Below, piece after piece: positions 1-64,000 of a stretch of 64,000 bases of DNA (positions are counted from its first letter, which is position 1; every line of letters starts with the position of its first letter). This DNA is from Clostridium sp. (GTDB taxonomy: Bacteria > Bacillota > Clostridia > Clostridiales > Clostridiaceae), in assembly GCA_029851835.1 (NCBI GenBank), contig JARKVD010000031.1, forward strand, positions 62,001 to 126,000, in the 5' to 3' direction. Both the position numbers and the translations under genes were made by a program. The notes under the pieces are model-generated. The model worked only from the letters and a program-made list of their open reading frames with translations. It was not told where the DNA came from and made no database searches.

Positions 1-40
1 AAAGATTTTCCTTAATTATTCTTATGTAATAAGGCTTTTA

Positions 41-946
41 TTATACTTTTCCTTCTATGATTTCATATATACCAAATGGTAATTCATTTATGATATGAGT
101 TGCATTTACACAAAACATACTTTCTGCTAGTCTATCGCCACAATAACCATGAATATATGCACTAATATATGTTGCTTCTAAAGGCTCATATCCCTGTGCT
201 ATAAAAGACGCAATAATTCCTGTTAAAGTATCTCCCATACCACCTGATGCCATAGCACTATTTCCAGAAGAGTTTTCATATACACTCTCTCCATCAGTTA
301 TAATTGTTCGATGATCCTTTAGCAACACTATTACATCATGTTCCTTTGCAAATTTCCTCGCAACTTCAACTTTATTAGCTTTTATTTCATCTATTGATAA
401 ACCAGTTAATCTAGCAATTTCTCCATAGTGAGGAGTAAGTATTATTGCATTATTTTTTCTCTCTAGTATTTCTAATCTTTCTTGTAAAACATTAATTCCA
501 TCTGCATCAATTACAATAGGACATTCCGCATTTTCAATAGTATTCTTAACCACATTTAATGTTAATTTACTTACTCCCATACCTGGACCTATAGCAATGC
601 AATTAGATTTAACCATGATATTTCCAATTTTATCACTTTGTTCAAAATTTATAGTCATAGCTTCAGTTAATTTAATACTCATTATTTCCTGAATTTCCTT
701 CGGTACACAAAGAGTAACTAAACCGGCTCCGCTTCTTACCGCAGCTTGCGCTGTCAAATACGCAGCACCAACAAACCCCATAGATCCTGCAATTACCAAC
801 ACCTGTCCGTAATCACCTTTATATGAGTTTTGCTTTCTTTTTTCAATTGTATTTCTCACCATTCCAAAGTCTACTTCCATAGGCTTATGTCTGAACCCAA
901 TAAAGCTTAGTTTATTACTTTTAAATTTTTCAAAAGAATTCTCCAA
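41..946 (-). CDS. nnrD: ADP-dependent NAD(P)H-hydrate dehydratase
   Basis: This enzyme dehydrates damaged NAD(P)H hydrates back to NAD(P)H in the cytosol, using ADP. The protein is 301 residues and carries the carbohydrate-kinase (YjeF C-terminal) fold signatures: KGDYGQVLVIAGS near residue 43, GPGMG near 120, DADGIN near 147, LTPHYGEIARL near 170 and the phosphate-binding SGGMGDTLTG near 230. The N-terminal epimerase domain found in many bifunctional bacterial Nnr proteins is absent, since only about 40 residues precede the kinase-like fold. It follows acpS by two bases on the same strand, a pairing common in clostridia, so the two are probably co-transcribed. The family assignment is secure; the metabolite-repair role is known for the family and not shown here. 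Confidence 0.93.
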   Translation of the reverse strand: MENSFEKFKSNKLSFIGFRHKPMEVDFGMVRNTIEKRKQNSYKGDYGQVLVIAGSMGFVGAAYLTAQAAVRSGAGLVTLCVPKEIQEIMSIKLTEAMTINFEQSDKIGNIMVKSNCIAIGPGMGVSKLTLNVVKNTIENAECPIVIDADGINVLQERLEILERKNNAIILTPHYGEIARLTGLSIDEIKANKVEVARKFAKEHDVIVLLKDHRTIITDGESVYENSSGNSAMASGGMGDTLTGIIASFIAQGYEPLEATYISAYIHGYCGDRLAESMFCVNATHIINELPFGIYEIIEGKV

Positions 947-948
947 GG

Positions 949-1323
949 TTATACCTCCTCAAGTACAGCATATGCAATGGCATTATCCTCTCCATGTGAA
1001 ATACTAAGATGTATATTAGTATTTCCTGTTTTATTGGCAATGACCCTTGCTTTTCCTTTTAATGTGACTATAGGTTTCCCAAGAGTAGAACTCTCAATTA
1101 TTATATCTCTGAATGAAAAACCTCTAAATCCAGTACCTAAAGCCTTTGATACTGCTTCTTTTGCAGCAAACCGTCCAGCCACATATTCTGGCCTAAGTTT
1201 TCGACTTTTAAGATATTCTATCTCATTTACAGTAAATATCTTTTCTAAGAATCCATTATTTTTATCTAATATTTCCTTTATTCGTCTTATCTCAACAATA
1301 TCTACTCCAACACCTAATATCAC
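949..1323 (-). CDS. acpS: holo-[acyl-carrier-protein] synthase
   Basis: This enzyme transfers 4'-phosphopantetheine from CoA to the serine of apo-ACP, activating fatty acid synthesis. At 124 residues it has the usual AcpS length. The N-terminal GVGVDIVEIRRI carries the metal-binding Asp, and FAAKEAVSKALGTGFRGF carries the second acidic ligand and CoA-binding residues; LSISHGEDNAIAYAVLE closes the fold. The start is GTG at 1323, preceded by a strong AAGGGGGG ribosome binding site seven bases upstream. It is the first gene of a two-gene unit with nnrD. Confidence 0.96.
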   Translation of the reverse strand: MILGVGVDIVEIRRIKEILDKNNGFLEKIFTVNEIEYLKSRKLRPEYVAGRFAAKEAVSKALGTGFRGFSFRDIIIESSTLGKPIVTLKGKARVIANKTGNTNIHLSISHGEDNAIAYAVLEEV

Positions 1324-1431
1324 CCTTATCCCCCCTTCCTACTTAAGATATTTATTATTCTATATTCTATCATAAAAATAAATTATATAACATACCTTTT
1401 ACATATTTTTCCTTTTAATGATTTAAATATT

Positions 1432-1466
1432 GAAAAGGCGAGATTGATAATTTATCTCGCCTTTTT
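1432..1466 (-). terminator. intrinsic terminator after the 119-aa gene
   Basis: The arms AAAAGGCGAGAT and ATCTCGCCTTTTT flank a short AT-rich loop, giving a GC-containing stem with T-runs on both sides. It lies directly after the stop of the small minus-strand gene at 1478 and could work in both directions. Confidence 0.85.
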
Positions 1467-1477
1467 ATCTGTTACCT

Positions 1478-1837
1478 TTATACAGTTACTTTATCAAATT
1501 GAGCATATAGTTCTTTATCAAAATCCTTATAATATTCATCAATCAACTCTTCTGCAATATCCATTAAATGTATTGGTGAAACCATATTCTTTTCTAGCAT
1601 GTGTAAAAATTTACTTCCTTTATACTTATAGGGACTAATATACTTAATTTCCTCCCTCGAAGCTTGTACAATTTTATCGTTGTCTTTTACTTTGCCCTCA
1701 ACCTCAACTCCGTAAGCTTTGATACAACAAATCTCACCATTACTTTCTAATTGTAAGTCTCGTTGTACTAATCTATAAATATATTCTAGATTTGCTCCAT
1801 CATAATCACAATTACATCTTAAAGTTTCAATTACCAT
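1478..1837 (-). CDS. small conserved clostridial protein (DUF6514-like)
   Basis: The function is unknown. I place the start at the ATG at 1837 (protein MVIETLRCNCDYD..., 119 residues), because a GGGGGCGG ribosome binding site sits just before it; an upstream in-frame start would add 15 residues without a good site. The protein is acidic and soluble, with no membrane segment or signal peptide. The middle part (QRDLQLESNGEICCIKAYGV, then EVEG) resembles the small clostridial DUF6514 family from memory, but I could not check this. It has its own terminator downstream and is a single-gene unit. Confidence 0.7.
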   Translation of the reverse strand: MVIETLRCNCDYDGANLEYIYRLVQRDLQLESNGEICCIKAYGVEVEGKVKDNDKIVQASREEIKYISPYKYKGSKFLHMLEKNMVSPIHLMDIAEELIDEYYKDFDKELYAQFDKVTV

Positions 1838-1916
1838 ACTACCGCCCCCAATAATAAAATTTCCCACCAGCAAATAAACCATTGTTTTATAATTGAAATT
1901 GTATCACTTTAAATAA

Positions 1917-1981
1917 AAATAAAGTGTAAATTCTTGTAGATTAAATTAATTATATTCCGCCTATAAATTTACACTTTATTT
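1917..1981. repeat. perfect 16-bp inverted repeat with 33-base spacer
   Basis: AAATAAAGTGTAAATT at 1917-1932 is repeated as its exact reverse complement at 1966-1981. It lies between the DUF4129 gene, which ends at 2112, and the start of the 119-aa gene, which is divergent neither to it nor close to it. A terminator for the moxR operon is possible, but the stem is AT-rich and the loop is long. Confidence 0.75.
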
Positions 1982-2111
1982 CTTAATGCTCTTTAATATT
2001 CTTTAATATTCGTCTTTATACTTAGCAACATCAGTTGTATTTTCCACTATATACCTTTTTATTAAAGGCATTTATCTTATTTTGTCTTAACTTGTAAAAA
2101 TATTTTTTGTG

Positions 2112-3389
2112 CTATTTCATTAATTTATTTAATTTGTTTACATTTTCCTCCATGAAACTTTGTTGCGAAACATCTATATGATGATTAGAAAATTTTGCCT
2201 CATTGTAGGTGGCTGTAACATCATCTATTTTATCCGATGAATTAATCTTAAGCCTTATAATGTACTTTAACTGACTTGGGGTCATGTATGATTTGAAAAA
2301 TTCTTTTTTAACTGCAGTATCCACCAATTCACCATATTGGTATATTACTTCGTCCCTTGGAGTTCCTTTTTTCCTAAATATTTTTTTTATCTTCATGAAC
2401 AATTTATTTTCTTTAGATTTATGAATTTCAATACTTTCAACAACCTCTGTATACTCCTGTATTTTATTCTTGTTCACACTATAATAAATCTTGCTCATAC
2501 CCTTATATAATAAATATATAAACAAAACAACTAAAGCAATCTTTAAACCTAAGAATACAGTCTTTAATATTAAGAATATAAGTGGATTTATAGTAGATTC
2601 TTGCTGTAAAGTTTCTGATTTATTCATCCCCTGTTGAAGCTTAAGTAGCAGCTCATTATCCCCATCTCCTATGAGTTTTTGAATAAGACTAAATAACCAC
2701 TCTATTGGATACTTTAGTATACTCAAAATAATATTTACAAGCCACGATAATACAAATACAACACCTTTTTTCATTATCTCTGCTAATAAAATCAACTTAC
2801 TATATACCACCTCTTGAGTTAGCAGAATCCCAAATAACACTAGTCCATAATTTATATATTTACTTCCCTTGCTTCTCTTTATCTGATATTCATATCCCAT
2901 GGCCTCCCTAATGGAAATAACCGCCAAAATAATATATACCAAAATCCCAATATAAATTATTGAACCATCTGATCTAACTTCCGACCATCTCATAAAGCTA
3001 TAAAGAACTCCAGTTATAAATATATAATAGATTCCATGTAGAAAGATATTCTTATACTCATCATAATTAACATCATTTCCCTCTTCTTTAAAAAGCTTCT
3101 CAATAATCAAACAGGAAAATCCTATATTTAATATGGCCAAAACAACTTCACTGCTAGTAAGAAATTCTACTAACGCAATAGGCACTATAGAAATGACTAA
3201 ACATAATTTAGGATTTATTCCTAGTCTCAAAATATATCTCCCAACATTAGACATAACAATTATTAAAAAGAATAATTGAAAACTTATATCTTGAAAAAAA
3301 AGGACTGCCATAATAACTGACCATATAAATGTTGCTAATAAAGTTATGGTTGAGGTATAAAAAAACTTAACTTGATTAATCCAGCTCAT
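2112..3389 (-). CDS. DUF4129 domain membrane protein
   Basis: This is a 425-residue polytopic membrane protein. Several hydrophobic segments fill roughly residues 10-230, another follows near 270-295, and the soluble C-terminus (about residues 340-400, with DEVIYQYGELVDTAVKKEFF) matches the DUF4129 pattern. It is the last gene of a moxR-DUF58-DUF4129 operon; its ATG overlaps the DUF58 stop codon by one base (TAATG). In related operons the third gene is usually a membrane transglutaminase carrying DUF4129 at its C-terminus. Here I see no transglutaminase Cys-His-Asp core, so the protein appears to be the membrane scaffold and DUF4129 parts only. The role is unknown; assembly or cell-envelope work with the MoxR ATPase is an inference from context. 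Confidence 0.82.
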   Translation of the reverse strand: MSWINQVKFFYTSTITLLATFIWSVIMAVLFFQDISFQLFFLIIVMSNVGRYILRLGINPKLCLVISIVPIALVEFLTSSEVVLAILNIGFSCLIIEKLFKEEGNDVNYDEYKNIFLHGIYYIFITGVLYSFMRWSEVRSDGSIIYIGILVYIILAVISIREAMGYEYQIKRSKGSKYINYGLVLFGILLTQEVVYSKLILLAEIMKKGVVFVLSWLVNIILSILKYPIEWLFSLIQKLIGDGDNELLLKLQQGMNKSETLQQESTINPLIFLILKTVFLGLKIALVVLFIYLLYKGMSKIYYSVNKNKIQEYTEVVESIEIHKSKENKLFMKIKKIFRKKGTPRDEVIYQYGELVDTAVKKEFFKSYMTPSQLKYIIRLKINSSDKIDDVTATYNEAKFSNHHIDVSQQSFMEENVNKLNKLMK

Positions 3390-4513
3390 TATTTGACCTC
3401 CCCCTTATATCTTATTTTTTGAACTCCTTTTATCTCATCTTCAATTCCATTATCAGATATATCAATAATCTTCACCTTATAGCCTCTTCGTACCATTTCT
3501 TTAACTACATTAATATCCTTCTCGTTCATGTAGTATGATATTATTACATAAGTAGTATCAGCATTGAGTTGCGGAAGCTTCTGTTGCAAGTAAATTGAAA
3601 ACTCCTGCCTTGGCACCCTATAAATTCTAGTACAATATTCAATAACATCCTCTAATGCACCTCTCCTAGGCATTAAATCTAAAGGACCTCCCTCTTTACT
3701 GTAAATCACATTGGCATTGCTCCAAATTCCTGTAGGAATGCTTTCATTTAACGCCTTACAGCTTAGAGCTAAAGCTATATCCACAGCCTTATCACTTATC
3801 TCTGATTTTAAATTTCTCCAATATGGATCTCCACACTGAACATTTATTATTATTACTAATTGATCATCGGAGGTATAATCGTATTCTTTAACCATAAGCT
3901 TATCAGCCTTTAAAGATGCTTTCCAGTTGATATCCTTCATCCTATCCTCAACATTATACTCTCTAATCCCCCTTATATAGAGCGGGTCTTTATGAATCCA
4001 TCGTCTAACTGTATTATCTCCAATAAAGCTAGTATTTTCAAAACTTAATGCATCTATAGATTTCACTTTAGGACATATAAGAATCTCAAGCCATTCTTCT
4101 AATTCTTTCGTCTCTATACATAAGCCTAATGGGTCGCCAATTCTAACTTTAGTTTCTCTAAGGATATATGCTCCTCTCTTTTTTCCCACCATTGTGTAGC
4201 TTCGATTTTTTCTTTGATATTTTCCTATTGTATATCTAGAAATATGCCAACTCATATTTTTAACTGCACTCACATTTACGTCATTACAAAAGCTAAAGCC
4301 CTCTGGAAAGCTTTGTTCTATAATCATAAACATTATAGGCATTCTTTTTCTATTCTCGATTTTCAAAGTAAGCTTAAATTTTTCACCTATGGGAATCAGC
4401 TTATCGTTAACTTCCCTTGAAATATTTAAATTCTTATGACCATATTTAGCATTATATTTGCAAAACTGTAAAACACCCAGTATCAACGCACCCAGAACAA
4501 AAATTTGAAGCAT
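3389..4513 (-). CDS. DUF58 domain-containing protein
   Basis: This 374-residue protein has one N-terminal hydrophobic segment (about residues 2-15) and a large extramembrane part. The DUF58 hallmark is visible as GIREYNVEDRMKDINWKASL followed by KADKLMVKEYD around residues 180-215. DUF58 proteins carry a von Willebrand factor A-like fold and almost always pair with a MoxR AAA+ ATPase, as here: the moxR stop lies 12 bases upstream. A ribosome binding site AGAGGTG precedes the ATG. The biochemical role is not established for the family; work as a MoxR partner is inferred from gene order. Confidence 0.88.
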   Translation of the reverse strand: MLQIFVLGALILGVLQFCKYNAKYGHKNLNISREVNDKLIPIGEKFKLTLKIENRKRMPIMFMIIEQSFPEGFSFCNDVNVSAVKNMSWHISRYTIGKYQRKNRSYTMVGKKRGAYILRETKVRIGDPLGLCIETKELEEWLEILICPKVKSIDALSFENTSFIGDNTVRRWIHKDPLYIRGIREYNVEDRMKDINWKASLKADKLMVKEYDYTSDDQLVIIINVQCGDPYWRNLKSEISDKAVDIALALSCKALNESIPTGIWSNANVIYSKEGGPLDLMPRRGALEDVIEYCTRIYRVPRQEFSIYLQQKLPQLNADTTYVIISYYMNEKDINVVKEMVRRGYKVKIIDISDNGIEDEIKGVQKIRYKGEVK

Positions 4514-4525
4514 TCCATTTCACCT

Positions 4526-5476
4526 CTAATTTCTTTCTATTGGGGTTTCAACTGTATTTAAGATATCTTCAATCACCTTCTCGCTTTTATCTTTAGAATT
4601 ACTCATATCATTTTTTACAACAATTCTATGTGCCATTATTGGAACTGCCAATGCTTTAACATCTTCCAAAACAACATAATCTCTTCCCTTTATAGCTGCC
4701 AACCCCTGGCATCCCTTCATTAGATTCAAAGTAGCCCTTGGACTACATCCTAATTCGATATCCTTATGATTTCTAGTAGCTCTAACAATGTCTACTATGT
4801 ATTTCTTTATATCTTCGCTCATATAAATTTGATTATAATTTTTTTGAACATAATAAATCTCTTCTAATGAAATAACTCCTTCTAATGACTCTAATGGCTC
4901 TTCTTGCATAAACCTATTCATTATCTTAATTTCTTCATCATACTCTGGATAACCAATAGATAATCTCATAAAAAATCTGTCCAATTGTGCTTCTGGCAAT
5001 GGGAAAGTTCCAAACTGCTCCACTGGATTTTCTGTTGCAATAACAAAAAAAGGTTTACCCAGCTCAATTGTATTCCCTTCTACAGTAACTTGTCTTTCTT
5101 CCATACATTCAAGTAACGCAGATTGTGTTCTTGGTGTTGCTCTGTTTATTTCATCGGCTAATACAATTTGACTTAAAAGTGGACCTTTTCTAAACTCAAA
5201 CTCTTTAGTCCCTTGATTATAAAAGTATATTCCAGTTAAATCTGATGGTAGTAAATCAGGAGTAAATTGAATTCTTTTGAAACTGCAATTCATTGTTTTA
5301 GATAATGCTTTACACATTTTTGTTTTCCCTAACCCTGGTACATCTTCTAATAAAACATGTCCAGAAACAATAAATGAAACGATTATATTCTCTATTACCT
5401 GTTCTTTTCCAACTATAACCTTAGAAATATTCTCAACCGATTTATTTCTAAAATCCACAAACTTACTTATATCCAT
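4526..5476 (-). CDS. MoxR family AAA+ ATPase
   Basis: This is an ATP-driven chaperone-like ATPase. Visible motifs are Walker A (EDVPGLGKTKMCKAL), Walker B (IVLADEINRATPRTQSALLE), sensor 1 (FFVIATENPVEQFGTFPLPE), the arginine-finger region (AQLDRFFMRLSIGYP) and sensor 2 (GCSPRATLNLMKG). I choose the ATG at 5476 (MDISKFVDF..., 316 residues) because the AGGGGG ribosome binding site lies about eight bases before it; an ATG two codons upstream sits too close to the site. It heads the moxR-DUF58-DUF4129 operon, a widespread module thought to mature or insert envelope proteins. Confidence 0.92.
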   Translation of the reverse strand: MDISKFVDFRNKSVENISKVIVGKEQVIENIIVSFIVSGHVLLEDVPGLGKTKMCKALSKTMNCSFKRIQFTPDLLPSDLTGIYFYNQGTKEFEFRKGPLLSQIVLADEINRATPRTQSALLECMEERQVTVEGNTIELGKPFFVIATENPVEQFGTFPLPEAQLDRFFMRLSIGYPEYDEEIKIMNRFMQEEPLESLEGVISLEEIYYVQKNYNQIYMSEDIKKYIVDIVRATRNHKDIELGCSPRATLNLMKGCQGLAAIKGRDYVVLEDVKALAVPIMAHRIVVKNDMSNSKDKSEKVIEDILNTVETPIERN

Positions 5477-5560
5477 ATCCATTCCCCCTAATAATTTATA
5501 CAATAATTATACTACTTATTGAAAATTATAAATATATTTCCATTTAAAATAATTGCATAT

Positions 5561-5604
5561 AAAAAGCTATGTAAAATAGATTTCTCCATCCTACATAGCT
5601 TTTC
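5561..5604 (-). terminator. intrinsic terminator after the ssb gene
   Basis: AAAAGCTATGTA and TACATAGCTTTT form a 12-bp stem with a T-run on the minus-strand 3' side. It separates the short SSB gene from the moxR operon. Confidence 0.85.
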
Positions 5605-5671
5605 ACTAGATTTTCATGCCATATACCTAGTAACAATAAGTTTTTATAAGTAATTACTTTCTTAATTTCAG

Positions 5672-6031
5672 CTAACAGCTAGCTACATCCTCGTCTTTTT
5701 TCTTTTTAATGTTGTTACTCATAAATTGAAACTCATCCGCAATAACTTCTGATATGTATTTTTTATGACCATTTTCGCCCTCATATTGTCTACTCTGCAA
5801 TCTACCAGTTACACTTATGATACTCCCTTTTACTAAGTATTCATTTACTATTTCAGCTTTCTTTCCTCTAAGAACAACTGGAATAAAGTCAACATGTTTT
5901 TCCCCAGCGGCAGTTTTATATGGCCTGTCAACTGCTAAAAGCAGTCTAGTGAACACTTTGCTACCATCCTCAAAAACCTTAATTTCCGGATCACGAATAA
6001 GCCTGCCTACCAAAACTATTCTATTCATCAT
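5672..6031 (-). CDS. short single-stranded DNA-binding protein
   Basis: This 119-residue OB-fold protein binds single-stranded DNA. The SSB signature is clear: MNRIVLVGRLIRDPEIK at the start, FTRLLLAVDRPYK, DFIPVVLRGKKAEIV, YLVKGSIISVTGRLQSRQYE and a final EVIADEFQFM strand. The glycine-rich linker and acidic tip (DDDIPF-like) that recruit partner proteins in the main replication SSB are absent; the protein ends KKKKDEDVASC. It is therefore more like the short second SSBs of Firmicutes than the essential replication SSB. It is a single-gene unit with a terminator downstream. Confidence 0.9.
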   Translation of the reverse strand: MMNRIVLVGRLIRDPEIKVFEDGSKVFTRLLLAVDRPYKTAAGEKHVDFIPVVLRGKKAEIVNEYLVKGSIISVTGRLQSRQYEGENGHKKYISEVIADEFQFMSNNIKKKKDEDVASC

Positions 6032-6147
6032 ACACCTCCAACATATCGCTTATTGAAATTCTATCCACAAATTTTTTTTTTAAACACAATATGTTAAAGT
6101 TTTTACAAGTCTCCTTAAATGAATGTGAAAATGAATTTCCCTCTTAA

Positions 6148-8175
6148 TTATATGTCTGAAAACTCTATTTTCACTTTTTCGGTACTACTTACTTGATTAA
6201 TAGTATGATTATTATATCCCCTTGGCTTCTTGGATAATATATTTGGTAATTCAACAGTAAATTCACTTCCTACCCCCATCTCACTCCTAACATATATACT
6301 TCCACCATGGTTCTCAACTATAGATTTAACCAACGATAAACCAATTCCACTGCCTTCATGAGTTCGTGTAAATAATTGCTCTACCTGTACAAACTTTTCA
6401 AATATCTTCTCCTGATCTTCTTTCGATATACCTTTTCCATCATCTGCAACTTTTATTTTAACAATATCACCTTCATCAAGAACCTGTACTTCAATTTTTC
6501 CATTTTCCTTTGAAAATTTAACTGCATTCGATAATAAATTAAGCATAATTCTTTCTATATTATCCTTATCAACTCCAATAATTTTTTCTTCCACATTAGT
6601 ATCAAATGTAATGGTCAATCCTTTACCTTCTACATACTCAACTGCTTCCATTGTTATATCTTCAACTATCTTTACAATATTATAATTTCCAAAGTTCATT
6701 TTCAAATTTCCAACATCAATTCTGGTACCATCAATCAAATTATTAATCAACCGTAATAATCTGTAACTATTTATTTTTGTTAAATTCAAATATCTAATCA
6801 GCTGTTCATCATTACAATCTTTATAATTGTACTGAAGTAGTTGAACAGTACTTAATATAATATTAAGAGGTGTTTTTAACTCATGAGATACATTAGATAT
6901 AAACTCTGTCTTAAGTTTGTCATACTTTAATGTTTCCTGTAGCTTAAGCTTATCAATTTGCGCCCTCTTTCTCTCAGTAATTTCTTGAGTCAGCATTACA
7001 ACAGATTTATCACCTTCATAACAAATTCTCATCATAACCATTTCAACTTCAATTACAGAACCATCTTTTCTTATCATTTTTAACTCTTGAAGATCTGTAG
7101 TTTTTCCAGTTGTAAAAGTCATGTGATACATTTCTTTATATATCTGCTTAGAGTCAGGGTGAACCATATCCAAAATGCCTTTATTACTTAAAGCATTGAT
7201 ATCCTCAACCCCTAATATTTTTTCCTGAGCTTTATTTCCACTATTAAACTTATTGTTGGTATGAATCATAACACCAATGGGCAACAATTCCAGTAATTTC
7301 ATGTAACCATTTTTATTACTTATAAGATTTTTCTCCATTTTCACTCTTCTACTTATGTTCTTAATCAGATATATATAATATCTCTCATCGCCTTCATCCA
7401 AGAACATATTAGTAATTTCACAGAATACTGCACTGCCATCTTTTCTTATAATTCTTCTGTCAATGATATTATTATCATGAAAACACCTATACTGTTCATC
7501 AATAAACTTATCCTTATACTGTATAGGTTTCAATTCAACTACATCTAATAAACTTTTTCCTAAAAAGCATTCTTTTTCTTTCTCATCTTCTGTTTTACCT
7601 AAAATTGTCTTTGCCGCATCATTTATTGCCACCATCTTATTATTTTTTTCAATAATTATCCCCGTAGATGTAGCATTAACAATTCCAATAGCCATCTCTG
7701 CACTAATAAGTTCCCCACAATATTTCTCTAAAGAATTCTTTATATCTATATAATTGAGCTTATCATCATCCTTAATCTCTTCTTCTTTTTCAACGTGAGG
7801 CAGGGTATTAAATAAACCTTCTTTCTTTGCTGGTAATGTAATCAACAACATTTTATACTTTTGATCTTCTATAAAAGCATCTGTAATATGTAGTTTTAAA
7901 TCACTGACTATATACATATTTACCTCAGCAATAATATCAAGTTCCTCTTGTTCCATATTATAAAAATCAATACAGTATTTTTCTCCACTATTCTTATCTT
8001 TAAACTTTATTATTTTATTTATATCTTCATTAATATACGCTCTATTAACTACTACAGATAAAAAATTTCCAGCATGAGCATTACAATAAGTAATTTTATT
8101 CTTATCATCAACTATTAAAATCGGTTGAGATATTGCATCATATATTCTTAACTCCGCTAAACTATCAAATCTCAT
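6148..8175 (-). CDS. soluble PAS-domain sensor histidine kinase (orphan)
   Basis: This 675-residue cytoplasmic sensor kinase has no membrane segment. Three PAS-like regions lie at about residues 13-120, 160-285 (ending DGSAVFCEITNMF) and 293-405 (ending DGSVIEVEMVMMR, then TQEITERKRAQ). They are followed by a HisKA domain with phospho-acceptor His near residue 431 (FISNVSHELKTPLNIILSTV) and an HATPase domain with N box NLLSNAVKFSKENG, G1 VADDGKGIS and G2 GSGIGLSLVKSIVENHGG. No response regulator gene is adjacent, so it is an orphan. Soluble multi-PAS orphan kinases in clostridia often feed phosphate to Spo0A, but nothing here proves that target. Confidence 0.9.
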   Translation of the reverse strand: MRFDSLAELRIYDAISQPILIVDDKNKITYCNAHAGNFLSVVVNRAYINEDINKIIKFKDKNSGEKYCIDFYNMEQEELDIIAEVNMYIVSDLKLHITDAFIEDQKYKMLLITLPAKKEGLFNTLPHVEKEEEIKDDDKLNYIDIKNSLEKYCGELISAEMAIGIVNATSTGIIIEKNNKMVAINDAAKTILGKTEDEKEKECFLGKSLLDVVELKPIQYKDKFIDEQYRCFHDNNIIDRRIIRKDGSAVFCEITNMFLDEGDERYYIYLIKNISRRVKMEKNLISNKNGYMKLLELLPIGVMIHTNNKFNSGNKAQEKILGVEDINALSNKGILDMVHPDSKQIYKEMYHMTFTTGKTTDLQELKMIRKDGSVIEVEMVMMRICYEGDKSVVMLTQEITERKRAQIDKLKLQETLKYDKLKTEFISNVSHELKTPLNIILSTVQLLQYNYKDCNDEQLIRYLNLTKINSYRLLRLINNLIDGTRIDVGNLKMNFGNYNIVKIVEDITMEAVEYVEGKGLTITFDTNVEEKIIGVDKDNIERIMLNLLSNAVKFSKENGKIEVQVLDEGDIVKIKVADDGKGISKEDQEKIFEKFVQVEQLFTRTHEGSGIGLSLVKSIVENHGGSIYVRSEMGVGSEFTVELPNILSKKPRGYNNHTINQVSSTEKVKIEFSDI

Positions 8176-8348
8176 TGAAAATCCCCCATGTTTATGATAA
8201 TTTCAAAATTTTACATTACCTACACATTTTACACCATATTATAAAATTTTTTTACTAGTTTTTTCTCCTATTATTCTACATTTTCCTACCATATTTTTAC
8301 TGTTTGTTAATTTTGTAAGAATAAGTTATACGAATCAATAATAAATAC

Positions 8349-8387
8349 AAAAACTGGCTAACCACTTTACATGATTTGCCAGTTTTT
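8349..8387 (-). terminator. intrinsic terminator after the BrkB-like gene
   Basis: AAAAACTGGC and GCCAGTTTTT flank a 19-base loop containing a short inner complement. A T-run follows on the minus strand. Confidence 0.85.
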
Positions 8388-8414
8388 CACAATTTTATTT
8401 AACCAAACATTTGC

Positions 8415-9245
8415 TTACTTAAGTAAAAACTCATTATCTTGCATAATTATAGCATTAAGTTCTCCTCCAAGAAGTATTGTTATTGAAGTTAGTTTTAACC
8501 ATATCATTAAAATTATTATAACTCCTATACTTCCGTATAAATCTGAATACCTTCCAAAATTATTAACATAGTAAGCAAATCCCATAGATGATACCATCCA
8601 CACAACACTAGTAAAAACAGCTCCCGGTAAAGCATCCATTATTCTTACTCTTCTTGAAGGTATTATCTTGTATATAACAGAAAATACAACAATCATTCCA
8701 ACTATTCCTATTGGATATCTTAAATACTTAACAAAGTCAAATATCCTAGGACTTAAACCTAACCATTTAATCAATGCGGTTCCAATCTTTTCTCCAAATA
8801 CTAGCACTGATAAAGTAAATAAAATCAACAAAATAATTACGAACATAAATATTATTGAAGAAATAATAACCTTGATGAAATTTTTATCCTCCTCTTCATT
8901 ATAGGCTCTATTTAATCCATAACGAATAGCTCTAAATGCTCTAGATGCAGTATAAAGAGAGAATATCAATGATACCGATAACAAATTTCCATTTCTTGTT
9001 TGCAATAACTGTATGGTTAATGTTGAAACCAACTCATACAATTGCTCGGGAATCATTGTTCTAAAAGATTCTAAAACACTTGTTGGATTAACATTAATAA
9101 AGCCTACTAAACTTAAGAGTAGGATTAAAAATGGAACCATAGAAAACATTATGTCAAAAGCCAACTGGGAAGATAAGTTTGATATATGATGATTATTATA
9201 TCTTATTACCATTTTTACACTATATTCAGGTATTTTCATACTCAT
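8415..9245 (-). CDS. YihY/BrkB family inner-membrane protein
   Basis: This 276-residue polytopic membrane protein has about six hydrophobic segments and the family features of YihY/BrkB: the N-terminal SSQLAFDIMFSMVPFLILLLSLVG, the central SLYTASRAFRAIRYGLNRAY and the C-terminal DLYGSIGVIIILMIWLKLTS plus GGELNA. The family was once called ribonuclease BN by mistake; its transport or envelope role remains uncertain. It is a single gene with its own downstream terminator. Confidence 0.88.
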   Translation of the reverse strand: MSMKIPEYSVKMVIRYNNHHISNLSSQLAFDIMFSMVPFLILLLSLVGFINVNPTSVLESFRTMIPEQLYELVSTLTIQLLQTRNGNLLSVSLIFSLYTASRAFRAIRYGLNRAYNEEEDKNFIKVIISSIIFMFVIILLILFTLSVLVFGEKIGTALIKWLGLSPRIFDFVKYLRYPIGIVGMIVVFSVIYKIIPSRRVRIMDALPGAVFTSVVWMVSSMGFAYYVNNFGRYSDLYGSIGVIIILMIWLKLTSITILLGGELNAIIMQDNEFLLK

Positions 9246-9580
9246 CCCTCAATTCATTATTATTAACCTTAATTATATATCCTTTATTATCCATTTCAAC
9301 CTTTTTGTTCGATTTATTTTCATTAACCTGTTTCATTTAAAATACATACTTTAAACTATATATCTTTACTCTCTATAAAATTCATATTACTATGAATATA
9401 AATATAAAAACATCCTATAATTATAATGCATACATTTTTTATTTTATAAGTGAGAGACTAACTTTATGATTTATGTTCTCACACTTACTCTTTTAAAGCT
9501 CCTTCAGACAATTATACGTGGAGTTTCCTTAATTATTATTAAAGCATACTTATGCTAGCCTTCTATAAAGGAGTGATATT
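9246..9580. other. intergenic region between divergent genes, with repeat copy A
   Basis: This stretch of about 335 bases separates the BrkB-like gene and the nitrilase gene, which face away from each other. Apart from one copy of the dispersed repeat (9446-9532) and the AAGGAG ribosome binding site of the nitrilase gene, I see only AT-rich sequence with no clear ORF. Confidence 0.6.
9446..9532 (+). repeat. dispersed TWAA-flanked structured repeat, copy A
   Basis: It begins ATAAGTGAGAG and ends GAGTTTCCTTAA, like the other copies. Stem 1 is degenerate here (CTTTATGATTTATG); stem 2 keeps CTCC...GGAG. It lies about 50 bases before the nitrilase start, in the 5' region of that gene. Confidence 0.75.
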
Positions 9581-10384
9581 ATGAAAATAGGCTTAGTTCA
9601 AGATAATATCCTTTGGGAAAATAAACAATTCAATTTAAACTCTAGTAAAGAATATTTTAAAAGAGCAAAAAACATTAATATTGATTTACTTCTCTTCCCC
9701 GAACTTTCCTTTACAGGCTTTACCATGAACACAAAAAGATTTCAAGAGTCAGACTCATATACTATACACTACATGTCTAGTTTATGCAAAACCTATGGTA
9801 TTAATGTTGGTATAGGCTATATTCAGCAATGTGACAATACTGAAAAGGCAAAAAATAACTATGTGATAATTTCTAAGTCTGGTGATATCTTATGTAACTA
9901 CACAAAGATTCATCCCTTCTCTTTTTCTAATGAAGATAAATATTACACTAGTGGAAATGAAATTGTTTCATGTAATATTAATAATATTACAATCTCACCT
10001 TTTATATGCTATGACTTAAGATTTCCAGAAATATTTCAAATTGCTTCAAAAACAGCAAGTTTAATTACTGTAGCTGCCAACTGGCCTCGTGCTAGAGCCA
10101 CACAATGGATATCTCTATTAAAGGCTAGAGCAATTGAAAATCAATGTTATATTGCAGGTGTAAATAGAATTGGTATTGGAAATAATATTTCTTATAATGG
10201 AAATTCAATGATAATTAATCCTTTAGGCGAAGTCATTGCCTATGGGGAAGATGGCGTTGATGATATTATTGTAGGCGAAGTAATCCAAGAAGTAGTTAAT
10301 GAGACTCGCAACAAATTTAAATTTAAGCAAGATAGAAAAGAAGAATTATACTATCAACTAAATAATAAGGAAATCAATAGTTGA
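9581..10384 (+). CDS. carbon-nitrogen hydrolase (nitrilase superfamily)
   Basis: This cytosolic amidase-type hydrolase has 267 residues. The catalytic triad is complete: Glu41 in LLLFPELSFTGF, Lys109 in CNYTKIHPFSF and Cys143 in SPFICYDLRFPE. NWPRARATQWISLLKARAIE and the following CYIAGVNRIG are also typical. The pattern resembles omega-amidase/Nit2-like members, which hydrolyse alpha-ketoglutaramate, but substrate cannot be set from sequence alone. An AAAGGAG ribosome binding site precedes the ATG. The small winged-helix gene follows 80 bases downstream and may be co-transcribed. Confidence 0.9.
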   Translation: MKIGLVQDNILWENKQFNLNSSKEYFKRAKNINIDLLLFPELSFTGFTMNTKRFQESDSYTIHYMSSLCKTYGINVGIGYIQQCDNTEKAKNNYVIISKSGDILCNYTKIHPFSFSNEDKYYTSGNEIVSCNINNITISPFICYDLRFPEIFQIASKTASLITVAANWPRARATQWISLLKARAIENQCYIAGVNRIGIGNNISYNGNSMIINPLGEVIAYGEDGVDDIIVGEVIQEVVNETRNKFKFKQDRKEELYYQLNNKEINS

Positions 10385-10464
10385 ATTTTTCCATTGTGCA
10401 ATGTATAATACATTTAAGGATAAATATTATTAATTAACTATAATTATCAAAGAGAGGTGTTACC

Positions 10465-10635
10465 ATGATAGATAAAGTTTTAGAAATACTAAAAAATTCA
10501 TCTGAACCATTAAAAGCTGGAGAAATAGCTGAAAAGGCCGGAATAGACAAAAAAGAAGTAGATAAAGCTATAAAGACCCTTAAATCTGAAGATAAAATAG
10601 AATCTCCTAAGAGATGCTACTATAGCGCAAAATAA
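10465..10635 (+). CDS. 56-residue winged-helix DNA-binding-like protein
   Basis: This small ORF starts with an ATG nine bases after an AGAGAGG ribosome binding site and encodes [20 protein letters not shown], then [20 protein letters not shown], then [16 protein letters not shown]. The pattern of helix, turn, recognition-like helix and beta wing ([11 protein letters not shown]) is that of a minimal winged helix, close in length to MarR/Z-alpha type domains. No other domain is present. A clean terminator follows two bases after the stop. A DNA- or RNA-binding role is inferred from the fold only; targets are unknown. Confidence 0.8.
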
Positions 10636-10636
10636 T

Positions 10637-10660
10637 AAAAGGCACATAAGTGCCTTTTTT
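10637..10660. terminator. intrinsic terminator between convergent genes
   Basis: AAAAGGCAC-ATAA-GTGCCTTTTTT forms a compact hairpin with a T-run. It follows the winged-helix gene, and its end touches the stop codon of the convergent DUF2500 gene. Confidence 0.92.
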
Positions 10661-11048
10661 AATTTCTCTTAAATTCTTTGAATCTAGTTCCTTGAAAGGT
10701 TAGCTTTCCCTTATCTCCTTCAACTAATATCCCATAATCTGTTCCGCTTACTCCAAGCTCAAACCTATCTCCACTATCAACTTGAAATGTAACATAGTAA
10801 AAGGTTGAATTAGCTGTGTGGTTCATGCCATCTACCACATTATTATGATGATGGGTTACAGATATTCTCTTAGCCACTACAATAACATCTACAGTTAGAA
10901 CTGGAGCATGGTTATTTTTATTTCAAGTTCCTAATCCTCTAACTAAATTTATAATTACCACACATAGGATAATGAGAAACACAATCATAAATATAAACGG
11001 AAATACATCAAACATAAAGTTAATTCCAAATCCGCCATTGTAATTCAT
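10659..11048 (-). pseudogene. DUF2500 family protein gene interrupted by in-frame TGA
   Basis: The full frame runs from an ATG at 11048, with a perfect GGAGGAG ribosome binding site, to the stop at 10659: 130 codons with no frameshift. One in-frame TGA stands at codon 42 (10923-10925). The N-terminus MNYNGGFGINFMFDVFPFIF begins a membrane anchor, and after the TGA come NKNNHAPVLTVDV and the DUF2500 core with HHHNN, STFYYVTFQVDSGDRFELGV and GILVEGDKGKLTFQGTRF. In DUF2500 proteins a Trp is expected where the TGA stands (xxWxKNNxxP), so a TGG to TGA change is the simplest explanation. The rest of the frame shows no other decay, which suggests a recent mutation, a sequencing error or readthrough. 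Without readthrough the DUF2500 core lacks its anchor and has no own ribosome binding site. Confidence 0.85.
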
Positions 11049-11194
11049 AATTACTCCTCCAACACATTATTAATTATATATATTCTTTATAATTTATAAT
11101 TATACTACGCTTGAGTATTCCATTCATCTATGGCTTACTAATGTGAACTTTTTTCTGTACTTAAACATTAAAATTCTTATTACCCAACACACTT

Positions 11195-12187
11195 CTATTC
11201 TAAAAGATAATTAAATATTACATCACATCCCTCTTGTATATCCTTATAATTAACTACTTCCATATTAGTGTTTTTATATCTTACTGGATAAACCATAGTT
11301 CCTGTCTTGATGCCAGTTCCTTCTTTATGAATAGTTCTTCCATCACTATGCTCTTCTCCAAAAATAAAGGCTGGCCTCTTTCCTAGCTTCTCATACACCC
11401 TCTCAAGCTGTGACTTAACTTCATGATGAATAATCATAGTCTTGTCCATGAATTTTATAGCAGTACCTTTCCCTAAGCTTAACTTTCCACTAGCACCTAA
11501 ACTATCCCCTGAAGCCTCACCATCTACAACTAAAGCATACATTGGATTAATAGTATAGGCTGCTGCTCTTGCTCCTCTTCCATCTAATACCTTTTGAGTA
11601 GAGAATACAAAGAATAGTTCCTTATCTAAGGATTCTAAAGTCTCTTTCTCTCCATGAAGTCTTTCCATAGCCTTTAATACCATATAGCATCCAGCTCTAT
11701 TATCTAAAAATGGAGCAATGATATTTTTCTCCTCTTCAATAATATTAGATGCAATTACACATACATCCCCTTCTTGTACAAGCTCAATGGCTTCTTCTTT
11801 GCTATCCACTCCCATATCAATGTACATATCCTCTAGAGTGCCATTCTTTTTAGAAATACAAATTCTTCCTGAATTCCCATTTTCAAATTCCACTAAATTA
11901 TTTACGAAGCTTGTTTCATCAAATTCTCCTACTTTACCTACTCTTAGGAAGCCGCTTTCTTCAATGTATAGTACTATAAAACCCATAGTATCCATATGAG
12001 AAACAACCATTGTTCTTTTTTCCTCTGGCTGATTTTTCTTTCCCATGGTAGCAATAACATTTCCCATTTTATCTACTTTATTTTCTATTCCTAAGGAATT
12101 TAAATGTTCTATTATAACGCTTCTAACTTCACTTTCATGACCGCTAACCCCAAAAGCTCCTACTAAATCTTCAAATAATTTATTCAT
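11195..12187 (-). CDS. M42 peptidase-like protein, catalytic residues lost
   Basis: This 330-residue protein keeps the M42 (PepA/TET aminopeptidase) fold and the first metal ligands: His64 and Asp66 in VVSHMDTMG, and Asp162 in APFLDNRAGC. The segment that should read QEEVGxRGA reads STQKVLDGRGAR, so the catalytic Glu and the neighbouring metal-ligand Glu are Lys199 and Val200. The C-terminal ligand His of the YxHSSV motif is Asn306 (PVRYKNTNMEVV). It is therefore probably inactive or has a changed activity. It is the third gene of an M42 operon whose two other members keep all these residues. M42 enzymes form dodecamers, so a structural or regulatory subunit is one possible role. Confidence 0.85.
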   Translation of the reverse strand: MNKLFEDLVGAFGVSGHESEVRSVIIEHLNSLGIENKVDKMGNVIATMGKKNQPEEKRTMVVSHMDTMGFIVLYIEESGFLRVGKVGEFDETSFVNNLVEFENGNSGRICISKKNGTLEDMYIDMGVDSKEEAIELVQEGDVCVIASNIIEEEKNIIAPFLDNRAGCYMVLKAMERLHGEKETLESLDKELFFVFSTQKVLDGRGARAAAYTINPMYALVVDGEASGDSLGASGKLSLGKGTAIKFMDKTMIIHHEVKSQLERVYEKLGKRPAFIFGEEHSDGRTIHKEGTGIKTGTMVYPVRYKNTNMEVVNYKDIQEGCDVIFNYLLE

Positions 12188-12221
12188 AATTTACCTCCAC
12201 ATTTATTTAATCAAGTTCCAC

Positions 12222-13250
12222 TTACAGAGTTTTTAAATACGCCACAAGCAGCTTAACTGTATTTGTTACATCTGACTTTGATGCCACTGATACTGAAGAA
12301 TGAATATATCTGCAAGGTACTGAAAGAGTTGTAATCTTAGCCCCTTCTCCAGTTCCATGGAAGGTAGCTGCATCATTTCCTCCTGCAATAGCCTTTCTTC
12401 TTTGATAAGGAATTCCAAGATCATCCCCTAAATTCATAATATCCTGTGCTATATCTGCATCAAAAATGCTAGTTCTATCCATAATTGATATGGCTGGCCC
12501 TTTACCAACCTCTGTTGCACTTAAATGCTTTGGAATATTTGGCATATCAGCACAGATTGTTCCTTCTAAAGCTATACCAATATCCCCCTTAACATTTAAT
12601 GAACCGATAAAGGCACCTCTTTCTCCAACCTCTTCCTGCACTGCAAAAACTCCATATATATCAGCATTATAATTCTCCCTTAATGCCTCCATTAGGATTA
12701 AACATCCCATCCTGTCATCAAAGGCCTTTCCCTTAACTAATCCTTCTCCGAATTCATCATATTCTGTATCGAACACTACATACTCACCTAGTTCAATTAG
12801 CTTCTCTGCCTCAACTCTTGAATAAGCTCCAATATCAATACAGCAGTCATCGTAAGTTAAGCCCTTTTCCCTTTCAGCCTTTCCTTGAAGATGTATAGGC
12901 TTTGCTCCTATAACTCCCGGAATCTTGCCGGATCCTATAAGGACAGTCTTAGACGGAATTATCTTAGCATTTATTCCACCTAAAGCTCTAAATCTTAATG
13001 TTCCGTCATCATTATATCCCGTTATAATAAACCCAACCTCGTCCATGTGGGCATCAATTATAACTCTTTTACCATTACCTTTTTTATGAGCAATTATATT
13101 TCCCATTCTATCTACAAAAACTTCATCTACAAAAGGTGCTATCTTTTCTTTTATAAAGCTTCTAACTTCACCTTCATAGCCAGAAGGTCCATCTAAAGAA
13201 GTTAATTTATCTAAAAGTCCACCTTTTTTAAGACTCTCTTCTAAAAACAT
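12222..13250 (-). CDS. M42 family aminopeptidase
   Basis: This is a cytosolic dinuclear-metal aminopeptidase of the PepA/TET type, 342 residues. The metal and catalytic motifs are intact: IIDAHMDEVGFI, KAFDDRMGCLIL, FAVQEEVGERGAF, the acidic site in ALEGTICADMP and CRYIHSSVSV at the C-terminus. It is the middle gene of the three-gene operon and overlaps the preceding M42 gene by 10 bases. Its GGAGGAG ribosome binding site lies inside that gene's end. It likely trims peptides released by the proteasome-like or Clp proteases or imported from outside; the exact specificity is unknown. Confidence 0.93.
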   Translation of the reverse strand: MFLEESLKKGGLLDKLTSLDGPSGYEGEVRSFIKEKIAPFVDEVFVDRMGNIIAHKKGNGKRVIIDAHMDEVGFIITGYNDDGTLRFRALGGINAKIIPSKTVLIGSGKIPGVIGAKPIHLQGKAEREKGLTYDDCCIDIGAYSRVEAEKLIELGEYVVFDTEYDEFGEGLVKGKAFDDRMGCLILMEALRENYNADIYGVFAVQEEVGERGAFIGSLNVKGDIGIALEGTICADMPNIPKHLSATEVGKGPAISIMDRTSIFDADIAQDIMNLGDDLGIPYQRRKAIAGGNDAATFHGTGEGAKITTLSVPCRYIHSSVSVASKSDVTNTVKLLVAYLKTL

Positions 13251-14281
13251 ATTAACTCCTCCAATTCTTCCCCTTTAATATTTTCTATAAGCTTAGCCAT
13301 CATATATCCAACATTTTTAATGTCATCCATATTCACAGTTTCCACTGAAGTGTGCATATATTTTATCGGAATAGAAATAAGCAGTGTGGCTACTCCATTA
13401 CCTGAAACCTGTATATCCCAAGCATCAGTTCCAGTATTTCCAGCCTCAACTTCCACTTGATAAGGTATTGAGTACTCCTTACATATTTTCACTAAATATT
13501 TTCTTACCTTTGGATGAATATTCGGTCCAATACATATAACTCCACCATTGCCAAGCTTTGTATCTCCTTCTTTTAATCCATACCTTCCACAATCAAAGGT
13601 TACATCTACAGCAATTCCTATATCTGGGTTAATTTCATTGGTAGCAGTTTTAGCCCCTCTATGTCCAACCTCTTCTTGAGCTGAACACACAAAGTAAACA
13701 TCTAAATCATGGTTTACACTTCTAAGCTCTTTAGCACATCTATACAGAGCCACAACGCCACTTCTGTCATCTACAGTTTTTACGCTCACATTGTTATTTA
13801 AAAGCTCTTTATAATTTCCTTTAATTGTTATAAAATCTCCTGGTCTAACAAGACTCTCTAAAGACTCCCTTGAATATCCAGTATCAATAAGCAATGAATC
13901 AATAGTTACAGCCTTTTCTCTATCCTCTTCTGTCATTAAATGAGGAGGCTTAATTCCTATAATTCCAAGTAGCTGCTCCTTACCATGAATTATTACTTCC
14001 TTAGACACTAAAGTCTTTGGATCAATGCCATTGCCTTTAAATTCTAAAAAGCCATTTTCCTTTATATCCGTTACCACCATAAATACCTCATCTAAATGAG
14101 CCATTAACATGATTTTTCCTTTTCCCTTACCTTCCTTATGCACAATAAGGTTATTTAAATTATCTACAGTAACTTGTCCAAATTCAGAAAACACCTTCGT
14201 AACATATTCATGTAGCCAATGCTCTCTTCCACTTGGTCCATGGGCCATACAAAGATTCTTAAGTAATTCCTTATCCTCCAT
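13241..14281 (-). CDS. M42 family aminopeptidase
   Basis: This is the first gene of the M42 operon, 346 residues. The full set of ligands is visible: LMAHLDEVFMV, KTVDDRSGVVAL, CSAQEEVGHRGAK, AVDVTFDCGRYG and IKYMHTSVETV. It differs clearly from its downstream neighbour, so the three genes are old paralogs and not a recent duplication. Two active and one inactive-looking subunits made from one mRNA suggest a mixed oligomer, which is an inference. The start is an ATG about nine bases after GGAGG. Confidence 0.93.
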   Translation of the reverse strand: MEDKELLKNLCMAHGPSGREHWLHEYVTKVFSEFGQVTVDNLNNLIVHKEGKGKGKIMLMAHLDEVFMVVTDIKENGFLEFKGNGIDPKTLVSKEVIIHGKEQLLGIIGIKPPHLMTEEDREKAVTIDSLLIDTGYSRESLESLVRPGDFITIKGNYKELLNNNVSVKTVDDRSGVVALYRCAKELRSVNHDLDVYFVCSAQEEVGHRGAKTATNEINPDIGIAVDVTFDCGRYGLKEGDTKLGNGGVICIGPNIHPKVRKYLVKICKEYSIPYQVEVEAGNTGTDAWDIQVSGNGVATLLISIPIKYMHTSVETVNMDDIKNVGYMMAKLIENIKGEELEELICF

Positions 14282-14421
14282 AGCCTTCAGCCTCCATCCT
14301 TACAAATATTTCATTATGATAAAATTATATCCTATTAATATTTTAAATTAAAGTAAGTGACATAAAATAAACTGAATTATCTTTCTCTTTACACTTGATA
14401 GTTTCTGTAAATTTTCATATG

Positions 14422-14444
14422 ATTTAACTATAAAATAGTTAAAT
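14422..14444. promoter_or_regulatory. perfect 10-bp palindrome upstream of ferredoxin-like gene
   Basis: ATTTAACTAT-AAA-ATAGTTAAAT is an exact inverted repeat with a 3-base centre, about 40 bases before the start at 14486. Position and symmetry fit a repressor operator or a promoter-proximal hairpin; the binding protein is unknown. Confidence 0.5.
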
Positions 14445-14485
14445 TTGTTCAAATATACTTTAAAATTTAACCAGAGGTGATAAGA

Positions 14486-15070
14486 ATGAAAACGTTAACT
14501 AAACTTCCTCCAATAGATATACAATCTATTGAAATAAAAATTCAAGGGTTCCTATATACTGATAGAGAAAGAATATTTAAGAAAGCTACCCTTCCAGAGC
14601 CTAGTATAAAATACACTGATGAGGACTTAATTATTCTTTCTTCATCAATAGAAACTTATGAAGCTTTATTTGAAAACTCAATAGGAATACTAACTTCCTC
14701 CCATGTTAAGCTTAATGATAGAAAATGCATAGCCTGCCAACGCTGCACAAAATTTTGTCCGAGCCATGCTCTAGAGAAGATAGGAGTAGACTTAGTTTTG
14801 CATGAAGATAGATGCATTAGATGCGGAAACTGTGTTGGAAACTGTCCATTTCTAGCTTTAGAAGCTCCAGAAACCGGCCTTGGTGTATATATAAAAAATA
14901 TTGCTTCCGACAAACCCCATATGCTTCCTGTACTTTACAAAGCAGATGAACTTGAAAAGGTGTTAGCTAAAATTTATGCTTTCTTCAAGGAAAATAAAAC
15001 TGGTGATGAAGATTTATGTGAAGTTGTTGAAAGAGTTGGATTTGAAAAATTTCTACAATACTTAAGTTAA
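14486..15070 (+). CDS. 4Fe-4S dicluster (ferredoxin-like) protein
   Basis: This 194-residue protein carries two complete 4Fe-4S motifs in its middle: CIACQRCTKFCPSHAL and CIRCGNCVGNCPFLAL. About 75 residues precede and 75 follow the ferredoxin core, with no membrane segment. It probably passes electrons to a partner enzyme, but no oxidoreductase gene is next to it. I choose the ATG at 14486 (MKTLTKLPPID) because AGAGGTG lies at the proper distance; a GTG three codons upstream overlaps that site. It is a single-gene unit ending in a strong terminator. Confidence 0.85.
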   Translation: MKTLTKLPPIDIQSIEIKIQGFLYTDRERIFKKATLPEPSIKYTDEDLIILSSSIETYEALFENSIGILTSSHVKLNDRKCIACQRCTKFCPSHALEKIGVDLVLHEDRCIRCGNCVGNCPFLALEAPETGLGVYIKNIASDKPHMLPVLYKADELEKVLAKIYAFFKENKTGDEDLCEVVERVGFEKFLQYLS

Positions 15071-15072
15071 CA

Positions 15073-15105
15073 AAAGGGTCCGTGGTTTAACGCCACTGAC
15101 CCTTT
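15073..15105. terminator. intrinsic terminator between convergent genes
   Basis: AAAGGGTC-C-GTGG pairs with CCAC-T-GACCCTTT around a 7-base loop. It follows the ferredoxin-like gene and overlaps the end of the convergent 533-aa gene. Confidence 0.88.
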
Positions 15106-16705
15106 AATAATCTGAATAACTTGCATTATTTTTAAAGAACTTTATCTCTTTCTCAAGTTGCTCTATGCTTCTTCCCACCATGCCATTAAAACAGTTAAAT
15201 ACAGTAATAAACCTGCTATTTAATATGCTCCATAAATTAGACTTCAACTCAGTTATACTTCTATGAATTATTATTTTTTCATCTTTGAAAAAATTATTCA
15301 TATGGTCTTTTATTTCAAAACATTCTAAAGAAGAATTAAACTTTTCTACCGTCTTCTCTATTTCTTCACTTAATCCTACACACCCTCTTTTTATTTCCTT
15401 CAATTCTTGATTTTTATTGGCTTTTAAATCATAGCTGGCATATATATCATTCAATAGTCTCTGGAGTTGAACCACCACTGAAGGTTCATAAATATTAAAG
15501 TTCCCCATATAGGTTATTGGCTTAAAAACATATAGCTTTTCAATTCTATCAATTCTATTTTTCAACATCATAAGAATAATCTTATGGTATATATGAATAA
15601 AATCCTTTAATAATCCCATGACCATGTTAACTAAAATAAAATTCCCTTTAATTTTGTAAGCTTCAATTAGATTTTTTAAATCATTAGAAAACTTTACATC
15701 ATATATTCCTAAATAGAACTCACAATTAAATACATTGTTAAAAACAGCTTCAGCCTCCTGCTCTATAATTCTAAAACACTCCACCCCAATGGCTCTTACA
15801 AGCTGGAGATATTTAAGTTCCGCTTCTATCACTGCTCCACACCTTTTATAAAGACTTTCCTTTGTTATTAACTTATTATTATAACTACAACCTATAGTTT
15901 TTCCCCCTAAATCTATAGTTAAAATGTAATATTTATTTAGTTCCTCCTTATACCTGTTAATTATCAAATCTATCTTTTCTTCAGTGACCTTGTTTATCTG
16001 TTCATAGATTTTCTTAGCCAGCTTTTCTTCAATTATCACCTTAATTTTTCCCTGCAAATCATCAAATTTTCTTAAAATAGCTTCCCTCACTAACTTCACT
16101 TCATCATAAAAAACATTTAAAGCTATTGAGGCTTCATTAATTATGAAGTATTTTAAATCATCCTTTTCAATTAAAATACTTCTATTAAAGACTTTGATAA
16201 CCTTATTCAAGTCAAGATGTACCTCACTTCTTACTACTTCAATAACTTCTTTTATATACTTTATATTAAAATTCTGTATTGCTTCTTTAAACTGTTTAAT
16301 GATATAAGAACTTACCCCCTCAATACCGCCATTTTTTTCCACAAAGGTTGCAATCTCTAAATTCCATGAATCTAAAAATAAACCATACCCCTCAAGAAAA
16401 AACTTCTCCATTCCATGGATTATATAATCAAACTCCTCTGCTTTAATTTCATTAATCATAAGTTGTGATTTATTATTTTTAAAAACTAATATATTATCAA
16501 ATAACTCTATCCATTGTTTTTTATACTTTTCAATTATATTAACTCCATAATCAATGATAAGGTGCTTATTATTTAACTCCCTATCCTTTAAATCAAAATA
16601 ACTTTTGTAAAGCTCCAAAATACCTTCTACAATTCCTAAGGCATCTTTATATAAATTAATGTCATTATTTAATGAGTCAAATACATCTTTTTTATTTATC
16701 CCCAT
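15104..16705 (-). CDS. unrecognised 533-residue helical protein
   Basis: I do not recognise this protein. It is rich in Lys, Glu, Ile, Asn and Leu, has no signal peptide or membrane segment, and looks mostly alpha-helical, with long stretches of heptad-like spacing (for example KKIYEQINKVTEEKIDLI). One less helical patch lies near residue 263 (ILTIDLGGKTIGCSYNN). Its ATG at 16705 is preceded by a weak site (GGAGTGATGTAC). It stands alone between the ferredoxin-like gene and addA. The length and unbroken frame support a real gene; a cytoskeletal, chaperone or phage-defence role would be guesswork. Confidence 0.7.
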   Translation of the reverse strand: MGINKKDVFDSLNNDINLYKDALGIVEGILELYKSYFDLKDRELNNKHLIIDYGVNIIEKYKKQWIELFDNILVFKNNKSQLMINEIKAEEFDYIIHGMEKFFLEGYGLFLDSWNLEIATFVEKNGGIEGVSSYIIKQFKEAIQNFNIKYIKEVIEVVRSEVHLDLNKVIKVFNRSILIEKDDLKYFIINEASIALNVFYDEVKLVREAILRKFDDLQGKIKVIIEEKLAKKIYEQINKVTEEKIDLIINRYKEELNKYYILTIDLGGKTIGCSYNNKLITKESLYKRCGAVIEAELKYLQLVRAIGVECFRIIEQEAEAVFNNVFNCEFYLGIYDVKFSNDLKNLIEAYKIKGNFILVNMVMGLLKDFIHIYHKIILMMLKNRIDRIEKLYVFKPITYMGNFNIYEPSVVVQLQRLLNDIYASYDLKANKNQELKEIKRGCVGLSEEIEKTVEKFNSSLECFEIKDHMNNFFKDEKIIIHRSITELKSNLWSILNSRFITVFNCFNGMVGRSIEQLEKEIKFFKNNASYSDY

Positions 16706-16910
16706 AAGTACATCACTCCATTATTCACTTGTTCCCCACAATGAACCAAGAAAAACTTTTCTTACCCTCCATATTCTACATATATAAAAAATCCCCTTTA
16801 GTGATGCTTAAGAGATTATCGACATTAAATTTTAAGTAATTAAAAAGGTATTATTAACATGAACCATAATTCTTACGGGATAGCCTTCATTCCGCCAAGT
16901 AAAATAAAGA

Positions 16911-16950
16911 AATCCAAGAAAATCTTCATCTTGAGATCTTCTTGGACTTT
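16911..16950 (-). terminator. intrinsic terminator after addA
   Basis: AATCCAAGAAAATCTTC pairs with GAAGATCTTCTTGGACTT with few mismatches (strand as given). A T-rich stretch follows on the minus strand. Confidence 0.8.
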
Positions 16951-16961
16951 TAATTGCTTAA

Positions 16962-19900
16962 TTACTCTATTTCTAAAAATCTATTTATAGAAAATAAGTA
17001 TAAATACTTCCTTACCATCTTCTTATTGAAAGCATTCTTCACAGCTTCACTATAATAATCTAGCTGTACTTTATATCGTTCTTTTATTTCATCAATTTTA
17101 TCCTCTGGAACATAATCAGTTTTGTAGTCGATGATTACTCCATCTTCACCATCATCGAAGTAACAATCTATTACACCCCTTAAAAGCAGCTTTTCATTTT
17201 CATACTTATCTTTCTCAAGGTTCTCATAAATTCTTGTGCTTGGAATTTCAACACGGAAAGGAAGTTCTCTTTTTAAATTTCCAGCTTTATAAGCTTCAAT
17301 AACCTTTTGCCCCATGTCACTATTGAAGAAGTTAAATACCTTTGTAACATTCACTTCTTTTGCAGCCTCAAAAGTCATTAACTCCTTTTCCACCAAGGCA
17401 TTAATCTGTTTTTTAATACTTTCCTTGGTCACTTCTTCCTGAAGATTTATTCTCTGCATTACATTATGGTAGGCTATTCCAATCTCTACTGAGGATAAAC
17501 CTTTTTTTCCCTGAAGAAATAGAGGTGTCTGCATAAGCTTTGAAACTGCCTTGTTTGATACTTCTTCTGAGCCCTGACCATAGATGTTTGCTATATAATC
17601 ATCCTCAAAATAATCTGCTGCTATTTCATCCTCTTCACTGACTTTAGCTTTCAGCTTCTGCTTTTCTGCCTCAGCTTTGTTATGAGCCTCTTTAAGCTGG
17701 GTTACACTTATAACCGTTGGCATCTTCGTAGCTTCCTCAAATTCATATTGATAATCTAATCTTGCCTTGAGAAGATCAGTATGTTGCCCTTGAAAGTCTT
17801 TGTTTATAATGCTCTCAATCTTTTCCTCTATAGATATTCCTTCATCATGAACTTCTTTAACAGCCATAAATTCTTCCTTTGAAAAAATATTCACCTTAAA
17901 GGCACTATTATCCTCAATAAGATTTGGCTTTATTATTTTCTCCTCATTATAGCGCCTTAGGGGTTCACCATCTCTATGATTCATCACTGCAGCACCTATC
18001 CAATCCATATAAGAGGTCTGCTTCTTTGTAAACTTTGTTTTTATACTGATTTTGTTTTCTAAATCAGCTCCAGCCCATTTTTCAATCTTTTTTTCAAGAC
18101 CTTTGCTGCTTCCTACTAAAATCAGCTTTTCCTTTGCTCTAGTAAGGGCAACATAAAGCAGTCTCATTTCTTCGGATTTATTTTCACTTTGAATCTTTTT
18201 ACTAATAAACTCCCTTTGGGCAGTGTTATGGCTCACTCTATTTTCTAAATCTATGAAGGTCGGTCCATAGCCAAGCTCTTGATGGAAAAGAATTTTACCT
18301 TTAAGGTCTCCTTCATTAAATCTCTTATTTAAGCCACATAAAAATACTATTGGAAACTCTAGCCCTTTACTTTTATGAATACTCATAATTCTAACTACAT
18401 CTTCATTTTCTCCAATTATTTTAGCACTTCCCATATCTTCACTACTACTCTTTACGTTATTAATAAAGTTAATAAAGCTGTAGAGTCCTTTATAGCTGGT
18501 TCTTTCGAAATCCTTGGCTCTCTTAAATAAAATCTTTAAATTTGCCTGTCGTTGCTCTCCGCCTGGAAGAGCTCCAACGTAGCCATAGTAGCCTGTATCC
18601 ATGATTATCTGCCAAATTAATTTATTAATTGGAGTATATCTGCTTTCTATTCTCCATCTTTCTATTTTATCAAAGAAGATTTTTATTTTACTTCTTAATT
18701 CTTCACTAACTTCTTGACCTTCTGCTTCATTTCCTTGAAGAATTCCAACCATAGCATGATAAAAGCTTCCCCCTTTATCAGAAATTCTTATATCAGCAAG
18801 GTCCTCTGTTGTAAAGCCACCTATTGGTGATCTTAACACTGCAATTAAAGGTATATCCTGAATAGGATTATCTATTATCTCTAAGGTACTTATGATAGTT
18901 TTAATCTCTAGGGTATCAAAATAACCACCACCACCTTCAGAGAATAATGGTATTCCTTCACGTTTAAATTCTTCAATAAATATTGGTGCAAGCTTATTAC
19001 TAGAACGTAAAAGTATTATCATATCCTTATAGGTAGCTCTTCTATAATCATCAAGATGCTTATCATATACCTTAAGAGAATTTTCTCCTTCAACCTCCAT
19101 AAGCTGTCTTATTCTCTTTGCAACAAATCGAGCTTCCACTTGAATTGCATCAAGCTCTTCCTTTGCCCGCTCCTCCTCTGATGTGTCCTCTTCTCCTGCT
19201 TCCTCAAAAGGAACCTCCTCAGCTTTTATTTTATAATCTCCTGACACTGCTTCTTCTTCACTTGAAGGTACTGCTTCGTCTAAGTTTATAATATTAAACT
19301 CCACAGCTCCACCTACATTTCCACCCTCATTATACTCCTTGTAAGCTGCTCCAACCTTTAACTCTTCACCTTCATCATAGGTAAGCTCTCCCACATCTTC
19401 ACTCATAACAGCTTTAAATATGAAGTTTATTCCATCTATAACTTCTTCACGACTCCTGAAGTTTTTGTGAAGGGTTATAAGCGCATTGAGCTCATCTCCA
19501 TCCTTAGTATATGTGTTTTTTTTCTCCTTAAATAGCTCTGGCTTAGCCATTCTAAATCTATATATACTTTGCTTCAGGTCTCCAACCATGAATACATTTC
19601 TTCTACCCTGCTCTTTTCTGCAAATAAGATTAATTATTTCTTCCTGCACGTTATTAGAATCCTGATATTCATCAACTAAAATTTCTTCAAACTTCGCTCT
19701 TAATTCAAGAGCTACATTAGAAGGCTTCGCTCTGTCTTCTTTATCCCTTAAAATCTCAAGAGCATAATGTTCTTGGTCATTAAAATCTATAATTCCACGC
19801 TCTCTTTTCTTTTTATCAAAAATAGCCTTAAATTCTAGCACAAGGTTTGATAATTCAGCCATTAATGGATATAACTCTTTAATCTGACTAATAGTTTTAG

Positions 19901-20873
19901 GATCAGTTATAGTTTTAATCCTCTCTTGTACAGGCTTATAAATATCTTTATATTCGTCCCTAATTCCTTTAACCTTATCCTTCAGATCTCCTTCTTCCCC
20001 AGAAAGCTTAATAGTTGGAAATCTTCCAAAGGCTGCACCTGCTATTAACTCTGCACCTTCCTTCAACTCCCCCTCAATTATCTCGAAAGTTCTTTCTAAT
20101 ATATCTCCGTCAGCTTCAATGGTTGGAGTTAACTTGGCTAAACCTTCATTTGCCACGATAATATCCATGGCCTGATTATTTAATTCTAAAGCAATTAGAA
20201 TATCCTCTCTTAGCTCCTTTATAAACTCATCTTTGAAAGAAAAATCCTCAAAGGAGAAATTCTCCCCTAAATTAAAAGCTTCAGCCTTTGACCTTAGCCA
20301 TAGTTCTGGACTTGCCATACTCATGGCAAAGTTATAAAGTCTTAATACTATGTCTGCAAGAGCTCTGTCTGTTTTATTATCGCAATAGCTTTCTACCAGC
20401 TGTAGAAAGGCTGCAGAACCTTCATTATACTTTGCTTCCATTAAGTCTTCTAAGGCCTCAACCTTTAAAAGATTAAGCTCTGTGGTATCACCAACCCTAA
20501 AGCTAGGCTCCACATCTATTTGATGGAAGTTATTCTTTATCAGGTTTAAACAAAAGGAATGTAGCGTAGATATACTGGCTTTATTAAGTAAAATAAGCTG
20601 AGTCTGTAGATTTCTATTGTTAGGATTTTCTTTTATCTTTTTATTAATAGCTTCTCCAATACGTTCCCTCATCTCTGCCGCTGCAGCATTGGTAAATGTT
20701 ACAATAAGAAGCTTATCAATATCTACTGGATTATCCTGATCAGTTATTATATTTATAATTCTTTCTACTAAAACTGCAGTCTTACCTGAACCTGCTGCTG
20801 CCGATACAAGGGTATTTCTATATCTAATATCAATGGCCTTCTGTTGGTCTTCTGTCCATTTCACACTACTCAA
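16962..20873 (-). CDS. addA: AddAB helicase-nuclease, subunit AddA
   Basis: This is the helicase and nuclease subunit of the double-strand-break repair enzyme that loads RecA. The UvrD-type motifs are clear: Walker A SAAAGSGKTAVLVERI near residue 28, motif II EEILVDEYQDSNN, and RIMSIHKSKGLEFPIVF. The RecB-type nuclease motif VIIDYKTDYV lies near the C-terminus. I place the start at the TTG at 20873 (MSSVKWTEDQQKAI, 1303 residues), because GGGAGGTG lies six bases before it and AddA proteins begin this way; a GTG three codons upstream overlaps the site. The start overlaps the addB stop by eight bases, so the two subunits are translationally coupled. Confidence 0.96.
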   Translation of the reverse strand: MSSVKWTEDQQKAIDIRYRNTLVSAAAGSGKTAVLVERIINIITDQDNPVDIDKLLIVTFTNAAAAEMRERIGEAINKKIKENPNNRNLQTQLILLNKASISTLHSFCLNLIKNNFHQIDVEPSFRVGDTTELNLLKVEALEDLMEAKYNEGSAAFLQLVESYCDNKTDRALADIVLRLYNFAMSMASPELWLRSKAEAFNLGENFSFEDFSFKDEFIKELREDILIALELNNQAMDIIVANEGLAKLTPTIEADGDILERTFEIIEGELKEGAELIAGAAFGRFPTIKLSGEEGDLKDKVKGIRDEYKDIYKPVQERIKTITDPKTISQIKELYPLMAELSNLVLEFKAIFDKKKRERGIIDFNDQEHYALEILRDKEDRAKPSNVALELRAKFEEILVDEYQDSNNVQEEIINLICRKEQGRRNVFMVGDLKQSIYRFRMAKPELFKEKKNTYTKDGDELNALITLHKNFRSREEVIDGINFIFKAVMSEDVGELTYDEGEELKVGAAYKEYNEGGNVGGAVEFNIINLDEAVPSSEEEAVSGDYKIKAEEVPFEEAGEEDTSEEERAKEELDAIQVEARFVAKRIRQLMEVEGENSLKVYDKHLDDYRRATYKDMIILLRSSNKLAPIFIEEFKREGIPLFSEGGGGYFDTLEIKTIISTLEIIDNPIQDIPLIAVLRSPIGGFTTEDLADIRISDKGGSFYHAMVGILQGNEAEGQEVSEELRSKIKIFFDKIERWRIESRYTPINKLIWQIIMDTGYYGYVGALPGGEQRQANLKILFKRAKDFERTSYKGLYSFINFINNVKSSSEDMGSAKIIGENEDVVRIMSIHKSKGLEFPIVFLCGLNKRFNEGDLKGKILFHQELGYGPTFIDLENRVSHNTAQREFISKKIQSENKSEEMRLLYVALTRAKEKLILVGSSKGLEKKIEKWAGADLENKISIKTKFTKKQTSYMDWIGAAVMNHRDGEPLRRYNEEKIIKPNLIEDNSAFKVNIFSKEEFMAVKEVHDEGISIEEKIESIINKDFQGQHTDLLKARLDYQYEFEEATKMPTVISVTQLKEAHNKAEAEKQKLKAKVSEEDEIAADYFEDDYIANIYGQGSEEVSNKAVSKLMQTPLFLQGKKGLSSVEIGIAYHNVMQRINLQEEVTKESIKKQINALVEKELMTFEAAKEVNVTKVFNFFNSDMGQKVIEAYKAGNLKRELPFRVEIPSTRIYENLEKDKYENEKLLLRGVIDCYFDDGEDGVIIDYKTDYVPEDKIDEIKERYKVQLDYYSEAVKNAFNKKMVRKYLYLFSINRFLEIE

Positions 20874-23800
20874 GGCTCTCACCTCCCTTTCCTACTTCCT
20901 CTAATCTTTCTAATAACTCTGCAGGTTTCATCCTCGGCATAACCCTATAATTATTAATTCCCATAGTTTCATCAAACTGACATATAGAAGAGAAGTCGCA
21001 AAAATCACAATACGAACTCTTACCATTTTTACAAGGAGTAACTTCAATGATTCCCTCCAGCATATTTTCACAGACTTCCTTAATTTTCTCCTTCATGTGA
21101 TCTCTAAGCACATTAAAGGCCCCGTTAGAAATAACGGAATTATTTCTCTTACCAAAGTCAGGTTCTGTTTCTCCTTTTTTAGGCTTATTTAGTGAAACTG
21201 GAATTATGGCAGAGGTTCCTCCACCCTCAATAGTTTTATCCATCTCTCTGATAATCTTTAAGTCTTTAATAACTAACCCCTTCATCTTTAGAGCCTTTAA
21301 TATTTCTTCATTGATATTGTCCATGGTAATCTTTTTAGAACCGTCCATTATAGGGTCATCTACTGCAAGATAAACCATTGCCCCTGGCTTAGTTCTTCTG
21401 CCACTAGCATCTTCAATTGCAGGACCTGTAGCCATTCTTCTTTCCTCTAGTGTAAGAACAGCATCTAAGTAAGTTAACAGCTGAATCTTTAAGCCATTAT
21501 ACACGTCGTTAATATCTAAATCTGATCTTCCTGTCTTATAATCTACAACTCTGTAATAATTAACTCCATCGATGGTAGTTTTATCAACCCTGTCTATCTT
21601 TCCTTGTAGCTTAACCACTTCTCCATTAGACAGCTTAATTTCTATGGGTGGATAATAATCTTCTTCTCCAAATCCAAAGGAAAGCTCATATCCCATAGGC
21701 TGGAATGTTCCTCTCTCCATCTGTTCATTAATAATTCTAACCATTCTATATAAAATACGCTTTACTCTTTCCCCTATATATTCATACCTCTTAGAACTTC
21801 TTAAAACTCTATGCTCCTCTGATGCCATCATTTCATCTATGATATTTTTCACTAAGTCTTCACATAACTTATCATCCAAGGTTCCCCATTTAACACCCTT
21901 CTCCTCAACCTTCTTAGAAAACTTCTCAATGCCCTCATGAAGAAGATTTCCAAAATCTAAAGGTGCAAAGGTATATATCTTTCTTTCCTTAGCTCTTAAG
22001 CCATAACGTACAAAATATCCAAAGGAACAGTTAGCATATGCTTCAATCTTTGAGACACTAAGACCTTTACCATAGAGCTGTCTGATTTTCTGTCTGCTGA
22101 TTTCCTCCACATGGTTCTTATAGGTAAAACCACTTATAACCTTATCCAGTTTTTCTTTATATCCCTCATTGCTGTAGAAGTATCTATAAATCTCCTGCCA
22201 TAGGGGAGAAATTTCATCATTCACAAGGTAATCATGAAGCTTTTCAACTAACATATTGAATGTAGGAAGCTCTGCCACCACAGTATCTTCTTCCTTAATA
22301 TCATCATGATAAATGATATCTGTTTCTTCAGTGATATTTTCAAAAATCCCCTTAAGCTTTGGAATAACCATGGAATACCTCTTAGTTCTTCCCTCTAAAT
22401 CCGCAATTGGATAGGTTACATATAATAAATCACTAGCTAAAGTAAGGAGCTCATAAATAAGATGCTGTTCCCCAAATGCAAGTTCTAGACTATTATCAGC
22501 AACACTTATACCATTATTTTTAAAGGTAATTCTGTCGCTATCATTAAATAAGCCTTCATCTCCGCTGGTTCTTGGAAGAAGCCCATCATTTACGCCAATA
22601 ATCATTGCCGCCTTAACTTCTTGAGCCTTTATTCTATCTGCACTTCCAACCACAATCTGGTCCATTGAGGTTGGAATAAGTCCCATCTTGTTATGAGAAA
22701 TCCCCATATTCATCATATTATTAAAGTCTTCAATGGATAGAACTTCGTTTCCCAAGAGTTCTACAAATTGATCAAAAAGTTCAATGAGCATATTCCAAAT
22801 GTTACTGTATTCATCAACAAGAACAAGCTTCTTTTCAACTTTAAATAACTCTATATATTCATTTACCTTTTCATATACTCCGCCTTCAACTAAGAACTTA
22901 TAAATTTCTTCACATAATTCTCTAACAGTATGTTTTCCCTTAATTCTTTGCTCTAGTTTTATTAATGGAGTTACTCCCTTTTCCTTTATTTCTGATATAC
23001 CTGGATATCTTTCATGGTCATTAAAATAAAGTCCATCTTCATCAATCCATTTCTTCCTACTTTTAATTCCAAACTCTAAGGCATAGTTTTCTAATAAATC
23101 AACTTCTTCAGACCTTAAAATTGTAAATCCACTTTTAAAGTAATTTATTATGGAGTTATCTCTCCATCCCTTAGCAAAAATATTTAAAAGGGAGGTTATA
23201 TAGACAATAAGAGGATTTGAAGCTATATCCTCCTTGTCGTCAATGAAATATGGAATTTCATATTCATCAAAAATAACTCTTACTATATCCTTATAATTTT
23301 CTAAGTCTCTAGTAACAAGGATAATATCTCTAAATCTATATTTATTTTCTCTCACAAGCTTTAAGATTTCTTTAGCAATATACTCAACCTCCCCATAAGG
23401 ATTCTGAGCTTTAAATATTTTAATATCTTCTGTATTTCCCTTATATGCAGACTCCTTACTACTAAAATAGTTTCTTTCAAGGAATTGAAGTTCTTTACTA
23501 TTTTTAAACCTATAGCCATAATCCAAATGAAGATTCCCCTTTGGATAGTGTCCATAATCTTGTGCTACTTTAGTGAGCTTTTGCTCTGTAACATATATAG
23601 GATAGAATGGATTTGTATCATCTTCATCTCCTTGCACTTCCCTTCCACTGTAAGGCAAAGTTATGTTTATATTTGTACAAAGCTTTAATAGTCTACCAAT
23701 AATGTCATACTGCTGTGGGGTGAAACCATTAAATTCATCAATCCATACCTCAGCCCCTTTAAGAAATTCACTTTCTTCAATTTTATCCTTTAAAATAGTT

Positions 23801-24339
23801 AAGTTGTCCTCTGAATCAAAATATCCTTCACTAATCTTTTCTTGAAATTTAGAATAAATTTTCTCAACATCTGTTAACTTATCCACTAATAATGAATTTT
23901 CATCCACATTTTCTTTTAAATCTAACAGTGTCTGTGGAAAAATATTATGTCTTTTGAATTCCGTTAATACTCCAACGATTTTCTCAACAAAACCATTTTG
24001 CTTTGTGGCTCTTTTAAATATAGTCAAGTCATCCTGAACCTCTTCAATAGACCTTCCTATAATAATTGCCTTTCCCGTATCATCCATATATTTATGTGTT
24101 ATTCCACCTACTTCATTAAACACAGTAAATGCCAATCTTTTAAAACTTAATAGATGTACATTATTTATACCTGTTGCACCAATTCTATCAATTAAGGCCT
24201 TTTCAGCCCTAAATGATAATTGCTCAGGAACAATCAAAATAAGTGGCTTATTATTTTCTTTAGACTTTTCATATATTTCTTCAACACAGGTGTAGCTTTT
24301 TCCCGTACCAGCTCTTCCATAAATAAATCTAATACCCAT
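20866..24339 (-). CDS. addB: AddAB helicase-nuclease, subunit AddB
   Basis: This is the partner of AddA, with an inactivated helicase fold and a second nuclease domain. At 1157 residues it has the usual length. It shows an N-terminal Walker A (GRAGTGKSYTC) at about residue 8. The nuclease core is RVVDYKTGRSD. The four Cys of the nuclease-domain iron-sulfur staple are present: one in YANCSFGYF and three in SSYCDFCDFSSICQF. The start is ATG after GAAGGTGAG. It is the first gene of the addB-addA operon. In firmicutes this complex responds to Chi-like sites; none was sought here. Confidence 0.96.
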   Translation of the reverse strand: MGIRFIYGRAGTGKSYTCVEEIYEKSKENNKPLILIVPEQLSFRAEKALIDRIGATGINNVHLLSFKRLAFTVFNEVGGITHKYMDDTGKAIIIGRSIEEVQDDLTIFKRATKQNGFVEKIVGVLTEFKRHNIFPQTLLDLKENVDENSLLVDKLTDVEKIYSKFQEKISEGYFDSEDNLTILKDKIEESEFLKGAEVWIDEFNGFTPQQYDIIGRLLKLCTNINITLPYSGREVQGDEDDTNPFYPIYVTEQKLTKVAQDYGHYPKGNLHLDYGYRFKNSKELQFLERNYFSSKESAYKGNTEDIKIFKAQNPYGEVEYIAKEILKLVRENKYRFRDIILVTRDLENYKDIVRVIFDEYEIPYFIDDKEDIASNPLIVYITSLLNIFAKGWRDNSIINYFKSGFTILRSEEVDLLENYALEFGIKSRKKWIDEDGLYFNDHERYPGISEIKEKGVTPLIKLEQRIKGKHTVRELCEEIYKFLVEGGVYEKVNEYIELFKVEKKLVLVDEYSNIWNMLIELFDQFVELLGNEVLSIEDFNNMMNMGISHNKMGLIPTSMDQIVVGSADRIKAQEVKAAMIIGVNDGLLPRTSGDEGLFNDSDRITFKNNGISVADNSLELAFGEQHLIYELLTLASDLLYVTYPIADLEGRTKRYSMVIPKLKGIFENITEETDIIYHDDIKEEDTVVAELPTFNMLVEKLHDYLVNDEISPLWQEIYRYFYSNEGYKEKLDKVISGFTYKNHVEEISRQKIRQLYGKGLSVSKIEAYANCSFGYFVRYGLRAKERKIYTFAPLDFGNLLHEGIEKFSKKVEEKGVKWGTLDDKLCEDLVKNIIDEMMASEEHRVLRSSKRYEYIGERVKRILYRMVRIINEQMERGTFQPMGYELSFGFGEEDYYPPIEIKLSNGEVVKLQGKIDRVDKTTIDGVNYYRVVDYKTGRSDLDINDVYNGLKIQLLTYLDAVLTLEERRMATGPAIEDASGRRTKPGAMVYLAVDDPIMDGSKKITMDNINEEILKALKMKGLVIKDLKIIREMDKTIEGGGTSAIIPVSLNKPKKGETEPDFGKRNNSVISNGAFNVLRDHMKEKIKEVCENMLEGIIEVTPCKNGKSSYCDFCDFSSICQFDETMGINNYRVMPRMKPAELLERLEEVGKGGESLE

Positions 24340-24703
24340 TTATATTACTCACCTTCAATCTTTCATTTTTCACTTTTAATTTTTTATTTAATTATATATT
24401 ACCATAGGTACAATGGATGTAATCACAACTTTTTATTTTATTAAAACCATTAATAAGTGAGAGCGTAAATCTTTGATTTAGTTTCTCGAATCTACTCTTC
24501 GAGCACACCTTCCCATAAATATGCAAATGAGTTTCCTTAGAATTCACATCTGAACATAATCTATCAATACCAAGACGCCAACCTCTATATAATGTCATGA
24601 AACCATTTTCAATTGAGTGAATTTTTAGACATTGCAAAATATTCTAAAAAGGTTTAAACTAAATATGGGTAAATTAAACTTTAAATCATGGAGGATACGG
24701 GAT
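24340..24703. other. intergenic region with repeat copy B and long ctfA leader
   Basis: This is the gap between addB and ctfA, which face away from each other. It holds repeat copy B (24453-24540) and about 160 bases of AT-rich leader before ctfA. An 81-codon minus-strand frame through the repeat has no coding features. No riboswitch fold is evident to me. Confidence 0.55.
24453..24540 (+). repeat. dispersed TWAA-flanked structured repeat, copy B
   Basis: It starts ATAAGTGAGAG, holds stem 1 as TAAATC-TTT-GATTTA and the GAGCACACCTTCC segment, and ends GAGTTTCCTTAG. Stem 2 is weak in this copy. It lies between the divergent addB and ctfA genes. Confidence 0.8.
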
Positions 24704-25357
24704 ATGAATAAACTTATTTCAATCGATGAAGCTGTTGCTAAAATCGAAGATGGTATGACCATAATGATTGGTGGTTTCTTAGCTAATGGAACACCTGAAG
24801 CTTTAATTGATGCTTTAGTAAAAAAAGGTGTGAAGGACTTAACAATTATCGGTAATGATACTGGATTTGTAGATAAAGGTATTGGTAAGCTTATAGTTAA
24901 TAAACAAGCAAAAAAAGTTATCGCTTCTCACATTGGCACAAACAAAGAAACAGGAAACCAAATGAACTCTGGAGAAATGGAAGTAGAATTAGTTCCACAA
25001 GGAACTCTTGCTGAAAAAGTTAGATGTGGTGGTGCTGGTCTTGGGGGATTCTTGACTCCAACAGGTCTTGAAACAGTAGTTCAAGATGGAAAAGATATAA
25101 TTACTATAGATGAACAAGACTACCTTTTAGAAAAACCTTTACATGCAGATGTAGCTCTTATCTTTGGCTCAAAAGTGGACAAGAAAGGTAATGTTTATTA
25201 TCACCAATCAACAAGGAACTTTAACCCATTAATGGCTACAGCAGCTGATGTTGTTATAGTTGAAGCTGAAGAGCTAGTTGAAGTTGGAGAAATAGAAGCA
25301 AGCTGTGTTATGACTCCACACATATTTGTAAACTACATTGTAAAGGGGGACAACTAA
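24704..25357 (+). CDS. ctfA: acetoacetate/butyrate-type CoA-transferase, alpha subunit
   Basis: This is one subunit of a 3-oxoacid (acetoacetate) CoA-transferase, moving CoA between acetoacetyl-CoA and acetate or butyrate in the cytosol. The ATG at 24704 follows GGAGG and gives a 217-residue protein of the normal length ([20 protein letters not shown]); an upstream in-frame ATG would add 24 residues without a good site. The family motifs are [18 protein letters not shown] and the glycine-rich [18 protein letters not shown]. ctfB follows one base after the stop. The symbol follows clostridial naming; the atoD name is equally apt, and solventogenic use is not implied. Confidence 0.92.
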
Positions 25358-25358
25358 C

Positions 25359-26018
25359 ATGGATAAGAACATGATAAGAGAAGTAATTGCAAAAAGAGTT
25401 GCTCAAGAATTACACGATGGAGACGTAGTTAACTTAGGTATTGGTTTACCAACAATGGTTGCTAACTACCTTCCAGAAGGTATAGATATAACACTACAAT
25501 CTGAAAACGGATTTATAGGAATTGGAGCCGCTCCTGATCCTGGAGAGGAAGATAAGAACTTAGTTAACGCAGGTGGCCAGCATGTTACTGTTGTCCCTGG
25601 TGCTGCCTTCTTTGATTCTTCTATGTCCTTCACAATTATAAGGGGTGGACACGTTGACGCTACAGTTCTTGGAGCTCTACAAGTTGATCAAGAAGGAAAT
25701 CTAGCTAACTGGATGATACCTGGTAAAATGGTACCTGGAATGGGTGGAGCAATGGACCTAGTTGTAGGAGCAAAAAAAGTTATAGTTGCTATGGAGCATA
25801 CTCAAAAGGGTTCCCCAAAAATATTAAAGAAATGTACACTTCCTTTAACAGCTTCTCATCAAGTAAACTTAATTATCACAGAATTAGCTGTTTTAGAAGT
25901 TACTGCTGAAGGCTTAGTTCTTAAAGAATTAGGACCTGAGGCAACTATAGAAGAAGTAAAAGCTGCAACTGAAGCAGATATAATAGTACCAGAAAACGTT
26001 AAAAGAATGTCTCTATAA
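25359..26018 (+). CDS. ctfB: acetoacetate/butyrate-type CoA-transferase, beta subunit
   Basis: This is the catalytic subunit, 219 residues. The Glu that forms the CoA thioester lies in [11 protein letters not shown], and [12 protein letters not shown] and [15 protein letters not shown] are family blocks. Its ribosome binding site AAGGGGG lies within the end of ctfA, so the pair is coupled. The stop codon TAA (26016-26018) forms part of the terminal ATAA of repeat copy C, so the element abuts the coding region directly. The last residues (ENVKRMSL) match the usual C-terminus, so the coding part does not seem changed. Confidence 0.93.
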
Positions 26019-26178
26019 GTGAACCTCCAAATTTTATATTTGGTTAAGGTGAACTTACTCCTTCGAAATGAATATGAGAAGGAGTTTCATTAAATGATGA
26101 TCTAAATCTTTGATTTAGTTACTTGAACTTACTATTTGAGCACTCCACCCAACGTACGTGATGTGGAGTTACCTTTAA
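26015..26178 (+). repeat. dispersed structured repeat, copy C (two tandem units)
   Basis: Unit 1 (26015-26093) begins ATAAGTGAACC at the ctfB stop codon, has stem 1 CCAAAT...ATTTGG, stem 2 ACTCCTTC...GAAGGAGT and ends TTTCATTAA. Unit 2 (to 26178) shares that TTAA and has stem 1 CTAAATC-TTT-GATTTAG. Its stem 2 is ACTCCAC...GTGGAGT, and it ends ACCTTTAA. The different but still paired arms of stem 2 in adjacent units are good evidence that pairing is conserved. Confidence 0.88.
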
Positions 26179-26205
26179 ATTAATTGCACCCATTTTTTTA
26201 TAACT

Positions 26206-26254
26206 AAAGCCCCAAAGTCAAACAGCTTGCCATCTGTTTAACTTTTGGGACTTT
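26206..26254 (-). terminator. intrinsic terminator after the CCA-adding-type gene
   Basis: The minus strand reads AAAGTCCCAAAAGTTAAACAG, in two parts, against CTGTTTGACTTTGGGGCTTT around an 8-base loop. It lies seven bases after the stop of the minus-strand nucleotidyltransferase gene and may serve ctfAB too. Confidence 0.85.
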
Positions 26255-26260
26255 AACTTT

Positions 26261-27538
26261 CTAAATACACTGAACCAGCTTTTTCCCTGCCTCTAACAAT
26301 TTATCCCTATTATTCATTTCCGGATTCTCTATAACCATTTCAAGCAATGCATTTAATATCTCTCCAATTATTTTTCCATTTTGAATGCCTAAGGAAATTA
26401 AATCTCGTCCATTAATTTTTAAATCCTTTATTTTATAGCACTCACCCTTTTCTTCAATAGAATTTAAGGTCTTTATATATATATCCTTATTGAAGTTTTT
26501 TTTCATTGCTTCTTTCATAAAAATTAGTTTTTTAAACATATCTATGCCTATTAAGTTTAAAATATTTTTTATCTCTCTTTTTTCGCATCTAATATCTACA
26601 TAATAGTATCTACTTAAAATATCTACTTCCTTAATTGTATTATTATCATACTTTAAAGCTCTCAATATTTGTTCTATAATGTAACTCTCTTCATCACTTT
26701 TTAAATTTTCCACAAGATCATAGACATCTAAAGCATAATTTAAAATAATACATAATCTTATGCTTAAGTCCTGTGGACTATTTCTTATGATTTGTCCACA
26801 TCCTTCAGTAAAATTATTCATTTTATCCACTTTTAAATTACAATTGTGCATAAATTCAATTATTATTTTAAAAATACCCATTTCAAATAAAAGTTTAATC
26901 ATATTTTCAGGATTTTCAGCCATAACTAGTTTATTTAATTCAACCGCTATTCTTTCTACTGAAATATTACTTAATAATTCAACAGTATCTTCTATAGCTT
27001 CTAACGTACACTTCTCAATTGTATAATTTAATTGTGCCGCAAACCTGAGCGCTCTCATTATCCTTAGAGCATCCTCATTAAATCTTTTATAAGGATTTCC
27101 TACGCAACGAATTGTTTTTTCTTCAATGTCCTTCATTCCATTAAAGAAATCAACCAAACCACTTTCATAATTATAAGCCATAGCATTTATTGTAAAATCT
27201 CGCCTTGAAAGATCTTCTTCAATTTTTGATGTAAATTTAACCTTTTCCGGTCTTCTATTATCCTTATACTCACCATCAATCCTATATGTAGTAATTTCAA
27301 TACTTTCCCCTTGAAAAACAACTGCAACAGTACCATGTTCAATTCCAACATCCACTGTTTTATACTCTTTAAATACCATCTTTGTTTCATTAGGCAACGC
27401 TGAAGTACAAACATCCCAGTCGTTAGGAACTCTTCCAATAATACTGTCCCTTACACAACCTCCAACAACGAAACTTTCAAATCCAGCACTATTTAATTTC
27501 TCTATACACTGCTCAACAATTTTAGGAATAATAACCAT
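26261..27538 (-). CDS. cca: CCA tRNA nucleotidyltransferase (class II)
   Basis: This enzyme adds or repairs the 3' CCA end of tRNA. The 425-residue protein has the nucleotidyltransferase head with GGCVRDSIIGRVPNDWDVC near residue 26 (the DxD catalytic pair), the flexible loop RRDFTINAMAYN near 112, and the neck segment RFNEDALRIMRALRFAAQL near 148. A helical body follows. In some Firmicutes the CCA and poly(A) functions are split between related enzymes, and I cannot separate them by eye; a CCA-adding enzyme is most likely. No clear ribosome binding site stands before the ATG. Repeat copy D lies about 65 bases upstream. Confidence 0.85.
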   Translation of the reverse strand: MVIIPKIVEQCIEKLNSAGFESFVVGGCVRDSIIGRVPNDWDVCTSALPNETKMVFKEYKTVDVGIEHGTVAVVFQGESIEITTYRIDGEYKDNRRPEKVKFTSKIEEDLSRRDFTINAMAYNYESGLVDFFNGMKDIEEKTIRCVGNPYKRFNEDALRIMRALRFAAQLNYTIEKCTLEAIEDTVELLSNISVERIAVELNKLVMAENPENMIKLLFEMGIFKIIIEFMHNCNLKVDKMNNFTEGCGQIIRNSPQDLSIRLCIILNYALDVYDLVENLKSDEESYIIEQILRALKYDNNTIKEVDILSRYYYVDIRCEKREIKNILNLIGIDMFKKLIFMKEAMKKNFNKDIYIKTLNSIEEKGECYKIKDLKINGRDLISLGIQNGKIIGEILNALLEMVIENPEMNNRDKLLEAGKKLVQCI

Positions 27539-27884
27539 AAACTAATCAATCCTCTTAAAAAATTTTTTTCATGTCACTATAAATTATAAACTATTGCACA
27601 TCATATAAGTAACATTTCAAATCTATGATTTGATCAGCAGAACTTTCACTGTGTGCATCTTTGATTTATTTAGTCGAACTCACTCAGTAAAGCACTCCTT
27701 CCAATAAATATACGGAGGAGTTTCATTAAATAATTATATTCTATTTCTCTATTTATTACTCTACTTAAAGAATAAAATAAACTTATTACTAAATTGTTAC
27801 CTTTTCGTAATGAATCTAGTCCTAAAATCCCTTACAATAGTGTTAGTAATAAAAAATACGACAAAAATAGCGAAGGTGATACAA
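27539..27884. other. intergenic region with repeat copy D
   Basis: This is the gap between the divergent cca gene and the coiled-coil membrane protein gene. It holds the long-form repeat copy D (27605-27729). The remaining 150 bases are AT-rich and presumably hold the promoter of the 89-aa gene, but I see no unambiguous -35/-10 pair. Confidence 0.55.
27605..27729 (+). repeat. dispersed structured repeat, copy D (long form)
   Basis: This 125-base copy begins ATAAGTAAC and ends GAGTTTCATTAA. It carries two stem-1-like blocks (CAAATC-TAT-GATTTG and a weaker CATCTTTGATTTATT) separated by AGAACTTTCACTGTGTG. Stem 2 is ACTCCTTCC...GGAGGAGT, fully paired with one G-T wobble. Confidence 0.88.
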
Positions 27885-28154
27885 ATGTCAGAGAATTTCA
27901 AAAGACCAAGACGACACAAAACAACATTAAAATCAAACTTTATTTTCCCAATAGTATGCTTATTATTTTTGGGTGCTGCAATGTGGACTAACTCTATAGC
28001 TACAAATTACATATCAAAAATATCTGATTTAACAAACAAAATAAAATCAGCTACAAGTGAATCAACTGAAATAGAATCTAAAAATCAAAATATTAAGGAT
28101 TCCATAGGTGAATTAGATACACTTATTGAAAAATTAAAAACTGAATTAAACTAA
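27885..28154 (+). CDS. small single-pass membrane protein with coiled coil
   Basis: The ATG at 27885 follows GAAGGTG and gives 89 residues; upstream in-frame starts lack a site. A basic N-terminus (SENFKRPRRHKTTLKS) precedes one membrane segment (NFIFPIVCLLFLGAAMW) and an outer coiled coil (ISDLTNKIKSATSESTEIES...). This is the topology of FtsL/DivIC-like proteins, though I see no sequence match to them. It lies 14 bases before the polysaccharide deacetylase gene, whose protein has the same layout of membrane segment plus coiled coil, so the two may pair through their coils. The function is unknown. Confidence 0.8.
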   Translation: MSENFKRPRRHKTTLKSNFIFPIVCLLFLGAAMWTNSIATNYISKISDLTNKIKSATSESTEIESKNQNIKDSIGELDTLIEKLKTELN

Positions 28155-28168
28155 GAAAGGAGATAACC

Positions 28169-29080
28169 GTGGACATTAACTCATTTATGCAAACACCCTC
28201 AAGAAAAGGTATAAGAAAGAAAAAACTTACATTACAAAATATCATTACATTATCCATATTTTTAATATGCTTGATTATTTTATGTATATGCTCTGGTAAA
28301 ATGTTTATCAAAATGTATCAGCATAATAGATTAAAAGCTGAGTATAACTCTATTATAAATCAAAATACTTTGCTTGCTGAAACAACAACAGAATTATCTA
28401 AAACCTATACTGACAAAAAATCTGAATATGATGAAGTTCAAAAGAAATATGATGAAGCTATGGCTAACTCTCCTATTGCATACTTAACTTTTGATGATGG
28501 ACCATCAGATAACACTTTAAAACTATTAGATATTTTAGATAAGTATAATATTAAAGCAACGTTCTTCGTGGTATATAAAGAAGGCTACGACAATGTTTAT
28601 AAAGAAATAGTAAATCGTGGACATGTTCTTGCCAATCATACTTATAGCCATCAATATAATGATATTTATGCATCACCCGAAGCATTCATTGATAATATTT
28701 TAAAACTTGATAAAAAACTTGAAGAGATAACTGGAGTACCACCTTCAAAAATACTAAGATTCCCAGGTGGATCAAATACAGGTTTTGTTACCCCAGAAAA
28801 TTCTGCTAAAATCAAAGCTAAGCTTGAAGAGCTAGGTTACGTATATTTTGATTGGAATGTTGATTCATTAGATGCTTCTGCTATGACTCAACCAAAGGAT
28901 GTCGTTGTAAACGGAGTACTTAACGGGGCTGATTTAGTCAATACAGCTAACGTTCTAATGCATGATACTAATGTAAAACATACCACCATTGAAGCTATCC
29001 CTCAAATCATTGAAGGGTTAAAAGACAGAGGGTATAGATTTAAGAGCTTAGATCACAAATCAGTTAAAATACAGTTTTAA
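28169..29080 (+). CDS. membrane-anchored polysaccharide deacetylase
   Basis: This 303-residue protein is predicted to remove acetyl groups from cell-wall sugars outside the membrane. It has a basic N-terminus, one membrane segment (about residues 25-50), a short coiled coil (about 55-95) and a NodB-type deacetylase domain. The metal and catalytic motifs are AYLTFDDGPSDNTLKLL, the pair of His in NHTYSHQY and RFPGGSNTGF. The start is GTG at 28169 after AGAAAGGAG. It is co-transcribed with the 89-aa membrane protein. Peptidoglycan GlcNAc or MurNAc is the likely substrate, but this cannot be decided here. Confidence 0.9.
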   Translation: MDINSFMQTPSRKGIRKKKLTLQNIITLSIFLICLIILCICSGKMFIKMYQHNRLKAEYNSIINQNTLLAETTTELSKTYTDKKSEYDEVQKKYDEAMANSPIAYLTFDDGPSDNTLKLLDILDKYNIKATFFVVYKEGYDNVYKEIVNRGHVLANHTYSHQYNDIYASPEAFIDNILKLDKKLEEITGVPPSKILRFPGGSNTGFVTPENSAKIKAKLEELGYVYFDWNVDSLDASAMTQPKDVVVNGVLNGADLVNTANVLMHDTNVKHTTIEAIPQIIEGLKDRGYRFKSLDHKSVKIQF

Positions 29081-29085
29081 ATACT

Positions 29086-29114
29086 AAAAGTGGATTTATA
29101 CAAATCCACTTTTT
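29086..29114. terminator. bidirectional intrinsic terminator
   Basis: AAAAGTGGATTT-ATAC-AAATCCACTTTTT is a perfect hairpin with T-runs on both strands. It lies between the convergent deacetylase and NlpC/P60 genes. Confidence 0.93.
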
Positions 29115-29128
29115 ACTATATCATCCTA

Positions 29129-30427
29129 TTAATTAAATATATCCTTAACCCCAATGACTGCATCCATGTAATTAACTTCACCAGAGGTGTATATATCACT
29201 TAAAGAGCTTACTGTTACCCCTCTTATAGGAAGATACATAAGTTCACCATCTTCTTCAACATGAACTCCGATAACATCGTGGATAACATAGACCTTATCT
29301 TTATATTTACCAATAACCATAGCCACATGTCCACTTAAATATATTAAAGCTCCCGGCTTTAAACTTTCAATAATCCTCAACTTTTCACTTCTTTGTGTGC
29401 TTTCGTCAAAATATATTACTTTTCCTACGGATTTCTTTAACTGCTCTCCTGTATTTCTTGGGAAATAAATCCCAAAAGCCCTAAATATGTCGACAATCAT
29501 TGAAGAGCAGTCTCTTCCCTCAAACTCTCCTCCCCAGCCATATCTCTCACCTTGAAATTTAAAAGCTTGCCTTAAAAGATTTGACCTCTTGCATTTTAAA
29601 TAACCTTCATGAACATCCTCATTATAAGGAATTAATATATGTGTCAGCTCTAGCTTTCCAAAACGGTCACGGGTAGGATATTTTACAATATAATTTCCTT
29701 CTGTATACATATCATAGATAGCATCATTTCTTTCCCAATCACGTTCTATTGGTAGCCTTATCCCCATATCAAGACTTTCTTCACTTAAAACTTCAACCAA
29801 AGGATTATATCCCAACATAATTTTCCTACCTGTTACAACTATAAAGTCCTTGCTTTTACTAAACTCTTCAACCTCTTCTTTACTTCCTATGGCTATATAT
29901 TCGCTATGAAGCCAGCCACTACAATTAAAAGTCTTACAAAAGAACCATTTCCCATCTCTACTTGAAGAATATATCACACAAGGCTCTCCAACATAAACGG
30001 CACTTTCCATAAACCTATCTAGTTCATAATCTTTTGGTTCCTTAAACACCCTGTCACTAGTTGGAAAGGTTTTTAGCTTTCCTCTCTTAACCACAATACC
30101 ATATTCAGGTTTTCCATTTCTTAATTCATTTAAATTCATATTATTTTCAAGTTTATCATAATACTCTTCAGATAGTTTAGTACCATTTTTATATCTATCA
30201 CCTTCTGGTTTCTTGCTAACCAATCTTATTCTTTCTTCAATTGCTTCCCTAGTCAACTCCCCCTCTTCAGAAAATATATCGTTCAAGTACCCTTTCTCTA
30301 TGTTTTCCTCATTGAGCTTTTTAATTTCCATTTCTGTAAGTAAAGTGCTTTTACTTCTTCTACAAAGCTTAATCCATAAATCACTGTGATACATTGAATC
30401 TACCACATTCTTATTTCTTATATCCAT
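29129..30427 (-). CDS. SH3 and NlpC/P60 domain peptidase
   Basis: This 432-residue protein is a putative murein endopeptidase. The C-terminal NlpC/P60 domain shows the catalytic Cys in EGRDCSSMIVDIFRAFG, the His in LSGHVAMVIGKY and a third polar residue in YVIHDVIG. The middle holds SH3-like segments (AVYVGEPCVIYSSSRDGKWF and CSGWLHSEYIAIG). The N-terminus (about 100 residues) is polar. No signal peptide is visible, so it is either cytosolic, exported by another path, or released by lysis. Related SH3-NlpC proteins cleave gamma-D-Glu-diamino acid bonds in muropeptides; recycling is possible. A GGAGG site precedes the ATG. Confidence 0.88.
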   Translation of the reverse strand: MDIRNKNVVDSMYHSDLWIKLCRRSKSTLLTEMEIKKLNEENIEKGYLNDIFSEEGELTREAIEERIRLVSKKPEGDRYKNGTKLSEEYYDKLENNMNLNELRNGKPEYGIVVKRGKLKTFPTSDRVFKEPKDYELDRFMESAVYVGEPCVIYSSSRDGKWFFCKTFNCSGWLHSEYIAIGSKEEVEEFSKSKDFIVVTGRKIMLGYNPLVEVLSEESLDMGIRLPIERDWERNDAIYDMYTEGNYIVKYPTRDRFGKLELTHILIPYNEDVHEGYLKCKRSNLLRQAFKFQGERYGWGGEFEGRDCSSMIVDIFRAFGIYFPRNTGEQLKKSVGKVIYFDESTQRSEKLRIIESLKPGALIYLSGHVAMVIGKYKDKVYVIHDVIGVHVEEDGELMYLPIRGVTVSSLSDIYTSGEVNYMDAVIGVKDIFN

Positions 30428-30504
30428 GGTTTTACCTCCTACTCATAAACACCCCTATGACCTCTCCTTATATTTATATTAGAATTATGTCCTCATATGT
30501 GTTC

Positions 30505-30543
30505 AAAAAAAGTATGAGGTCCTAATGGAGGAACCTCATACTT
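30505..30543 (-). terminator. intrinsic terminator after the MacB-type exporter operon
   Basis: AAGTATGAGGT and ACCTCATACTT form an 11-bp stem around a 13-base loop that can pair further (TCC/GGA). A run of seven T follows on the minus strand. Confidence 0.93.
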
Positions 30544-30552
30544 AAACTTCAT

Positions 30553-31803
30553 TTACTCATATCTTAATGCATCAATTGGTTTTAATTTTGCAGCTTTAAC
30601 CGATGGTAATAATCCAAATATTATCCCTATTACCATGGAAAAAACTACTGAAATCATAATTGCTGGCAAACTAATTGCAACCGGTGCCTGTGACATCTTT
30701 GATACCACCTGTGCCAGTGCAATTCCAACAAGAACTCCAATGACTCCCCCTAGACTTGTTAAAACAGCAGCCTCTGTTAAAAACTGTGTTAAAATCTTGC
30801 TATTTGGAGCTCCAATAGCCTTTTTAAGTCCAATCTCCTTAGTTCTCTCGGTTACTGATACAAGCATTATATTCATAACTCCAATACCACCAACTAAAAG
30901 AGAAATGCTTGCTATCCATATAAGTTGATTATTTGTTGCTGCACTAAGCTCTTGTAACTCCTTCGCTTGTTGCAGAATATTCTCTGCCTTATACTTTATA
31001 TTATTTTGATTAGTTACATATTCATTTAAAGTATCAGCAACAGCTTTTCCAACAGTAGCCATGTCATCAGTAGTCGTAGTCCTAACTACTACACTTTGTG
31101 GCTGATCATAGCCATATATTATTGGCCAAGTTGAATCTGGAATAAACACCATACCACTACTGTTTTGAGCATACATATAATAATCTTCCATGGAATTAAT
31201 AACAGGCTCAAATTGATCTGAAAGTTCTGCAATCCCAACAACAGTATATGGCTCTCCTGAAATTTCTATAGTTTCTCCAACAGGATTAACTCCAGCAAAT
31301 AAGCTGTCCACAGAAGTTTGGTCTAGAACTGCAACTTTTCTAAACTTAGTAAAGTCTTCCGCAGCTAAGCCACGACCTTTTTTTATTCTATAACCACAAG
31401 TATTGAAATAGTTATTATCTACTCCCATTATCTGTCCTCCAGATAAACTTGTGTTTCCAAAGAATATATTATCATAGCTTCTTCTCATATTATACATTGA
31501 AGCTGCCTCAACATTTTCAAGATTTTTAATTGTATCAAATACCTCTTGAGAAATCATAGGAACACCATCTGGTGCACCATTATACTCCATTTCATACTGC
31601 CAATCCTCTTGAAAAAGCTGTATGTCAACAGTATTACTTCCAGCTCCAATTAAGTTTCTTTTTATCTGTTCATTAGTCCCCTTAATAGTGGAGACGATTG
31701 TTATTATTGATGCAATTCCAATGATAATCCCAAGCATTGTAAGGAAAGACCTCATTTTATGAGACCAAATACCTTGGAATGATAATCTAATATTTTCTAA
31801 CAT
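30553..31803 (-). CDS. MacB/FtsX-type ABC transporter permease
   Basis: This 416-residue permease has the MacB layout: an N-terminal membrane helix (SFLTMLGIIIGIASIITIVS), a large external domain of about 230 residues (MacB-PCD), and three membrane helices in the C-terminal FtsX domain (IASISLLVGGIGVMNIMLVS, then ERTKEIGLKKAIGA). It is the last gene of a four-gene unit: adaptor 1, ATPase, adaptor 2, permease. Such systems export peptides, antibiotics or lipids by mechanotransmission without passing through the bilayer channel. The substrate is unknown. The start is an ATG 11 bases after adaptor 2. Confidence 0.92.
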   Translation of the reverse strand: MLENIRLSFQGIWSHKMRSFLTMLGIIIGIASIITIVSTIKGTNEQIKRNLIGAGSNTVDIQLFQEDWQYEMEYNGAPDGVPMISQEVFDTIKNLENVEAASMYNMRRSYDNIFFGNTSLSGGQIMGVDNNYFNTCGYRIKKGRGLAAEDFTKFRKVAVLDQTSVDSLFAGVNPVGETIEISGEPYTVVGIAELSDQFEPVINSMEDYYMYAQNSSGMVFIPDSTWPIIYGYDQPQSVVVRTTTTDDMATVGKAVADTLNEYVTNQNNIKYKAENILQQAKELQELSAATNNQLIWIASISLLVGGIGVMNIMLVSVTERTKEIGLKKAIGAPNSKILTQFLTEAAVLTSLGGVIGVLVGIALAQVVSKMSQAPVAISLPAIMISVVFSMVIGIIFGLLPSVKAAKLKPIDALRYE

Positions 31804-31814
31804 TTCTTCCCCTC

Positions 31815-33497
31815 CTACTTAAAGAACATTCCGCCCTCTTCACTCATATCCTTAACTTTAACGCCTTCCTTAACATTTTTTCCATATGGGAAAGCTATTC
31901 TATCTTCCATGGTTACTCCCTCTTTTACTTCAACTTGTTCACCATAAATAATTTTTCCTGTTTCTATATATCTTTTTTCAAGTCTATTATCTTCATTTGC
32001 AATAAATACGTAGTTTTTTCCACTTTCTTCTCTTATATATGCTTTGCTAAGATATAAAGCATTTGATGTGCCATCTGTATTTCCACCTACTGTCATTGTC
32101 ATATCAAGGTACTGACCGTTAGTTAAGCCTTCACTCTCTTCAATAACTGCTGTAAATGGATAGTAGGAAACATTCATATTTCCTCCACCATAATTGTTAC
32201 CATTGCTTGCAGGATATTCAGATATTTCTGAAATTACTGCATTGTAAGTCTTTTGTCCCTCTGGGCTCCATAAATTAGCCATTAATGCATCTCCAACCTT
32301 TAATTGTCCTAACATTAACTCACTAATTGAACCAGTAACATAGAAGGCATCACCACCACTAACTATCATAAATGGAGTTCCAACAGTAAGTTCCTCCTGC
32401 GCTTTAAGACTTGATACCTTTCCTTTAACAGTGCTTACAACAGTGCACTTGTCCAGTTTTGCCTTCGTGTTATCGTAATTTAGTTGCGACTTTTTCTTTT
32501 TAAGCTGTAAATCTCTTATTTTCTCTTCTTTTTCCGCAATAAGCTTTGCCAACTCCTCCTTTGTATAGCCCTCCTCTACTGGTGGCTCAACTGGTGATTC
32601 TGGTTCAACTGGTTTTTCTTCTGAATTAACTCCAAATCTCCAAATAGAATCCTCAGCCACTGGTTCATAGTCTGAACCATACATAGTCCATAGATATAGC
32701 ATATCACCTTCAACTACATTACCTTTATGAATCTCAAAAACTGCAACTGTTGGTTCACCCTCTTTGCTTGTACCAGCAGCATTATAGCCTATAAGCTTAT
32801 TAATAAACTCTCCTGAAATTGTAACCTCAGGACTACATAAAAATCTATATGGGTCATCAGCTGTTCCCGTTCCTTTATAAGCCTTAGCATCAGCTCTTAT
32901 ATTACTGTATAAAGTAGCTTCAACCTTTGGTGGTTGAGGTGTTTCTTCATTTTCACCACTATTCTCTCCATCGGTCCCCTCTTTACTACTACCATCAGCT
33001 TTATTAGCTACCCCATCTTTACCTACAATTGGTAAGGATGCTGGTCCCTTTTGGGTTTCTTCAACCTCTACAAGCTTTGGTGATTTTTTTATTATAGGCG
33101 TTGTATTTTTTAAAACCTTTAGCTCCTCGTTAGCCACAGCCATATCTCTATCCGCCTGTTGCATTTCAAGGCTTTGAGTTTCCATATCAAGCTCTATAAG
33201 AGTTTTATCATACTCAAATAATTTATCTCCTACATTAACCTCCTGACCTTCTGTTACGAAGACTTCCTTAACCTTTTGCTGTTCTTCAAGATATATCTCC
33301 TGCATCAAGTCGTTGCTAACTATTCCACCAGTATACATTTCATTTCCCCACCAGCCTCCAGCTAAGTTGGAAACAGGTGTAACTTCAACCTTTTTACTAG
33401 AATCACTATTTTTTCTGTAAAGCCAGATTCCTCCGCCACAAATTCCAACAGCGATTACAGCCGCCAATATTATTGACACCATTCTCTTTGTTTTCAT
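31815..33497 (-). CDS. exporter adaptor (HlyD/MacA-like) with internal insertion
   Basis: This 560-residue adaptor is anchored by an N-terminal helix (IILAAVIAVGICGGGIWLY). It has half of a lipoyl/barrel domain (QKVKEVFVTEGQEVNVGD), a first coiled-coil arm near residues 100-130, then about 190 unusual residues. That stretch is Pro/Glu/Gly-rich, then YKGTGTADDPYRFLCS..., then PVEPESPVEPPVEEG. The second coiled-coil arm follows (ELAKLIAEKEEKIRDLQ), with the second lipoyl half and barrel domains. The insertion sits where a simple hairpin tip is expected. The ATG overlaps the ATPase stop by one base. It probably links the permease to the outer face of the membrane or wall. Confidence 0.88.
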   Translation of the reverse strand: MKTKRMVSIILAAVIAVGICGGGIWLYRKNSDSSKKVEVTPVSNLAGGWWGNEMYTGGIVSNDLMQEIYLEEQQKVKEVFVTEGQEVNVGDKLFEYDKTLIELDMETQSLEMQQADRDMAVANEELKVLKNTTPIIKKSPKLVEVEETQKGPASLPIVGKDGVANKADGSSKEGTDGENSGENEETPQPPKVEATLYSNIRADAKAYKGTGTADDPYRFLCSPEVTISGEFINKLIGYNAAGTSKEGEPTVAVFEIHKGNVVEGDMLYLWTMYGSDYEPVAEDSIWRFGVNSEEKPVEPESPVEPPVEEGYTKEELAKLIAEKEEKIRDLQLKKKKSQLNYDNTKAKLDKCTVVSTVKGKVSSLKAQEELTVGTPFMIVSGGDAFYVTGSISELMLGQLKVGDALMANLWSPEGQKTYNAVISEISEYPASNGNNYGGGNMNVSYYPFTAVIEESEGLTNGQYLDMTMTVGGNTDGTSNALYLSKAYIREESGKNYVFIANEDNRLEKRYIETGKIIYGEQVEVKEGVTMEDRIAFPYGKNVKEGVKVKDMSEEGGMFFK

Positions 33498-34195
33498 TAT
33501 AGTGATTCCTCCTTAACTTCAAAGACATTATTTTCACTTAACTCACCATCTCGAATATAAACTATTCGCTTAGCTCTTTCAGCAACTTCCCTTTCATGGG
33601 TAATCATTACAATGGTTACGCCCTCATCATTAAGTTTTTGAAATAACTCCATAATCTGTTCACCAGATTGACTATCCAAAGCTCCTGTTGGCTCGTCAGC
33701 TAAAAGTATTTTAGGATTATTAACCATAGCCCTAGCAATTGCAACTCTTTGGTTTTGTCCACCAGAAAGCTGTGTTGGCTTAAAATTCACCCTATCACTT
33801 AAACCAACTCTCTCAAGGGCTTCCTTTGCAATTCTATGCTGCTCCTTCTTAGGAACTCCAGCATATAAAAGTGGTAGTGCTACGTTATCAAGAGCAGTTT
33901 GTCTTGGAAGAAGGTTGAAACTTTGAAAAACGAAACCAATACTCTTTAAACGTACTCCAGATAGTTCTTTATCATTGTATAGAAGAATATCTTCATCAGC
34001 TAATTTGTACTCTCCTGAAGTTGGTTTATCTAAACATCCAATAATATTCATAAGTGTACTTTTACCTGACCCCGATGGCCCCATTATAGCCACATATTCT
34101 CCTTCTTCAACATTTAAAGAAACATCCTTTAATACTGGAACGTCCATCTTGCCCTGTTCGTAGTTTTTATAGATGTTTTTTAGTTCTAATATCAT
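33497..34195 (-). CDS. MacB/LolD-type ABC transporter ATPase
   Basis: This 232-residue ATPase powers the exporter. Motifs are Walker A (IMGPSGSGKSTLMNIIG), Q loop (GFVFQSFNLLPR), signature (QLSGGQNQRVAIARAM), Walker B (KILLADEPTGALDSQ) and the H loop (VTIVMITHERE). The order and spacing match the MacB/LolD subgroup. It overlaps adaptor 1 by four bases (ATGA) and adaptor 2 by one base. Confidence 0.95.
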   Translation of the reverse strand: MILELKNIYKNYEQGKMDVPVLKDVSLNVEEGEYVAIMGPSGSGKSTLMNIIGCLDKPTSGEYKLADEDILLYNDKELSGVRLKSIGFVFQSFNLLPRQTALDNVALPLLYAGVPKKEQHRIAKEALERVGLSDRVNFKPTQLSGGQNQRVAIARAMVNNPKILLADEPTGALDSQSGEQIMELFQKLNDEGVTIVMITHEREVAERAKRIVYIRDGELSENNVFEVKEESL

Positions 34196-35379
34196 TCTGC
34201 TATCTCCCCTCCATCTTTTATAACCTTAGTTCCCTCTTTTAATCCGTCTTGTGGGAACGCTATATAATCTTGAGGAGTAATTCCTTCTACAATTTGATAT
34301 TGATCCATATCTGCATCATATTCCCCTAATGTTACTGCTCTTTTTTCTAGCTTGCCCTTATCATTAGCAGTCCATATAAATGCATTTTCCCCGTCCATTT
34401 CTACTAGGTAATAACTTGGAAGCCATAACCCTTCCTTTTGTTCATCTTGTCCATTATTCATTTCTACAAATACGTGTTGACCAAGCATTAAGCCATCATA
34501 GGAATCTAGAGTTGTATAGAAATGATATTTTGTCGCTGTTTCAACATTTTCACTACCTGGACCCATCATGCCGCCATTTTGGTTATTGTTAGCTACCGGA
34601 CTCTCTGTATCAATCTTATTGATAGTTCCACTCCAAGTTAATGTGCTATCAACTCTAGAACGAGCAATAACAGGCATACCTTCTGTTAACGCATATATGT
34701 TTTGTTCATTAGTCGTTGCCTTAATTCTATACTCCCCAGTAGCAAGAATTGTCATATAAGCTACAGGTTGTCCATATTGATCCATCCCTGTTTTATTAAT
34801 TGACTTTACAACCCCCTGTATATTACTAGTTACCTTTGCAGTATCAATACTCTTTTGAAGCTGAGTTAATTCTATGTCTTTAACAGTCTTATTATATTCG
34901 GCTCTTTTCACAGAGTTTTGTAAATTTTGTATCTGAATTGTATATTCTAACTTTCCATCATCAGAAGCATTTGCCTTTTCTGTCTCAAGGGTAGCAATTT
35001 GACGATTCATAGATAAAATTTCATTGCTAATAGATTCAAGCTCAAGCTTTCCCTCTTCCAACTTCATTGCCATCTCACCAGTGTCATATAAAAACAGCTC
35101 TGTACCTATAGAAACTTCCTGTCCCTCTTCTACGTAACACTCCTTAACAGTCTTTCCTGAATCAAGTTTTATTTCTAATGTTTCCTGTGGCTCAACAACC
35201 CCTGAAAATCTATTCTGTAAACCGATTCCTCCCGTTCCAGTAATCATTGACACTGAATCTACATACACACCTTCTCCATTGCTGGCACCTGACTTACTTC
35301 CTCCAAGAAAATAAACGCCTGCTGTAATAACTCCCGCAAGCACCACAGCACCAATGGTAATAACGACTTTCTTATTCAT
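34192..35379 (-). CDS. exporter adaptor (HlyD/MacA-like)
   Basis: This 395-residue protein is the first gene of the exporter operon. It has an N-terminal membrane anchor (VVITIGAVVLAGVITAGVYF), the first lipoyl half (KTVKECYVEEGQEVSIGTEL), a standard coiled-coil hairpin (about residues 105-170), the second lipoyl half (ATVTSNIQGVVKSINKTG-like region) and a barrel domain. Unlike adaptor 2 it has no hairpin insertion. Two different adaptors for one ATPase and one permease imply either a mixed adaptor ring or alternative partners. GGGGGAGGTAC provides the ribosome binding site. Confidence 0.88.
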   Translation of the reverse strand: MNKKVVITIGAVVLAGVITAGVYFLGGSKSGASNGEGVYVDSVSMITGTGGIGLQNRFSGVVEPQETLEIKLDSGKTVKECYVEEGQEVSIGTELFLYDTGEMAMKLEEGKLELESISNEILSMNRQIATLETEKANASDDGKLEYTIQIQNLQNSVKRAEYNKTVKDIELTQLQKSIDTAKVTSNIQGVVKSINKTGMDQYGQPVAYMTILATGEYRIKATTNEQNIYALTEGMPVIARSRVDSTLTWSGTINKIDTESPVANNNQNGGMMGPGSENVETATKYHFYTTLDSYDGLMLGQHVFVEMNNGQDEQKEGLWLPSYYLVEMDGENAFIWTANDKGKLEKRAVTLGEYDADMDQYQIVEGITPQDYIAFPQDGLKEGTKVIKDGGEIAE

Positions 35380-35793
35380 TCTGTACCTCCCCCAATATTA
35401 TTCATGCTAAACTTTACAACATGAATATAGTTACTTTTACCACATACGTGTAGAATGTAATTTTGCATATAATTCAATCAATTCTACCACATGTTAACTA
35501 TACGATTAAAAATATCAAAATGTATTACATTTTGATTACAAATTTAAATACTTTTAATATTTAAACCTATAGTAAAAACAAAACCTATAAATAAACTTTA
35601 AAATAAAAATCATAACCTTATTCCATTTTTTCTTCTTAGGTATAAGATATCAAATCTTCATTTAAAACAAGCTAATAAATTTAAAATCCTTATAATTCAC
35701 ATTAACAATTAATAATTGACAATAAAATCTTTTGTGCTAAAATAAAATTATTACTCATGTATCAAAAATAAATTTTGGTGCTATAATAGATAA
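35380..35793. other. intergenic region with candidate thrS promoters
   Basis: About 410 bases of very AT-rich sequence separate the exporter operon and the thrS leader, which diverge. TTGACA (35716-35721) and TAAAAT (35738-35743) have 16-base spacing. A perfect TATAAT (35782-35787) lies closer to the T-box but has no good -35. I see no ORF here. Confidence 0.5.
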
Positions 35794-35794
35794 T

Positions 35795-36080
35795 AAATAG
35801 TGTTATCCCTATGATGAGGACAGTACTTATGAACCTTATTTTCAGAGAGAAGGCATAGCAGCTGGAATTGCCTTTAAATAAATCATAACGAAAACCACCT
35901 CTGAGCGACTCTAATAAAGTCCGTTAACTACGTTATAGTTTTTAAAGTGGTCCTTTCACTTTTATTTTGATTTACTTTGAAATTTCTTCAAGAAAGTTAA
36001 TTTAATAGAAGGGACAATTTGGGTGGAACCACGGGTTATATCTCGTCCCTTTTCAATTGTGAAAAGTGACGGGTTTTTTT
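35795..36080 (+). promoter_or_regulatory. T-box leader of thrS (threonine specifier ACC)
   Basis: The T-box motif GGGTGGAACCACGGG (36021-36035) precedes a terminator stem (36044-36080: CGTCCCTTTTCA against TGAAAAGTGACG, then seven T). Stem I elements are visible upstream: GATGAGGACAGTAC near 35813, AGAGAGAAGGC and GCTGGAATTGCC near 35845-35872. An ACC threonine codon lies in CGAAAACCACCTCTGAG near 35894, and CTCTGAG follows as expected. Uncharged tRNA-Thr should stabilise the antiterminator and switch on thrS. Two overlapping ACC triplets make the exact specifier register uncertain. Confidence 0.92.
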
Positions 36081-36302
36081 ATTTAATAAACATTTATAAT
36101 CAATTTAGAATTGTGGATAAAATTTATTTGGAATTTCTTTAATTGAAGATTTGCTCTAAGTAATTTTCAATTTGCCAATTCTTCATTAAAAGCAAATAAA
36201 AGTTTCTCCGAAGACACTGATGAGAAACATCTATAATTCTTAATTTAATTAAAATCAACATGAAATCACCTGTACCCTTTGGGTATAGATTTTGATTATC
36301 AT
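36081..36302 (+). other. unusual long leader between T-box terminator and thrS
   Basis: This stretch lies downstream of the T-box terminator and is still untranslated. It holds a hairpin GTTTCTC...GAGAAAC (36202-36230 region), and another, TACCC-TTT-GGGTA with outer AAATC/GATTT, just before repeat copy E. Parts of it resemble 45470-45570, suggesting a second, more diverged repeat family. Confidence 0.5.
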
Positions 36303-36431
36303 TTAAGGAAACTCCTTCTCAAAAACAGTGGAAGGAGTGCTCCACTGAGTAAGTTCCACTTACAAAATCAAAGATTTTGAGTGTGACTTAACTTCACATT
36401 TACCAAATCGTAGATTTGGATGATCACTTAA
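36303..36431 (-). repeat. dispersed structured repeat, copy E (long form) in the thrS leader
   Basis: This is the only copy in minus orientation, flanked by TTAA on both sides. Read on the minus strand it has TTAAGTGATC, stem 1a CCAAATC-TAC-GATTTGG, stem 1b AAAATC-TTT-GATTTT, stem 2 ACTCCTTC...GAAGGAGT and GTTTCCTTAA. It ends next to the thrS ribosome binding site (AGAAGGGAG), 18 bases before the start codon. Confidence 0.9.
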
Positions 36432-36449
36432 TAGAAGGGAGAATTTAAA

Positions 36450-38387
36450 ATGATTAAAATTACACTTAAAGACGGTTCTGTTAGAGAACTTGAAAGAGAA
36501 ATGAACATTTTAGAAATAGCAAAAAGCATATCAGAAGGACTTGCAAGAGTTGCAACAGCTGGTACAGTTAACGGAAAGACTGTAGACCTACGTTATGTTG
36601 TAAAAGAGGATTGTGACCTTAGCATATTAACTTTTGATGATGAAGAAGGTAAAAAAGCTTTCAGACATACAGCATCTCATATATTAGCTCAGGCTATAAA
36701 AAGATTATACCCAGCAGCTAAGCTTGCTATAGGACCATCTATCGACAATGGTTTCTACTATGATATAGATCTTGATGAGAAATTAAGCAACGATGACTTA
36801 GCAAAAATCGAAGCTGAAATGAAGAAAATTGTTAAAGAAAACCTAGCTATCGAAAGCTTTATTCTTCCAAGAGCAGAAGCTATAGCACTAATGAAAGAAA
36901 AAGATGAACCATACAAGGTTGAGCTTATAGAAGACCTTCCTGAAAATGAAGCTATTTCTTTCTATAAGCAAGGTGAATTCGTTGACCTATGTTCAGGCCC
37001 TCACCTAATGTCTACAAAACCAGTTAAAGCAATTAAATTAACTAAGCTTGCTGGAGCATACTGGAGAGGAAACGAGAAAAACAAAATGCTTACTCGTATC
37101 TACGGAACTGCCTTCACTAAGACTGCAGAACTTGAAGAGTATTTAGCTGCTGTTGAAGAAGCTATGAAGCGTGACCACAATAGACTTGGAAGAGAGCTTA
37201 AATTATTCACTACTTCTGAGCCAATAGGTCAAGGACTTCCAATCTTAATGCCGAAGGGTGCAAGAATCATTCAACTTCTTCAAAGATGGGTTGAGGACGA
37301 AGAGCAAAAGAGAGGTTACCTTTTAACTAAGACTCCTTTAATGGCTAAAAATGATTTATATAAAATCTCTGGACACTGGGATCACTACAAGGACGGTATG
37401 TTTGTTCTTGGAGATGAAGAAAAGGACAACGAAGTATTTGCTTTAAGACCAATGACTTGTCCATTCCAGTTCATGGTTTACAAAGCTGATTCAAAAAGCT
37501 ATAGAGATCTTCCACTAAGATACGCTGAAACTTCTACTTTATTCAGAAATGAATCATCAGGAGAAATGCACGGTTTAATCAGAGTTAGACAGTTCACAAT
37601 TTCTGAAGGACACCTTGCTTGCAGACCTGACCAATTAGAGGACGAATTCAGAGGAGTAGTTGACTTAATAAATCACATGCTTGAAACTCTAGGACTTAAA
37701 GAAGATATCAGCTATAGATTATCTTTATGGGATGAAAACAACAAGGATAAATACATTGGAGAGCCTGAAGCTTGGGATAATGTTCAAAACAAGATGAGAG
37801 AAATCCTAAACCACCTTGGAATAAATTACACTGAAGCTGCTGGAGAAGCTGCCTTCTATGGTCCAAAGCTTGACTTACAAATCAAAAATGTTCACGGTAA
37901 AGAAGATACAATCATCACTGCTCAAATCGACTTCTCTCTTGCAGAAAGATTTGGCATGACTTACACAGATAAAGATGGTCAAGAAAAATATCCATACGTT
38001 ATCCACAGAACTTCTATTGGATGCTATGAAAGAACTCTTGCACTTCTTATCGAAAAATATGCTGGAGCATTCCCAGTATGGCTTGCACCAGTTCAAGTTA
38101 AGTTACTTCCAATCTCTGAAAAATACCATGATTATGCTGATGAAGTATTCGCAGCACTTAAAGCAAAAGGTATCAGAGTTGAAGCAGACTTCAGAGCTGA
38201 AAAAATTGGATACAAAATTAGAGAAGCTCGTAACGAAAGAGTTCCTTACCTTATCGTTGTAGGTGAGAAGGAAGCTGAAAATAGAGAAGTCGCTGTACGA
38301 AGCCGTAAAAACGGTGACGAAGGCGCTATGTCTCTTGAAAGCTTCATAGAAAGAGTAGTTAAAGAGAATGACTCTAAAGAAAGATAA
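36450..38387 (+). CDS. thrS: threonyl-tRNA synthetase (divergent catalytic motifs)
   Basis: This enzyme charges tRNA-Thr. The 645-residue protein has an N-terminal TGS domain (about 1-60), an editing domain with HTASHILAQAIKRL and DLCSGPHL (HxxxH and CxxxH), a class II core and a C-terminal anticodon-binding domain (APVQVKLLPISEKYHDYADE). The core motifs differ from the classic enzyme: MTCPFQFMVYK replaces MNCPGH, and RVRQFTISEGHLACRPDQ replaces the usual RVRGFTQDDAHIF, while the Zn ligands Cys and His and the final HRTSIGCYERTLALL remain. This variant is common in clostridia to my knowledge. It is controlled by the T-box upstream. Confidence 0.96.
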   Translation: MIKITLKDGSVRELEREMNILEIAKSISEGLARVATAGTVNGKTVDLRYVVKEDCDLSILTFDDEEGKKAFRHTASHILAQAIKRLYPAAKLAIGPSIDNGFYYDIDLDEKLSNDDLAKIEAEMKKIVKENLAIESFILPRAEAIALMKEKDEPYKVELIEDLPENEAISFYKQGEFVDLCSGPHLMSTKPVKAIKLTKLAGAYWRGNEKNKMLTRIYGTAFTKTAELEEYLAAVEEAMKRDHNRLGRELKLFTTSEPIGQGLPILMPKGARIIQLLQRWVEDEEQKRGYLLTKTPLMAKNDLYKISGHWDHYKDGMFVLGDEEKDNEVFALRPMTCPFQFMVYKADSKSYRDLPLRYAETSTLFRNESSGEMHGLIRVRQFTISEGHLACRPDQLEDEFRGVVDLINHMLETLGLKEDISYRLSLWDENNKDKYIGEPEAWDNVQNKMREILNHLGINYTEAAGEAAFYGPKLDLQIKNVHGKEDTIITAQIDFSLAERFGMTYTDKDGQEKYPYVIHRTSIGCYERTLALLIEKYAGAFPVWLAPVQVKLLPISEKYHDYADEVFAALKAKGIRVEADFRAEKIGYKIREARNERVPYLIVVGEKEAENREVAVRSRKNGDEGAMSLESFIERVVKENDSKER

Positions 38388-38392
38388 AAATT

Positions 38393-38420
38393 AGGACTGA
38401 GATATTTCTCAGTCCTTTTT
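38393..38420. terminator. intrinsic terminator between thrS and the ABC importer
   Basis: AGGACTGAG-ATATTT-CTCAGTCCTTTTT is a strong hairpin with a T-run. The convergent permease gene ends four bases beyond. Confidence 0.93.
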
Positions 38421-38423
38421 ATA

Positions 38424-39266
38424 TTATAGCTTTTCAGCATATTTCTTTTCAAAATAATGAACTACCTCATACATTAAGTATGCTATTACTGCTAGGACAA
38501 CTACACTCATCATTACCATATCTAGCTGTGCAACCTGTCCACCATAAACAATTAAGAAGCCTAACCCCTTCTTAGCGACTAAAAATTCTCCCATTATTAC
38601 TCCTACCCATGATAATCCAACACTTATCTTAAGTGCTGAAATAAGGGTTGGGGTTGAAGATGGTATAATTAAATGAGTCAAAATTTTAAACTTTGAAGCT
38701 CCAAAAGTGTTTAGGAGCTTAATTTTATCCTCTTCAACTTCTCTAAAACCGGAAAGCACACTTATTATTGTTGATATTACCGATATTAATAGAGCCATTA
38801 TGATAATTGCCTTCATTCCATTTCCTGCCCAGAATATAATTATTGGTCCAAGAGCTACCTTTGGTAATGCATTTAAAACTACAACATAAGGATCTAAAAC
38901 CTTGCATAAAAAGTCTGACCACCAAAGCATTATTGCTATAACGACACCAATAAAAGTACCTAATGTAAATCCGATAATAGTCTCATAACAAGTTGTCATA
39001 ATATGCCCGACAATTGTACCTTCATTATAAAGCTTAACAAAACTCTTAATCATCCTTGTTGGAGTACTAGTCAAAAATGGATCTATTATTTTTAAATCTC
39101 CAAGTATCTCCCACAATGCAAAAAAAGCGACTAATATAAGCATTCTTGTTATTATAATACTACTTCTTCTTCTTTTAACACTTCTTAAAAATTCCTCATG
39201 CTCTTTGCTTACAGTTACTTCTTCTATATTAGCTAAAGCTGTTTCTTTCATCTTACTTTTCTTCAT
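38424..39266 (-). CDS. Ssu/Tau-type ABC importer permease
   Basis: This is the membrane subunit of a nitrate/sulfonate/taurine-type importer, 280 residues, with about six membrane segments and the EAA loop (NTFGASKFKILTHLIIPSS). I place the start at the ATG at 39266 (MKKSKMKETALANIEE), which follows GGAAGGAGATGG; an upstream in-frame ATG would add nine residues and overlaps that site. The start overlaps the ATPase stop, so the two genes are coupled. Related systems import sulfonates, taurine, thiamine precursors or riboflavin; the substrate is not clear here. Confidence 0.9.
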   Translation of the reverse strand: MKKSKMKETALANIEEVTVSKEHEEFLRSVKRRRSSIIITRMLILVAFFALWEILGDLKIIDPFLTSTPTRMIKSFVKLYNEGTIVGHIMTTCYETIIGFTLGTFIGVVIAIMLWWSDFLCKVLDPYVVVLNALPKVALGPIIIFWAGNGMKAIIIMALLISVISTIISVLSGFREVEEDKIKLLNTFGASKFKILTHLIIPSSTPTLISALKISVGLSWVGVIMGEFLVAKKGLGFLIVYGGQVAQLDMVMMSVVVLAVIAYLMYEVVHYFEKKYAEKL

Positions 39267-40023
39267 TGTAATCCATCTCCTTCCAAATATCATTGAAGTA
39301 AATTCTAAATTTACTATGCTCTCTGCACTTTAAAGGAGTTAGCTTATCACATTCGAAGTCCACACTTACAATTTTCTTAATTACAGCTGGTCTTCTTGAA
39401 AGAACTATAATCCTCGATGACATAGATACCGCTTCCGAAATATCATGTGTTACCATTATGGCAGTTTTCCCTTCTCTTTTGATAATATCGAATATTTCAT
39501 CACTAACATTAAGTCTTGTTTGATAATCTAATGCAGAAAATGGTTCATCAAGGATTAAAACCTCTGGGTTTAGCGCCAATGTCCTAATCAAGGCAACCCT
39601 TTGTCTCATTCCACCAGAAAGCTGCTTTGGATAATGATTTCTAAACTCCCATAAATTATAGTTATTTAAAAGAGCTTCTATTTTTTCCTTTGCTTCCTCA
39701 TTCAACATTTTCTTAATTTTTAATCCTAAACAAACATTATCCCACACTGTAAGCCACTCAAAGAGCTGGTCCTTTTGAAACATGTATCCTAGTTTACTTG
39801 AATATCCACTTTGAAGTTCTCCATCAATAAAAATTTCACCTGATGATGGTTTAATCAGTCCTGCAATAATATTTAATAAGGTTGATTTTCCACAACCTGA
39901 AGGTCCTACAATACTAACAAATTCTCCCGCCTCAACTTCAAAAGTAATATCTTTCAAGGCCATTGTTTCGGCAATAAGAGTATGATAATTCATATAGATA
40001 TTCTTAACTTCTACTTTGCTCAT
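39253..40023 (-). CDS. Ssu/Tau-type ABC importer ATPase
   Basis: This ATPase has 256 residues. Motifs are Walker A (IVGPSGCGKSTLLNIIAGL), Q loop (LGYMFQKDQLFEW), signature (QLSGGMRQRVALIRTLA), Walker B (VLILDEPFSALD) and H loop (TAIMVTHDISEAV). The GMRQR form of the signature and the Q-loop match the SsuB/TauB/NrtD branch. It is separated from the binding-protein gene by 248 bases holding an interrupted terminator, so it may be expressed less than the binding protein. Confidence 0.93.
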   Translation of the reverse strand: MSKVEVKNIYMNYHTLIAETMALKDITFEVEAGEFVSIVGPSGCGKSTLLNIIAGLIKPSSGEIFIDGELQSGYSSKLGYMFQKDQLFEWLTVWDNVCLGLKIKKMLNEEAKEKIEALLNNYNLWEFRNHYPKQLSGGMRQRVALIRTLALNPEVLILDEPFSALDYQTRLNVSDEIFDIIKREGKTAIMVTHDISEAVSMSSRIIVLSRRPAVIKKIVSVDFECDKLTPLKCREHSKFRIYFNDIWKEMDYNEEK

Positions 40024-40150
40024 CTCTCCATCTCCATATCGTTTATACTATATTTTTTTCTTTACCTAGCTTCGTATTCTTTTTAACTCATAGGTATAAT
40101 TCAATATATGTTAATTACCTTCATGTTGATAATAAAACTTTAAAAAGAAA

Positions 40151-40250
40151 GAGCCTCATCTTTAAGTGAGTGCCCAAATCTTTGATTTGGTCTACACGAA
40201 CTTACTCCTTTGAATGAATATTAAAAGGAGTTCCCTTAAAGATAAGGCTC
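40151..40250 (-). terminator. intrinsic terminator split by an inserted repeat
   Basis: On the minus strand, GAGCCTTATCT (ending at 40240) and AGATGAGGCTC (starting at 40161) are fully complementary with one G-U pair, and TTTCTTTTT follows. Between them lies TTAA, a 70-base element and TTAA. Removing the element and one TTAA restores an 11-bp stem with a TTAA tetraloop. It lies between the binding-protein and ATPase genes of the importer, so it would set their ratio. Confidence 0.9.
40162..40239 (+). repeat. dispersed structured repeat, copy F (short form, inside terminator)
   Basis: Flanked by TTAA at 40162-40165 and 40236-40239, with a 70-base core beginning GTGAGTG and ending AGTTCCC. Stem 1 is CCAAATC-TTT-GATTTGG; stem 2 is ACTCCTTT...AAAGGAGT. 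The host terminator arms on both sides allow the empty site to be reconstructed exactly. Confidence 0.93.
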
Positions 40251-40271
40251 AAATAAGGAGGTTTTAATGAC

Positions 40272-41297
40272 TTATTTTATTGCTTCTTTACTGATAGTAG
40301 TATCAACAATTTCATCAAATGGTGGTCTTTTTGTAATAAGCTCTTTATCATAAGCTTGAATTATATCCATTAATCTATTAATATCCTCTTCACTTACAAC
40401 AGGAGTACTTGCATAGGCTTCAATTTTCCTATAGTTGCCTACTACTGTAGAAATTATTTCTTCATCTGTGCCTTCAAAGAATTCCTTAATAACTCCTGCT
40501 ACTGTTGCGTCATCATTTTCCATTACCCAGTCTTGTCCCTTTTGAATAGCTCTAACGAACCTTACCAAAAGATCTTTATTGTCTTTAATATAAGAATCTA
40601 AAGCATAGAAACATGTATATGGTAGATTTCCTGCACTCTCTCCAATTGAGGCTACTATTTGACCATTAACCTCATTTGCAATAACTGTTGCACTTGGCTC
40701 AAAAAGTGCTGCATAATCACCAGTTCCACCTAAAAAAGCTGCTGGAACAGCATCGAAAGAAATATTGGTGATTAGCTCAATATCCTTATCCTTGTTAATT
40801 TCCTTTTGAGCTAAAACATATTCTAAAGCCATCTCTGGCATTCCACCCGGTCTTCCTCCAATTAATTTTTTTCCTTTAATATCTTCCCATGAAAAATTGT
40901 TGTGTTCCTCTTTTGCAACTAAGAAAGTACCATCCTTTTGTGTTAACTGAGCAAATACCTTCGGTAAATCATCTCTACCTTGATTATAGATATAAATAAC
41001 TTGTTCTGGTCCTGAAAAACCAATGTCAACATTTCCACTAATAAGTTGCTGCATTGTTTTATCTGCACCTTGTCCTGTCGTTAATTCAACCTTAATTCCC
41101 TCTTCTTCGAAGAAGCCCTGGCTAATTGCCGCATACATTGGAGCATAGAAAATCGACCTTGCTACTTCATTCACTTTAACTGTAGTTATCTCATTATTGT
41201 CCTTAGCACTATTATCCTTACTACACCCTGCAAACATACCTAGAGTTAAAACCATAGACACTACGGCACCAATAAGCTTTAATGTGTTTTTTTTCAT
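40272..41297 (-). CDS. Ssu/Tau-type ABC importer binding lipoprotein
   Basis: This is the extracellular substrate-binding protein, 341 residues, anchored as a lipoprotein: the signal sequence ends in LGMFAGC with lipobox Cys, followed by a Ser/Asp/Asn linker. The mature part has NMT1/SsuA-like blocks (IFYAPMYAAISQGFFEEEGI, LTTGQGADKTMQQLISGNVD, IGGRPGGMPEMALEYVL). The Gly-Pro-Glu site (FSGPEQVIYIYNQG) resembles binding proteins for pyrimidine or sulfonate compounds, but no specific ligand can be set. It is the first gene of the importer unit. AGGAGGAAGTT precedes the ATG. I see no TPP riboswitch upstream. Confidence 0.9.
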   Translation of the reverse strand: MKKNTLKLIGAVVSMVLTLGMFAGCSKDNSAKDNNEITTVKVNEVARSIFYAPMYAAISQGFFEEEGIKVELTTGQGADKTMQQLISGNVDIGFSGPEQVIYIYNQGRDDLPKVFAQLTQKDGTFLVAKEEHNNFSWEDIKGKKLIGGRPGGMPEMALEYVLAQKEINKDKDIELITNISFDAVPAAFLGGTGDYAALFEPSATVIANEVNGQIVASIGESAGNLPYTCFYALDSYIKDNKDLLVRFVRAIQKGQDWVMENDDATVAGVIKEFFEGTDEEIISTVVGNYRKIEAYASTPVVSEEDINRLMDIIQAYDKELITKRPPFDEIVDTTISKEAIK

Positions 41298-41469
41298 AAC
41301 TTCCTCCTAAATGGTTTGTTTTATATAGTTATTGTATGTTGCAATGTTCAATTGTGTTAATATCCATGAACTAAATCTGAAATTAAAATTATTAATCCAC
41401 GATTTTTTTATGAATATGTGCACATTGTTGTAATATACTTCTACAAATAATATTCAATAAGGAGGAAAA

Positions 41470-42468
41470 ATGTTTCAGTTTTATAAAAAGTGTTATTCTA
41501 AAAAGTTTTATATAGTCTTGGTTTGTGAAGTCTTTGCTCTCATGTTAATCTGCTCCTTTATCTGCTACTCATTGATCTTTAAAAAGTGTGAACTGATCAT
41601 GGGAGGACTCTTTCATAGCCAGACTAATACCTGTAAAACTTCAAATGTGGAGTCACCATATATAAACTATGATAAATTCTTTAGACCCTCTTGCTCAGAA
41701 ATATTAAATACTGCTGACCTAAATTATAGCTTCTTCGATAAATATTTTAATAAAAAGCCTAATGAAATTATCCTTGACAGTAATCTTTTGCAAACCCCTA
41801 AAGATACTTTAATTAATTACTATACAATTTTAAAGTCAGCCTCTATCTATGATGAAAATAGTAAAAAACACGCTGGCTGTGGAACTATAGGCTATGCCAG
41901 TGCCCCATATCCTATTGCCTATAACTTTTTAAGTGATGAGTATAAAAAAAAGCTTAACTTCAAAGATTACCAAGATTCATTTAAAAATATTCATCATATA
42001 AATCTCATTAAATTAAAGGAAATTCCTCTTCATGATAACTCTAATTCCTTAAGAAGATTCTTTGTAGAAATCGAGACTATCGAAGGTTCCGACAAGCCAA
42101 TGACTAACTTTGGCTATTACTATGGCTTTATTGATTTAACTAAAGAAAATGATTTATATAAAATATCTAATATAAATTTTTACGGTGAAGATTTTTTATG
42201 TGCACCTTATCATGGCTGGGACTGGCTAGGTGAATCAGTTGTTGCAATTAAATATGGTGATTGGTGCAAACTTATAGATGGCAAGCCAACTACAGAAATT
42301 GATGACTATACTAAGAAGATTTTCTTTAATGGTACCGATGGAAATAAATATATGATTGAATTTCTTACTATTACTAACAATAGCGATGTAGAGGTTGCTC
42401 AATATAAAAAAGAACCTAACGGAAAATATAAGAGAATTCTTTTAGAACCAGAAAAGTGCTTAAAGTAA
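41470..42468 (+). CDS. membrane-anchored protein of unknown function
   Basis: I do not recognise this 332-residue protein. It begins with a short basic stretch and one membrane segment (FYIVLVCEVFALMLICSFIC), then an outer part of about 290 residues with several Cys (for example HAGCGTIGYA, EDFLCAPYHGWDW and KYGDWCKLIDG). The region near residues 110-200 (TPKDTLINYYTILKSA, FLSDEYKKKLNFKDYQDSF) resembles NTF2-like/DUF4829-type domains in style only. A strong AAGGAGG site precedes the ATG, and a terminator follows. It is a single gene. Confidence 0.78.
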   Translation: MFQFYKKCYSKKFYIVLVCEVFALMLICSFICYSLIFKKCELIMGGLFHSQTNTCKTSNVESPYINYDKFFRPSCSEILNTADLNYSFFDKYFNKKPNEIILDSNLLQTPKDTLINYYTILKSASIYDENSKKHAGCGTIGYASAPYPIAYNFLSDEYKKKLNFKDYQDSFKNIHHINLIKLKEIPLHDNSNSLRRFFVEIETIEGSDKPMTNFGYYYGFIDLTKENDLYKISNINFYGEDFLCAPYHGWDWLGESVVAIKYGDWCKLIDGKPTTEIDDYTKKIFFNGTDGNKYMIEFLTITNNSDVEVAQYKKEPNGKYKRILLEPEKCLK

Positions 42469-42538
42469 AAAATTAATGCACTTATAGATAATCTTATTAA
42501 CTCATTGAATAAAACTGCTGAACAATTGTAACATATAA

Positions 42539-42579
42539 AAAACAGCTAACGATATTATTCATTTTGTTAGCTGTTTTTA
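42539..42579. terminator. bidirectional intrinsic terminator
   Basis: AAACAGCTAAC and GTTAGCTGTTT flank a 16-base loop and end in a T-run. It separates convergent genes. Confidence 0.9.
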
Positions 42580-42602
42580 TAATATAAGTATTACTCTGAT
42601 AT

Positions 42603-43406
42603 CTATTTACTTTGCTCCATCATCTCTGAGAATTCAGCATACTGTGGACTTCCTATTGCATATCCTCCTGCAACTTCATGAATCATACCAGTAACATATG
42701 ATGAATCATCACTTGCATAATAAAGTACAGCTTTAGCAATGTCTTCTGGTTTTCCAATTCTGTTTAGTGGTACATGTCTCAAAAATGAATCTCTAAATTC
42801 ATCGCTCATATTCTCTAATGCAGCCTTAGTTCCAATTAATCCTGGAAGAACAGCATTACATCTAACCCCTTGTCTAGCATACTGAAGAGCTATATTTTGA
42901 GTTAATGAATTAATTGCTGCCTTTGAAACACAATAAGCTACTCTTCCTAAATCTGGCACAACAGAACCTATTGTTGATATATTTACAATGCTTCCTCCAC
43001 CATTTTTAGCCATATGTGGTATAGCAGCTTTACAAGGTAAATATACACTCTGTAAGTTATCTTGAATTATTCTAAAGAATTCATCAGTATCTCCACCAAC
43101 CACATCTCTATCTAATCTTGGATTTGTACCTCCATAATTGTTTACTAAGATATCCAATCTTCCTTCATTTGAAGCAACAGTCTCTACCATAGAAGTATAA
43201 GTTTCTGATTCACGAGCATTAAAATATACATATTTAGCTCTTCCACCTTTTACTTCTATGTTTGCTATAACCTCTTTTGCTAGTTCTTCTGATCTTGCTG
43301 CTATATACACTAGTGCTCCATTTTCAGCTAATATTTCTGCTGAAGCAAGCCCAATCCCTTTTGTCGCTGCTGTAACTATAGCTACTTTATTCTCTAATTT
43401 TTTCAT
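42603..43406 (-). CDS. SDR oxidoreductase, probable 7-alpha-hydroxysteroid dehydrogenase
   Basis: This 267-residue short-chain dehydrogenase has the NAD(P)-binding TAATKGIGLA near residue 13, NNYGG near 90, the catalytic Ser in VNISTIGSVV and Tyr-Lys in GRVAYCVSKAA. Arg after the second strand (ARSEELA) suggests NADP use. The C-terminal YAIGSPQYAEF and the block QYARQGVRCNAVLPGLIGT closely resemble clostridial 7-alpha-HSDH enzymes that oxidise bile acid 7-hydroxyl groups, from memory. A general ketone or 3-oxoacyl reductase is the alternative. It is a single gene; no other bile-acid gene is nearby. Confidence 0.82.
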   Translation of the reverse strand: MKKLENKVAIVTAATKGIGLASAEILAENGALVYIAARSEELAKEVIANIEVKGGRAKYVYFNARESETYTSMVETVASNEGRLDILVNNYGGTNPRLDRDVVGGDTDEFFRIIQDNLQSVYLPCKAAIPHMAKNGGGSIVNISTIGSVVPDLGRVAYCVSKAAINSLTQNIALQYARQGVRCNAVLPGLIGTKAALENMSDEFRDSFLRHVPLNRIGKPEDIAKAVLYYASDDSSYVTGMIHEVAGGYAIGSPQYAEFSEMMEQSK

Positions 43407-43675
43407 TACAATACCTCCTAATTAATATGAAACTAAACATCATTATCATTGGATGTAGTAAGTTTATGTTTCTAATTCATATCTCTTAACATCCGTTAAG
43501 TATTTAATTAATGTTATTATAATATTATCACTTTCTAAATCTTCTTACAAATAACTTATTTTTTAATTTATTTAATTCTATGTTAACAATTTACATGTTT
43601 AAATATTCACGTTTAAACTTATGATATAATATTAAAAATATTTTAAATATTACAATCTACTAAGGAGATGATCTT

Positions 43676-45445
43676 TTGGAATTAAACTGGAGCTTAAAGG
43701 AGCTATACCCTTACTTTCAAAGCGAAGCATTTAAAAAAGACTTTGAAACATTAGACAAAATTATCGAGGAATTTATTCATCTTGGTAAAGAAACTGCTGG
43801 AATCGCCGTAGATACTAGCGAAGTTCTTGAAAGATATATTTATATAAATAAAGAGCTATTAAAAACCTCAAGAATGTTAGGTGCTATGACTCACTTAACT
43901 CTAAGCACTGACACTAAAAATTCTACTGCACTACGTTACCAAGATATATTGTCTTCTAAGCTTAGCGACCTAGCTGAAAGTGAAGCACAAATTACAAAAT
44001 GGCTAGGACATATTCAAAATCTTGATCTAATAATTGAAAGATCCCCGATTCTTAAAGAACATGAATTTATTATTAAAGAAGAAGCTGAAAAAGCCAAATA
44101 TATCTTAAGTGATAAAGAAGAGGCTATAATAGCTAAAATGAAAACTACTGGTTCTAATGCTTGGGAGAAGTTAAAGAACATATTAACTTCAAGCTTAATG
44201 GTAGATATAGAACTTAATAATGTCCACCAACAACTTCCACTATCAATGATTAGAAACTTAGCTTATGAAGCTGACCCTATCGTTAGAAAAACTGCCTATG
44301 AAGCAGAGCTTGCAAGCTATAAAAAAATTGATGATGGTATGGCTGCAGCTTTAAATGGTATAAAAGGCGAAGTTATTACCACTTCAAAATTAAGAGGCTT
44401 TGAATCTCCTTTAGCTGAAACCTTAGCTAACTCCAGAATGGACAAAGCTACCCTTGATGCTATGCTTCAAGCAATGGAAGAATATATGCCTATGTTCAGA
44501 GCTTATCTAAGGAAAAAGAGCGAACTACTTGGCCATAAAAATGGACTTCCATTCTATGATTTATTTGCACCTATGGGCGATGTGGATATGACTTACTCTT
44601 ATAAAGATGGCTGCAAATGTGTAATAGATAACTTTAGAACCTTTAGTGATGATTTAGCTGATTTTGCAGAAGAAGCAATAGAAAAATCTTGGATAGATGT
44701 TAAGCCAAAACAAGGTAAAGTTGGCGGTGCATTCTGTTTAGGTATCCACCCAATAGGAGAATGCAGAGTTCTTCTTAACTACGGTGATACATTTAGTGAT
44801 GTTGTAACTCTAGCCCATGAGCTTGGCCACGGTTACCACGGTCATTGTTTAAAAGAGGAAAGCATATTAAACTCAGGTTATCCAATGCCAATTGCAGAAA
44901 CAGCTTCTACCTTCTGCGAAACCATCGTAAAAAAAGCAGCTCTTAAAACTGCTACACCTGAAGAGAAATTTACAATTCTTGAAGGTGAAATATGTGATTG
45001 TACTCAAGTTATCGTTGATATCTATAGTCGATACTTATTCGAAAGTGAATTATTTAAAAGAAGAGAAGAGGCAAACCTATCAGTTGAAGAAATAAATGAA
45101 ATTATGTTAGATGCTCAGAAAAAAGCTTATGGTGATGGACTAGATCCAAACTACCTTCACCCTTATATGTGGGCATGTAAAACTCACTATTACTATGCTA
45201 GCAGGAACTTCTACAATTTCCCTTATGCATTTGGACAATTATTTTCTAAAGGACTTTATGCTGAATACTTGAATCGTGGACAGTCTTTTGCTGAAGATTA
45301 TAAAAAACTTCTTTCAGTAACGGGTAAAAACAACTTAAAAGATATTGCCATGATTATGAATATTGATATTACTGATATTAACTTCTGGAGAAGTTCCCTT
45401 GAAATTATAAAATGTGATATTGATGAATTCTTATCACTTAAGTAA
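43676..45445 (+). CDS. pepF: M3 family oligoendopeptidase F
   Basis: This is a cytosolic zinc oligopeptidase that cuts small peptides. The 589-residue protein carries the HExxH site in VTLAHELGHGYHGH near residue 380 and the third-ligand Glu in PIAETASTFCET shortly after. The N-terminal half is the helical PepF domain. The start is TTG at 43676, eight bases after AAGGAG; no ATG fits better. It is a single gene, with the two permeases convergent downstream. Confidence 0.93.
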   Translation: MELNWSLKELYPYFQSEAFKKDFETLDKIIEEFIHLGKETAGIAVDTSEVLERYIYINKELLKTSRMLGAMTHLTLSTDTKNSTALRYQDILSSKLSDLAESEAQITKWLGHIQNLDLIIERSPILKEHEFIIKEEAEKAKYILSDKEEAIIAKMKTTGSNAWEKLKNILTSSLMVDIELNNVHQQLPLSMIRNLAYEADPIVRKTAYEAELASYKKIDDGMAAALNGIKGEVITTSKLRGFESPLAETLANSRMDKATLDAMLQAMEEYMPMFRAYLRKKSELLGHKNGLPFYDLFAPMGDVDMTYSYKDGCKCVIDNFRTFSDDLADFAEEAIEKSWIDVKPKQGKVGGAFCLGIHPIGECRVLLNYGDTFSDVVTLAHELGHGYHGHCLKEESILNSGYPMPIAETASTFCETIVKKAALKTATPEEKFTILEGEICDCTQVIVDIYSRYLFESELFKRREEANLSVEEINEIMLDAQKKAYGDGLDPNYLHPYMWACKTHYYYASRNFYNFPYAFGQLFSKGLYAEYLNRGQSFAEDYKKLLSVTGKNNLKDIAMIMNIDITDINFWRSSLEIIKCDIDEFLSLK

Positions 45446-45574
45446 TGTAAAATGTAGAATGATTGATGAAATTCCTTGGGAATTTCTTTCGATATATAAA
45501 ATTAAAATTTCTCTGAACAAAGTGAGGCGAAATATCTTAAATTCTTAATTCTACATTCCATAATTCTTAATTAA

Positions 45575-45616
45575 ATAATAAAATCCCATGATTCACATCA
45601 TGGGATTTTATTATTT
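45575..45616 (-). terminator. intrinsic terminator after permease 1
   Basis: AATAATAAAATCCCATGAT pairs with ATCATGGGATTTTATTATT around a 4-base loop. It is nearly identical to the terminator of permease 2 at 47427. Confidence 0.93.
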
Positions 45617-45643
45617 ATCTTATAAATTTATTTTACAAATATA

Positions 45644-47041
45644 TTAAATATCAAGTCCTGCTGACTTTCTAAGCTCATCTATGTTTTTTGCTTGCTTATT
45701 CTTTTGCATCATCATGTATACATAAACTGGAATTCCTACAAGCATTAGAATAAATCCATACATTACTACTTCTGCACCTGTTCCATAGATTGCATAAATT
45801 GAATATGCAAAAGCTAATAAAGAGAAGAAGGAACTTTTTAAGAAATTTATTAAACTGAAATCCTTTGATCTCTTACAAAGTAACACTATTTCTGCAGCAG
45901 CAGTAAATGAATATGCTGGCAGGAAAGATAATGTTGCAAGAAGAATCATAAAATCAAATACACTTTGTAATGAGCCAACATAGTTCATTAATAGAAGTAC
46001 ATTCATACAAACTCCATTAATTATCAATGCTGCTACTGGTGTATTATATTTAGGATTTACCTTCTTAAATATCTTAGGGAATAAACCATCTTCTGCCGCA
46101 CCAACTGCGCATCTAGCTGTAGTTAAGAACCAGCCACAAGCTGCTCCTAATGTTGATATTATAGCTCCAATAGCTATAAATGGTCCACCCCAGCTTCCAC
46201 CTGTTACTGCATCTATAATATCCGCCATTGGTGCATTTGAATTAGCTAAATTTGCTTGATCCATAGCGCCCATTGCAGCAATACTTATGATAATGTATAT
46301 GATTCCAATTAATAGTATTCCATATACTGTACTTCTTCTAATATTCTTTTCTGGATTCTTAATTTCTCCGCCTGCAACTGTTGCACTTTCAAGTCCAACA
46401 AAGGCCCATAAAGCAATTGCAATACCTGCTGGCAATGTTCCCATACCTGAAACCTCTGGATCAGAAACTGTACTCATGAAGCTTGGATTAAAATTAACAA
46501 ATGCTACAAAAATAAACACAACTAATACTGCTACTTTTAAAACTGTAGATACAACACCAATCTTTCCAACATGCTTTACACTCATGATATTTACAATAGT
46601 AAATATCCAAATAACTGCTGAACAGATTAAAACTGCACACATTGGATTATTGGCACCTGGGAAAAAGTAAGTAAAATAACTCATAAATGCTGTAATTATT
46701 GCATCATTTCCTACCCATGATCCAATCCAGAAAGACCATGCAATTAAAAATCCTGCAAAATCACCAAATGCTGCTCTTGTATAAACTATAGGACCCCCTG
46801 TTTTAGGCATTTTTGACCCTAAATTTGCAAAACTAAGGGCAATAAGTAATGAACCAACTGATGTTAAAATCCATGCCAATATCGCTACTTTAGGGTTAGT
46901 TGCTCTCGCCATACTTCCTGGTGACATAAAAACTCCCGAGCCTATTACATTACCAACTACTATTGCCGTTGCTGCCCAAAGTCCTAACTCCCTCTTAAGT
47001 TCTCCGCCATCCTTCATAATTTGACTACTCTTCTTAGCCAT
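45644..47041 (-). CDS. APC family amino-acid permease (paralog 1)
   Basis: This is a 465-residue membrane transporter of the amino acid-polyamine-organocation superfamily, with about 12 membrane segments. The first helix has AIVVGNVIGSGVFMSPGSMA, the sodium- or substrate-binding unwound region typical of LAT/APC members, and helix 6 has IALWAFVGLESATVAGGEIK. I start at the ATG at 47041 (MAKKSSQIM), after AGGAG; a GTG three codons upstream overlaps the site. It is paired with a close copy 450 bases upstream. An exchanger role (for example arginine/ornithine or glutamate/GABA) is possible but not decidable. Confidence 0.92.
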   Translation of the reverse strand: MAKKSSQIMKDGGELKRELGLWAATAIVVGNVIGSGVFMSPGSMARATNPKVAILAWILTSVGSLLIALSFANLGSKMPKTGGPIVYTRAAFGDFAGFLIAWSFWIGSWVGNDAIITAFMSYFTYFFPGANNPMCAVLICSAVIWIFTIVNIMSVKHVGKIGVVSTVLKVAVLVVFIFVAFVNFNPSFMSTVSDPEVSGMGTLPAGIAIALWAFVGLESATVAGGEIKNPEKNIRRSTVYGILLIGIIYIIISIAAMGAMDQANLANSNAPMADIIDAVTGGSWGGPFIAIGAIISTLGAACGWFLTTARCAVGAAEDGLFPKIFKKVNPKYNTPVAALIINGVCMNVLLLMNYVGSLQSVFDFMILLATLSFLPAYSFTAAAEIVLLCKRSKDFSLINFLKSSFFSLLAFAYSIYAIYGTGAEVVMYGFILMLVGIPVYVYMMMQKNKQAKNIDELRKSAGLDI

Positions 47042-47083
47042 AATCCCCACTCCTACTTAAAATAATTAATATCGACGACTCCA

Positions 47084-47108
47084 GATACTGATTTTTCTGA
47101 TCAGTATC
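47084..47108. promoter_or_regulatory. perfect 9-bp inverted repeat upstream of permease 1
   Basis: GATACTGAT-TTTTCTG-ATCAGTATC lies 43 bases before the start codon. It could be an operator or a leader hairpin; there is no T-run for a terminator. Confidence 0.5.
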
Positions 47109-47426
47109 AAATAAAATAGAACAACTTATAAATTACTTAATTTTTTTGTTATTTTTCCCCGTATCTACCACCTTCAAATTAGCAATATTTGTTAATTCTT
47201 CTACACAACTATTATATCACTTTAAATTATACTTTGGATATATATTATTTTTACTTTTTTATCAAATAATAAAAATTTCTAACCGCTTTTAACCTTCTGA
47301 TTTGCAACTCTCACAATATCATTTGCAAATATGAATATACCAAATTTCAGTAAAACCATAAATTCCCTTATACCTTTGGACAATTATTCTCTAATTCTCA
47401 ATTCTACATTCCATAATTCTTAATTA

Positions 47427-47467
47427 AATAATAAATCCCATGATTAACATCATGGGATTTATTATTT
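47427..47467 (-). terminator. intrinsic terminator after permease 2
   Basis: AATAATAAATCCCATGAT pairs with ATCATGGGATTTATTATT. It shares sequence and flanks with the permease 1 terminator. Confidence 0.93.
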
Positions 47468-47494
47468 ATCTTATAAGTTTATTTTACAAATATA

Positions 47495-48889
47495 TTAAAT
47501 ATTAAGTCCTGCTGACTTTCTTAATTCATCAATATTCTTAGTTTCTTTATTCTTCTGCATCATCATATATACATATATAGGTATTCCAAGGAGCATTAAA
47601 ATAAATCCATACATTACCACCTCTGCTCCAGTGCCATATATTGCATAAATTGAATATGCAAAAGCAATAAGTGAAAAGAATGAACTCTTTAAAAAGTTAA
47701 CTAGACTAAAGTCCTTTGACCTCTTACAAAGCAATACAATTTCAGCTGCTGCAGTAAAAGAATATGCGGGCAGGAAAGATAATGTTGCTAATGATATCAT
47801 AAAATCAAATACACTTTGAAGCGTTCCAACATAGTTCATTAATAAAAGCAAATTCATACATATAGCACTAATAATAAGAGAAGCTATCGGAGTGTTATAC
47901 TTTGGATTTACTCTCTTAAATATTTTAGGGAATAATCCATCCTCAGCTGCTCCAACTGCACTTCTTGCTGAGATTAATACCCATCCACATGCTGCACCTA
48001 AAGTTGATATAATGGCTCCGATTGCAACGAATGCTCCTCCCCATTTACCTCCAGTTGATGCATCTATAATCTTTGCCATTGGCGCATTAGAACTAGCAAG
48101 AGTTGCCTGATCTAAAGCCCCCATAGAAGCAATACATACACTTATATATATAACTCCTACAATTAGTATTCCAAATATTGTACTTATCTTGATATTCTTT
48201 TTAGGATTTTTTATTTCGCCGCCTGCAACAGTAGCACTCTCTAAACCAACAAATGCCCATAAAGCTACAGCAATTGCAGCTGGCAATGTTTCTACCCCAG
48301 CAACCTGTGGACTAGAAATAGTATTCATAAAGCTTGGATCAAAGTTTAAAAGTGCAACAACAATGAATACTCCCAAAACTGCAACTTTTAATATAATTGA
48401 TACCACTCCAATCTTTCCAACATATTTTACCCCAATAATATTTATAAAAGTAAATATCCATACTACTACAGAAGATATTATAAATGCCCACATTGGATTA
48501 TTAGCAGCTGGTACAAAATACGTAAGGTAACTCATAAATGCTGTAATTATTGCACTAATCCCTACCCATGACCCAATCCAGAATGTCCATGCTATTAAGA
48601 ATCCTGCAAAATCACCAAAGGCAGCTCTTGTATATACTATAGGTCCACCTGTTTTGGGCATCTTTGAGCCTAAATTAGCAAAACTAAGAGCAATGAATAG
48701 TGAACCAATCATAGTTAAAATCCATGCTAATATAGCTACCTTAGGATTGGTAACTCTAGCAAAACTTGCTGGTGACATAAATATTGCAGAACCTATTATA
48801 TTTCCCACAACTATAGCCGTTGCTGACCAAACCCCTAATTCCCTCTTAAGCTCCCCCCCATCTTTCATAATCTGATTATTCTTATCCAT
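47495..48889 (-). CDS. APC family amino-acid permease (paralog 2)
   Basis: This 464-residue transporter is nearly collinear with permease 1; most helices are identical or differ by conservative changes (for example AIVVGNIIGSAIFMSPASFA against AIVVGNVIGSGVFMSPGSMA). The changes in helix 1 (SGV to SAI, GSMA to ASFA) fall in the substrate-binding unwound part, so specificity may differ. AGGAGTG precedes the ATG. With permease 1 it forms a tandem duplication that includes the terminators. Confidence 0.92.
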   Translation of the reverse strand: MDKNNQIMKDGGELKRELGVWSATAIVVGNIIGSAIFMSPASFARVTNPKVAILAWILTMIGSLFIALSFANLGSKMPKTGGPIVYTRAAFGDFAGFLIAWTFWIGSWVGISAIITAFMSYLTYFVPAANNPMWAFIISSVVVWIFTFINIIGVKYVGKIGVVSIILKVAVLGVFIVVALLNFDPSFMNTISSPQVAGVETLPAAIAVALWAFVGLESATVAGGEIKNPKKNIKISTIFGILIVGVIYISVCIASMGALDQATLASSNAPMAKIIDASTGGKWGGAFVAIGAIISTLGAACGWVLISARSAVGAAEDGLFPKIFKRVNPKYNTPIASLIISAICMNLLLLMNYVGTLQSVFDFMISLATLSFLPAYSFTAAAEIVLLCKRSKDFSLVNFLKSSFFSLIAFAYSIYAIYGTGAEVVMYGFILMLLGIPIYVYMMMQKNKETKNIDELRKSAGLNI

Positions 48890-48962
48890 ATTTTCACTCC
48901 TATAATAAATTAAAACTAGAAATTAGTTTATATTAATATTTTGTCATTTTACTTCTTTATTT

Positions 48963-48988
48963 TTGTATATATCTATGATGATATACAA
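48963..48988. promoter_or_regulatory. inverted repeat upstream of permease 2
   Basis: TTGTATAT and ATATACAA flank a 10-base centre that itself has a short complement, about 75 bases before the start codon. It does not share sequence with the inverted repeat of permease 1. Confidence 0.4.
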
Positions 48989-49038
48989 TATGACTTTTTT
49001 ATTATTTTGGTGTCTTTATTAAACATTTATAAAAAATA

Positions 49039-49082
49039 AAAAAGACTATCCACACTTTAATATTACATGGATAATCTTTTTA
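49039..49082 (-). terminator. intrinsic terminator after the TDT transporter
   Basis: On the minus strand AAAGATTATCC and GGATAGTCTTT flank an 18-base loop with a T-run after it. Confidence 0.85.
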
Positions 49083-49113
49083 TTTAGTATTTATGAAATC
49101 ACTAATTTAATAA

Positions 49114-50058
49114 TTATTCTGCTATTTGAGATGTAGCTTTCACTGATGAGCCTGCCAAAATAAACATTGCAAATCTCACTATTACATAAACTACTACAAT
49201 AAGAGCAATAACCTCTTGAAACTTAACAACATATTGAAGCCATGAAATACCTTTTCCAGCATTCATTAATGCTCCATTCGTTCCCTTTAATGCAATAGCA
49301 CTGATAACCATAGGGAATGTAAATGCTGCATAGCTTGGATAAAACTTTAGTGTTAACCCCTTCACTAAAAAATAGAGTCCAACTACATAAAGCACTCCTA
49401 CTAAAATCCCTAAAAAGTATATCATTGTAATATTCTTCTCTGAAAAAGAATTTAAGTATGCCGCTAAAACAAGAGCGGCTGGTGCTGCAAATATTACTGT
49501 AGTTGGCATTGCAGGTTCTGGAATCCCCTTTATAACAAATACTCTGTATCCTATAACAAATATTAATATTATTAATGAAATAAAAGCAAACCAGAAGATG
49601 CCTTGTCCAACTTTAGCTAGCCCAAAGGCTGGCGCTGTTATAGATGCCGCTGCAATTCCAACATATACAATAAATGTACTAGGAAAGATTTTATTCATAT
49701 TAAAACCAACTATGAAATTCTTAGTATAAAGAATAATTAATGCAATATGAATAATTACTCCTAACCACCATAAACCCAATCCTGCACCTGCTGAAATTGG
49801 CTTTAAATATCCCGCTAATATCATCATGGCCATAGAATAAGTTGGAACAACACTTGCTATTACAGGATTTTTAAATTCTTCCTTTACACCCTCAAAGCAA
49901 ACAATTATCTTTGTGGTCAATAGAATAAATAATAGGGCTGATATAGCTCCAAATACGCTTTTAGCCATAACTGTATATGTAGCTAATAAATTTCCTAAAG
50001 CTGCACAAGCTAATATTACTGCAGCAATTGGTAATGGTAATTTTTTAATATATCCCAT
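49114..50058 (-). CDS. TDT family transporter (tellurite-resistance/dicarboxylate type)
   Basis: This is a 314-residue membrane protein with about ten hydrophobic segments and the TDT/SLAC1 pattern: LPLPIAAVILACAALGNLLA at the start, VIASVVPTYSMAMMILAGYL, and YPSYAAFTFPMVISAIALKG in the second half. I start at the ATG at 50058 (MGYIKKLPLP), after AGTAGGTG; a frame open 33 codons upstream lies within the preceding gene. It follows the C-GCAxxG-C-C gene by 11 bases and is likely co-transcribed. The family carries anions such as C4-dicarboxylates or sulfite. Confidence 0.9.
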   Translation of the reverse strand: MGYIKKLPLPIAAVILACAALGNLLATYTVMAKSVFGAISALLFILLTTKIIVCFEGVKEEFKNPVIASVVPTYSMAMMILAGYLKPISAGAGLGLWWLGVIIHIALIILYTKNFIVGFNMNKIFPSTFIVYVGIAAASITAPAFGLAKVGQGIFWFAFISLIILIFVIGYRVFVIKGIPEPAMPTTVIFAAPAALVLAAYLNSFSEKNITMIYFLGILVGVLYVVGLYFLVKGLTLKFYPSYAAFTFPMVISAIALKGTNGALMNAGKGISWLQYVVKFQEVIALIVVVYVIVRFAMFILAGSSVKATSQIAE

Positions 50059-50069
50059 AATAACACCTA

Positions 50070-50546
50070 CTATTCTGCATCTATATTTTTGATGTTTAGT
50101 TCTCTTGCTATTATCTCTGCAGTCTTTTCCGCCATTTCTCCAGTGAATTTTATACATTGAGCCTTGTGTTCTCCTGAAGCCATATCCATTCCCTTTGTAA
50201 GAATGCTACAGCATGAAACTTTATTCTTTCCTCTAAAATATTCTTGCAGCTCCTTTGCTAACTCAAGTGTTTTAACACTTCTTGGGTCCTGTGGATTGCT
50301 TCCCTTTGTTCTTCCAAAGAAATATCCAACACTTAAAACAGCTCCTGATATAGCTCCACAAGTACACTTGGTTTTACCTATCCCTACCGGAAATCCTGAT
50401 GCCATAGCTATCATTTCATCAGGCATGTCCACTTCAAAATTCTTTTTAATTGCTGCTACTATTGCTTCAGAACAATAATATTCGCCCTTTCTAAAATACT
50501 CTTCTGCATCAGCCTTAACTTTTTGTACACTTACTTCTTTAATCAT
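50070..50546 (-). CDS. C-GCAxxG-C-C family protein
   Basis: This small redox-like protein has 158 residues from the ATG at 50546 (MIKEVSVQKV), after ATAGGTG. The family's conserved cysteines are present: YCSEAIVAA, GIGKTKCTCGAISGAVLSVG (C-x-CGAxxG) and KVSCCSILTKG, with a later CIKFTGE. There is no signal peptide or membrane segment. Members often lie beside membrane transporters or redox enzymes and may bind metal or act by disulfide exchange; the function is not established. Here it precedes the TDT gene in one operon. Confidence 0.9.
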   Translation of the reverse strand: MIKEVSVQKVKADAEEYFRKGEYYCSEAIVAAIKKNFEVDMPDEMIAMASGFPVGIGKTKCTCGAISGAVLSVGYFFGRTKGSNPQDPRSVKTLELAKELQEYFRGKNKVSCCSILTKGMDMASGEHKAQCIKFTGEMAEKTAEIIARELNIKNIDAE

Positions 50547-50888
50547 AATTACACCTATCCTCCACTTATTCATTTTTTACATATATAGCTCCATTAGCTA
50601 TTATATTAACAACTTCATATCTTTTCATTGATTATTCTTACTTTTAATAGATATTTTGTATCTATTATGTTTTAAAATAAATAAAAGCCTTCAAAGCCTC
50701 TAATTATCATGATATTTTACAATATTCTATAAGATTTTTCCTTCAATTTAGTTAACACATTTGATATAATATAAAACTAGTGATAAATATAATTTAACCT
50801 ACTTAAAGTATTAAATATATTGATATATAAGGTGCTGAATAAGCCCTTAATTTTTTCACAAAACAAATAGAAATGAGGGAGTATTATT
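50547..50888. other. intergenic region upstream of proS
   Basis: This gap separates divergent operons. It holds a perfect hairpin TAATAGATA-TTTTG-TATCTATTA (50645-50667), and a TATAAT at about 50763-50768 that could be the proS -10 box. I find no T-box sequence for proS, in contrast to thrS. Confidence 0.55.
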
Positions 50889-52325
50889 ATGGCAAAAGGC
50901 AAAAAATTTGTTGAAGCAATTACCTCTATGGATGAGGACTTTGCAAAATGGTATACTGACATAGTAAAAAAAGCTGAGTTAGTTGACTACTCTAGCGTTA
51001 AAGGATGTATGATAATAAGACCCTACGGTTATGCAATATGGGAAAACATCCAAAAGAATTTAGATGAAAGATTAAAAGCAACTGGACATGAAAACGTGTA
51101 TATGCCAATGTTTATTCCAGAAAGCTTATTAAATAAAGAAAAAGACCATGTTGAAGGATTTGCTCCAGAAGTTGCTTGGGTAACTCATGGTGGAAGTGAA
51201 GAGCTGGCTGAAAGGTTATGTGTTAGACCAACTTCTGAAACTCTATTCTGTGAACACTTTGCAAAAATTGTTCAATCCCACAACGATTTGCCAAAACTTT
51301 ACAATCAATGGTGTTCAGTTGTAAGATGGGAAAAAACAACTAGACCATTCTTAAGAAGCACTGAATTCCTATGGCAAGAAGGACACACAATCCATGCAAC
51401 TGCTGAAGAATCTGAAAAGGAAACAATCGCAATCCTAAACATGTATGCAGACTTCTGCGAGAATGTACTTGCAATGCCTGTTGTTAAAGGAAAGAAAACA
51501 GATAAGGAAAAATTCGCTGGTGCTAAAGCTACTTACACTATAGAAAGCTTAATGCATGATGGTAAGGCTCTTCAAAGCGGAACTTCTCATAACTTTGGTG
51601 ATGGTTTTGCTAAAGCCTTTGGTATCAGATATAACGATAAAAACGGTCAACTACAGTATGTTCACGAAACTTCATGGGGAGTTACAACTCGTTTAATCGG
51701 AGCTATAATCATGGTTCACGGTGATGACAGCGGACTTGTTCTTCCTCCAAGAATAGCTCCAACTCAAGTTATGATAATCCCTATCGCTCAACACAAAGAA
51801 GGCGTACTTGAGAAAGCAGAAGAATTAAAAGAAAGAATTTCTAAAGTAGCAAGAGTTAAACTTGACAACAGCGACAAAATGCCAGGCTGGAAGTTCAGCG
51901 AATGTGAAATGAAGGGTATTCCTGTAAGAGTTGAAATCGGACCTAAGGATATTGAAAACAATCAAGCAGTAATCGTAAGAAGAGATAACAGAGAAAAAAT
52001 CATTGTTTCTCTTGATGAATTAGAAACAAAAATAACTGAAACTCTAGATATCGTTCAAAATGCCCTTCTAGAGAAAGCTAAAAAACATAGAGATGAGAAA
52101 ACTTACTCTGCTGTAACTTTAGAAGACTTCATCGAAATTGCAGACACCAAGCCAGGATTTATTAAGGCTATGTGGTGTGGTGATGAAGCTTGTGAAAATA
52201 AGCTTAAAGAAGTAGCTGGAGTTTCTTCAAGATGTATGCCTTTTGAACAGGAAGAGCTTTCTGACAAATGTGTATGTTGTGGAAAAGAAGCTAAGACTAT
52301 GGTTTACTGGGGTAAAGCATACTAA
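50889..52325 (+). CDS. proS: prolyl-tRNA synthetase (short, archaeal/eukaryotic type)
   Basis: This enzyme charges tRNA-Pro. At 478 residues it is the short type without the editing insertion of the standard bacterial enzyme. Class II motifs are [40 protein letters not shown] and the final [20 protein letters not shown]. The C-terminus has a zinc-binding-like domain ([28 protein letters not shown]) ending in the conserved Tyr. GAGGGAG precedes the ATG. It is a single gene with a terminator after it. Confidence 0.96.
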
Positions 52326-52350
52326 AAAAAGGACCTTTGGGTCCTTTTTT
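52324..52350 (+). terminator. intrinsic terminator after proS
   Basis: AAAAAAAGGACC-TTT-GGGTCCTTTTTT is a compact hairpin directly after the proS stop codon. Confidence 0.93.
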
Positions 52351-52414
52351 CGATGAAAAATTAAAGATTAAAAATGAAGAATTATTGTTAGGGCTTCCTG
52401 TGATAGTTTCCTTA

Positions 52415-53083
52415 TTATAAGGCATAAAATAGAATTGCCAAAAACTGCATTACACTTCCTATAATAACAAATACATGGAATATGTTATGCATGTATTTCC
52501 TTGTTGAACCTAAGCCATATAAAATAGCTCCAATAGTATAGAATACTCCTCCAATAAATAAAAGTATAAACCCTGGTAAGGTTAAAGCTAAAAAGGCAGC
52601 CTTATAAATTACTATCACGCTCCATCCCATGCCGATGTAGCATATCATTGAAAATACCCCGAAATGCTCAAGGTCAATGGCAGTTAATGTTATAGCTAAT
52701 GCTGCAAAAGCCCACTCTACTCCAAATAAAGTCCAACCTAAAACTGGATTGACAGACCTTATAGCACTCAGTGCTATAGGTGTATATGTTCCTGCAATAA
52801 GAAGGTAAATTGTACAGTGATCGATTACCTGAAATACCTTTTTGGCAGTTCCACCTTTAAGTCCATGATATATGCTAGACATAGTATAAAGCATTATCAT
52901 TGTAGCCCCATATATAACTGAAGATACCACTCCATATACATTGCGATTTAATGCCGCTTCAATTACACAGAGTACAAGTACAGCAACGCCTCCCGCAGCT
53001 CCAACTATATGAGATACCATATTAAAAATTTCTTCTCCTCGTGTATAATTAGGCAATTGCCTATCAGCAAGTTTTGTCCTCAT
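52415..53083 (-). CDS. hemolysin III family (PAQR-like) membrane protein
   Basis: This 222-residue protein has seven hydrophobic segments and the PAQR/HlyIII marks: EIFNMVSHIVGAAGGVAVL, SIYHGLKGGTAKKVFQVIDH, CTIYLLIAGTYTPIAL and HNIFHVFVIIGSVMQF. The His and Asp cluster is thought to bind zinc in the membrane, as in lipid hydrolases. The haemolytic name is historical. I start at the ATG at 53083 (MRTKLADRQ), about ten bases after AAAGGGG; an upstream ATG would add nine residues. Confidence 0.9.
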   Translation of the reverse strand: MRTKLADRQLPNYTRGEEIFNMVSHIVGAAGGVAVLVLCVIEAALNRNVYGVVSSVIYGATMIMLYTMSSIYHGLKGGTAKKVFQVIDHCTIYLLIAGTYTPIALSAIRSVNPVLGWTLFGVEWAFAALAITLTAIDLEHFGVFSMICYIGMGWSVIVIYKAAFLALTLPGFILLFIGGVFYTIGAILYGLGSTRKYMHNIFHVFVIIGSVMQFLAILFYAL

Positions 53084-53246
53084 ATAACCATAACCCCTTT
53101 CTAAGCACATTTACATACTTTCCTATGTTTCTATAATTATTCAATGTTTATATTTCTAATTACTATGCTATGCAAAAATAAAAAGAGAGGTACAAACCCT
53201 CCCTTAATTTCACATTAACAATAATTAAACTCTAATCTTTATATAA

Positions 53247-53921
53247 TTATAAATTTGGTATCTGCCAATCTATCTCTTTTTCTCCTAACCCTCTTAAAAT
53301 ATCATTAGTTTTTGAAAAATGTTTACACCCCATAAAACCTCTTGTGGCAGATAATGGACTAGGGTGAACTGTAGTTAAAATAAAGTGCTTTGGATTTGTG
53401 ATAAGCTTCATTTTTTCCTTAGCATTATTACCCCATAATAGGAATATTACTGGCTTATCTCTTTCATTAAGCTTGCAGATTACTTCATCAGTAAAGTTCT
53501 CCCACCCCTTTTTTCTATGGGAATTTGCTTCTCCATCTCTAACAGTAAGCACTGTATTTAAAAGCAGTACTCCCTGCTTAGCCCAAGAAACTAAATATCC
53601 ATTATTAGGTATAAAGCATCCTAAATCATCACGAAGCTCCTTATACATATTCAGCAGCGATGGAGGCGTTTTCACCCCAGGCTGCACTGAAAATGATAAT
53701 CCATGAGCTTGCCCTGGACCGTGATATGGGTCCTGCCCTAAAATCACAACCTTTACCTCTTCATATGGTGTTAATCTCAAAGCATTAAAAATATTATTTT
53801 TATCTGGATAAATTACCTTTGTATTATATTCGTTTCTAAGGAATTCTCTTAGCTTAAGATAGTATGGTTTATCAAATTCTCCTGCTAATATAGAGTCCCA
53901 TGAATTGCCTAGCTTTATCAT
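53247..53921 (-). CDS. ung: uracil-DNA glycosylase
   Basis: This enzyme removes uracil from DNA, starting base excision repair. The 224-residue protein has the water-activating loop [18 protein letters not shown] with the catalytic Asp, the [11 protein letters not shown] block, the uracil-binding [10 protein letters not shown] and the leucine intercalation loop [11 protein letters not shown]. All family-1 Ung signatures are present. AAGGGAAAG precedes the ATG. Confidence 0.97.
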
Positions 53922-53953
53922 TAATTTCTTTCCCTTCTATATTTAGTTAGGAG

Positions 53954-53984
53954 AAAACCCCACTGCTAACAGGCAATGGGGCTT
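53954..53984 (-). terminator. intrinsic terminator after the 42-aa gene
   Basis: On the minus strand GCCCCATTGC and GCAGTGGGGTTTT flank a 6-base loop with a T-run after them. Confidence 0.8.
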
Positions 53985-54028
53985 CCCTTACTATATTATA
54001 ACAATAAAATCATTATTTTACCATGACG

Positions 54029-54157
54029 CTATTTTGAGTATCTTCTCTTAGCTTTCCTCCATGGCATCTCATCTGAAAATTCTTTTTTAAATCTTCTAAG
54101 TTCTTGTTTTGCTCTAGGACTAGTTGCTACGTGGGTTGCTTTATAAACATCTTTCAT
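54029..54157 (-). CDS. 42-residue basic protein of unknown function
   Basis: This short frame has a perfect AAGGAGG site nine bases before its ATG and a terminator 45 bases after its stop. It encodes MKDVYKATHVATSPRAKQEL then RRFKKEFSDEMPWRKAKRRY and SK. It is strongly basic with Arg/Lys clusters and no hydrophobic segment. Both signals point to a real gene, though it is short. It could bind nucleic acid or the ribosome, which is a guess. It lies before the ung gene on the same strand. Confidence 0.72.
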   Translation of the reverse strand: MKDVYKATHVATSPRAKQELRRFKKEFSDEMPWRKAKRRYSK

Positions 54158-54448
54158 TAGCAGTTCCTCCTTAAAATTTTCTAATCTATGTGAACTAACA
54201 GAGTCTAAGTTCCTACTTTAGATAATTACTACCACCATAATCCCTCGACTCTTCCATACCATAGCTTTGAAAATTTCCTTCAAAACAAATAATGATTTTA
54301 CTGGTATGCTATTATTATCTCTCATTACCTTTAATATATGTGTGTAAAAATTTTCAAATTTAAATTTAAAATAGAAAACTCAAAGTAAAATCACACTTAT
54401 TTATATTTTGTATATTATAATACTGTAATACTATTAAGGAGACTATTT

Positions 54449-56809
54449 ATGTTAGTAAGAAAGCCAAATGAAACTAACTCACAAATTATTGATAGTGATG
54501 AACACTTACATTTTGAAGATTTTCATATTTCTAACAACAATGAAATATCCTTACCATTTCAACCTGGACATAATGAAGAATCTAATGAAAATGAATCCTT
54601 AGAATGTTATGAACGCAACATAACAGAACAAGATGAATCTGAAGTTGACGAAAGAATATTTCCACCATTCTTTCCTCCTAGTGGTCCTTCAGGTCCCCCT
54701 ACATCAGGACCTCCTGGTGGTCCTCCAGGACAACCTGCGCCACCAAGACCTCCTGTGCCTGGAACGCCATCTAATCCTAATGCAGTTCCAGGTCCACCTC
54801 CTAACTTTACTCCACAACAAGCATCAACTCCTCAAGGCGTAAGTCCACTAGTTTCTCCTGGCTCCATAGCTCCATGTAGATTTCAATTTGTATATATATG
54901 GCAGACAAATGGAACCTCCTATTGGGCTTGGCTTACTAGAATCGATAGAACTACAGCTTCTGGCTTTAGATGGAATGGTCGTAGATGGGTTTTCTTTGGA
55001 GTTAATTTAAATAGAATCGCAGCCTTTGAATGCTTTGGACGTGACATAACAGAACAAGATGAATCCGAAGTTGACGAAAGAATATTTCCACCATTCTTTC
55101 CGCCTAGTGGTCCTTCAGGTCCACCTACATCAGGACCTCCTGGTGGTCCTCCAGGACAACCTGCGCCACCAAGACCTCCTGTGCCTGGAACGCCATCTAA
55201 TCATAATGCAGTTCCAGGTCCACCTCCTAACTTTACTCCACAACAAGCATCAACTCCTCAAGGCGTAATTCCACTAGTTTCTCCTGGCTCCATAGCTCCA
55301 TGTAGATTTCAATTTGTATATATATGGCAGACAAATGGCAATTCCTATTGGGCTTGGCTTACTAAAATCGATAGAACTACAGCTTCTGGCTTTAGATGGA
55401 ATGGTCGTAGATGGGTTTACTTTGGAGTTAATTTAAATAGAATCGCAGCTTTTGAATGCTTTGGACGTGACATAACAGAACAAGATGAATCTGAAGTTGA
55501 CGAAAGAGTATTTCCACCAGCCTTTCCTCCTAGTGGTCCTTCAGGTCCGCCTACACCAAGACCTCCTATACAGGGAGCGCCACCAAGACCCCCTATGCCT
55601 GGAGCGCCACCAAGACCCCCTATACCTGGAACACCACCAAGGCCTCCTATGCATGGAGCACCACCTAGACCTCCTATGCATGGAGCACCACCTAGACCTC
55701 CTAGCTTTACTCAACAACAACCAGGCATAAATCCACTAGTTTCTCCTGGCTCCATAGCTCCATGTAGATTTCAACTTATATATATATGGCAGACAAATGG
55801 TGCCTCCTATTGGGCTTGGCTTACTAGAATCGATAGAACTACAGCTTCCGGCTTTAGATGGAATGGTCGTAGATGGGTTTTCTTTGGAGTTAATTTAAAT
55901 AGAATCGCAGCGTTTGAATGCTTCGGACGAGATATATTTAGAAATGTAGATAATGCAGTAGAAAATATTCAAACTCAAACTTTAGCACCATCGGAATTTA
56001 ATATTGAATATCCTTTTATAAGTAATATGCAAAATGAAGATGTCGGGAATATAATTAATATGGAAATTATCGATACCTTAGATACTCTCTTACTAAACCA
56101 AGTTCTAGTTCCAGAAAAAATTAACTTTGAAAAGGTTCAAGGTGCCTATGAAATTCCTTTAAATGCTTATGGACTTCTTAGTATAGTAATGTCTTTAAGT
56201 ACCTTGGTAGAAGAAGAAGAAAGACCTCGTATAACCTTTGATTCCTTAACTGTAGATTTAAACACTGGAGAGGTATATGATTTTGATGACTTATTTAATT
56301 CTAAATCCGATTACAGAACTGCAATAAGTCAACTTGCTATGGATATAGCTAAGAAATTAAATGTAAAACTAGTAGTGCCATACGACGGAGTTACTGATAC
56401 ACAGAAATTCTATTTAACTCCAGATGAATTAGTTTTATATTATCAAGTTGATGAGTTTACTCCTGCTGACCAAGGTCTATTCCGAATCCCTATTCCTTAT
56501 AAATTACTAACTAACTACTTATATCCTGGAAGCCCTATCAATAAAATTCTTAATCCTTCTAATGTAATTCCTGTAAATCCTTCAACGGGAAACACCCAAA
56601 TTCCACTACCTGCTGAAGAAGGTGGAACTGCGATGGGTCCTGAATATCTTGGAACCTATACGGGTTTAGTTCCTGAAGAAGAAGGCGGTACTGCAATGAG
56701 CCCAGAATATTTGGGTACCTACACCGGAAAAGTACCTGAAACTGAAGGGTATCCTCCTAAAGGTCAACAATCTCCAGGTACCTCTGCACAGGAAACTCCA
56801 GAGAGGTAA
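54449..56809 (+). CDS. proline-rich three-repeat protein with DUF3298 domain
   Basis: This 786-residue protein begins with an acidic, soluble N-terminus (about 1-56) and no signal peptide. Three tandem units follow (about 57-198, 199-340 and 341-495). Each has an acidic lead (ITEQDESEVDER), a Pro/Gly-rich stretch (FPPSGPSGPPTSGPPGGP...) and an aromatic module of about 58 residues (CRFQFVYIWQTNG, SYWAWLTRIDRTTASGFRW, NLNRIAAFECF). Units 1 and 2 are nearly identical in DNA (period 426 bases); unit 3 has its own nine-residue Pro repeats. Residues about 520-700 match DUF3298/DUF4163 (ITFDSLTVDLNTGEVYDFDD), as in RsiV and PdaC tails. The tail repeats EEGGTAMxPEYLGTYTG twice. A spore or surface role is possible but not shown. 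Confidence 0.85.
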   Translation: MLVRKPNETNSQIIDSDEHLHFEDFHISNNNEISLPFQPGHNEESNENESLECYERNITEQDESEVDERIFPPFFPPSGPSGPPTSGPPGGPPGQPAPPRPPVPGTPSNPNAVPGPPPNFTPQQASTPQGVSPLVSPGSIAPCRFQFVYIWQTNGTSYWAWLTRIDRTTASGFRWNGRRWVFFGVNLNRIAAFECFGRDITEQDESEVDERIFPPFFPPSGPSGPPTSGPPGGPPGQPAPPRPPVPGTPSNHNAVPGPPPNFTPQQASTPQGVIPLVSPGSIAPCRFQFVYIWQTNGNSYWAWLTKIDRTTASGFRWNGRRWVYFGVNLNRIAAFECFGRDITEQDESEVDERVFPPAFPPSGPSGPPTPRPPIQGAPPRPPMPGAPPRPPIPGTPPRPPMHGAPPRPPMHGAPPRPPSFTQQQPGINPLVSPGSIAPCRFQLIYIWQTNGASYWAWLTRIDRTTASGFRWNGRRWVFFGVNLNRIAAFECFGRDIFRNVDNAVENIQTQTLAPSEFNIEYPFISNMQNEDVGNIINMEIIDTLDTLLLNQVLVPEKINFEKVQGAYEIPLNAYGLLSIVMSLSTLVEEEERPRITFDSLTVDLNTGEVYDFDDLFNSKSDYRTAISQLAMDIAKKLNVKLVVPYDGVTDTQKFYLTPDELVLYYQVDEFTPADQGLFRIPIPYKLLTNYLYPGSPINKILNPSNVIPVNPSTGNTQIPLPAEEGGTAMGPEYLGTYTGLVPEEEGGTAMSPEYLGTYTGKVPETEGYPPKGQQSPGTSAQETPER
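54617..55932 (+). repeat. three tandem in-frame DNA repeats (426-bp period)
   Basis: Unit 1 (54617-55042) and unit 2 (55043-55468) differ at only scattered bases; unit 3 (55469-55932) shares both ends but replaces the Pro/Gly-rich middle with 27-base subrepeats encoding GAPPRPPMP-like blocks. The frame is kept throughout, so copy number could change by recombination without breaking the gene. Confidence 0.9.
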
Positions 56810-56823
56810 CTTTATTTTTAAAT

Positions 56824-56862
56824 TTAATGCACTAGGAAGCCTTCCTAGTGCATTAATTTTTT
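56824..56862. terminator. bidirectional intrinsic terminator
   Basis: TTAATGCACTAGGAAG pairs perfectly with CTTCCTAGTGCATTAA around a single base or a small loop and is followed by T-runs. It lies between convergent genes. Confidence 0.93.
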
Positions 56863-56864
56863 AT

Positions 56865-58256
56865 TTATATACTTACTTCTACATTAAGATTTGCTTCTTC
56901 ATTGCTATGAAGTAAATTTTTCTTTTTAACTAAGTACCACAAAATAGAAACTATTGTTACACCTTTTAAAACCATTGAAATACTTATACTCCACCATACA
57001 CCGTTCAACCCTAAAATCCCTGGTCTAGAAAGAACCAAAGCCATTGGAATTCTAGCCCCTGTTAAAATTATACTTACAGCAGCTGGAATAGTCGTCCTTC
57101 CAAGGCCATTAAATACGCCTACTGTAGTTATCTCTAAGCACATGAATAGCTGAGTATATCCCATGATTTTCAAATAATCCTTGCCTACAAAAATTGCATC
57201 CGGTTCATTTATAAATAATGAGAATATCCACTCTCCACCAACTACTAAAAGTAAGGTAGAAAATATACCAACTATACCTGCAATTGCAATTGTAGCTTTA
57301 TATCCCTTTTTAATTCTATCAAACTTACCAGCTCCATAGTTTTGTCCAACAAAAGAGCTAAGGGCTGTTGAGAATCCACCTGCTGTCATCCAAGTTATAG
57401 CTTCAATTTGACATCCAACTTTTTGAGCAGCAATCGGTACTTCACCCCAGCCAGCTATTATCCTTGCTATTAGAATTGAAAATACAGTGAATAAACCATT
57501 TTGTATTCCTGAAGGCAGCCCTAACTTACATAAGCTTATTACTGCCTCATTATCAATCTTCGATAATAAATTTACTTTCAAATATTTTTCATTGCTTTTT
57601 ATCATAAAAATTATAAAGCAAGTTACAACAATGGCTTGTGAACCAATTGTTGCTAATGCAGCGCCAAGAACTCCTAACTTTGGAACTGGACCTAAACCAA
57701 AAATTAATATTGGATCTAATACCATATTAAATACAAGACCTACCGTATTAACTATAAATGGTGTTTTACTATTTCCAGAACCATTAAATATTGCCGTAAA
57801 CACTGGAATTAAATTGGTTACTACCATTCCTAAAGCTATTACTGAAAGATATGACTCAGCCATTGAAACTACGTCCTCACTTTCTAACCCAAAGAAACCT
57901 ATAAATTGACTCTTAAAGGTTAAGATAACAAGTCCCATTATCAGCGATGCAACAATTATCATCTGCAATGCTGTAGTAACATACTTCTTTGTAGCCTTCT
58001 CATCCTTTCTACCAATACTTTGAGACACTTTAATTTCTGCACCAACCTTAGATACCATTGCTAATGCAACTGCTAATTGCGAAAAGAAACCTGCTGTTCC
58101 AACTGCGGCAACAGCACTGCTTCCTGCTCTTCCCACCCACAGCATATCCGTTAAGTTATATGCCATTTGTATAAAGGATGTTGCCATAATAGGAAATGCA
58201 AGCTTAACTAATTTCTCAGCAATCCTTCCCTCTGTTAAATCAATTCTGTCTTTCAT
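56865..58256 (-). CDS. MATE family efflux transporter
   Basis: This is a 463-residue, about 12-helix multidrug and toxin exporter. Markers are LVKLAFPIMATSFIQMAYNL then TDMLWVGRAGSSAVAAVGTA in the first half, and the pseudo-repeat with CQIEAITWMTAGGFSTALSS then FVGQNYGAGKFDRIKKGYK in the second. The VGQNYGAG motif places it in the NorM/DinF-like branch. GGAGGGGGATAT precedes the ATG. A 5+3+5 palindrome lies about 20 bases before the start. The substrate is unknown. Confidence 0.92.
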   Translation of the reverse strand: MKDRIDLTEGRIAEKLVKLAFPIMATSFIQMAYNLTDMLWVGRAGSSAVAAVGTAGFFSQLAVALAMVSKVGAEIKVSQSIGRKDEKATKKYVTTALQMIIVASLIMGLVILTFKSQFIGFFGLESEDVVSMAESYLSVIALGMVVTNLIPVFTAIFNGSGNSKTPFIVNTVGLVFNMVLDPILIFGLGPVPKLGVLGAALATIGSQAIVVTCFIIFMIKSNEKYLKVNLLSKIDNEAVISLCKLGLPSGIQNGLFTVFSILIARIIAGWGEVPIAAQKVGCQIEAITWMTAGGFSTALSSFVGQNYGAGKFDRIKKGYKATIAIAGIVGIFSTLLLVVGGEWIFSLFINEPDAIFVGKDYLKIMGYTQLFMCLEITTVGVFNGLGRTTIPAAVSIILTGARIPMALVLSRPGILGLNGVWWSISISMVLKGVTIVSILWYLVKKKNLLHSNEEANLNVEVSI

Positions 58257-58276
58257 ATATCCCCCTCCTAACCCTT

Positions 58277-58289
58277 TAACCTAAGGTTA
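58277..58289. promoter_or_regulatory. short palindrome before the MATE gene
   Basis: TAACC-TAA-GGTTA lies about 21 bases before the start codon, with an outer TTTAA/TTAAA on one side. It may be a repressor operator covering the ribosome binding region. Confidence 0.4.
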
Positions 58290-58303
58290 TTTAAACGCAA
58301 TAA

Positions 58304-58334
58304 AACCTCCTATATCCCAAAAGATATATGAGGT
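58304..58334 (-). terminator. intrinsic terminator after the ABC/GntR operon
   Basis: On the minus strand ACCTCATATATC and GATATAGGAGGT flank a 6-base loop with one internal mismatch, followed by TTTATT. It lies directly beside repeat copy G, which separates it from the operon end. Confidence 0.85.
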
Positions 58335-58335
58335 A

Positions 58336-58460
58336 TTAAGTGAACATCCAAATCTTTGATTTGGTAGTGGAACTTTCACTGCGTGCATCTTTGATTTAGT
58401 CACTGGACCTTACTCAGTAGAGCACTTCTTCCAACAAAGAAAGAAGGAGTTTCCTTATAA
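58336..58460 (+). repeat. dispersed structured repeat, copy G (long form)
   Basis: It starts TTAAGTGAACATCC and ends GTTTCCTTATAA. Stem 1a is CCAAATC-TTT-GATTTGG; a second, partial stem-1 block (CATCTTTGATTTAG) follows GAACTTTCACTGCGTG. Stem 2 is ACTTCTTC...GAAGGAGT with one G-U pair. It lies between the ABC operon end and its terminator. Confidence 0.9.
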
Positions 58461-58531
58461 AGTTCACACTTACTAATCTACATATTTCATTTTAATTCGT
58501 TTCCATAAATAAATCAATATTTAAAATATTT

Positions 58532-59383
58532 TTATTTATTGTACAAAACCATTATATCTTCAAGTGATGCTCTTTCAAAAATAACTTCATTACCTAAGAC
58601 TCTTCTTACTTCATCAGCATTTTTTGTTAAAGCTTCAAAGCCATAGTTATTTTTGCTGATTCCCTCAAATAAAGCTTCTGTTTCCTTTGTTAGAAGATTC
58701 TTATTTCCTTTGACAATTTTATAATTATCTTCTATTTCATCCTTCGATGATGAAAACACTATTTCTCCATCCTTAATAAAGGCTATATAATCAGCAATCT
58801 TTTCAAGATCTTCTGTTATATGAGTTGAAATAATTATCCCAAGGTTCTCATTTTCCATTAGATTTTGTAGTTCCTCTAATACTTCAGTGCGGACTATAGG
58901 ATCCATACCAGCTGTTGGTTCATCCATTATAATAAGCTCTGCTCCATGACTTAGTGCCATACAAAGAGAGTATTTCATCCTCATTCCCTTGGATAACTCC
59001 TTCAGTTTCTGCTTTCTATTTAAAGAATACTTATTTAGATACCTATGGAACTTATCCATATCCCAGTTCTTATATAAAACTGCTGTCATTTCAGCATTTT
59101 CTTCTAATGTTAAGTGATCATAGTAATAACAGTTGTCATATACGAAACCAATCTTCTCTTTAATCTGTCTCTCATACCTTATATTATCCATGCCAAAAAT
59201 TTCAATGGTTCCGCTATCCTTTTTCACCAAATTCATAATTGATTTTATCAATGTAGTTTTTCCTGCTCCATTTTCCCCTATAATGCCCATGATAAAGCCC
59301 CTTGGGAGCTGCAGCGATACATTCTTTAATGAAAACCCCTTATAAGCTTTATTTAAATTATTTATCTCTATAATATTATTCAT
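58532..59383 (-). CDS. ABC-2 exporter ATPase (second)
   Basis: This ATPase has 283 residues. Motifs are Walker A (IIGENGAGKTTLIKSIM), Q loop with GFVYDNCYYYDHLTL, signature LSKGMRMKYSLCMAL, Walker B LIIMDEPTAGMDP and H loop IIISTHITEDLEKIAD. The KGM signature in place of GGQ is typical of the YtrB/bacitracin-like ABC-2 ATPases. It is the last gene of the five-gene operon, 20 bases after gntR, and about half its residues match the first ATPase (61171-62034). Confidence 0.93.
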   Translation of the reverse strand: MNNIIEINNLNKAYKGFSLKNVSLQLPRGFIMGIIGENGAGKTTLIKSIMNLVKKDSGTIEIFGMDNIRYERQIKEKIGFVYDNCYYYDHLTLEENAEMTAVLYKNWDMDKFHRYLNKYSLNRKQKLKELSKGMRMKYSLCMALSHGAELIIMDEPTAGMDPIVRTEVLEELQNLMENENLGIIISTHITEDLEKIADYIAFIKDGEIVFSSSKDEIEDNYKIVKGNKNLLTKETEALFEGISKNNYGFEALTKNADEVRRVLGNEVIFERASLEDIMVLYNK

Positions 59384-59403
59384 AACCTTTCCCCTCTTTT
59401 AAA

Positions 59404-59781
59404 TTACTTTATCTCCTGACTAAGAACCCTTAGAATTTCACAGATTTCCTCTACTCCAATATCTGCCTTTGCCCCTTCTTCTAATGCCTTAATAAGATAT
59501 TCCTCCATATTTCTCATGATAGATTCCTTTAATATTTCCTTATCCTGAGCTGCTACAAAGGACCCCTTTCCCGGAAGAGTATATATGAAGCCATCTCTTT
59601 CCAATTCATCATAAGCTCTTTTCGTTGTAATTACACTTATTCTTAAATCCTTTGCCAAAGCCCTTATGGATGGCAGAGGTTCATTTGCACTTAATTTATT
59701 AGTTAATATATGATCTTTTATTTGTTTTTCTATTTGAGAATAAATAGGCTCTCCTGAAGAGTTATTTATTATAATATTCAT
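59404..59781 (-). CDS. GntR family (YtrA-type) transcriptional repressor
   Basis: This regulator has 125 residues: a GntR winged helix (SGEPIYSQIEKQIKDHILT, then LPSIRALAKDLRISVITTKR and YTLPGKGSFVAA) and a short C-terminal helix pair of about 45 residues. That short tail marks the YtrA subfamily, which controls neighbouring ABC exporters. It lies inside the operon it probably controls, between the permeases and the second ATPase. A palindrome over the operon promoter (62133-62157) is its likely operator. GGAGGAAG precedes the ATG. Confidence 0.92.
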   Translation of the reverse strand: MNIIINNSSGEPIYSQIEKQIKDHILTNKLSANEPLPSIRALAKDLRISVITTKRAYDELERDGFIYTLPGKGSFVAAQDKEILKESIMRNMEEYLIKALEEGAKADIGVEEICEILRVLSQEIK

Positions 59782-59834
59782 TAATCTTCCTCCGTAATGC
59801 TGTATATTTTATGCAACTACTATTGTACCATCTT

Positions 59835-60503
59835 CTATAAATCACGTCTTTTATAACCCTTAATAGAAATCCCGATAATTAAGCCATATATAACTAACCC
59901 TCCAATTATCACCATTCCTGCAAGGTTATAAATAGAACTTCCTCCTGCTTCAATGGCTTTTAATAGCTGCTGCATAGCATTAGGATTTATTTTTTTAACT
60001 ACTGCTGTTAATATAATTGGAGTGTTTGCTACCAAAATTATGATTATAGATGAATACTTCATTGCTGTTGAATAATCAAAGCAGTAATATACTAAATTGG
60101 GTGCACCTATGAAGAAAATAAAATATATTAAAGCAGCTCCTTGAGCTAATAGAATTATTATAAATAACCCTTCCTCACCTCTATTAAAAAATAAAACTAC
60201 ACCTTGAAGCAGTACCACAGTAAGAATATGCTGTATTAAATAGTAAAGATATTTGCTAACTACTATGTCACTTCTCTTTATAGGAAAGCTGTTCATAAGC
60301 ATATCATAATTTTTTCTAAGCTCTTCCGTTGCCGTAAATTTATTAATAATCACAGGAATTAATAAACTTCCAATTAATGCTATTATTAAAGCCCCTTGTG
60401 GGTTTATTGTGTTTACAATAATTAAGCCTATGATTACAATGAGAGTTGTTACTAAATATATAAATCGGCTGGTTAAAAAATCTTTTTTTAGTAATGCAAT
60501 CAT
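59835..60503 (-). CDS. ABC-2 type exporter permease (second)
   Basis: This 222-residue membrane protein has six hydrophobic segments and the layout of ABC-2 permeases with the cytosolic loop TATEELRKNYDMLMNSFPIKR, a motif common to the bacterial ABC-2 permease family of this type. GGAGGAATTAAG precedes the ATG. It lies 11 bases after the first permease and about 54 bases before gntR. Confidence 0.88.
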   Translation of the reverse strand: MIALLKKDFLTSRFIYLVTTLIVIIGLIIVNTINPQGALIIALIGSLLIPVIINKFTATEELRKNYDMLMNSFPIKRSDIVVSKYLYYLIQHILTVVLLQGVVLFFNRGEEGLFIIILLAQGAALIYFIFFIGAPNLVYYCFDYSTAMKYSSIIIILVANTPIILTAVVKKINPNAMQQLLKAIEAGGSSIYNLAGMVIIGGLVIYGLIIGISIKGYKRRDL

Positions 60504-60514
60504 CTTAATTCCTC

Positions 60515-61171
60515 CTATAAATCCTTTCTATCATATACAATGGCTGAAATGTAAGCAGATAGACCAACTACTCCACCTACAATAATAAAGTAAATTAAAT
60601 TATTAATTAAAGCACTACTTTGAAGAAAATCATAAATGTTAGTAATAAATTCTGGAGATCCTGTACCAAAGATTAATTCATCCATCATCATAATTCCAAA
60701 TATAATTGCGAAGAAGCATAAAAAGTATCCTATCTTTGCCCACTTTACACCTAATGTAAAGTAAAGAACATGATATATAGAAATAAATATTAGTATATAT
60801 CCTACTACAATCTTTGCCATTCCTAGAGTCAATGGAGTAATTCTTCCTGGTAACACCAAGACTATTAACATATTTAAAAGCCATCCTCCAATAGCTAATG
60901 TTAGAAGCCATAAGATATTTGATACAAATTTTCCATAAACATAATCTGTTCTAGTGCACGGTGCACTTAAAATAGAATAATAAGCTTTATCTCTTGACTC
61001 AATTTCCGTTATTGCAATTCCTGCAACGCCTCCAAAAAGGGTGAAGAAAGCAAATACACTTCCCCCATTGATTACAGGAGTAAAAATAGCACATAGAACT
61101 ACTACTAAACCTCCAATACCTTTATAATTTTTCATTAAAGCTTTTAATTCTCTAGATATTACTTTAAACAT
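60515..61171 (-). CDS. ABC-2 type exporter permease (first)
   Basis: This 218-residue membrane protein has six hydrophobic segments. It has the loop EIESRDKAYYSILSAPCTRT before its third segment, similar in position to that of the second permease. Its ATG overlaps the stop of the first ATPase (TAATG), so the two are coupled. It probably works with one or both ATPases; two permeases and two ATPases could form one mixed exporter or two separate ones. Confidence 0.88.
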   Translation of the reverse strand: MFKVISRELKALMKNYKGIGGLVVVLCAIFTPVINGGSVFAFFTLFGGVAGIAITEIESRDKAYYSILSAPCTRTDYVYGKFVSNILWLLTLAIGGWLLNMLIVLVLPGRITPLTLGMAKIVVGYILIFISIYHVLYFTLGVKWAKIGYFLCFFAIIFGIMMMDELIFGTGSPEFITNIYDFLQSSALINNLIYFIIVGGVVGLSAYISAIVYDRKDL

Positions 61172-62034
61172 TATTTCCCTGCCCCCTTATTGATTGCCAC
61201 CATAATCTCCTCAATAGATGGCTTCTCCATAACTAATTGCTTCCTAACTCCAACATCAATCTTGTGAATTTCTCTTATAATACCTTCAAATCCGTATGGT
61301 GTTTCTCTTAAACCATAAATCATATTTCTATCAATGTGATTTAGTAAACTTTTATTTCCTTTAATTAAAACATACTCTTCCTGCAACTCTGGAATGGACA
61401 TAGAGAAAACGATTCTGCCTTTTTTTATATAAGTTATATAATCTGCTATCTTCTCTAAATCTGAGATTATGTGACTAGAAATTAATATTCCTACATTTTC
61501 ATCTTCCATTACCTGCTGAAGGATTTCTAAAACCTGTCTTCTCATTACTGGATCAAGGCCAGAGGTTGGCTCATCTAAAATAATAAATTCCGCTTTATGA
61601 CTTAATGCTATAGCAATTGCAAACTTCATTTTCATTCCTTTAGATAATTCCTTAACCTTTTGCCTATCATCTAAATTAAACTTCCCTAGATAATTGTTAA
61701 ACACCTTCCAATCCCACTGCTTATAAAAGCCTGATATAATTTTCCCATTGTCTTTAATAGATAGATTCTCATAATAAAAACAATCATCATATACAAAGCC
61801 TATTTTCTCTTTAATCTCTCTTTCATTTTTCACATTATCTTTGCCAAAGACTTTGATTTCTCCCCCATCTCTTTGCAAAAGATTCATAATCAGCTTTATT
61901 GTAGTAGTCTTCCCTGACCCATTTTCCCCAATAAACCCCATTATAAAACCCTTCGGTATAACAAAAGAAATATTATCAAGTTTAAAAGTTTTATATTCCT
62001 TTGTTAGATTTTTAATTTCTAATATATTCTCCAT
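61171..62034 (-). CDS. ABC-2 exporter ATPase (first)
   Basis: This 287-residue ATPase is the first gene of the operon. Motifs are Walker A (FIGENGSGKTTTIKLIM), GFVYDDCFYYENLS after the Q loop, signature LSKGMKMKFAIAIALS, Walker B FIILDEPTSGLDP and H loop ILISSHIISDLEKIAD. The C-terminal part of about 70 residues is shared with the second ATPase (KGNKSLLNHIDRN against KGNKNLLTKETEA), so they come from a duplication. AGGGGTTATC precedes the ATG. Confidence 0.93.
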   Translation of the reverse strand: MENILEIKNLTKEYKTFKLDNISFVIPKGFIMGFIGENGSGKTTTIKLIMNLLQRDGGEIKVFGKDNVKNEREIKEKIGFVYDDCFYYENLSIKDNGKIISGFYKQWDWKVFNNYLGKFNLDDRQKVKELSKGMKMKFAIAIALSHKAEFIILDEPTSGLDPVMRRQVLEILQQVMEDENVGILISSHIISDLEKIADYITYIKKGRIVFSMSIPELQEEYVLIKGNKSLLNHIDRNMIYGLRETPYGFEGIIREIHKIDVGVRKQLVMEKPSIEEIMVAINKGAGK

Positions 62035-62065
62035 GATAACCCCTCCATCAGATTCCGTTAATATT

Positions 62066-62077
62066 CAGTATATACAG
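62066..62077. promoter_or_regulatory. second GntR-type operator candidate
   Basis: CAGTATATACAG repeats the half-site found over the promoter at 62133-62157. It lies about 30 bases before the first ATPase start, in the leader, and could be a second binding site. Confidence 0.5.
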
Positions 62078-62132
62078 TTATTCTAAAAAAAATTCAAGGT
62101 TTCCCTTTCATAATTAATTCTTTATTATATTA

Positions 62133-62164
62133 ACAGTATATATCGTTTATATACAGTATGTCAA
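62133..62164 (-). promoter_or_regulatory. promoter with overlapping GntR-type operator
   Basis: On the minus strand TTGACA (62159-62164) and TATACT (62135-62140) are 18 bases apart, a near-consensus sigma-A promoter. A palindrome (62133-62157, ACAGTATATA-TCGTT-TATATACAGT on the plus strand, 9 of 10 symmetric) covers the spacer and -10 box, so a bound repressor would block RNA polymerase. The YtrA-type regulator in the operon is the likely binder. Confidence 0.75.
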
Positions 62165-62229
62165 TATCTTTTAAAAGAAATCTGTAGAATTCTCTCCTTA
62201 ATCTTTTATTCCTCATTTTAAAGAAAAAC

Positions 62230-62258
62230 AAAAGCTCAAGGATTTCTCCTCAAGCTTT
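62230..62258 (-). terminator. intrinsic terminator after the M23 gene
   Basis: On the minus strand AAAGCTTGAGGA and TCCTTGAGCTTT flank a 4-base loop, followed by TGTTTTTC. Confidence 0.85.
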
Positions 62259-62271
62259 ACACATTTGCTAT

Positions 62272-63450
62272 TTAAAAATAATATGGCGCAGAGTCAACTC
62301 TTTCTCCACCGATAATAACCTCAAAATGAATATGAGGGCCTGTAGCCCAGCCTGTTTGTCCAACTTCAGAAAGCTGCTGACCGCCTGAAACTGATTGTCC
62401 AACATCTACAAGTAATTCAGAGTTGTGAGCATATAAAGTGCTTATATCTCCATGATTTACTACAACAACTTTCCCATAACCATCCATCCAACCCGAATAA
62501 GTTACTACTCCATCCTTTAATGAATATACTGGAGCACCATAAGGGGCGCCAATGTCTATTCCATTATGGAATTCTGATTTTCCACTTATAGGACTATATC
62601 TTGGACCATATGGAGAAGTAATACTATATCTAGTGCCTGTTATAGAATACATACCATCCTTCGAAACTGTAGTATTTCCTGTATTTCCAGAGGAAGTTGG
62701 CCCTCCCGTTCCACGAGACGGTCTATTAGCTTCTTCTTCTAATGACTTTATACTAGCTAAAACTTGATCAAATTCTGCTTCATTTGCAGCTAGCAGTGCT
62801 TCTGCTTCTTCTAAATCTTCCTCTGCCTGCTTCATAAGTTCTTTCTTTGCAACCTTTTTAGCTTCAATTTCAGCTAAATTAACATCTAAAGTTTTCTTAT
62901 TTGCTTCTAGTGATGCTTTTTCTTCGGTAGATTCTTTAATATTGGATGTAAGCTCTTCTTGCAATTTACCATACTCTGTAATTACATCATTATTATGCTT
63001 TGTCATAACAATTACAGTATCCAATCTTTGTAAAAACTCCCCAAAACTATCTGATTCTAACAGTAGCTCAAGATATCCAGCACCATTGCTCTTATATAAG
63101 GCTCTATATCTTTTACCCATTACCTCTTTATCACTTAATAAGGCATTTTGAAGCTCAACCTCTCTAATTTCAAGCTCTTCAATTCTCTTATTAGATTGAC
63201 TTATTTGCGAATTCAACTCATTTATTTGTCCATAAACTGTATCCAGTTCTTTATCTAAAGCTGTCATATCCGCTACTAATGCTTTCCTACTCTTGTTTAA
63301 CTCTTCAACTTTTTCTTTATCGCTTTTTATTTGTGATTCAATATTCTCTGATTTCTCTTTAGCATCCAATAAATCATCAGCTAAAGCTGTAGTTGATACT
63401 AAATTGCAGCAAACTAATGCAGCAGCTAAAAACTTAACTCTTTTATTCAT
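62272..63450 (-). CDS. secreted coiled-coil M23 peptidase (EnvC-like)
   Basis: This 392-residue protein has a signal peptide (FLAAALVCCNLVSTTALA, cleaved near residue 24), a long coiled coil (about 28-240) as in EnvC/PcsB-type hydrolase activators, a Ser/Gly/Thr-rich linker (GTGGPTSSGNTGNTT) and an M23 domain. The M23 zinc and catalytic residues are present: HNGIDIGAPYGAPVYS, LYAHNSELLV and GPHIHFEVIIGG. It should cut peptidoglycan cross-bridges, or activate an amidase if inactive. GGGGGG precedes the ATG. Repeat copy H lies 26 bases before the start, so it falls in the leader or promoter. Confidence 0.93.
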   Translation of the reverse strand: MNKRVKFLAAALVCCNLVSTTALADDLLDAKEKSENIESQIKSDKEKVEELNKSRKALVADMTALDKELDTVYGQINELNSQISQSNKRIEELEIREVELQNALLSDKEVMGKRYRALYKSNGAGYLELLLESDSFGEFLQRLDTVIVMTKHNNDVITEYGKLQEELTSNIKESTEEKASLEANKKTLDVNLAEIEAKKVAKKELMKQAEEDLEEAEALLAANEAEFDQVLASIKSLEEEANRPSRGTGGPTSSGNTGNTTVSKDGMYSITGTRYSITSPYGPRYSPISGKSEFHNGIDIGAPYGAPVYSLKDGVVTYSGWMDGYGKVVVVNHGDISTLYAHNSELLVDVGQSVSGGQQLSEVGQTGWATGPHIHFEVIIGGERVDSAPYYF

Positions 63451-63475
63451 AATTTCCCCCCTTATGAATTTTACC

Positions 63476-63562
63476 TTAAGTGAGAGTCTAAACCTTTAAT
63501 TTAGTTTCTCAAACTTACTCTTTGAGCACTCATTTGAATAAATATAAGAATGAGTTTCTTTA
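63476..63562 (+). repeat. dispersed structured repeat, copy H
   Basis: It starts TTAAGTGAGAG and ends GAGTTTCTTTA. Stem 1 is partly degenerate (CTAAACC-TTT-AATTTAG); stem 2 is ACTCATT...AATGAGT, a base-pair change in both arms relative to other copies. It lies immediately upstream of the M23 gene. Confidence 0.87.
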
Positions 63563-63886
63563 TGCATATTAAAAGGCTTTAATTACCTACCAATACCCTA
63601 AACATCAAAACCCTATTTATCCCTGTTTATTATATTCGTCATAATTAAGCCAAACTTAAATCTTTTATGTAATTAAAATAATTGTCTACAACACTAATTC
63701 TAACAACTCGTCCATTTATTGTCAAGAAATCACAGCACTGCATTTTCACAATTTAACTCACATATCTAACTTTTCCAATGCTAACTTTCAATTTGTACTG
63801 TAAGTATTAATAAGCTGTATTGACTCACATTTTTCCAACCCCAAATAATTATAGGGACAAAAGAAAACCTTTGCCCCTAAATTATA
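63563..63886. other. intergenic region between M23 and MutS-like genes
   Basis: About 320 bases of AT-rich sequence on the minus-strand side upstream of the M23 gene. A weak hairpin (GGGGCAAA against TTTTGTCCC, 63853-63879 region) could end the MutS-like gene. I see no ORF or other feature. Confidence 0.5.
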
Positions 63887-64000
63887 TTACAGTTCAATTC
63901 CTACAATTTTCATTAAATATTTAGCATTTGTAGTAGTAGATACCCCTTCTCTTAAACTATAATCAAAGAATATTTTGTTATCTTGATAATATTCCTCAAA
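63887..64000 (-). CDS. C-terminal end of a MutS-like protein (cut by window edge)
   Basis: The last 37 residues of a minus-strand gene are visible, ending FFDYSLREGVSTTTNAKYLM then KIVGIEL. The block Y-x-LREGVSTTxNAxxLxxxVGI is the usual C-terminal end of the MutS ATPase domain. It could be MutS or one of the shorter MutS-related proteins of clostridia, and the visible part cannot separate them. Confidence 0.7.
   Translation of the reverse strand, partial: FEEYYQDNKIFFDYSLREGVSTTTNAKYLMKIVGIEL

Follow-up and report, generated by a model that had tools for sequence, protein, structure and literature searches.

A modular hairpin repeat of the Clostridiaceae in the loop of a predicted terminator between ssuA- and ssuB-like genes

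In a Clostridium sp., the arms of a predicted terminator between genes for an SsuA-like and an SsuB-like protein are held apart by a repeat unit with TTAA at each of its ends (Table 1). How did this unit come to lie there, and does the TTAA record the duplication of a transposase's target? We approached this question from the 64,000-nucleotide stretch of DNA around the locus (the window), from the 2.19-Mb assembly to which it belongs (G000) and from the genomes of relatives. The best explanation, which we consider probable, is that a modular palindromic intergenic repeat of the Clostridiaceae entered the terminator loop on the ssuA side, and that the TTAA is not a target duplication; our verdict is a REP-like palindromic intergenic repeat rather than a TTAA-targeted transposon. 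The gap is flanked by genes for an NMT1-type substrate-binding protein and an ABC ATPase, as had been assumed. Elsewhere in the window we noted long tandem repeats, nearly identical to one another, whose coding pattern is rich in proline and glycine and collagen-like (54584-55936), and two segments, separated by about 1.85 kb, that resemble each other (45535-47757; 83% over 300 nt) and suggest a duplicated gene.

Table 1. Positions of the terminator, the repeat copies and the neighbouring genes in the window.
Feature	Position	Strand	Evidence
5' arm of host terminator, GAGCCTTATCT	40240..40250	-	sequence and fold
3' arm of host terminator, AGATGAGGCTC	40151..40161	-	sequence and fold
T-rich tract of terminator, TTTCTTTTTA	40141..40150	-	sequence
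Repeat unit including TTAA at each end (modules A and B)	40162..40239	-	covariance model R1 (built from copies that include this unit), 95.7 bits, E 2.7e-18 in window; dispersed copies <=90% identical
Hairpin A, ACTCCTTT...AAAGGAGT, loop conserved across copies	40204..40231	-	fold; consensus structure with compensatory changes, 37 and 109 copies
Hairpin B, GTGT-AGA-CCAAATC-aaa-GATTTGG-GCAC, covarying 4-bp outer stem	40170..40197	-	fold; outer-stem pairing against shuffled
Second full-length copy in window; divergent unit at 26090-26176	26015..26093	-	model R1, 89.8 bits
Copy of longer subfamily (89 nt) plus lone B module to ~36433, between T-box leader and thrS	36303..36391	+	model R1, 56.8 bits; T-box 35802-36053
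Copy of longer subfamily, upstream of start codon	63476..63563	-	model R1, 61.7 bits
Copy of longer subfamily	24453..24540	-	model R1, 49.1 bits
Composite copy	58336..58458	-	model R1, 42.2 bits
Degenerate copy	9446..9532	-	model R1, 26.9 bits, E 0.0043
SsuA-like substrate-binding protein gene, upstream	40272..41297	-	PF09084/PF13379
SsuB-like ABC ATPase gene, downstream	39253..40023	-	PF00005
SsuC-like permease gene	38424..39293	-	PF00528

The architecture of the site is as originally predicted: the two arms pair on the minus strand over 11 bp, one of them a G-T pair; exactly 78 bases, namely TTAA, a 70-base core and TTAA, lie between them; and a T-run stands 3' of the second arm. Situated 3' of ssuA, this 11-bp, GC-containing stem with its TTTCTTTTT is a predicted intrinsic terminator by both sequence and fold. 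When the core and one TTAA are deleted in silico, the 11-bp hairpin closes on a TTAA loop (-17.0 kcal/mol). With the insert in place, the complete hairpin has a folding energy of -43.3 kcal/mol (z -6.5; 0 of 200 shuffles), and the predicted structure is a single long stem that encloses two inner hairpins. Furthermore, the flank-to-flank stem at this site scores 33.5, whereas shuffled flanks (1107 left-right flank pairs of clean copies) reach 23.5 at their 99.9th percentile and 31.5 at most; since it tops all 1107 shuffled pairs, the stem around the unit is not due to chance. Bearing in mind that the unit is paired with itself, and that its TTAAG/CTTAA ends lengthen the host stem, we propose that the terminator probably still forms around the insert, as a three-way structure; folding agrees in this respect with the earlier expectation that the outer stem might survive the element.

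The 70-base core had been taken for a copy of a dispersed repeat, and both blastn and a covariance model bear this out: the family's units are modular, contain two hairpins and are 70 to 78 bases long. We found 64 places by blastn in G000 and at least 150 copies there with the covariance model, which was built from 37 copies, the terminator-loop copy among them, and whose E-values are rough. The window itself yields nine matches to the model at E below 0.005, some of which are partial or degenerate. Within the genus, the model matched 58 times in G006 and 36 times in G005, and found zero copies in four of seven genomes; across the Clostridiaceae, there were matches at E <= 1e-5 in 106 of 207 genomes and 22 of 46 genera, counted from at most the best 22 matches per genome. 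Phages, plasmids and viral contigs yielded no match to the family by blastn or to one exact pattern. Rfam holds no curated RNA family that the element matches at the gathering threshold. The copies are mostly intergenic and lie next to genes in both orientations; being numerous, dispersed and structured as well, they have the generic properties of REP-like repeats. No pair among the dispersed G000 copies that we compared exceeds 92% identity, and the nearest of them to the terminator-loop unit is only 90% identical, which argues that the latter is neither a fresh insertion nor a recent footprint. In G006, near-identical dispersed composite units (L129, L132, L135 and L067), bounded on the left by TTAGGAAA and on the right by CTTACTTA, suggest recent spread of composite units in that genome.

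Hairpin A has the consensus GAAACTCCTTC...GAAGGAGT (also given as ACTCCTTC...GAAGGAGT), with a largely conserved loop. Hairpin B is laid out as N4, a bulge of two or three bases (TTA, TAG or AGA), CCAAATC, three bases, GATTTGG and N4'; with its edges, hairpin B reads AAGTTC-N4-TAR-CCAAATC...GATTTGG-N4'-TCACTTA, and the family unit consists of hairpin A joined to it. Among 106 copies the N4 outer stem has 3.56 of four possible pairs, versus 2.33 +/- 0.06 when the right sides are shuffled, and 65 of these stems are perfect while comprising many different N4 sequences. Module B can stand by itself or in tandem, and an additional small hairpin marks a longer subfamily. The left and right edges of the family are approximately TWA[GT]GAAAC and CACTTA[A/T], respectively; some copies end in TTAAG...CTTAA, and the terminal inverted-repeat match averages 6.2 of 14 positions over 109 copies, a raw mean given with no null. 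At L130, L133, L138, L147 and L150 (G005 and G006), the A and B units alternate with yet another module, CTCGCTTTGCTC, which may or may not be accompanied by GTTGCTAAAGCAAC. In several genera, TATGGTAC(A/G)GTTC lies 3' of the right end of many copies (L067, L291-L293 and L298-L300), and is perhaps another module.

The original prediction saw in the two TTAA motifs a strict 4-bp target duplication; on this model a DDE-type transposase would have moved the unit, a non-autonomous transposon whose footprint is preserved at this site. The TTAA at each edge of the terminator copy accords with that account, as does the fact that the terminator of relatives lacks the element; so, too, does a pair of G006 and G005 loci (L266/L312) at which TTAA flanks both sides of a 216-base insert in G006, about 35 bases of which are non-element sequence and the left flank of which aligns poorly. 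The copies at large do not behave in this way. Across 56 copies with clean flanks, all from one genome, TTAA is the left 4-mer 14 times and the right 4-mer 34 times; it occupies both sides in eight copies, against 8.5 expected by independence, and identical left and right 4-mers are no commoner than in shuffles (p = 0.76). Nor did a duplication of any other kind emerge from a stricter set of 28 copies, scanned for lengths of 2-5 at several offsets: the smallest p-values were 0.02-0.05, which is the level of chance because of the many tests. Strict TTAA duplication by this family is not supported. Neither is the reconstructed empty site the proof for which it was taken: a segment AA-core-TT inserted between TT and AA, with no duplication, yields an identical empty site, so that the single ssu locus cannot decide the matter. 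The notion that TTAA points to the family's transposase goes the same way as the duplication, and no transposase was identified. We hypothesize instead that the TTAA at the unit's ends, which for the most part agrees with the ends of the family consensus, would be the family's own variable AT-rich edge where it meets a TTTAAA loop. Neighbouring units in arrays share a TTAA-like junction too, as tandem duplication explains. Taken together, these observations leave the DDE transposon highly improbable in our estimation.

The adjacent units of such arrays provide their own record of growth. In a comparison of explicit pairs of units, neighbours are on average 88% identical and non-neighbours 81% (permutation p < 1e-4); being more alike, the neighbours indicate that arrays grew by local duplication and not by repeated TTAA-directed insertion. 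At loci shared by G006 and G005, modules have been gained or lost at internal repeats, and there are deletions that end in repeats and leave stubs such as TAAGTGA; no clean single-copy pair of empty and filled sites with an unambiguous junction was recovered from the syntenic pairs of these two genomes.

Comparison of the ssuA-ssuB gap with relatives, in which an empty TTAA-loop terminator had been anticipated, gave a mixed outcome. G005 and G006, whose SsuA proteins are 71% and 70% identical to that of G000, do have a terminator without the element in the same gap; the exact TTAA-loop form, GAGCCTTATCTTTAAAGATGAGGCTC, was not found in the gap of these relatives, and the stems differ: that of G006, AAAGGAACATGTC.../...GACATATTCCTTT, is nearly identical in G005, and both are unlike the G000 stem. 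The tip of the G005 terminator, CTTTAGGATTTTAAAG, carries CTTTA...TTTAAAG, and CTTTA and TAAAG may have faced each other before insertion; the alignment of this tip is short and AT-rich, and the resemblance is only suggestive. A search for SsuA in further genome contigs returned a best match of 50% identity, too distant to serve as an empty site. Because two relatives have the terminator without the element, gain in this lineage is likely, as judged from these sequences. The converse, that G005 and G006 lost an element rather than the G000 lineage gaining one, draws on the loss of modules by between-repeat deletion at other loci, but neither relative retains a remnant in its terminator loop, whereas losses elsewhere leave stubs; we consider it unlikely. 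In the G006 gap (L033) there is also an extra insertion of more than 100 bases before ssuB, starting TTAAGTGAACTTAG, that is absent from G005 and is not recognised as an A/B unit.

We also considered whether stem-loops are a general target of the family, and rejected this candidate: the mean flank-stem score is 11.0, versus 10.5 for shuffled flanks, and only the terminator copy stands out. Just that one of the 56 clean copies lies clearly within a stem-loop, so the family does not target hairpin loops in general. There are, nonetheless, other hosts of this type. The loop of the first variable hairpin of a glmS ribozyme holds one or more repeat units at L142 (G005), as is shown directly by Rfam alignment, and the corresponding glmS segment adjoins sequence of the element at L144 (G006), L295 (G091) and L297 (G064). 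A repeat array lies between the T-box leader and thrS (35802-36433 in the window), with G005 and G006 copies at the same place. Hairpin and leader sites are probably tolerated, not sought.

The glmS loops, the positions after T-box leaders, the 21 copies that lie no more than 30 nt upstream of start codons and the compensated stems could be read differently, as a functional structured RNA or regulatory element that recurs in many leaders and terminators and is not mobile. Such an element would sit poorly with gene-adjacent copies in both orientations, with patchy presence in the genus and with tandem arrays; no shared function is apparent among the few adjacent genes that were read, and the excess of G-T pairs over A-C mismatches in the stems, a possible mark of selection on the RNA, is weak (41 versus 26). 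We therefore regard a non-mobile regulatory RNA as very unlikely.

If the repeat is mobile, what moves it? REP and IS200/IS605-type elements are intergenic hairpin units, tandem or composite, that make no target duplication. All of these traits, compensated stems included, would fit a REP/BIME-like element moved as single-stranded hairpin DNA by a Y1 (RAYT or IS200-type) transposase, and, like REP/BIME, the family consists of short intergenic palindromes that are arranged in tandem or as composites, conserve their structure and lack a target duplication. It differs in that Y1_Tnp (PF01797) is absent from two repeat-rich genomes of the clade, G000 (83% complete) and G006 (99% complete, 58 copies), and from repeat-rich G046, G052, G053, G057 and G067 as well, and is present in four congeners that are without the repeat; there is, moreover, no conserved GTAG foot, since only 4 of 109 copies have this motif at the base of hairpin B. 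Movement by a Y1 transposase accordingly seems quite improbable to us.

Other known systems offer partial parallels. Bacterial MITEs (Correia, RUP, ERIC, IS630- or IS5-derived) are small, non-coding, intergenic and present in many copies, as is this family, which differs in having no supported target duplication and no partner IS that we found; its terminal 14 nt match as inverted repeats at 6.2 positions on average. The STRR of cyanobacterial rnpB are short palindromic repeats that are tolerated in the hairpin tips of a functional RNA, as here; they differ in sequence and taxa, and the hosts here are a terminator and glmS ribozymes. In the literature on clostridial repeats, MITEs, TTAA and RAYT, we found a sole close precedent: the stem-loop repeat families Clop-1 of C. 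perfringens (93 bp, 44 copies) and Clot-1 of C. tetani (74 bp, 19 copies; Petrillo et al. 2008, PMC2267715). These, too, are clostridial, intergenic and stem-loop-containing, by a comparison of descriptions and not of sequences; the passages of that survey that we compared describe no modular A/B structure, compensated N4 stem or spread throughout the family. By the same comparison of descriptions, our family may be partly known already through Clop-1 and Clot-1. It is apparently an uncharacterised clostridial hairpin repeat, spread across the family and strongly compensated between its arms.

Returning to the REP-like palindromic repeat as our preferred reading, we infer that its units would be non-autonomous and would seldom spread, doing so in the form of hairpin DNA by means of a trans-acting enzyme or of template switching during replication; the switching could also keep the arms matched with no transposase at all, and loss would occur by deletion between repeats. 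A bolder version, which we put forward as improbable, is that the Clostridiaceae-wide hairpin unit spreads and grows with neither a Y1 nor a TTAA-duplicating transposase; one such route would be replication switching templated by the hairpin, in which one arm is copied onto the other. If this were true, such copying would explain how the N4 stem varies freely and yet stays paired, and functional RNAs (the terminator, the glmS ribozyme) would tolerate insertion into their loops, since each unit lengthens an existing stem. The present analysis removes a false lead, that of a TTAA-duplicating bacterial transposase; it also matters to those who annotate clostridial intergenic RNAs, terminators and riboswitches, who may misread these units as regulatory RNAs or as transposon scars.
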